From assembly GCA_015486375.1 (NCBI GenBank), contig WFRR01000010.1:1-32551 (forward strand): 32,551 nucleotides of DNA, written 5' to 3'. Made by a program: the position numbers and the translations under genes. The notes below the pieces were generated by a model, which was not told where the DNA came from, ran no database searches, and worked only from the letters and a program-made list of their open reading frames with translations. Positions within the stretch are counted from its first letter, which is position 1, and each line of letters starts with the position of its first letter. This DNA is from Thiotrichaceae bacterium. GTDB taxonomy: Bacteria; Pseudomonadota; Gammaproteobacteria; Thiotrichales; Thiotrichaceae. Of the stretch, positions 1 to 32,551 are shown piece after piece.

Positions 1-92
1 AATTGAGCCTGTTGTATATCAGCGATTTTTGCTAGCTGTTGTAACACTGCCACTGTCTTAATCACTTTGTCAAGATTTATTTTTGGCACCAT
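1..92 (-). CDS. Truncated N-terminus of an unrecognised protein (partial, runs off left edge)
   Basis: An open frame starts at an ATG at 92-90 on the minus strand and runs off the window after 30 codons without a stop. It begins MVPKINLDKVIKTVAVLQ and continues as a mixed hydrophobic/charged helix rich in Gln and Ala. The start is supported only by a weak AGG about 6 bases upstream. An unusual CA-rich leader and a pair of direct repeats lie upstream and suggest a regulated gene. Too little is visible to name a family; it could also be a chance ORF. Confidence 0.45.
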   Translation of the reverse strand, partial: MVPKINLDKVIKTVAVLQQLAKIADIQQAQ

Positions 93-175
93 GATGCCTG
101 TTTTCTGTTGTTGTTTGTCTGTTACTGTTTTTTTTGTAAACTGTTTTTATGTTCTTGTTTGCTGTTTTGTTATGT
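93..175 (-). other. CA-rich, G-poor leader upstream of the left-edge ORF
   Basis: Read on the minus strand, the roughly 80 bases before the ATG at 92 are made largely of AACA/ACAA units with very few G residues; the plus strand shows repeated TGTT. Such stretches are unstructured, and in enteric bacteria they serve as Hfq distal-face (A-R-N) or GcvB-type sRNA pairing sites. The composition is seen directly; the regulatory role is inference. Confidence 0.35.
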
Positions 176-218
176 GTGCCATGACTTGGGTTTTTTGCTT
201 ATTTATTCGGCATAAAAC

Positions 219-280
219 CTAAGTTGTGGTATATCGAAATGGGTATGTAAATCTGAGTTTTGGCATATCGGAATGGATAT
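219..280. repeat. Two 28-bp direct repeats, 34-bp period
   Basis: Copy 1 is 219-246 and copy 2 is 253-280; 23 of 28 positions match. The best conserved core is ATATCG followed by AATGG (copy 1 has AAATGG, copy 2 GAATGG). The 34-bp period is about three helical turns, so both copies face the same side of DNA, as expected of paired operators. They lie 127-188 bp upstream of the left-edge ORF. The protein that would bind is unknown. Confidence 0.5.
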
Positions 281-372
281 AGTATTTATCGAGTAAGTTC
301 TTATATTACAAATTTTTATAAAATATTATAAATTAGGTAAGAGCTAGTTTTTCTCCAGCACTCGCCGTGAAA

Positions 373-403
373 GAGATAACAGGAATACTATCCGTATTAT
401 CTC
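373..403. other. Inverted repeat just past the 3' end of tgt
   Basis: GAGATAA (373-379) and TTATCTC (397-403) form a perfect 7-bp stem around 17 bases. It lies 28 bases beyond the tgt stop. Read with tgt it is followed only by TTT, so it is at best a weak intrinsic terminator or a 3'-end stabilising hairpin. Confidence 0.35.
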
Positions 404-430
404 AATCGTGTTGATAGAAGAAAATATTTC

Positions 431-1582
<1,152 letters not shown>

Positions 1583-1681
1583 TTAAAATCTTCGAGATTC
1601 TACCGCAAGTGATTTAGCTTAAATATCTTTTTTCTCATTTAAGAACTCAATATTAACAGTTACTTATATATTTGTTGTAGA

Positions 1682-1709
1682 TTGACAACAGATTTTTTTT
1701 TTGTATTAT
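1682..1709 (+). promoter_or_regulatory. Sigma-70 type promoter for the fadL-family gene
   Basis: A consensus -35 TTGACA (1682-1687) and TATTAT (1704-1709) are separated by 16 bp. The spacer contains a run of ten T residues. Transcription would begin near 1716, giving a leader of about 70 bases. The promoter overlaps a TGTTGT/ACAACA inverted repeat (1673-1690), a possible operator. Confidence 0.6.
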
Positions 1710-1783
1710 ATAGCATGAAAAATTGAACTTAAAAATATAATGATAAATTACATTATCAGCCCCCTCTAGGAGTGTTTACAAAT

Positions 1784-3010
1784 ATGAAAATGACAATCAA
1801 AAAGGTGAGTATCGCCTCTGCTATTTTATTAGCTTTAACGTCGCAAGCCAGTTTTGCAACCAATGGCCTAGCACCAACAGGCTTGGGTCAATATCATAAA
1901 GCAATGGGTGGTGCATCCGTGGGTAACCCTGTTAATACCATGAGTATGGCAAGTAACCCTGCGGCAGCCGCTTTTATCGATGATGGTTATGATGTCGGCT
2001 TAGAAATTTTTAGCCCGAATCGTACTGCAACCGTTTCGGAAGGTATTCCTGGCGCGGGTACAACATTTGATGGTAATGGTATTGATAACTTTTTTATTCC
2101 AGAAGGGGGTTATAAGAAACAAATTAATAGTACACATTCCTTCGGTGTTAGTGTATACGGCAATGGCGGTATGAATACCGAATATGCAGTCAACCCAGGT
2201 TTTGGTACGGGCAAAGCAGGGATTGATTTACAGCAATTAATTATTTCACCTACATGGGCAATGAAATTTGCAGAAGATTACAGTGTCGGTGTTTCTGTAA
2301 ACTTGGCGTATCAAAAATTTAAAGCAGAGGGTATACAGAACTTTTCAGGTATTAGTTCTAGCCCTGCTCATGTGAGTAACAATGGTTATGGTTCTTCTAC
2401 AGGTGTAGGTATTACCATTGGTCTGCAAGGTAAAATCGCTGATGATGTGACAGCGGGTATTGCCTATAAAAGTAAAACTAAAATGGGTAAGATCGATAAA
2501 TACAAAGGTTTATTCCCTAACCAAGGTGAATTAGATATGCCTGCAACATTTAGTGTGGGTATGGCATGGCAGGCAACCCCTAAGACACAAATTGCAATGG
2601 ATGCGACTCATATCTATTACGCTGACTTATCAGCAACAGGTAATTCTAGCCACGTACAATTACCTTTAGGTTCAACGGATGCGGCTGGTTTTGGTTGGAG
2701 TAACCAAAGTGTGTATAAAATTGGTGTAAAGCAACAAATTAACCCTAAGCTAGCCTTAATGGCAGGCTATAATCATGGTAAGTCACCTGTAAGTGAAGGA
2801 CATACTAACTTTAATGTGTTAGCACCTGCAGTAGTGGAAGATCATGCTTCGTTAGGTTTTGAATACAAAATTGATAATAAATCTAGCGTAACAGGTTCTT
2901 ATATTCATACCTTTACTAATGAAGTTAAAGCCGATATTAACCAACTACAAGCATTTGATTTAGAAATGGATCAAGATGCTGTCGGTATCGCTTATAGCCG
3001 TAAGTTCTAG
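1784..3010 (+). CDS. FadL/OmpP1/TodX-family outer-membrane channel
   Basis: Predicted outer-membrane beta-barrel for hydrophobic compounds (fatty acids, alkanes or aromatics). A signal peptide (MKMTIKKVSIASAILLA, cleavage after ...SQASFA) is followed by a FadL-type N-terminal segment. That segment has repeated Gly-rich turns and the ASNPAA motif that marks the plug region. Alternating beta strands follow, ending in a C-terminal Phe as OMPs require. The frame opens at a GTG at 1772, but AGGAG (1768-1772) overlaps that codon and sits 11 bases before the ATG at 1784, so 1784 is taken (408 residues). It has its own promoter and a strong terminator. An SCP2-like exported protein follows. The substrate cannot be read from the sequence. 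Confidence 0.9.
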   Translation: MKMTIKKVSIASAILLALTSQASFATNGLAPTGLGQYHKAMGGASVGNPVNTMSMASNPAAAAFIDDGYDVGLEIFSPNRTATVSEGIPGAGTTFDGNGIDNFFIPEGGYKKQINSTHSFGVSVYGNGGMNTEYAVNPGFGTGKAGIDLQQLIISPTWAMKFAEDYSVGVSVNLAYQKFKAEGIQNFSGISSSPAHVSNNGYGSSTGVGITIGLQGKIADDVTAGIAYKSKTKMGKIDKYKGLFPNQGELDMPATFSVGMAWQATPKTQIAMDATHIYYADLSATGNSSHVQLPLGSTDAAGFGWSNQSVYKIGVKQQINPKLALMAGYNHGKSPVSEGHTNFNVLAPAVVEDHASLGFEYKIDNKSSVTGSYIHTFTNEVKADINQLQAFDLEMDQDAVGIAYSRKF

Positions 3011-3036
3011 CTCTGTAAATAACAAATATACAAAAG

Positions 3037-3059
3037 AGCGGGGCTTGCCCCGCTTTTTT
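3037..3059 (+). terminator. Rho-independent terminator after the fadL-family gene
   Basis: AGCGGGG pairs with CCCCGCT in a perfect, GC-rich 7-bp stem capped by a CTTG tetraloop and followed by six T residues. It begins 26 bases after the stop codon. Confidence 0.93.
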
Positions 3060-3139
3060 GTGTGTAAAATTCTTGCTTTAGCATTCAGTTAAAATTAAGG
3101 TAGTGATAAGGAATGACAATTAAACGATAAGGAATCCTC

Positions 3140-3667
3140 ATGTTAAAGAATATAGTACTCGGAATTATACTAAGCCTTGTTCCATTTTCCGTTGCGATTA
3201 GTAATGATTTTATGGATGCAAATTGGGCAAAAAAGATCTGTAATCAATGGAATAAAAGCCATACCTTAAGTAAGCAACTTGCAGGCGATGCATGGGTCGC
3301 AAATAATGCAGGACGGGGTTATAAATTAATTTATATGTATCGCAGCGAATGCGGTGCAAGCAGCAAAGTACAACTGACTATCCAAGATCAAGACGGTAAA
3401 GCGGTTTGTAGTTATGGTGGATTACCTGATGGTAAGCGCCTAAATAGCAAAGTTGATTATGTCTTACATGCTAAAGATAAACATTGGAGTTGTATGGGCG
3501 CAGGCAAATTTGGTTGTGGTGTAGCAGGTGCAATTAGCACAGGCAAACTAAAACTCAGTGGCCCTAAAGCAGAAGCAAAAAGTGTCATCAATCCTTTTGG
3601 TTCATTTTTAAAACTCGCGGGACAAATTCCTGGTAATAAAGGTAAGGAACATTGCCCTTCAAAATAG
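3140..3667 (+). CDS. Exported SCP2 (sterol-carrier)-like protein
   Basis: A 175-residue protein with a Sec signal peptide (hydrophobic residues 5-20), so periplasmic or otherwise exported. The C-terminal part (about 120-160), with FGCGVAGAISTGKLKLSG and then an amphipathic helix LKLAGQIPG, resembles the end of SCP2 sterol-transfer domains, which bind lipids in a hydrophobic tunnel. Six cysteines (34, 71, 90, 118, 126, 172) suggest disulfides, which fits export. AAGGA lies 6 bases before the ATG. It follows a FadL-type channel but after that gene's terminator, so it is a separate transcript. The SCP2 assignment is by pattern and is moderate; ligand unknown. Confidence 0.65.
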   Translation: MLKNIVLGIILSLVPFSVAISNDFMDANWAKKICNQWNKSHTLSKQLAGDAWVANNAGRGYKLIYMYRSECGASSKVQLTIQDQDGKAVCSYGGLPDGKRLNSKVDYVLHAKDKHWSCMGAGKFGCGVAGAISTGKLKLSGPKAEAKSVINPFGSFLKLAGQIPGNKGKEHCPSK

Positions 3668-3680
3668 TCCCCGCAATACA

Positions 3681-3711
3681 TTGATCTTGTACCTTATTGT
3701 CGCAAGATCAA
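3681..3711. terminator. Hairpin between convergent genes, probable terminator
   Basis: TTGATCTTG (3681-3689) pairs perfectly with CAAGATCAA (3703-3711) around a 13-base loop. It lies between the SCP2-like gene and the convergent DUF3301 gene. The nearest T-run on the plus strand (3723-3727) is separated by 11 bases, so termination may be inefficient. Confidence 0.55.
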
Positions 3712-3766
3712 TCTAAACTAAATTTTTCATGTATTTCTTGCATGTACTTCACTATTTAGCATTCCG

Positions 3767-4087
3767 CTAAGATTCAATAATTAAACCATCAGGCTTCTCA
3801 AGATGTACATGTTTTAAAATCTGACCGCGCATAATCGCTTGTCCTTTATAACGTTGCTCTCCCTGCATGGTAAATTCAAAGGTATAAATTCGTTGCCAAG
3901 TTAAACGACCCGTAGCATTTCGCACGGGCTTAATTTTTGCTAATGAAACGGTTTGATCTAAAAATTGTACTTGTATTGCCTGACAAGCTTGCGCGGCAGC
4001 ACGTACCGCCAGTTCTTTAACTTTAATCGAATCTAACCAAAACCAAATACTACCCGCCAATATTAGCAGTGCAATTAATGTGTCCAT
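3767..4087 (-). CDS. DUF3301 family single-pass membrane protein
   Basis: A 106-residue protein with an N-terminal membrane helix (MDTLIALLILAGSIWFWLDS) and a basic/polar domain. The pattern matches DUF3301: ELAVRAAAQACQ...VQFLDQTV, then RLTWQRIYTFEFTMQGEQRYKGQ, and a closing G-hydrophobic strand. Function is unknown for the family; topology suggests an inner-membrane anchor with a small cytoplasmic or periplasmic domain. The frame can extend to a TTG at 4114, but that has no ribosome-binding site. GGAA precedes the ATG at 4087 and the shorter form fits the family. It is divergent from groES. Confidence 0.75.
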   Translation of the reverse strand: MDTLIALLILAGSIWFWLDSIKVKELAVRAAAQACQAIQVQFLDQTVSLAKIKPVRNATGRLTWQRIYTFEFTMQGEQRYKGQAIMRGQILKHVHLEKPDGLIIES

Positions 4088-4139
4088 AATATTTATATTT
4101 CCAAATTTTTCCAAAAAAAATAATTTCTGTCCCTTGCCC

Positions 4140-4167
4140 TTGACTTAAAACAATTCAACCCTATGAT
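4140..4167 (+). promoter_or_regulatory. groESL promoter (sigma-70 type, with sigma-32-like features)
   Basis: TTGACT (4140-4145), 16-bp spacer, TATGAT (4162-4167). The -10 touches the CIRCE operator, so HrcA binding would block it. CTTGAC (4139-4144) and CCCTATGAT (4159-4167), 14 bases apart, also loosely resemble a sigma-32 promoter (CTTGAA...CCCCATNT), so dual heat-shock control is possible. Confidence 0.7.
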
Positions 4168-4193
4168 TAGCACTCCAAACTATTGAGTGCTAA
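4167..4193. promoter_or_regulatory. CIRCE operator (HrcA binding site)
   Basis: TTAGCACTC (4167-4175), nine bases, then GAGTGCTAA (4185-4193). Both arms match the CIRCE consensus without a mismatch. CIRCE is bound by the repressor HrcA, whose folding depends on GroEL, giving feedback control of the groE operon. The site lies 53 bp before the groES start, across the predicted transcription start. Confidence 0.97.
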
Positions 4194-4246
4194 TGGTCAC
4201 TAACTATTAGCAATGCTTAAAATACGAAAATTAGGAGATTTAATCC

Positions 4247-4537
4247 ATGACTATTCGCCCTTTACATGATCGAGTCCTTGTACGTCGCACAGAAGAAGAA
4301 CTAACCAGCGCTGGCGGTATTATTATCCCTGGTAGTGCCACAGAAAAACCTGACCGTGGTGAAGTTATCGCAGCAGGTAATGGCAAAATTACTGACTCGG
4401 GTGAAGTCCGTGCTATGGATGTGCAAGTCGGTGATACCATTTTATTTGGTCAATATGCAGGCACTGCGGTCAAAGTTAATGGTGAAGAGTTATTAATGAT
4501 GAGCGAAGGCGATATTTTAGCTGTCATTGAAGCTTAG
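4247..4537 (+). CDS. groES: Co-chaperonin GroES (Hsp10)
   Basis: A 96-residue heptameric lid that closes the GroEL cage. The N-terminal [14 protein letters not shown] strand, the mobile loop (about residues 17-33, with the GGIIIP hydrophobic tripeptide that contacts GroEL) and the C-terminal EGDILAVIE strand are all present. AGGAGA lies 8 bases before the ATG. It is first in a CIRCE-controlled operon, with groEL 53 bp downstream. Confidence 0.98.
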
Positions 4538-4566
4538 TTAATATTATTTATCTATTTAAACAGTAA

Positions 4567-6237
<1,671 letters not shown>

Positions 6238-6288
6238 TCTTAGGATTCACTCATTTAACTTAGAATTCTCTTGGATTCACCCTGTAGA

Positions 6289-6312
6289 AATACGCATTTT
6301 ACCATGCGTATT
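6289..6312. other. Hairpin upstream of the groEL terminator
   Basis: AATACGCA (6289-6296) and TGCGTATT (6305-6312) form a perfect 8-bp stem with an 8-base loop, nine bases before the terminator stem. It has no T-run of its own. A 3' stabilising element or processing site on the groESL mRNA is plausible. Confidence 0.5.
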
Positions 6313-6321
6313 GCTTACATC

Positions 6322-6360
6322 AAAAAAGCCCGTATTGATTCATTCAATACGGGCTTTTTT
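6322..6360. terminator. Strong bidirectional terminator between groEL and a convergent gene
   Basis: GCCCGTATTGA (6328-6338) pairs perfectly with TCAATACGGGC (6344-6354) over a TTCAT loop. The stem is flanked by six A residues on the left and six T residues on the right. It can therefore act for groESL on the plus strand and for the minus-strand gene that ends at 6424. Confidence 0.95.
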
Positions 6361-6423
6361 GTGTCATGATGACTGACTCAAATAACCTTACTTCAGTTCA
6401 CACTGAGCAAAGTTTAAGGACTA

Positions 6424-7017
6424 TTAAAGTCCAAGTTGAGCGGAAACTTTCTTTAGGTTTTCTGCATTTTTAAGACCAGCTTCTGCCCATGTATGAACTG
6501 CAACGGCAATTTCTTGTGCTTGTTTTTTACTGGCTTCTACTGCAATTAATTCATCTGCTTTCTTTAATAATTCAGTTGATTTTGGATAAGCAAAACCTGC
6601 ATCAGCCGCTTTAGCAAGTGTCTCTTTCGCCGTTTTTAAGGCATCTTCAGGAGTCATTGCTAATAAAGGTGAAGGTGCTGGAGCAGCAGCGCCTGCCGCA
6701 GCGGGCTTATCATCACCTGATAAAGCACTCATGACGGCACCGGCAGCTAAACCACCGACGACACCACCAACGATAGCGGATCCAATGCCACCACCAGCGG
6801 CAGGGGCAGCAGCGGGCGCGGCGGCGGCAGGAGCGGGAGCAGCAGCAGCAGCAGGAGTTGAAGCTGCAGGTGTTGGTGATGGTTTGGCAGGAGCAGAGCT
6901 AGAGCTACTCGGACCTGAAACACTGGCAGAAGGACGAGAAGACGATTTTTTAGCAAATACAGATGTACTAGCCAGTGTAATAGCTAAGACACTAACGAAA
7001 AGTGTTTGTTTAATCAT
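6424..7017 (-). CDS. Exported Ala/Pro-rich protein with glycine-zipper segment and helical tail
   Basis: A 197-residue protein with no cysteine and a clear signal peptide (cleavage after ...SVFA). Residues 24-75 are a Ser/Pro/Ala low-complexity linker. Residues 75-100 (GGGIGSAIVGGVVGGLAAG) form a glycine-zipper hydrophobic segment that could insert in a membrane. Residues 121-197 are two amphipathic helices. Their pattern (AKETLAKAADAGF...LLKKADELI...AGLKNAENLKK) faintly recalls SoxXA-binding/SoxK-type helical hairpins; this likeness is a guess. AAGGAT is 9 bases before the ATG. The region is much GC-richer than its neighbours because of GCN/GGN codons. Function unknown. Confidence 0.75.
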   Translation of the reverse strand: MIKQTLFVSVLAITLASTSVFAKKSSSRPSASVSGPSSSSSAPAKPSPTPAASTPAAAAAPAPAAAAPAAAPAAGGGIGSAIVGGVVGGLAAGAVMSALSGDDKPAAAGAAAPAPSPLLAMTPEDALKTAKETLAKAADAGFAYPKSTELLKKADELIAVEASKKQAQEIAVAVHTWAEAGLKNAENLKKVSAQLGL

Positions 7018-7123
7018 GATTTTTTTATCCTTGTATATTGATTAGATCTTTAAATAATTTGTACCGTTGCAGTATTGGGATGTGAAATCAAAAGTCAAGA
7101 TACAAATTTTGTTAAATTTTCCA

Positions 7124-8119
7124 TTAAACCCAAGGATTACGATAGGTATTAACGCGTTGACTCCAGCCTGATAGCCAGCGAGCTTCGCCGCTAGAGCGGG
7201 GTGAATTCTGAACACGTCTTTCTAAAACAAAGATAGCGGCATTCGCAAATTCATTTAAAGTATGTGATCCCTGCCGTACAGGGCGCATATTAATCAATAC
7301 TTGTAACACACCCCAGTTTTGACCCTGATAGCCACTGTGCATGCTTAAGCCTTCACCTTTAAAATTAATATAATCAATTAGGGCATAACGTCCACCTGCA
7401 CTATTCATGAGTGCTTCAACGTTACGAATAACATGATTTTTATTTTGTGCAGGAGCCGCTTTGATTAAACGGGGAATAGCGCGCTCTGCTCGTTGTAAAA
7501 TAAACTTTGCTTGTAAATCCCGAGTTTCATAAAGAATTTGGGTTAATTGTTGAATTTGAGGTGTATAACGGGCGCGATTTTGTTCTGATTTTGTTCGCCA
7601 CGGCGCACCGCGTTGCTTTGCTTCCCTAACCCAATAGGGTAAATTAACCCCATTTTGTTCCAAAAAAGACAGAAGCTTTGGAAAGGTATTGCCAAAACGT
7701 GTCCCTCTTCCTTGTGGATACCATGTCCAATGTCCGATTCCCATTGAAGCAAAATTTTCATTGTCATTCCAATGTACCAGTTTATCTTTACTTCCCCCTG
7801 CTTCATTACTAAATATCTTATCGCCAATTAAGCGCAATTCACTGGATGATAAACGTGGCAAGCTTAGGGTGCTATTGCTTGCCATGCGACGCTCGACTTC
7901 TGAGCGTGCGTATTGATTGACATCCGTCATCATACTTTGTGGTGTAGATTGCCAAGCCGTGCGGATTAACGTCGGATTAGAAGCGGGTACAGCTTTCGAT
8001 GCAGGAACTTTAGCAACCGCCGATTTTTTCGGTTTAGGTTCAGCCTCTGGAATAGAAGAACAGGATGCGCCTGATAAGCTCGCGACCAGTAGGATTACGC
8101 TTTTTTGATATTGATTCAT
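7124..8119 (-). CDS. Exported putative lipoprotein of unknown function, possibly a lysozyme-like hydrolase
   Basis: 331 residues. A signal sequence ending SGAS-C20 fits a loose lipobox, and a Pro/Lys/Ala linker (to about 50) precedes the folded domain. The core (about 95-165) has IFSNEAGGSKDKLVHWN then ENFASMGIGHWTWYP, FGNTFPKLL and GVNLPYWV. A glutamate in a Glu-Ala-Gly-Gly turn before a Gly-His-Trp-rich stretch is reminiscent of soluble lytic transglycosylase/lysozyme folds, but I do not recognise the family. The C-terminal part has INFKGEGL and YQGQNWGVLQVL, again like cell-wall hydrolases. AGGG is 10 bases before the ATG. Upstream of the Ala/Pro-rich gene on the same strand, 106 bp apart. 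Confidence 0.7.
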   Translation of the reverse strand: MNQYQKSVILLVASLSGASCSSIPEAEPKPKKSAVAKVPASKAVPASNPTLIRTAWQSTPQSMMTDVNQYARSEVERRMASNSTLSLPRLSSSELRLIGDKIFSNEAGGSKDKLVHWNDNENFASMGIGHWTWYPQGRGTRFGNTFPKLLSFLEQNGVNLPYWVREAKQRGAPWRTKSEQNRARYTPQIQQLTQILYETRDLQAKFILQRAERAIPRLIKAAPAQNKNHVIRNVEALMNSAGGRYALIDYINFKGEGLSMHSGYQGQNWGVLQVLINMRPVRQGSHTLNEFANAAIFVLERRVQNSPRSSGEARWLSGWSQRVNTYRNPWV

Positions 8120-8183
8120 CTTTACTAGCCCTGATTATTATTGTTTATATGTGAGCTGTTGGGTGCTATTTATATAGCTAAAG

Positions 8184-8214
8184 TATTAAATAGGTAACAA
8201 AGGGCTATTTAATA
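8184..8214. other. 10-bp perfect inverted repeat between ligA and the exported protein gene
   Basis: TATTAAATAG (8184-8193) and CTATTTAATA (8205-8214) with 11 bases between, in the 216-bp gap upstream of the gene starting at 8119 and downstream of ligA. It may be an operator or the ligA end hairpin; read with ligA it has no clean T-run. Confidence 0.4.
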
Positions 8215-8335
8215 TTAGCTTTAAATTATGATGGGCAAGGTTATAAGTTATTTTAATGAGTTTTTATTGAAAGGAGATAAATGGCAGTTTAATCCGTGCC
8301 ATCGGTATCAATTAAGCAAGCAGTCATTTAGCAAA

Positions 8336-10360
<2,025 letters not shown>

Positions 10361-11686
10361 TTATTTTTCAAATACAGCGATGGATTCAACATGGGCGGTA
10401 TGTGGGAACATATCCATTACCCCTGCTGCAACTAATTTATAACCGTGAGTATGCACCAATGTACCTGCATCACGAGCTAATGTCGCAGGGTGACAAGACA
10501 CATAAACAATCTTACTTGCCCCTAACTTAGCGAAACGCTTATCTTCAATCACTTCTTTTGCACCTGAGCGGGGTGGATCTAATAAAATACGATCATAGCG
10601 TTGTTTAAACCATTCAGCTTGGGATAAATCACCCATTAAATTACAGGCATAATAATCTGTATTTTCAATACCATTATCTAGCGCGGCTTGTTTGGCGCGT
10701 TGTACCATCATTTGATCCCCTTCTACACCCGTTACAGACTGGGCTTGACGCGCAATTGGCAAGGTAAAGTTACCTAAGCCACAGAATAAATCCAGTACTT
10801 TCTCTTTGCCACTTAAATCTAATAAATCCACGACCCAAGGCACCATTTTACGGTTAATACTACTGTTGACTTGGAAAAAATCATTGGGGCCAAAATCTAT
10901 TCGGGTATCAAAATTGGCGTGTTCATAATAAAGTTCTGCCTGCTCAGGATGTAATAATTTAATGGTATCAATACCACCTGATTGCAAATAGAGTTGGGCT
11001 TTAAAGTCAATGGCATATTGTTTAAATAAAGTAAGGTCGTTTTCTGATAAAGGTTTTAAGTGACGCACGATTAAAGAGGTATTGTTATCCCCAATGGCAA
11101 CTTCAATTTGCGGAATGGCCTCTTTAATAGACATTTTTCCAATTAAATCTTGTAAATCTGTCAGGCGGTGTCCGACATCAGGGTGTAATACTTCACAGGC
11201 TTTTAAGTCGGCTAAAAATCCATTCCGACGCTCTCGAAATCCGACTAAAGCGCGGCCTTTTTTATGCACAAACTTAGCGCCTAAGCGGGCTTTACGTCGG
11301 TAGCCCCATGTATCACCTGTTAGCGGTTCAAATACCTGTTCAGGGGTCACTTTACCAATATGCTTAAGGCTGTCTAACATCGCAGTCTGTTTATAGTGAA
11401 TTTGTGCTTGAGCATCTAAATGCTGCAAGCTACAGCCTCCACATAAACCAAAATGTTCACATTTTGGTTCAACCCGATCAGGAGAGGCTTCTAATATTTC
11501 AACCACTTTCCCTTCGGCATACTTGCGTCGTTTACCCGTGTATTGAAACATGACCCGCTCATTCGGTAATGCACCATCAATAAAAATGGCTTTGCCATCA
11601 ATATGTGTGACTCCTCGACCATCTTGCGACAGGGATTCAATCTGCACTTCCACAGGAGTTTGTGGTAAACGTCTTCTTTTTGCCAT
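10361..11686 (-). CDS. rlmD: 23S rRNA (uracil-1939-C5) methyltransferase RlmD
   Basis: SAM-dependent formation of m5U1939 in 23S rRNA. The TRAM RNA-binding domain is residues 8-65. The [4Fe-4S] ligands are C76, C82, C85 and C164 (CEHFGLCGGC...KACEVLHP). The SAM site is in VLDLFCGLGNFTLPIA, followed by LLDPPRSGA and the catalytic Cys in YVSCHPATLARD. The all-four-Cys set separates it from TrmA. The frame opens at a GTG at 11740, but the ATG at 11686 (MAKRRRLPQ) gives 441 residues and the family-like N-terminus (E. coli 433). First gene of an rlmD-ligA operon, divergent from mscS. Confidence 0.93.
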   Translation of the reverse strand: MAKRRRLPQTPVEVQIESLSQDGRGVTHIDGKAIFIDGALPNERVMFQYTGKRRKYAEGKVVEILEASPDRVEPKCEHFGLCGGCSLQHLDAQAQIHYKQTAMLDSLKHIGKVTPEQVFEPLTGDTWGYRRKARLGAKFVHKKGRALVGFRERRNGFLADLKACEVLHPDVGHRLTDLQDLIGKMSIKEAIPQIEVAIGDNNTSLIVRHLKPLSENDLTLFKQYAIDFKAQLYLQSGGIDTIKLLHPEQAELYYEHANFDTRIDFGPNDFFQVNSSINRKMVPWVVDLLDLSGKEKVLDLFCGLGNFTLPIARQAQSVTGVEGDQMMVQRAKQAALDNGIENTDYYACNLMGDLSQAEWFKQRYDRILLDPPRSGAKEVIEDKRFAKLGASKIVYVSCHPATLARDAGTLVHTHGYKLVAAGVMDMFPHTAHVESIAVFEK

Positions 11687-11792
11687 AATAAGCTTAGATT
11701 CATAGATATTTAGGTTATGCAGTCTATCATTTTCCTGCACTTCAGCCTATATCGTATATATTTATATACTTTAATATTAGTAATGAATCCCT

Positions 11793-12899
11793 ATGCCTGA
11801 TAACGATACATTTACGTTGGTGCAATCATTTGAGCAGTTAACAAATCCGTTGGTGCTAATTTTTTCTGATCAACCTATTTTACAAGGCAGTGTCTCCATT
11901 TTACTGACACTTTCACTCGCCTCTTTGCTTACATGGCTCATTGTCAAAGGTTTAAAAGCGATTACTAGAAAAACCAAGACTTATTTGGATGATCATCTGG
12001 CCAATATTGCTAGAGCGCCTATTTATTATTCAATTATGATGATTGGTTTTAGTACGGGTATTGAACTAATGCACCTGTCACCCAAAATGACAGATGGGCT
12101 GCTATTAAGTTTTCAGACCTTCGGTGTTGTTGTTTGGATGATTTTCTTAATTCGAGTCTCTAAAATTGTGCTTAAACAACTCGCATGGTTGGGTAATAAA
12201 CAGGGTTTTATCCAACCTCAGACACTACCCTTATTTGATAACTTAAGTAAAATTGTGATTGTTATTATGGCTTTCTATATTGGCTTCCAAATTTGGGATG
12301 TTGATATGACCGCATGGCTAGCCTCAGCGGGTGTAGTCGGTATTGCGGTTGGTTTTGCTGCAAAAGATACACTGGCTAATTTATTTTCTGGGGTTTTTAT
12401 TCTTGCAGATGCACCTTATAAGATTGGTGATTATATTGTTCTTGATGCAACAGGTATGCGAGGCAAGGTAACTCAAATTGGTTTACGCAGTACCCGTTTA
12501 GTCACGCGTGATGATATTGAGGTGACTATTCCCAACTCTATTATGGGAAATACTCAAGTAATTAATCAGTCAGGTGGACCACAACCAAAATTTAGGATTC
12601 GAGTAAAAATTGGGATTGCTTATGGTGAAGATATTGATTATGTGCGTAAGTTATTGATTCGTATTGCGGATGAAGAGCCGCTTATCTGTGCTAATCCTAC
12701 GCCCCGCGTGCGTTTTCGAGTCTTTGGTACATCCAGTCTTGATTTTGAATTATTAGGTTGGATTAAAGACCCTGAGCTACGTGGACGGACACTTGATCGT
12801 TTGCACACAAGCATATATCATTGCTTTAATAAAGAAAATATTGAAATCCCCTATAGTAAACATGATCTCTATGTTAAAGAATTTCCCAGTCAAAAATAG
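11793..12899 (+). CDS. Small-conductance mechanosensitive channel (MscS family)
   Basis: Inner-membrane channel that opens under tension to release solutes on osmotic downshift. 368 residues with four leading membrane segments (about 32-54, 77-95, 104-124, 150-170). The pore helix follows at 173-205 (ASAGVVGIAVGFAAKDTLAN), with the Gly/Ala packing pattern of MscS TM3. The beta domain (GDYIVLDATGMRGKVTQIGLRST) and IPNSIMGNTQVIN motif follow, then the alpha/beta C-terminal domain. It is longer than E. coli MscS (286) by extra N-terminal helices. Only a weak ribosome-binding site precedes the ATG. A TATACT box at 11765-11770 may be the -10. Divergent from rlmD. Confidence 0.93.
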   Translation: MPDNDTFTLVQSFEQLTNPLVLIFSDQPILQGSVSILLTLSLASLLTWLIVKGLKAITRKTKTYLDDHLANIARAPIYYSIMMIGFSTGIELMHLSPKMTDGLLLSFQTFGVVVWMIFLIRVSKIVLKQLAWLGNKQGFIQPQTLPLFDNLSKIVIVIMAFYIGFQIWDVDMTAWLASAGVVGIAVGFAAKDTLANLFSGVFILADAPYKIGDYIVLDATGMRGKVTQIGLRSTRLVTRDDIEVTIPNSIMGNTQVINQSGGPQPKFRIRVKIGIAYGEDIDYVRKLLIRIADEEPLICANPTPRVRFRVFGTSSLDFELLGWIKDPELRGRTLDRLHTSIYHCFNKENIEIPYSKHDLYVKEFPSQK

Positions 12900-13095
12900 A
12901 TAAAATAGACTGACTGAATCAATATGGCTTCAGAAATAAAACATTCAATTTCTTCCGTTAATTCGCCCAATAGTATCCTTTTTCTAGTGATAAAAAAACT
13001 AGAGACGTATGTGCCAATCCTTTATGCTAAACTCTAGGATGGGCAAAAAACAGTCAGGATGAATTTATTTAAATAGGGCACTAGGTAAAATTATT
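12900..13095. other. Intergenic stretch between mscS and a small ORF
   Basis: AT-rich. It has a small TCTAGT/ACTAGA inverted repeat (12983-12988 and 12998-13003) and no convincing T-tailed terminator for mscS. No gene or clear promoter is visible, although TATGCT at 13022-13027 could serve as a -10 for the small ORF. Confidence 0.4.
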
Positions 13096-13263
13096 ATGAT
13101 ACAAACTATCATCCAACAAAATGAATCGATTAAAAACGATATTATTCAAACCGTTTCAAAATTCTTTCAAAAGCATGGTGAAACTCCCACTGCAGTTAAT
13201 GTAAAAATTAGTTCGAGAAAGCACAGTGGTTTAGTACGGATACAGGTGACGATTAAAGATTAA
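13096..13263 (+). CDS. Small protein, 55 codons, unrecognised
   Basis: An ATG-started frame of 55 codons ending TAA. The product starts MIQTIIQQNESIKNDIIQ, an amphipathic helix, and then turns to charged beta-like sequence ending SGLVRIQVTIKD. AGG (13083-13085) lies 10 bases upstream. Codon choice resembles neighbouring genes, and the helix-then-strand pattern looks protein-like rather than random. It sits alone between mscS and the convergent zinc-ribbon ORF. No family recognised. Confidence 0.55.
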   Translation: MIQTIIQQNESIKNDIIQTVSKFFQKHGETPTAVNVKISSRKHSGLVRIQVTIKD

Positions 13264-13296
13264 ATAATGTTTAGGTAATTTTTTTTCAAAAACTTA

Positions 13297-13572
13297 TCAA
13301 TCAAAATGAAAAGAGCAGGTATTACACGTAAAAGACTTTTTCACACTAAAAATTTTTATGAGTAGTGATTGTTTGCGAGTGCGTAGATTCTTACGATTAC
13401 AGCGTGGGCAAGCAATAGAATGTAAAGTTCGTACAGAAGGGTAATTATCCATGTTTGTAGATTCTGTCGTGGATGACTGTTCATCACTATAATATTGATA
13501 TAAATCAACTTTAGATCGGTCTAAACCTAATATTTCAACACATTCATTTTGTATAAAGTGATAATTTTTCAA
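13297..13572 (-). CDS. Small zinc-ribbon protein overlapping a PqiA-like gene
   Basis: Up to 91 residues. The C-terminal third is a four-Cys zinc ribbon (C55-P-R-C58 and C83-N-T-C86), with a basic stretch (RKNLRTRKQSLLIKIFSVKK) between the knuckles. The N-terminal half is acidic and ends in a Ser/Thr linker. The longest frame uses a TTG at 13572 that lies 29 bases inside the end of the PqiA-like gene, so translational coupling is likely. The first ATG, at 13452, would give 51 residues that still hold the whole ribbon. PqiA proteins normally carry such ribbons in the same chain, so this may be the detached partner. Start uncertain. Confidence 0.6.
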   Translation of the reverse strand: MKNYHFIQNECVEILGLDRSKVDLYQYYSDEQSSTTESTNMDNYPSVRTLHSIACPRCNRKNLRTRKQSLLIKIFSVKKSFTCNTCSFHFD

Positions 13573-14071
13573 TCCAATGGCTAATCAATAGTGTCAGTAG
13601 TACAGAAACTGCAAAGGCATAAACACCATAATGGACTTGCACATTCAATAATGCCCCCAATTTTACTGATACTAATAACAAAGCCACCACAAATACTTCT
13701 AACATTGACCATTTTCCAAAGATTTCTACAAACTTTAAGCTTTTGTCTAAGAATGAATGCGGTTCTATGTTGATATTCACTGCAAATAATAGGGTAAAAA
13801 TTTTAAAAATAGGAAAGCAGATGCTAAACAGACTAATAACAATAAAGAGAAAATATTCACTACTCTCATAAAGTTGGCTAATGGTGGAGTACAAGGTGAC
13901 GGTTTTTTCATCCCATACAAAGAAGCCTGCAACGATGTACTTTAGTGTCAACATCGGAGCAAAAATTCCCACACTTAAGATACCAAATGTTAATAGTAAC
14001 AGCAGGTTAATTGACATACCTTGTTTAGGGAATTGGCTAATAAGCGAAGAATCTTGAGGCGATTTATTCAT
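13544..14071 (-). CDS. Single-domain paraquat-inducible protein A (PqiA)-like membrane protein
   Basis: 175 residues with four membrane segments (about 20-42, 73-99, 121-142, 147-167). The run IFGKWSMLEVFVVALLLVS followed by VKLGALLNVQVHYGVYAF is the PqiA signature (GKWSM.DVF). E. coli PqiA has two such domains, each with a zinc ribbon, and belongs to a PqiABC/YebST-type lipid-trafficking system with MCE proteins. This copy has one domain and no Cys ribbon of its own; the overlapping downstream ORF supplies one. No MCE protein is adjacent. The ATG at 14071 lacks a strong ribosome-binding site. Divergent from acnB. Confidence 0.88.
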   Translation of the reverse strand: MNKSPQDSSLISQFPKQGMSINLLLLLTFGILSVGIFAPMLTLKYIVAGFFVWDEKTVTLYSTISQLYESSEYFLFIVISLFSICFPIFKIFTLLFAVNINIEPHSFLDKSLKFVEIFGKWSMLEVFVVALLLVSVKLGALLNVQVHYGVYAFAVSVLLTLLISHWIEKLSLYTK

Positions 14072-14161
14072 AGTGCAATGTTACAATGTCCAGCTATTTT
14101 TTAGATGATCAGCACATAATGCTGTGATTAATAACAAATTTCAATTGGGAGAGAATAAATC

Positions 14162-16741
14162 GTGCTTGAAGCTTATCGCAAACACGTTGCTGAACGTGAG
14201 GAACAAGGTATTCCACCACAGCCTTTAGATGCTAAACAAACCACTGCACTGCTTGAATTACTAAAATCTCCACCTGTGGGCGAAGAAGAATTTATTCTCG
14301 ATCTAATTACCCATCGCGTCCCAGCAGGTGTTGATGATGCGGCTTATGTTAAAGCAGGCTTTCTCGCTGCAATTACGAAAGGTGAAGCTGAATCCTCTCT
14401 TTTGAATGCGAAGCAAGCACTGACTTTATTAGGCACAATGTTAGGTGGTTATAATATTACGCCGATTATCGATGCCTTGGATAATGATGATTTAGCTAGC
14501 ATCGCTGTTAATGCACTGTCTCATACTTTATTGATGTTTGATGCGTTTCATGATGTTAAAGAAAAAGCGGATCAAGGTAATCGCTTTGCTAAGCAAGTAT
14601 TACAATCATGGGCAGAGGCAGAATGGTTTACTTCAAAACCTGTTTTAGCCGATAAAATTACTTTAACGGTTTATAAAGTTCCTGGTGAAACCAACACAGA
14701 TGATTTATCACCCGCTCCTGATGCATGGTCTCGTCCTGATATTCCTTTACATGCTTTAGCCATGTTAAAAATGCCCCGACCTCACTTTACAACGACTCCG
14801 TTAGAAACCTTAGAATCCTTAAAAGAAAAAGGTCATCCCATTGCCTATGTTGGTGATGTGGTTGGTACAGGCTCTTCGCGTAAATCGGCGATCAACTCTG
14901 TTTTATGGCACATGGGAGATGATATTCCCTTTATTCCGAATAAACGGGCAGGTGGCTATTGTCTCGGTAATAAAATTGCGCCTATTTTCTTTAATACTTT
15001 AGAAGATGCAGGTTCTTTACCCATTGAATGTGATGTTTCTGAATTAGAAATGGGGGATGTTATTGATGTATATCCTCATCTAGGCGTGGTTAAACGACAT
15101 AATTCTGATGAAGAAATTACTCAGTTTTCATTAAAAACCCCTGTTATCAAAGATGAAGTCCAAGCAGGGGGACGTATTCCCTTAATTATTGGTCGTGGTT
15201 TAACCGAGCGGGCGCGTGAAGTCTTAGGTTTAGCGGCAACGGACTTATTTTCTCAACCTGACTCACCTGTCAGTAGTGATAAAGGTCATACCTTAGCGCA
15301 AAAAATCGTGGGTAAAGCCTGTGGTTTAGAAGGTGTACGTCCTGCTCAATATTGTGAGCCTAAGATGACGACGGTGGGTTCACAAGATACAACGGGGCCA
15401 ATGACTCGTGATGAGCTTAAAGACCTTGCTTGTTTAGGCTTTTCTGCTGATTTAGTCATGCAATCATTCTGTCATACTGCGGCCTATCCGCGTCCAATTG
15501 ATGTTGATACACAGCATACTTTGCCTGATTTTATTATGAATCGGGGCGGTGTTTCTTTGAAAGCAGGTGACGGAATTATCCATTCTTGGTTAAACCGTAT
15601 GATTTTACCCGACACAATGGGAACAGGCGGTGATTCACATACCCGTTTTCCAATGGGGGTTTCCTTTCCAGCAGGATCAGGTTTAGTGGCATTTGCAGCG
15701 GCAACAGGGGTTATGCCTTTGGATATGCCTGAATCGGTACTAGTACGCTTTAAAGGTGAAATGCAAACAGGCATTACTTTACGTGACTTAGTTAATGCGA
15801 TTCCTTATGTCGCTATTCAACAAGGTTTACTCACAGTTGAAAAAGCCAATAAAAAGAATATTTTCTCAGGGCGTATTTTAGAAATTGAAGGTTTACCTAA
15901 TTTAAAGGTAGAGCAAGCCTTTGAACTTTCGGATGCTTCCGCAGAACGATCCGCTTCCGCGTGTTCAATCAAATTAAATAAAGAACCGATTATCGAATAT
16001 CTTAATTCCAATATCACCATGTTGAAATGGATGTTATCGGAAAATTATGGCGATGAACGTACTATCTCACGTCGTATTGAAGCGATGCAAAATTGGTTAG
16101 CGAATCCAGAATTACTCAGTGCTGATAAAGATGCTGAGTATGCGGCGGTGCTTGAAATTGATCTTAATGAGATTAAAGAGCCGATTGTTGCTTGTCCGAA
16201 TGATCCTGATGATGTAAAGCTATTATCAGACGTGGCTGGAACGCGTATTGATGAAGTCTTTATTGGTTCTTGTATGACAAATATTGGTCACTTCCGCGCC
16301 TCAGCTAAATTGCTAGAACAAATAGAGGGTACAGTTCCTACGCGTTTATGGGTTGTGCCTCCCACTAAAATGGATGAAAAACAACTAATGGAAGAAGGTT
16401 ATTACAATACCTTTGGACGGGTTGGCGCACGTACAGAAATGCCCGGTTGTTCACTTTGTATGGGTAATCAGGCACGGGTTGCGCCTAAGTCCACGGTGAT
16501 TTCAACCTCAACTCGAAACTTCCCTAATCGTCTTGGTGATGGTGCGGATGTTTTCCTTGGTTCAGCCGAGCTGGCTGCTGTCTCGTCTATTTTAGGAAAA
16601 TTGCCTACTCCTGAAGAATATCTGAGCTATACGCGTCAATTAGATCCAATGGCGGAGGAAATTTATCGCTATTTAAACTTTGATCAAATTGAAACTTATC
16701 AAAAATCTGCTGAAAAAGTCATTCCTATTATTGCTGTATAG
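14162..16741 (+). CDS. acnB: Bifunctional aconitate hydratase 2 / 2-methylisocitrate dehydratase AcnB
   Basis: TCA-cycle [4Fe-4S] enzyme converting citrate to isocitrate; AcnB also acts on 2-methylcitrate-derived substrate. 859 residues (E. coli 865) and collinear throughout: N-terminal HEAT-like domain ([11 protein letters not shown]...), swivel domain with [14 protein letters not shown], then the catalytic core. Cluster ligands are C704 ([10 protein letters not shown]), C763 and C766 (CSLCMGNQ). The start is a GTG, supported by GGGAGAG about 9 bases upstream and by the exact family N-terminus [12 protein letters not shown]. It is followed by a long AT-rich hairpin terminator. Citrate-cycle partners are not adjacent. 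Confidence 0.98.
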
Positions 16742-16750
16742 TTATGCAAT

Positions 16751-16799
16751 AAGTAAACAATAATTTTCCTGTACTCATAGAAATTATTGTTTACTTTTT
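16751..16799 (+). terminator. Rho-independent terminator of acnB
   Basis: A 16-bp perfect stem, AAGTAAACAATAATTT (16751-16766) with AAATTATTGTTTACTT (16781-16796), 14-base loop, then a T-run to 16799. The stem is nearly all A-U, so its length makes up for weak pairing. Confidence 0.8.
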
Positions 16800-16812
16800 A
16801 AGTATAAATCTT

Positions 16813-16847
16813 ATCGTTTGTTTATGTTTGGAAAGACTTCAAACGAT
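16813..16847 (+). promoter_or_regulatory. Inverted repeat in the leader of the cob operon
   Basis: ATCGTTTG (16813-16820) pairs with CAAACGAT (16840-16847). A second GTTTG (16826-16830) can pair with the same CAAAC arm, so two alternative hairpins are possible. It lies 35 bases before the cobU ATG. No B12 box is present. Confidence 0.4.
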
Positions 16848-16881
16848 CAATATCAATGCAGAAAATTATATTAATTTTTCT

Positions 16882-17430
16882 ATGAAAACACTTATTCTTG
16901 GTGGTGTCCGTTCGGGTAAAAGCCGTATTGCAGAACAACTCGCGCTACAAACTGCCCCTCAAAAACGCCTGATTTATATTGCTACTTCGATGCCTTATGA
17001 TGGTGAAATGCAAGAACGGGTTAAAGAACATCAAGCACAGCGTGCATTATCGGCTTATTCTTGGACAACCATTGAGGAAAAGCTGTACTTAGCGCAAGTA
17101 TTAGCAGAATATTCAGCCGCAGATACTACAATCTTGGTGGACTGTCTGACCCTCTGGATGACTAACCTATTGTGTCATACCGATAAGCAACTGTTGCAGT
17201 CTGAAACTGATGCACTTTTGCAACAGCTGGATGGTATAAAGGGTCAGGTTATTTTTGTTAGTAATGAAACAGGTTTAGGTATTGTGCCAATGAAAAAGTT
17301 AAGCCGTCAATTTGTCGATAAGATGGGCTTATTTCATCAACAACTCGCGGCAAATTGTGATCAGGTCTCTTTTGTTATTGCAGGATTAAGTGTGGCATTA
17401 AAGCCTTCCAATTTAGCTGTAGAGAATTAA
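16882..17430 (+). CDS. cobU: Adenosylcobinamide kinase / adenosylcobinamide-phosphate guanylyltransferase
   Basis: Phosphorylates adenosylcobinamide and transfers GMP to give AdoCbi-GDP, the activated form for nucleotide-loop assembly. The P-loop GGVRSGKS is residues 7-14, with YIATSMPYDGEMQERV.EHQ (which carries the guanylylated His), then DCLTLWMTNLL, SNETGLGIVP, FVDKMGLFHQQLA and IAGLSVALK. The frame extends to a TTG at 16828, but the ATG at 16882 gives 182 residues with the P-loop right at the N-terminus, as in the family (about 180). Only a weak ribosome-binding site is visible. First gene of cobU-cobT, with cobC and cobS following. Confidence 0.95.
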   Translation: MKTLILGGVRSGKSRIAEQLALQTAPQKRLIYIATSMPYDGEMQERVKEHQAQRALSAYSWTTIEEKLYLAQVLAEYSAADTTILVDCLTLWMTNLLCHTDKQLLQSETDALLQQLDGIKGQVIFVSNETGLGIVPMKKLSRQFVDKMGLFHQQLAANCDQVSFVIAGLSVALKPSNLAVEN

Positions 17431-17432
17431 GC

Positions 17433-18539
17433 ATGTGTGAAAATACCGATATAGCATGGTTGAATGATTCGATTGCCACATTAGATAAACAAGCTGTTTC
17501 AGATGCGAGTGATTATCAAAAAAACTTAACTAAACCCCAATATTCCTTAGGCTACTTAGAAGATATTGTATTGCAATTTTCTGCATGGCAAGGGGATTAT
17601 AAGCCAAACTTGGAACATATCCATATTAGTGTTTTCGCAGCCGATCATGGTATTGCTGAGGAGAAAGTCTCTGCCTTTCCACAAGCGGTGACTGCTGAAA
17701 TGGTGAAAAACTTTGTTAATGGCGGGGCAGCGATTAGCGTACTCGCGCGGCATTTACGAGCAAAGTTAGAAATTATTGATGTGGGTGTTAAAAATTTTAA
17801 ACCTTTAGACGGTGTAATTTCGCAACGATCGGGGAATGGCACGGCTAATTTTTTATATAATAATGCTATGTCGGTATCACAATTAGAGCAATCTTTACAG
17901 ACGGGTTATGCAGCAGCACAACGTGCTTATGTAGCTACTAGCCAGATTTTTATTGGTGGTGAAATGGGTATTGCCAATACGAGTTCCGCCACCGCTATCG
18001 CTTGCTTATTATTAGCACAAACACCTCAGCAATTAACGGGTGCTGGAACGGGACTTAATCCAGTAGGCATTCAACATAAAATTTCCATATTGGATCAGGC
18101 TTTGCTGCGTTGTAATGATGCTAAGCATAATGTTGATAAAAATATTGCAACCCAGCAGCAGGCTTTAAAGATATTAGTAATGCTTGGAGGATTTGAAATA
18201 GCTGCATTAACAGGAGCGTATTTACGCTGCTCACAGCTTGGTATTCCTATTCTCGTGGATGGTTTTATTGCCAGTGTAGCGGCTCTATTAAGTATTTCAA
18301 TACAGCCAAAAAGCCGAGATTGGATGTTATTTGCCCATACCTCTGCGGAGCAGGGGCATAAACATATACTTGCGGCTATGGATGCTAAACCTATCCTTAA
18401 TTTAGCCATGCGCCTCGGCGAAGCCAGTGGAGCAGCCGTTAGCATACCCATTATCCAGCAAGCTTTATTGCTACATCATCAGATGGCAAACTTTGCGGAA
18501 GCGGGCGTAACCAACAAAGATGAGGAACATCCTGTTTAG
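17433..18539 (+). CDS. cobT: Nicotinate-nucleotide:dimethylbenzimidazole phosphoribosyltransferase CobT
   Basis: Makes alpha-ribazole 5'-phosphate, the lower-ligand nucleotide of cobalamin. 368 residues. FAADHGIAEEKVSAFPQAVT (68-87) and FVNGGAAISVLAR (94-106) are family motifs, as is GGEMGIANTSSATA (175-188). The catalytic Glu is in RLGEASGA (E330, corresponding to E317 of Salmonella CobT); the family more often reads RLGEGTGA. The ATG is two bases after the cobU stop, so translation is coupled. The dimethylbenzimidazole source (bluB or bza genes) is not in the window. Confidence 0.97.
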   Translation: MCENTDIAWLNDSIATLDKQAVSDASDYQKNLTKPQYSLGYLEDIVLQFSAWQGDYKPNLEHIHISVFAADHGIAEEKVSAFPQAVTAEMVKNFVNGGAAISVLARHLRAKLEIIDVGVKNFKPLDGVISQRSGNGTANFLYNNAMSVSQLEQSLQTGYAAAQRAYVATSQIFIGGEMGIANTSSATAIACLLLAQTPQQLTGAGTGLNPVGIQHKISILDQALLRCNDAKHNVDKNIATQQQALKILVMLGGFEIAALTGAYLRCSQLGIPILVDGFIASVAALLSISIQPKSRDWMLFAHTSAEQGHKHILAAMDAKPILNLAMRLGEASGAAVSIPIIQQALLLHHQMANFAEAGVTNKDEEHPV

Positions 18540-18650
18540 AAACAGTAACCTCAATTCAGAACATTTAAATAACGATCCCAAGTAGTTAATGGTTTGATTA
18601 ATGCCGCATCAAATTCATATTTCGACAGGACGTTTTAGGTAATTAATTTA

Positions 18651-19250
18651 ATGACAACAACGATAATAGAACTACTTCGACACGGTGAAGTAGAAGGTGA
18701 GGAAGTATTTCGCGGCTCAAGCGATACCCTTTTAAGTGACACAGGCTGGGATCAAATGGAAGCGGCTTTAGAAGGACGGGGCGACTGGGATGTACTGATT
18801 AGTTCACCACTACTACGCTGTCAAGAATTTGCTAATCACTTAGCGCAACAACATGGTTTATCTTTACCACTGGTACTTGATCAACGCTTACAAGAAATTG
18901 ATTTTGGCACATGGGAAAATCGCTCTCCGACGGATGTGTTAGAAGAAGATCCTGAATTACTACAACATTGGTGGAATAATCCGACTGAAAGCACGCCGCC
19001 AGAAGGCGAGTCTTTTTTACAATTTAACTACCGTGTATTGGAATGTTGGCAAGCGTTATTAGATAAATATCAAGGCAAAAAGCTTTTATTAATAACCCAT
19101 GCAGGGGTCACACGGACGATTCTAATGCATGTATTGGGTATGCTGGATGAGAATTTATTCCGTCTTGATGTTAACTATGCCAATGTCAGTTGTATTCGAA
19201 TTCATCATGATGAGACGGGCAATTGGGCGAGTCTTATTTCACATGGTTAA
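18651..19250 (+). CDS. cobC: Histidine phosphatase, probable alpha-ribazole-5'-phosphate phosphatase
   Basis: 200-residue phosphoglycerate-mutase-type phosphatase. The phosphohistidine is H11 in LLRHGEVEG. R56 (SSPLLRC) and E82 (LQEIDFGTWE) complete the phosphate pocket, and H150 is in LLLITHAGVTR. Its place between cobT and cobS argues for removal of phosphate from alpha-ribazole-P or adenosylcobalamin-P. Sequence alone cannot tell it from other small histidine phosphatases, so the assignment rests on context. It is 111 bp after cobT and 21 bp before cobS. Confidence 0.85.
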   Translation: MTTTIIELLRHGEVEGEEVFRGSSDTLLSDTGWDQMEAALEGRGDWDVLISSPLLRCQEFANHLAQQHGLSLPLVLDQRLQEIDFGTWENRSPTDVLEEDPELLQHWWNNPTESTPPEGESFLQFNYRVLECWQALLDKYQGKKLLLITHAGVTRTILMHVLGMLDENLFRLDVNYANVSCIRIHHDETGNWASLISHG

Positions 19251-19271
19251 TGGGTCCTAAATTTAGAATCA

Positions 19272-20003
19272 ATGAAAAATATCCTCCATGATTACTTTTT
19301 GGCACAAAGTTTTTTAAGTCGTTTACCGATCCCAAAGAACATTGATTATCAGCCAGAAAGATTGGGGTATATCACCTTTTATTATCCCATTGTGGGTATA
19401 TTGATTGGCTCAATATTAGCCACTATTGCGAGTTTACTTGCTGCTGTTGACCCCCTACTTGTTGCTGTCCTTTTAACTTCTATTTGGGCAGTTATAACAG
19501 GCGCACTACACCTCGATGGCTTAGCCGATAGTGCCGATGCATGGCTAGGAGGGCATGGAGATCGACAGCGCATCTTTGAGATTATGAAAGATCCGCTATT
19601 GGGTACAGCGGGGGTTGTCAGTTTAGTATTAATTTTACTACTAAAAGTTATTAGCTTAAGTTTATTGCTGCAATCTCACGCTTATCTCGACATTATTTTA
19701 ATTGTGGTCACTGCTCGTTTTGCAGCGGTAGCACTGTTATATTTATTACCTGCAGCACAGCAACAAGGTTTAGCTTATCAAGCTAAGAATGCCTTACCGA
19801 GCATCACACCCTATTATTTATTGGCAGTCACACTTATATTGACTGTACTCGCGCCCATGAGCCTATTGTTGATTGCTATTGTTATTTACTTACTTCGACG
19901 CTTTATGTTGCAATCTATTGGTGGTATGACGGGTGATACCTTGGGCGCATCCATTGAAATTTTGGAAGTTGTGGGTTTATTAGCCATCAGCACAGCTTTC
20001 TAG
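19272..20003 (+). CDS. cobS: Adenosylcobinamide-GDP ribazoletransferase (cobalamin synthase) CobS
   Basis: Polytopic inner-membrane enzyme that joins AdoCbi-GDP to alpha-ribazole (or its phosphate), the last stage of cobalamin synthesis. 243 residues and six or so hydrophobic segments. The conserved GALHLDGLADSADAWLGG metal-binding motif is followed by R..IMKDPLLGTAGV and GGMTGDTLGASIE near the C-terminus. Last gene of the cob cluster. Its TAG stop overlaps the folK stop on the other strand through the palindrome CTAG at 20000-20003, so there is no intergenic space for a terminator. Confidence 0.96.
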   Translation: MKNILHDYFLAQSFLSRLPIPKNIDYQPERLGYITFYYPIVGILIGSILATIASLLAAVDPLLVAVLLTSIWAVITGALHLDGLADSADAWLGGHGDRQRIFEIMKDPLLGTAGVVSLVLILLLKVISLSLLLQSHAYLDIILIVVTARFAAVALLYLLPAAQQQGLAYQAKNALPSITPYYLLAVTLILTVLAPMSLLLIAIVIYLLRRFMLQSIGGMTGDTLGASIEILEVVGLLAISTAF

Positions 20004-20479
20004 CACGTTCTCTTACGTAAATCACTACGATTCAAATCACTTTTCTTAGCAATAGCTCGAATCGAAATTCCGAGTTCAGGATGAATAACATCAGGGGCTA
20101 TTTCTTCTAAAGGAAATAATACAAAGGAATAGTTAAGAATTTCTTTACGGGGAATATCGTGGTCGGGTTGTAGGATCAAATCATCGTATAAGAGAATATC
20201 AATATCTAAGGTTCGGGAACTAAACTTAATGCCGTCTCGTTGCCGTGCTTGCTGATCTTCAAGTTGTTTTAAATAGTGTGAAAACTCTTGATAGGATAGA
20301 TCCGTTGTTAGGCTTGCTGCCAAATTATAAAATGCATCGCCTTCAAAACCATAGGCTTCAGTTTCATAAATAGCTGAAAAAACTACTTGTGGATAATCGC
20401 TACGCAATTTTTTCATGCAGATAGAAATATTGTATTCACGCTGGATATTACTGCCGATATTAAGATAAACGTTTGCCAT
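20000..20479 (-). CDS. folK: HPPK-type pyrophosphokinase (FolK family), divergent subtype
   Basis: Predicted to transfer pyrophosphate from ATP to 6-hydroxymethyl-dihydropterin in folate synthesis. 159 residues. N-terminal YLNIGSNIQRE, then KFSSRTLDIDILLYDD with the metal-binding Asp pair D92 and D94, and FVLFPLEEIAPDVIHPELG. Compared by eye with E. coli HPPK, active-site H115 and R121 are replaced by R111 and Y117 (IPRKEILNYSFVL instead of VPHYDMKNRGFML), and W89 by F. This marks a paralogous subgroup. Strong AAGAAGG ribosome-binding site; 12 bp downstream of folB. Whether it is the main HPPK is open. Confidence 0.88.
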   Translation of the reverse strand: MANVYLNIGSNIQREYNISICMKKLRSDYPQVVFSAIYETEAYGFEGDAFYNLAASLTTDLSYQEFSHYLKQLEDQQARQRDGIKFSSRTLDIDILLYDDLILQPDHDIPRKEILNYSFVLFPLEEIAPDVIHPELGISIRAIAKKSDLNRSDLRKRTC

Positions 20480-20491
20480 GCTTTGCCCTTC

Positions 20492-20860
20492 TTATCCTGT
20501 TTTAAAGTCAGATTGATATCGCTCAATACATACACCCACTTCACTGGAATCTTTTACAGCATAAGGCTTGCCTAAACGTAGCTTAACCCAAGGGACATGC
20601 ATTTCACGAATTAACATTTCAACCAAATGTTCCGCCAGTGTTTCTACTAACTGGTACTCTGTCTCTTGCACTCGTTGTTTAATTCGCTGTGCTGCTTCTT
20701 TATAGTTTAAAGTATCAACAATACTATCACTGGCAGCAGGCTTACGATTATCCCAGCCCATCTCAACATCAATTCGTACCACTTGTCGCACACTACGTTC
20801 CCAATCATAAATGCCAATTAAAGCATCAACTCGCAAATCACGAATGTAAACAATATCCAT
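20492..20860 (-). CDS. folB: Dihydroneopterin aldolase FolB
   Basis: Cleaves 7,8-dihydroneopterin to 6-hydroxymethyl-dihydropterin and glycolaldehyde. 122 residues, nearly collinear with E. coli FolB: MDIVYIRDLRV, GIYDWER with E21, MGWDNRKPAASDSI, LVETLAEHL, and LRLGKPYAVKDSSEVGVCIER with catalytic K98. AAGGA lies about 12 bases before the ATG. It feeds folK just downstream on the same strand. A 97-bp gap separates it from the EPS glycosyltransferase upstream; no clear terminator is seen there, so EPS read-through is possible. Confidence 0.96.
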   Translation of the reverse strand: MDIVYIRDLRVDALIGIYDWERSVRQVVRIDVEMGWDNRKPAASDSIVDTLNYKEAAQRIKQRVQETEYQLVETLAEHLVEMLIREMHVPWVKLRLGKPYAVKDSSEVGVCIERYQSDFKTG

Positions 20861-20957
20861 CGATAAAGATCGTCCTTATATAAGAGGGTAAGCATTGTAA
20901 CCTGAAAATTTAAGGAAAGGATAATACAAGCTGATTTTGGCTTTCAGAAACTACGAT

Positions 20958-22097
20958 TTAGTCCACTGAAGGGAGAAAATTCATATAACGCTTCACAATT
21001 TTCTTGATTGGGAAAGTATGCTCAATATGTTCTCTTACATCCAACTTCAATTGCTCTCTAATGTCGTCAGGCATCAACAAGAGCTTTTCTATTTCAACTG
21101 CCATTTGTTTATGATCAGATATTTTAACAATCGCGCCTGTATCGTTCACGATTAAGGCAGCATCACCAACATCAGTAGAAACACAAGGTGTTCCACAAGC
21201 CATGGCTTCACAAAGTACATTGGGGAAGGCTTCTGTGACTGAACTTAATAAAAATACATCCAGTGCCGTATAAATCTTTTCAATATCAACCCGTGTTTTG
21301 GCAAAGCTGATGTATTTACTAATATTGTGAGTTTGGATCATTTTCATTAATTCAGCATTGTCCTCTGAGATACCACTACCACAGAGTAGGAAATGAATAT
21401 TTTCATGTTTATCAATTAGGTTTCGAGCAGCTTTGATAAAGCTTTCATGATCTTTCATAGGATCAAAACGGGCAATCATCCCCACCAAGAAAATATTTTC
21501 TGGAATATCAAGTTCTTGGCGGACAGCAAGACGGGCATCTTGATCAATTGTAAAACGTTTTAGATTATAGCCATTGGGAATGACCACGCTTTTTTTCTTA
21601 TCATAATAAATAGATTCATGCACTTCACGGGCTTTTTGTGCCACATAAATAATATGATCAGGAATAAAATAAGAAAATAAGGCTGATACTCTCACCACGA
21701 CACGAGTAGATATTTTTTCTTTTTCAGGCTGCATATAGGCATCCCGAACGCCCCAAATAATTTTGGGAACAGAGGCAAAATAAGCGGCTAAGCCTGCAAA
21801 TAAGCTAGCATGGTGCAACCATGTAAATACCACTTCAGGTTGCTCTTTCTTAATGATTTTTCTTAATTGAAAAAAGCTAGAAAGGTTAGGGCGTGACGCT
21901 TGCATACCTAATACCATGACTTTAACCCCCATTGCTTCTAAACGTTTGCCATAACCCCAATCATCTTTAAGGGAAATAACCACTACATTTTTGCGATTGC
22001 CTTCCTTGATAAGGGTGAATAAAAATGATTCAGCGCCACCATTTTGTAAACTGGTAATAATATGAAGCGTTTTTTTAGGGTTTTTTTGCAGTGACAT
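20958..22097 (-). CDS. GT4-family glycosyltransferase, last gene of the EPS operon
   Basis: 379-residue GT-B fold retaining glycosyltransferase. The N-terminal Rossmann half starts LHIITSLQNGGAESFLFTL, with the Gly-Gly-Ala-Glu acceptor-side loop common in GT4. The C-terminal half has VGMIARFDPMKDHESFIKAA, HFLLCGSG, and the E-x7-E nucleotide-sugar motif in SSVTEAFPNVLCEAMACGTP. Soluble and cytoplasmic, probably membrane-associated; adds a sugar to the lipid-linked repeat unit. Donor and acceptor unknown. AAGGA is 9 bases before the ATG. It follows the flippase gene by 70 bp. Confidence 0.93.
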   Translation of the reverse strand: MSLQKNPKKTLHIITSLQNGGAESFLFTLIKEGNRKNVVVISLKDDWGYGKRLEAMGVKVMVLGMQASRPNLSSFFQLRKIIKKEQPEVVFTWLHHASLFAGLAAYFASVPKIIWGVRDAYMQPEKEKISTRVVVRVSALFSYFIPDHIIYVAQKAREVHESIYYDKKKSVVIPNGYNLKRFTIDQDARLAVRQELDIPENIFLVGMIARFDPMKDHESFIKAARNLIDKHENIHFLLCGSGISEDNAELMKMIQTHNISKYISFAKTRVDIEKIYTALDVFLLSSVTEAFPNVLCEAMACGTPCVSTDVGDAALIVNDTGAIVKISDHKQMAVEIEKLLLMPDDIREQLKLDVREHIEHTFPIKKIVKRYMNFLPSVD

Positions 22098-22167
22098 AAT
22101 TTATCATCCTTTATACATTTTATTTTTATTAATATTTATTATTTTAAGATTTTTTTATCAAATTTCA

Positions 22168-23625
22168 CTAAGTTGATTTCTTATTAAAAAAATTACTCAG
22201 TTTAGGTTGAATAAATTCCTTGACATCATTTCGAATATTAGAAACATTGAATACTAATATTGTACTTAGATAAACAATAGCACCCAGTACGATTTGCACT
22301 AATAACCAACCCCAGCCTCTCATATCATATAATCCACTAATAGCCAAAATCATCACTAAGCTAGCAATCATAATTTTAAGCATTTCCATCTTTGGAATCG
22401 GAAGTGCATAGAATCTTTTGCCAACGTAATAGGTTAAGAGTAAACCCACTAATGAGGATAACATTGTTGCAATAGCTGCCCCTAAGATGCCGTAGATAGG
22501 AATTAAGATAATATTGAGTACAACGTTAACAATAGTGATCACTAACATAATCCACATAAGTTGCACGGTGTTCTTCTTGATTTGGAAAGCCATAGCAAAA
22601 TAGAATGCTTGGGTTGCAAAGAATAATTCTGCGATTGCAAGCCACGGAAAGACTTCCAAGCTACCCTGTAAAAATTCCTTACCAACTAATAGGTACAGTA
22701 AGTTGGGTGAGACCATAATTAGACCCGCGACTGCTGCCAGTGCGAATCCCATAAAGACAGAGGCATATTGTTTTAATTTTTCTTCAAGTAAGGCTTTATT
22801 ACCCTCTTCCAGTGCTTTAAGTACGATAGGATAAGCGGCAACTGATAATGATGACAGTAACATACTTAAGCTGCTACCAATTAAATTTCCTGCTACTGAA
22901 TAAATACCTGCGGCACTGAGACTCTCTAACTGAACAATTAAAAAACGATCTACTGTATTGCTAAATACTTGCAACGTAGTTGCCATTGCGACAGGCAGAC
23001 CATAGATAAATAATGACCTCATTAACTTACGATCTAAGCTCATTGCCGTATAGTATTTCCATATGTCTTTACTCGTGAATAGTATCAGTACGGTATAAGC
23101 AAGTAACAGAGCCAGAATAATACTAATAGGGCCAAAGCCTAAAATGACTAGAACAATGCCGATTGAAATAGAAATAATCGCCCGAAAAGAATTAATCATT
23201 GCATATTCTTTTGCCTTCAGTAAGGAGTTCTTTATTTTCATATTTAAATTAAATAAAGATTGCATAAAGAATAATACAAACCCTGCGATCATAATTTCAT
23301 TAGGAATCGTATAGTACTGGTTAACAATATAAAGTGTAATTGAGAAAATTGCTAATGACACTAGCATAATCAAGTTTACAATGGATGATATACTACCAAT
23401 CAGTACTTGCTTAGTGTACTTTTTCATGTTCCAGAAACGCACTAAGCTCATCCGTAACCAGTCAACTAATAAGGCACTGGCTAACCAGACGACCGTCATT
23501 ACTAAAGAATATAATGCATATTCTTCGGTAGAGAGATAACGGGTATAAACGGAAATAGAAATAATAGCCAATAAAATTGGCACAGCTTCTGCTGCAAGAT
23601 AAAAGCCTGAATGTTTAAGAAGCAT
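22168..23625 (-). CDS. Wzx-type polysaccharide flippase (MOP superfamily)
   Basis: 485 residues, about twelve to fourteen membrane helices, with the MOP/PST pattern: an N-terminal FYLAAEAVPILLAIISISVYTRYLSTEEY, a mid-protein repeat (SLFIYGLPVAMATTLQVFS NTVDRFLI), and LNIILIPIYGILGAAIATM near the C-terminus. Predicted to flip undecaprenyl-PP-linked repeat units across the inner membrane. GAGG is about 10 bases before the ATG. Placed between the Wzy-type gene and the GT4 gene, as usual for Wzx/Wzy loci. Confidence 0.92.
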   Translation of the reverse strand: MLLKHSGFYLAAEAVPILLAIISISVYTRYLSTEEYALYSLVMTVVWLASALLVDWLRMSLVRFWNMKKYTKQVLIGSISSIVNLIMLVSLAIFSITLYIVNQYYTIPNEIMIAGFVLFFMQSLFNLNMKIKNSLLKAKEYAMINSFRAIISISIGIVLVILGFGPISIILALLLAYTVLILFTSKDIWKYYTAMSLDRKLMRSLFIYGLPVAMATTLQVFSNTVDRFLIVQLESLSAAGIYSVAGNLIGSSLSMLLSSLSVAAYPIVLKALEEGNKALLEEKLKQYASVFMGFALAAVAGLIMVSPNLLYLLVGKEFLQGSLEVFPWLAIAELFFATQAFYFAMAFQIKKNTVQLMWIMLVITIVNVVLNIILIPIYGILGAAIATMLSSLVGLLLTYYVGKRFYALPIPKMEMLKIMIASLVMILAISGLYDMRGWGWLLVQIVLGAIVYLSTILVFNVSNIRNDVKEFIQPKLSNFFNKKST

Positions 23626-23673
23626 GGCTAAGCGACCTCATTTATTAATTAACTAATTAGATTTTTATTTTAT

Positions 23674-24855
23674 TTATTGATTCAAGGTTTGCTTTTTGAG
23701 CATAATCCAACAATGAGAAATCATCAGTGCATAAAATGACCATAAAATCGTATTGTCTTGTAAATTAGTGGTTAGTTGAGCAAATAAGAGTTGTACGAGT
23801 AAAATAATTAAAAAGTATTTATCAACCCCTTTTAAACGTAAGATTGAAAAAAGTATTCCAAAGACCAGTGATAGATAAAGAACAAAGCCAATAATGCCAT
23901 ATTCAACTAAAATACTGATATAGGTGTTATGGGCTTCTAAATCCATATGAGCGTTATTTGACATACGAGTAAAAGAATCAACACCCCGACCGATAAAAGG
24001 CTGATCTTTGAATCCATCAAAGCCAATCTGCCATATAACTTCACGTTCATTGAAGTTGCCTGCTTTAGCATTATGCCAAGTGGAAAATACTCGCAGTACT
24101 AATTCTTTTGGAATGTTTTTTATAATAGATCCAATCGATACGATAAATGCAAAGCTAACAATAATTTTTTCGAAAAACTGCATTCGTGATACTTGATAAA
24201 TGCCAAATATAAGCCCCAGTAATAAAATTACAAACCCCATTCGTGAACCTGTTAAAAAGGAGGCACTAATAAAGGCTGGAATTGTGCCTAGAATTAATAG
24301 TCGCAGCCATATTTTCTTATAAAGACTGGAAATATAGAGTGCAAAGGTCATACCAAAACCCAGTGTAATCGCCATTTCATTAGCACCAATATCATAAGCC
24401 GTGTAACGACCACTTTCACCACCCCCCTCTTGAATTTCCATACCAAAGTTATAATTAACCACTCGGGCAAGAAAGAAAATAGCAAGAAATACCGCAATAT
24501 AAGCATGATTTAAACGTTGCTTAGTATTAATCGAATACCAGTAGATAATCAACATGACCATAAAATAGAAATTGAGTAAAAACAGCCGCCAAGCAGTATC
24601 AGCAGGTGTTGTCGTCCAAATATAACTCAGTGATGACCAGAACAAGTAAAAGAAAAACAAGGTGTGGAGACGAGTAAATTGTGGCATTTTCTCGCCTAAA
24701 GCAAAGATCAATAAAACGATTCCAAATGACATCGGTGCAGCACCGATAATTAATGGGCCATATGGCGTATGTAACATTCCATCTAGAGCAACGGTTGTTG
24801 CAACAAAAAATAAGAATAAAGCATAAGATAGCTTTCTAAGCTGCTGTATATTCAT
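23674..24855 (-). CDS. Wzy polymerase / O-antigen ligase-like membrane protein
   Basis: 393 residues with about ten to twelve membrane helices. A large periplasmic loop has GNFNEREVIWQIGFDGF.DQPFIGRGVDSF and EAHNTYISILVEYGIIG, the Wzy_C/WaaL signature in which an Arg and an His act on the lipid-PP-linked glycan. TGSRMGFVILL precedes it. In this operon polymerisation of repeat units is the likely role; ligase cannot be excluded. The frame opens at a TTG at 24870, but the ATG at 24855 (MNIQQLRKLSYA) is the better start. 32 bp after the GINT1-like gene. Confidence 0.9.
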   Translation of the reverse strand: MNIQQLRKLSYALFLFFVATTVALDGMLHTPYGPLIIGAAPMSFGIVLLIFALGEKMPQFTRLHTLFFFYLFWSSLSYIWTTTPADTAWRLFLLNFYFMVMLIIYWYSINTKQRLNHAYIAVFLAIFFLARVVNYNFGMEIQEGGGESGRYTAYDIGANEMAITLGFGMTFALYISSLYKKIWLRLLILGTIPAFISASFLTGSRMGFVILLLGLIFGIYQVSRMQFFEKIIVSFAFIVSIGSIIKNIPKELVLRVFSTWHNAKAGNFNEREVIWQIGFDGFKDQPFIGRGVDSFTRMSNNAHMDLEAHNTYISILVEYGIIGFVLYLSLVFGILFSILRLKGVDKYFLIILLVQLLFAQLTTNLQDNTILWSFYALMISHCWIMLKKQTLNQ

Positions 24856-24887
24856 AACACCATCAATCAATCGTTTTTATTATTAAT

Positions 24888-26453
24888 TTAATAGGCAAAA
24901 ATATCACTAACTGATAAGTTTCCCTCGTGATTATAAGTATGCAGACCTGAAACACGTGAACTCCATTCGGCAGTGTCTTCGTGTATCTTTTTCTCTTTAT
25001 AGTTCTCTGTACTTAATTCAATAATTTCATTGATATTAAGTCCTTTACCATAAATGGCGGCACAAGATTGTGATGGACGATATAACTTACCATTATTACT
25101 AAATATCTTACCCGCAGGCCTTGCATTGGTTGCGTCCGATACGACAGGATTGTTTTTATGAGCTGTCCAATTGTTACCGAGTGGGTTATCACTGTAAAAA
25201 ATATGTAAGTCTTCTGTATTCATGCATTTATCATGACCACAGATAACGCTAAACATCCACCATAGACCGTTATGCTCAATTAATGTTGTATCGCAAGCAC
25301 GCACATCTTGCATGATATTTTTTTGGAATTCCCATTTTTCAGGAAAGGCGTTACATTTATACAGCTCAATGGTTCTATTTTCAGCAGACTCAGGAATCAT
25401 GTAATACGCGTCCTCATACTGAAAAATAAAAGGATAAGAAAGATGGTAGTCTTTTTGTAATATTTTCTTGGGTTTGGTAAAGCTTTTGTCCGCATTCATT
25501 TTGATATAGGAGATATAGCCTTTCCAATCCTTATAGGAGAGTTCTTCGAAAAATATATAGGATTCGTTGTCTTTAATGACAACAAAGGGATCCGCCCAAA
25601 ACATACCCCTCGGAGGAGAGAGCCGATTATAGGTATGAATAGGCGGAGTCTTTAGGTGCTCTTTTGAATGATCTTCGCTATGACTAAATAATAACATCCA
25701 GCGAGTATCAAATGCATAACGGAATACTGCTTGACGCGTATAACGTTTAATAGAAGTTAAATAGTAGGGTATTGATTTAACTTTATTTTCATTAATTATT
25801 TTTTCTTTTTTTAATAAATTTATTGATTTATCAGCAGTTAAGTGTGCTTCTCCATGTAAAGCCAAACGCTCGATCAACATAGGAATAAATAGGCTACAAC
25901 CCCAGAGAATATTTTCTATACTGCTACGTAAGGAAACATGATCCATACCTGATTTCTTTTCATGCAGGATAAATGATTTTTGTTTGAATTTCTCAGCAAT
26001 AATACCTGTACGAATATAACCTTGCTTTTGCATATATTCATATTTACCTACATTTTGTGAGCTTCGATTATTGTTTTCACCGAAGAAGAAACGCCAAATA
26101 CCATACTTTGCCGAAAATGCATTATTTGTTTCAACCTTGCTAGTAGAAAGATTGATAATCATATCATGCTTGACATGCTTAATATCAAACAATGATAGTA
26201 CCGTATTATCGATATTATCAACATTCATATCGTGTAAGGCATGGTAATCCATACCTAACACTTTTCTCTTAAGTAATCGAGGTAAAGTAGATTGAGGGTA
26301 AACTGCATTCGTCCATTTTTTACATTCATCATTTAAATTAATAATATTAACCCCTTCAACATAAGGTGAAGATTTAATATTTTCTATGATGCTATATTTC
26401 CAGATTTCTATTCTTTTATGATCAATAATGATGGTAATATTGAATGCTTGCAT
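24888..26453 (-). CDS. Formyltransferase-like / GINT1-like two-part protein in EPS operon
   Basis: 521 residues, no signal peptide or clear membrane helix. Residues 1-200 resemble the degenerate formyltransferase-like domain found in such proteins (NITIIIDHKRIEIWKYSIIE; KYGIWRFFFGENNN; SLRSSIENILWGCSLFI). Residues about 275-521 look like the five-bladed propeller-like N-domain of glucosamine inositolphosphorylceramide transferase (GINT1): MFWADPFVVIKD, YIFFEELSYKDWKGYIS, HLSYPFIF, YYMIPESAENRTIELY, DTTLIEHNGLWWMF, ARPAGKIF, YRPSQSC. Bacterial examples sit in polysaccharide loci with unproven activity. A sugar-modifying or transferring role is inferred. AAAGGAT is 9 bases before the ATG. Confidence 0.75.
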   Translation of the reverse strand: MQAFNITIIIDHKRIEIWKYSIIENIKSSPYVEGVNIINLNDECKKWTNAVYPQSTLPRLLKRKVLGMDYHALHDMNVDNIDNTVLSLFDIKHVKHDMIINLSTSKVETNNAFSAKYGIWRFFFGENNNRSSQNVGKYEYMQKQGYIRTGIIAEKFKQKSFILHEKKSGMDHVSLRSSIENILWGCSLFIPMLIERLALHGEAHLTADKSINLLKKEKIINENKVKSIPYYLTSIKRYTRQAVFRYAFDTRWMLLFSHSEDHSKEHLKTPPIHTYNRLSPPRGMFWADPFVVIKDNESYIFFEELSYKDWKGYISYIKMNADKSFTKPKKILQKDYHLSYPFIFQYEDAYYMIPESAENRTIELYKCNAFPEKWEFQKNIMQDVRACDTTLIEHNGLWWMFSVICGHDKCMNTEDLHIFYSDNPLGNNWTAHKNNPVVSDATNARPAGKIFSNNGKLYRPSQSCAAIYGKGLNINEIIELSTENYKEKKIHEDTAEWSSRVSGLHTYNHEGNLSVSDIFAY

Positions 26454-26505
26454 AGTAATATCCTTTTATTTATTATCAGTATTTGGATGTTTGTTATTTA
26501 AATGA

Positions 26506-27603
26506 TTATTTTTTGTGGATATTGTTATTAACAGTATCACTTATCTTTGTTTTACTCGCAAATCGAATAATTCTTTTGTATATATAAACATAAACTACTG
26601 CAAAATAAATAAATAATGCGATGAGTGCTAAGGTATTTTCACGTAACACGATGGCAGGGAATACCGTAATCAAGCTAAGTAACCACATTACAGGTGAAGT
26701 CATTGAATTTGAAAGATAATTTTCAGAACGATTGAATATCTTACAAATAATACGATTATGAACCAACATATGTAAATGCAGCTTATCAGGTACCATTGCT
26801 GATTGACCACGCACAATCCGCTTTCTATAAATGCTGAATAATGTTTCCATAATAGGATAGGCTAATACAACCACAGGGAACCAAGGTGAAATATCAGTAT
26901 TTCTATACACTAATAAGATAGACATTTCGGCTAATGCAAAGCCAATAAAGTATGCTCCGCCATCACCCATGAATATCTTTCCAAAAGGAAAGTTTAGGAT
27001 CATAACGCCTGCAATAGACATTGCTAGTGTTAAAGACATCGCCATAATAAGAGAGTCATCACTTAAAAATGCGGCATAACTGATAGCAAGCGCACTGATA
27101 ATACTCACACCGGGCATTAAACCGTTAAAACCATCAATAATATTAATTGATTGGGTAATACCACTGACGATTAATAAGGTTACTAAAAAAGAAATAATAG
27201 TAACTTGTAACATAACATCAACGAAATCGAGTCCTAAACTACGGATTTCTGCATTAAGTAACCAAAATGCCAATGCACTAGACGCAATGGTTAAAATTAA
27301 ACGAATTTTCGCGGATACATTGCCTGTAATATCTTCAATAATACCTGCAAGAAAAATAGGAGTTGCTGAGGCAACAAACATTAATGGGTAAGTAATATCA
27401 TCCATATAAAATGAAAGTAGTAATACACCGCAGATAAAACTAAAGAAAACGGAAATACCACCAATACGGGGGATCGGTTGAGTATGAAACTTTTGATCAC
27501 CATCAAAATTGGAGTCCATACCGAAGTCAACTATTTTGCTGAATTTTATTATATAAAATGTAACAAAGAGTGATATTGCAAGAACTAGAAAGTGGGATAG
27601 CAT
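26506..27603 (-). CDS. Polyprenyl-phosphate HexNAc-1-phosphate transferase (WecA/WbpL/MraY family)
   Basis: Polytopic inner-membrane enzyme that starts the repeat unit by placing a sugar-1-phosphate on undecaprenyl phosphate. 365 residues with about ten to eleven helices. Motifs: HTQPIPRIGGISVF (40-53), GIIEDITG (88-94; the usual Asp-Asp pair is Glu90-Asp91), NIIDGFNGL (154-162), FPFGKIFMGDGGAYFIGF (205-222) and DKLHLHM with the H-x-H pair (273-279). The Arg/Lys-rich loop before DKLHLHM is the sugar-recognition region. A near-ideal AGGAGG lies 8 bases before the ATG, stronger than other genes here. A 246-bp gap upstream may hold a second promoter. Confidence 0.93.
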   Translation of the reverse strand: MLSHFLVLAISLFVTFYIIKFSKIVDFGMDSNFDGDQKFHTQPIPRIGGISVFFSFICGVLLLSFYMDDITYPLMFVASATPIFLAGIIEDITGNVSAKIRLILTIASSALAFWLLNAEIRSLGLDFVDVMLQVTIISFLVTLLIVSGITQSINIIDGFNGLMPGVSIISALAISYAAFLSDDSLIMAMSLTLAMSIAGVMILNFPFGKIFMGDGGAYFIGFALAEMSILLVYRNTDISPWFPVVVLAYPIMETLFSIYRKRIVRGQSAMVPDKLHLHMLVHNRIICKIFNRSENYLSNSMTSPVMWLLSLITVFPAIVLRENTLALIALFIYFAVVYVYIYKRIIRFASKTKISDTVNNNIHKK

Positions 27604-27849
27604 GTCAGATTCCTCCTGCTGCTATATAACCATTGGTAAAATGGTTTTGGTTAAAATTTAATTTAACTTATTTTGAACAAATACAAGCCTTAAAGGTACT
27701 GCTTTTAGATTATAAATATTTTTTTATGGACGTATGGTTGTATTAAATGAAGTGATACCGCTGGTATACTTTAAACAACCTAATACGAAAATATAATCAA
27801 TTTATTTAAGCTTGGTAAAATTTATTTTTATTTTTTATTCAGAATAAGT
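27604..27849. other. 246-bp gap inside the EPS operon
   Basis: AT-rich, no gene. It contains a 7-bp hairpin close to the next gene's start (AACCATT 27628-27634 with AATGGTT 27639-27645, read on either strand). It also holds a small ATACC-GCT-GGTAT inverted repeat (27755-27767). No clear -35/-10 pair was found, but the size of the gap and the strong Shine-Dalgarno site after it suggest separate control of the downstream five genes. Confidence 0.4.
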
Positions 27850-28845
27850 TCATATATTATTTATTTTATTAGAGATTTCAGCCATCGTTAATGACTGCAT
27901 ATTGTATTGAAGCTTTAACTTTTGATAGTGTCGTAAAATACTTTCTAAAAATTGAATCCGTTCTACCACATTATTACCGAAATCTTCGGGATGCCACCAT
28001 AAATGAAAAATTTCACCTTGTTTTGCAGCATGTTCCATTGCCTTGCAAATACGTTTCTTTTTAGCCGAATTTAAAAAAGACCAGCTTTGTCCATGAGAAC
28101 GTAATTGACGACTGGATGGAAGGTTATAAGGCATATTGGGTTTAGTCTTATTCTTAACATCCTGTAATGAATAAGTATGAAAGCCTGATAAATTAATTAA
28201 GGCATCAAACTGTTTTAATACACGTTTAAAGAAAGGAATATTTTCTTCACTGGAAGCCCGATATAACCAACTGTCTTCATTACCACGATAACTACTAATA
28301 CCTGCTTGCTTCAAAATGGATAAATAATCACTATTCCATTGATTACGAGGAAAGACCAAACTTTCCAGTTTGATGTCCTTCGTTGTTGCAATATTAACCG
28401 CCGCTTGTATATCAGCAGCAAAAGCGGCTGTTGAAGGCGTATTTTCTAAACAGTAATAATGTGAAAAGGTATGACTGGCAATTTCTTGATAATCAGTCAC
28501 TTTAATTAAATCTAATAAAGCAGGTGCAAAATGGTAAGCATTATTCCAATCAGCACTTTTATCCGCATAGTGACGTAAATACTGATAGGCATTCAGTTTC
28601 TTGTTCAAATATTGCGGTTCGATTTGTGGATAAAATGCAGAAGCAGCTTGTGCATCTTGTGCAAAGAGTAGCCCAACACTTGCCCATGTTGCATGAACTT
28701 GATATTGCTTAAATAAACGCAACATCTCTCGAACCGCTTCAGGTGTTCCCTGTAAATCTTCTGAAAATTCATCTGCATTACAGACATCTAACATGCCCCA
28801 GTACAGTTCAAAGTCCAAAGAAATAGTAAAGATTCCTTGCTTCAT
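27850..28845 (-). CDS. NodB-type polysaccharide deacetylase
   Basis: 331 residues, no signal peptide, so cytoplasmic if the start is right. The metal-binding set of the carbohydrate-esterase-4 fold is visible: D11 in TISLDFELYWG (the usual D-D is D-F-E here) and H125/H129 in EIASHTFSHYYC. VFPRNQWN and HLWWHPEDFG supply later conserved positions. Expected to remove acetyl groups from an N-acetylated or O-acetylated sugar of the polysaccharide or its lipid-linked precursor. It begins 8 bases after the export-lipoprotein stop, so it is in the same transcript. Confidence 0.9.
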   Translation of the reverse strand: MKQGIFTISLDFELYWGMLDVCNADEFSEDLQGTPEAVREMLRLFKQYQVHATWASVGLLFAQDAQAASAFYPQIEPQYLNKKLNAYQYLRHYADKSADWNNAYHFAPALLDLIKVTDYQEIASHTFSHYYCLENTPSTAAFAADIQAAVNIATTKDIKLESLVFPRNQWNSDYLSILKQAGISSYRGNEDSWLYRASSEENIPFFKRVLKQFDALINLSGFHTYSLQDVKNKTKPNMPYNLPSSRQLRSHGQSWSFLNSAKKKRICKAMEHAAKQGEIFHLWWHPEDFGNNVVERIQFLESILRHYQKLKLQYNMQSLTMAEISNKINNI

Positions 28846-28853
28846 GATATTGA

Positions 28854-29603
28854 TTACTGTGATGCTGTTGCACGTGGAGCAGGTGCAAATGGGGTTACGA
28901 AAGGGGTTAATACACCTCCGAATAATTCAATACCACGTTTAGTCTTATAGTAGGCATCTGCTCTGTGAATAACGATTCGATCATCATTGTGTAAAATCGG
29001 GTCTTTCGCTGCACCATTGCGAATTGCCTTCAAATTGACATGATAACGGCTCACTGCACCTGACGGAGCTTTTCGGAATAAGAAAATTTTATTGATATTA
29101 GCAAATTCACTTAGCCCACCTGAGGTAGCAATGGCTTGTAATAAAGTTCCACCGCCTTTAACAGGGTACACACCCGGTTTAACTGCAAAACCTTCAATGG
29201 TAACCCGTCGTTGGGTCGCTTCTTTAACCAGTACGGTAACCTGAGGGTTCTTTAAATAACGGCTAGCTAAACGTTGTTCAATGCTATTTTCAAGCTGTTC
29301 TGAGGTTAAACCTTTGGCTCGAACACTACCAATTAAGGGTAATGAAACATGACCACTATCACTAACACGTACCCCAATTTTTGATAAATCAGGCACTTTA
29401 TAAACTTGAATGTCCAGTAAATCTTGCGCTTGGATCTGATCGTTCTGTGGCACACTACTGGGTGCTTGTGCAAGGGAGACTTGTTTACTACTACTAAATG
29501 AGTCTGTTGTACCCGCTGGGTAATTTTTATAATCTTTAGCACCTGTACAACCGCCAATAAATACGCAAGTACTGATTCCCAATACGATGTTTCTGGAAAC
29601 CAT
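28854..29603 (-). CDS. Wza-like polysaccharide export lipoprotein, short form
   Basis: Outer-membrane/periplasmic export channel subunit. Signal peptide with lipobox FIGG-C19. A Poly_export domain (about 55-130: QNDQIQAQDLLDIQVYKVPDL, VSLPLIGSVRAKGLTSEQL, NPQVTVLVKEA) is followed by one SLBB domain (about 132-212). At 249 residues it lacks the second SLBB and most of the C-terminal part of E. coli Wza (379). A TTG at 29618 opens the frame, but AGGAG overlaps it and sits about 8 bases before the ATG at 29603. First gene of the EPS operon. No Wzc-type co-polymerase follows. Confidence 0.93.
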   Translation of the reverse strand: MVSRNIVLGISTCVFIGGCTGAKDYKNYPAGTTDSFSSSKQVSLAQAPSSVPQNDQIQAQDLLDIQVYKVPDLSKIGVRVSDSGHVSLPLIGSVRAKGLTSEQLENSIEQRLASRYLKNPQVTVLVKEATQRRVTIEGFAVKPGVYPVKGGGTLLQAIATSGGLSEFANINKIFLFRKAPSGAVSRYHVNLKAIRNGAAKDPILHNDDRIVIHRADAYYKTKRGIELFGGVLTPFVTPFAPAPRATASQ

Positions 29604-29728
29604 CTTTTCTCTCCTCAAGTGTTCTTATAATTAATTATTTAGATTGTTAAGATTGTGTTTATTTATAAGGTTTGGGTAAACCAAGCCATCTGCACAAACT
29701 AAATAATTTTGTAATTCTTGTAATTTAA

Positions 29729-29758
29729 TTTATATTTTTAAGAAATAACACAATGCAA
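29729..29758 (-). promoter_or_regulatory. Candidate promoter of the EPS operon
   Basis: On the minus strand TTGCAT (29758-29753) and TATAAA (29734-29729) are 18 bp apart. Transcription would begin near 29722, giving a leader of about 120 bases before the Wza-like gene. In so AT-rich a region chance matches are likely. Confidence 0.35.
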
Positions 29759-30149
29759 GCCAACTTAACTAATTGATATTAAATAATATTAAAATTATTA
29801 CTTAATGCTTCTATTTGAAGCTTGTGTCTTTCTATGGCTTAGAGTATTTGCCATAACCCAATAAATTGCGATTGAAAAGGTCACTATTGACATAAATTTT
29901 CTGATGATTGGCTTAAAACTGTTCTATGGTGTTATAGAAGGATTGATAACCCCTATATGTGGATAGTTGCCTGAATATATACCGTTGATCGCATAATTAT
30001 TACAGTAAAAAAATACAGTGCTACTTTGCAAAAATAATAAAAAATAATTTGTACCAGTACCTTTAAAAAAGCCGTGATACTGTAGTACTTGATTTAGTAA
30101 AAGTTTTAATCAATAATTCGTGATTGTTAACATCTGCTTAACAAGATAA

Positions 30150-30158
30150 TGATATAAT
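30150..30158 (+). promoter_or_regulatory. Extended -10 promoter for the small exported protein
   Basis: TGATATAAT is a perfect extended -10 (TG-N-TATAAT). No good -35 is at the right distance, which extended -10 promoters tolerate. The start of transcription would be near 30165, about 26 bases before the ATG. Confidence 0.55.
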
Positions 30159-30190
30159 TTCAATCAACTTTAGTCCTAAGTGAAAATTCT

Positions 30191-30514
30191 ATGAAAAAAA
30201 TATATTTGATTTCTTTTGTGTTTCTGGCTCTGCTTTCTTCTGCACTTCAAGCATCACCCGATTCTAAACTGGTAGGGCTATGGGAAAACGCCTCTGTGTC
30301 CTTATATTTAAAGTCGGATGGGCTTTATAACTATAAGTTAAATAACTTGGTTAAGTTCTCTGGGGAATGGACTTCTGATAGTAAAACGATCAAATTAAAT
30401 TATAAAATAGCCGGTATTAGTAAGAGTAAATTAGTTAATTATGAATTGTCAGGAAAGACATTAACCATAAAAAAAGCTGATCGCCCAGACGTTAAATTAA
30501 CTAAATCTAACTAA
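30191..30514 (+). CDS. Small exported beta-rich protein, lipocalin-like pattern
   Basis: 107 residues with a signal peptide (MKKIYLISFVFLALLSSALQA-S) and no cysteines in the mature part. The mature part starts with LVGLWENASVSLYLKSDG, followed by short alternating strands with Tyr, Trp and Lys (FSGEWTSDSKTIKLNY, YELSGKTLTI). A G-x-W start, a dGxY turn and a second GxW recall small lipocalin-like or META-type half barrels. No family could be assigned. No strong ribosome-binding site; an extended -10 promoter is upstream. No clear terminator follows. Confidence 0.75.
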   Translation: MKKIYLISFVFLALLSSALQASPDSKLVGLWENASVSLYLKSDGLYNYKLNNLVKFSGEWTSDSKTIKLNYKIAGISKSKLVNYELSGKTLTIKKADRPDVKLTKSN

Positions 30515-30618
30515 AGCTTGTTTGAGAAAAATTTAACAGCTTATAAGCAAAATTTCCCCTCTAATCTGATTCATCAAGATTTTAAAACCGTCCTTTCTAT
30601 AGTTATAGCAGTAATCTA

Positions 30619-30650
30619 TTAGGTATTTGTTAATAAATACAAATACCTAA
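30619..30650. other. 11-bp perfect hairpin upstream of the PLD-family gene
   Basis: TTAGGTATTTG (30619-30629) and CAAATACCTAA (30640-30650) with a 10-base AT-only loop, 38 bp before the next start codon. A T-run is lacking, so it is more like an operator or leader hairpin than a terminator for the previous gene. Confidence 0.5.
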
Positions 30651-30678
30651 CTCTGTATTTTATAAAAATGCACTATAA

Positions 30679-30708
30679 AAAAATAACATGGATAAAAATA
30701 ACATGGAT
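30679..30708 (+). repeat. Perfect 15-bp tandem duplication over the start codon of the PLD-family gene
   Basis: AAAAATAACATGGAT occurs twice back to back (30679-30693 and 30694-30708). Each copy has an ATG, in frame and five codons apart, so translation can start at 30688 or 30703. The pattern is typical of slippage. Confidence 0.9.
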
Positions 30709-32250
30709 CAGTTATCAATCTCTTATTATGTATTGATGCTTTTTGTCATCAGTACACTGTCCGCCTGTAGCTCCGTCCCCCTACAAAAGTTTGAACGTAA
30801 AGCTAGCTATAGTCTTAAAAATACCCATCAAACTCACTTAGCTCGAAGTTACCAAACTCAAATCAAGCAACATCAAGGAAAATCAGGTTTTGTCTTACTC
30901 GGGAGTGGTTTAGATGCTTTTGCCGCCCGAACAGAGTTATTCCGTAAGGCTGAAAAGAGTATTGATGTACAATATTATTTAGTTCGTGAAGATACAACGG
31001 GGTATTTATTTTATCGTTCTCTACGTGAAGCGGCTGATCGAGGCGTACGTGTCCGTATTTTATTAGATGATCAGCACTTAGCTAAGCACCGCCGCCGACT
31101 CGCGGCATTTGACTTACGTCATCCAAATATAGAAGTGAGAGTGTTTAACCCTTACAGTCATAAAGCCCCTCGTTTCCTACAAACCCTATTTCGTTTAGGA
31201 AAAATTACCCGTCGTATGCACAATAAGTCGATTATTATTGATAATAAAATCACCATTGTTGGCAGTCGTAATATTGGCAATGAGTATTCCGAGGCGAAAG
31301 CAAAACGGGTTTATAGTGGTATGGAAGTCTTAGCCGTCGGTCCTATTGCGACATACGTTTCTGCTTCCTTTGATCGCTATTGGAATTTTCATAAAACGAT
31401 CAAGGTGGTTAATTTAGCTAAACCTGCAAAGATCGCATTTGAGCAAACCAAAAGCTATTTTGAAAATGATGCGATGGTTAAACACTTCTTAGGCACACTC
31501 AAGACTTCGCCTTTAGTGCAACAAATCCGTAACAATCATCTCGACTTTAAATGGGCAAAAGCGACAGTGATTCAAGACCCACCTGAAAAAATTATCCGTC
31601 AACGTAAACCAAAGGGTGACTATTTAAATTCTACTGATCTAGCTCCTTATATCCAGACAAGTCGCCGCGATATATTGATTATCAGCCCTTATTTTGTGCC
31701 TCGTCAAGAAGGCTTAGCCTTTTTTAAACAGTTAATCAATCGGGGCATTAATGTTAGTGTTTTGACTAACTCTTATGCCTCAACGGATGTCAAAGTGGTT
31801 AATGCACATTATGCAAAATACCGTAAAGCCTTGTTAAAGATGGGGGTACATTTATATGAGTTTAAATCAGCGGAAGGCAGTGTTAATTTTTTAAAGCGGG
31901 CAGGGCGTTTAGTCAATCGACCCGCTAAAGCAGGTTTACATGCTAAGTTACTTAGCTTTGACCAAGAAAATCTTTATATTGGTTCTATGAATATGGATCC
32001 ACGCTCTTTGTATGAAAATACTGAAATTGGTATTTTAATTTCATCCAAGCAGATTAGTTTAGATATGGTGAAGTGGTTTGATCAACACTTGGATCGCTTA
32101 GCCTATCATGTTGAGTTAGAAGGAAATAAAGTGATTTGGGTAGATCATGCAGATAATAAAAAGATATACCGTGTAGAACCCAATACAGCACCGTCACAAC
32201 GTGTTTGGATGAATTTACTCAAGGTTTTACCGGTTGAAAAGCAGCTGTAG
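30688..32250 (+). CDS. Phospholipase D / cardiolipin synthase-like (ClsC type) lipoprotein
   Basis: 520 residues with two PLD catalytic motifs: H178-N-K180 ... D185 (MHNKSIIIDNKITIVGSRN) and H418-A-K420 ... D425 (LHAKLLSFDQENLYIGSMN). A signal sequence ends in lipobox LSA-C27, so it is a predicted lipoprotein; ClsC (YmdC) of E. coli, the nearest type by length and motifs, makes cardiolipin from PE and PG. The frame has two in-frame ATGs (30688, 30703) in a tandem duplication and no clear ribosome-binding site. Both leave the signal peptide intact. Its 3' end overlaps the convergent ORF by 32 bp. Lipid substrate not proven. Confidence 0.9.
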   Translation: MDKNNMDQLSISYYVLMLFVISTLSACSSVPLQKFERKASYSLKNTHQTHLARSYQTQIKQHQGKSGFVLLGSGLDAFAARTELFRKAEKSIDVQYYLVREDTTGYLFYRSLREAADRGVRVRILLDDQHLAKHRRRLAAFDLRHPNIEVRVFNPYSHKAPRFLQTLFRLGKITRRMHNKSIIIDNKITIVGSRNIGNEYSEAKAKRVYSGMEVLAVGPIATYVSASFDRYWNFHKTIKVVNLAKPAKIAFEQTKSYFENDAMVKHFLGTLKTSPLVQQIRNNHLDFKWAKATVIQDPPEKIIRQRKPKGDYLNSTDLAPYIQTSRRDILIISPYFVPRQEGLAFFKQLINRGINVSVLTNSYASTDVKVVNAHYAKYRKALLKMGVHLYEFKSAEGSVNFLKRAGRLVNRPAKAGLHAKLLSFDQENLYIGSMNMDPRSLYENTEIGILISSKQISLDMVKWFDQHLDRLAYHVELEGNKVIWVDHADNKKIYRVEPNTAPSQRVWMNLLKVLPVEKQL

Positions 32251-32551
32251 TCATTATTAAATCCCGAAGCGCATATTCACTTTGTTTGAGGCTATCGCAA
32301 AGTTCTTGCCAAAAGTCCATTTGGTCTTGATCTTCAATGTATTGCTCGACGCTCATATGATTGGCTTGGGCTTCGGTTTGGTAATACTCTAAGTAGTGCT
32401 GTTTATTCAAATCAGCCGTATGGCGAACCGCCTCTAACTCCCCAAAACAACGATCAAATTCAATTTGTTGTGGGGTTTTATCACCTCTGGCACGGGCCAT
32501 TAAGGTTTCTGTGTCTTCAATATCGAGTTCACCCGTTTTTAATCGTTGCAT
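32219..32551 (-). CDS. Partial unrecognised acidic protein (5' end may lie beyond the window)
   Basis: 110 codons to a TGA at 32221-32219. It is rich in Glu, Gln and Asp, mostly predicted helix (DIEDTETLMARARGDKTP, then ELEAVRHTADLNKQHYLEYY), with no signal peptide. An ATG lies exactly at the window edge; it may be an internal Met. The 3' end overlaps the convergent PLD-family gene by 32 bp, which is unusual but coding bias on both strands supports both frames. No family recognised. Confidence 0.6.
   Translation of the reverse strand: MQRLKTGELDIEDTETLMARARGDKTPQQIEFDRCFGELEAVRHTADLNKQHYLEYYQTEAQANHMSVEQYIEDQDQMDFWQELCDSLKQSEYALRDLIMTTAAFQPVKP

Follow-up and report, generated by a model that had tools for sequence, protein, structure and literature searches.

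The window, the whole 32,551-nucleotide stretch of DNA from a Thiotrichaceae bacterium that was analysed here, harbors a gene cluster at positions 20958-29618, encoded entirely on the minus strand with gaps of 8-246 bp, in the order of an OPX protein, a deacetylase, a WecA-like transferase, the protein P0001 under study, and Wzy-like, Wzx-like and GT4-type proteins (Table 1). The flippase (PF13440), the polymerase (PF04932) and the priming transferase (PF00953) occur together, making this a Wzx/Wzy-type polysaccharide cluster. The top NCBIfam models for the WecA-like protein and the Wzx-like flippase were ECA_wecA and HfsF, respectively, both below the cut-off. No Wzz/PCP chain-length protein was found among the scanned cluster proteins, and one may be encoded elsewhere in the genome. 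The G+C content was 34.9% in the cluster versus 39.7% in the first 20 kb of the window, and folB and folK come after the cluster.

Table 1. Features of the P0001 locus, with positions in the window
Feature	Position	Strand	Details
OPX polysaccharide export protein with SLBB domain	28854..29618	minus	PF02563, E=3.3e-23
Polysaccharide deacetylase-like protein	27850..28845	minus	PF01522, E=5.1e-8
WecA-like polyprenyl-phosphate sugar-1-phosphate transferase, putative priming enzyme	26506..27603	minus	PF00953, E=8.2e-29
P0001, formyltransferase-like domain and GINT1_N propeller	24888..26453	minus	521 aa, single unbroken ORF
Formyltransferase-fold domain lacking the active-site His and Asp	25824..26453	minus	Residues 1-210; model, Foldseek, VIA
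Decayed motif YGIWRFFFGENNNRSSQNVGKY	26040..26105	minus	Residues 117-138; alignment A2; intact relatives, YGVWSYHHGDNxVNRGGPxGFW
Five-bladed propeller	24891..25703	minus	Residues 251-521; Pfam GINT1_N at 284-494; VIA, 9gph_B
Wzy-like polymerase/ligase	23674..24870	minus	PF04932, E=2.7e-18; 17 bp from P0001
Wzx-like flippase	22168..23625	minus	PF13440/PF01943
GT4-type glycosyltransferase	20958..22097	minus	PF00534, E=2.6e-29

A ribosome-site-like AAAGGA sequence is located just before the ATG of P0001, and the opposite strand of the same region, for which the original prediction had named no strand, is crowded with stops. P0001 has no strong membrane segment (peak 19-aa hydropathy of 1.4). Its sequence gave no match to NCBIfam at E<=0.1, nor to solved structures at E<=10 in a direct search. 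The model of the whole protein (pLDDT 88.9, pTM 0.91) consisted of two confidently folded halves.

The C-terminal half matched the Pfam family GINT1_N (PF24793) with an E-value of 1.7e-46 and 159.1 bits, the cut-off being 27. Among the VIA matches listed, the closest fold was that of a GH130 mannoside phosphorylase (9gph_B; Z 21.7, rmsd 2.8), with 235 residues aligned over model residues 267-520 at an identity of 14%. In the same list, GH159 and GH62 enzymes were within about 1.3 Z of this match and GH43 (4qqs_A; Z 19.5, rmsd 2.9, 234 aligned) and GH117 enzymes were close behind. The domain has the five-bladed propeller fold common to GH43 and GH130, which is also the fold of GH32, GH62 and GH117 glycosidases. 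No GT108 enzyme was among the structure matches listed for the propeller, an absence that excludes nothing.

For comparison within the family, P0001 was aligned with one protein each from 76 of 80 loci (alignment A2, 77 rows). These loci are the best 80 of 572 relatives, and A2 therefore leans towards P0001; L078, L089 and L119, which are cut off, and L102, a near copy of L092, were omitted. By their record titles, the 76 named relatives in A2 (best 80 of 572) fall into 13 named phyla, with three rows unplaced and the title Aquificota doubtful. Another alignment, A1, held 32 full-length proteins and excluded short forms, fragments and duplicates. The GH43 profile PF04616 matched 54 of the 77 A2 proteins (best 80 of 572) at E<=0.1 with a best E-value of 1.4e-10, whereas P0001 itself had no match at this threshold.

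Residues 1-210, when modelled alone (model m5bda724f1891; pLDDT 86.4), matched the sugar N-formyltransferase WbkC best in Foldseek (5vyu_A, E=4.5e-5) and 3q0i best in VIA (Z 13.9, rmsd 3.2, 166 aligned). All of the 50 VIA matches listed, with Z of 12.1-13.9, were formyltransferases or formyl-THF-hydrolase relatives, HypX included. The N-terminal half has the formyltransferase Rossmann fold of the PF00551 family, sharing it across all 210 residues with WbkC, the N-domain of ArnA, FdtF, QdtF and methionyl-tRNA formyltransferase, at identities of 4-12% to the aligned structures listed. The PF00551 profile did not match P0001 at E<=1. Within A2 (best 80 of 572), this profile matched 6 of 77 proteins at E<=0.1 (best 0.0017), NCBIfam fmt matched 14 (best 9.2e-5), and another NCBIfam formyltransferase model matched 12 (best 4e-5). 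The A2 profile also weakly matched formyltransferases among solved structures (4iqf, E=0.0098; ArnA, 0.4).

Formyltransferases possess an Asn-His-Asp catalytic set. P0001 reads Arg-Phe-Gln at these three columns and differs from the sugar N-formyltransferases and methionyl-tRNA formyltransferase in having neither the catalytic His nor the Asp, while its intact relatives carry the motif order of sugar N-formyltransferases, HHGDN..RGGP...TG...LDxG. Both His and Asp were kept in 27 of the 77 A2 proteins (best 80 of 572), and the column of the classical Asn in these 27 was Ser in 26 and Asp in one. None of 21 proteins (P0001 and 20 relatives) of the window's family, to which Thiothrix, Leucothrix and Cocleimonas belong, kept the pair, and His was found at its column in only one. 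On a quick propeller tree, which does not fix the direction of change, the label 'intact' needs 11 changes, and at least four are forced by well-supported branches. The protein L085 from Thiotrichales, with an intact motif, adjoins the main decayed clade of the family with modest support (85). The family proteins L120 and L131 group elsewhere, having lost the pair too, and other parts of the tree show the loss as well. For propeller identities of 0.40-0.60, the N-domain identity was 0.421 for 323 intact pairs versus 0.192 for 684 lost pairs, the pairs not being independent of one another. This difference (42.1% versus 19.2%) at matched propeller divergence shows that the N-domain was freed from strong constraint and the propeller was not, so that the constraint falls on the propeller.

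The original prediction had described a GINT1-like C-terminal half joined to a degenerate formyltransferase without an obvious Asn-His-Asp set, and both halves proved to be of these kinds, the degeneration now being expressed in numbers. Its reference to plant sphingolipid glycosylation held as a Pfam family match, but this label is merely the name of the family, whose fold is common to many glycoside-acting enzymes. Structure prediction of the two halves, one of the checks proposed with it, gave the propeller and the formyltransferase fold, each confidently folded. Another check was conservation mapping of the three motifs WADPF (residues 286-290), FFEE (301-304) and YPFIF (340-344), and it found W286, A287, D288, P289, E303 and P341 to be invariant among the 77 A2 proteins (best 80 of 572), with Y340 being Tyr in 75 of them.

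The residues D288, E303, H337, S339, E355, D388, R445, R459, Q462 and H505 were each conserved in 77 of 77 A2 proteins (best 80 of 572). According to the strands of the P0001 model, D288, H337, S339, D388, R445 and H505 stand at the inner-strand starts of blades. D288, H337, S339, E355, D388, R445, Q462 and H505 were also kept in seven distant relatives, consisting of four plasmid-borne and three short forms, in which R459 was not universal. Judging from propeller geometry, the invariant residues probably line one pocket. The catalytic set of GH43 is Asp, Asp and Glu, and a mapping of this triad onto the propeller was dropped as the blade registers compete. The top GH43 profile alignment was shifted by one blade (prob 96), and the in-register alignment came second (60-71, depending on the cutting of the alignment). 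With these two registers, the presence of an Asp-Asp-Glu set in P0001 could not be shown, and R445 or D288 are not established as equivalents of catalytic residues. The profile similarity to GH130 was weak (hhalign prob 18), and a catalytic correspondence with GH130 is likewise not established. Should the in-register alignment be correct, the two Asp positions of GH43 would be taken by D288 and D388, and that of the acid Glu by Arg445. According to PMC4599007, phosphate is bound in GH130 by basic residues, and their replacement by carboxylates accompanies hydrolysis, a difference that sets phosphorylases apart from hydrolases. By analogy, Arg445 at the acid position of an in-register alignment would favour phosphate-activated donors over hydrolysis.

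GINT1_N was detected in 43 of 95 searched relatives, in 38 of 299 Pseudomonadota genomes and in none of 14 control genomes. A GT4 gene lay on the same strand within about 1.6 kb in 24 of 28 long forms of the family, the other four being without one, and Wzx and Wzy neighbours were found in 14 and 12 of the 28, respectively. These 28 were taken from 33 family long forms, with the window itself, G038, G039, G048 and G059 outside the set. The counts are lower bounds, as many loci reach a contig end and the neighbour profiles, seeded from the window, miss divergent Wzx/Wzy proteins. In 20 arbitrary 20-kb stretches of family genomes, hand-picked at round positions and 19 of them from genomes with contigs of at least 2 million bases, GT4 occurred anywhere in the stretch in two, and Wzx and Wzy in none. 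For the 80 named loci (best 80 of 572), which overlap with the family set, GT4, Wzx and Wzy were nearby in 57, 26 and 24, respectively. Among short GINT1_N proteins of about 390-400 aa without a full N-domain (L053-L059), six of seven adjoined a GT4 gene and none had Wzx/Wzy matches nearby. In Colwellia echini, a form with the intact motif was located inside an XrtA/PEP-CTERM exopolysaccharide cluster. In another bacterial relative, of 701 aa (L202:232-2337), a single chain combines the GINT1_N propeller with a GT28 C-terminal glycosyltransferase domain (E=1.4e-9).

The WecA-like protein of the window was matched at E<=1e-20 in only 6 of 57 genomes, and 5 of 57 had a match to the deacetylase, its own genome included in both cases. 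P0001 is therefore an outlying member of its family, residing in an unusual cluster. The original prediction had correctly placed the gene between the priming transferase and Wzy and had taken this position to point to a step in making the repeat unit. Such a role is plausible, given that GT4, Wzx and Wzy genes accompany the relatives far above their frequency in arbitrary stretches. The position itself is particular to this genome, as the adjacency to WecA is not a conserved feature.

P0001 is a formyltransferase-fold domain devoid of the catalytic His and Asp, fused to a five-bladed propeller that carries a set of invariant polar residues. Its features hint at an uncharacterised step in the building of bacterial surface polysaccharides, and from titles and abstracts of the open-licence literature we recognised no paper dealing with GINT1_N proteins of bacteria, their function or their biochemistry. 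The most likely reading, which we put forward tentatively, is a putative glycosyl transfer catalysed by the propeller during repeat-unit assembly. P0001 would then be a cytosolic enzyme with the propeller as the catalytic part. The donor would be a nucleotide sugar or a sugar phosphate, whose glycosyl group would pass to an undecaprenyl-PP-linked intermediate before the latter is flipped by Wzx. In the intact relatives, the N-domain may place a formyl group on an amino sugar belonging to the glycan under assembly. The lineage of the window would have lost this chemistry, with the N-domain staying as an acceptor-binding or structural helper.

Propeller catalysis is consistent with the two folds, the invariance of the residues in 77 of 77 A2 proteins (best 80 of 572), the constraint on the propeller, the GT4/Wzx/Wzy neighbourhood, the GT28 fusion and the lack of a strong membrane segment. 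In plants, GINT1 is the enzyme that attaches GlcN(Ac) to a sphingolipid, and it possesses a GT64 domain. P0001 has the propeller domain in common with it, scoring far over the Pfam cut-off, but has the formyltransferase-fold domain instead of GT64, ending with the propeller and giving no GT64 match at E<=1. The GT28 fusion and the GT64 domain of plant GINT1 tie GINT1_N to glycosyl transfer but are also compatible with a role in binding. GT108 dual transferase-phosphorylases are reported in PMC8950772 and PMC8476585 to share the propeller fold of GH130. GT108 and GH130 enzymes carry out comparable chemistry, in GH130 with the phosphate held by basic residues, and GT108 is the precedent for transfer by a propeller. 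Against propeller catalysis, a fold likeness at about 6-17% identity between model and structures shows no reaction, the model is ligand-free, the blade register relative to GH43 is ambiguous with a weak GH130 profile similarity, and 4 of 28 family loci are without an adjoining GT4.

The invariance of the residues would also fit pure glycan binding, and a non-catalytic propeller is a possible though doubtful alternative. Such a propeller would bind a glycan or lipid-PP-glycan and hold the repeat unit, while it is being built, for the GT4 encoded next to it, with the formyltransferase relic as a scaffold. The frequent adjoining of GT4 to both long and short forms (24 of 28 and 6 of 7), an N-domain already without its catalytic pair and the GT28 fusion all agree with this role, but most of the invariant residues are acidic, basic or His, which in our judgement exceeds the usual need of a binding module. 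The closest folds among the matches listed are glycoside hydrolases and phosphorylases, and many A2 proteins (best 80 of 572) match the GH43 profile, as expected if the propeller trims or proofreads the repeat unit or a free oligosaccharide in the cytosol. We consider this unlikely, since P0001 lacks a GH43 match, the acid Glu position would be Arg445 if the in-register alignment is right, and the gene keeps company with assembly genes.

It is very unlikely that formylation of an amino sugar persists in the N-domain by way of a rearranged active site, with the propeller merely presenting the substrate. The formyltransferase fold is kept and the deacetylase of the cluster could produce a free amino group, but P0001 is without both His and Asp and the N-domain identity collapses in the lost lineages. 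A holdfast-like adhesin made by the cluster, with P0001 as one of its dedicated enzymes, was also considered on account of the HfsF model of Wzx and the surface-attached filaments of Thiothrix, as described in PMC9455678. The small numbers of genomes matching the WecA-like protein and the deacetylase mean that the cluster is not common to the attached genera, and this role was demoted as an improbable one that is not supported.

In many bacteria, GINT1_N proteins are encoded close to polysaccharide genes. Should the propeller be catalytic, the annotation of many Wzx/Wzy clusters misses a step, and plant GINT1 has to be reinterpreted in its N-terminal half. As N-domains occur naturally in intact, half-lost and lost states, the contribution of either half can be put to the test. 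A broader proposal, which we regard as speculative, is that GINT1_N constitutes an unrecognised family of propeller-fold glycosyltransferases that parallels GT108 and occurs across a dozen bacterial phyla. Early in bacteria, it would have been fused to a sugar N-formyltransferase with the same glycan as its substrate, and the formylation half would then have decayed repeatedly. Plant GINT1 would in that case have two catalytic domains, not one.

Several other features were observed in the relatives and the window. In 24 of the 28 family long forms, the GINT gene is immediately preceded on its upstream side by a gene with a weak, partial EAL match (e.g. L075:8368-9942 and L118:8021-9649, the latter also with PAS). 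This gene is absent in the window; a link to c-di-GMP is possible. In the Thiothrix caldifontis cluster, a GH123-like protein is encoded between the GT4 and Wzy genes (L075:12776-14560). On a Rhizobium plasmid, a GINT1_N protein gene (L154:9035-10759) directly adjoins genes for NRPS/PKS and a phosphopantetheinyl transferase. At 7124-8119 of the window, the minus strand encodes a 331-aa protein with a lipoprotein-like start and no Pfam match at E<=0.001, downstream of the gene for NAD-dependent DNA ligase. The region 16828-20003 contains cobU, a DBI_PRT phosphoribosyltransferase gene (cobT-like), a histidine phosphatase gene and cobS, forming a run for the cobalamin lower ligand beside acnB.
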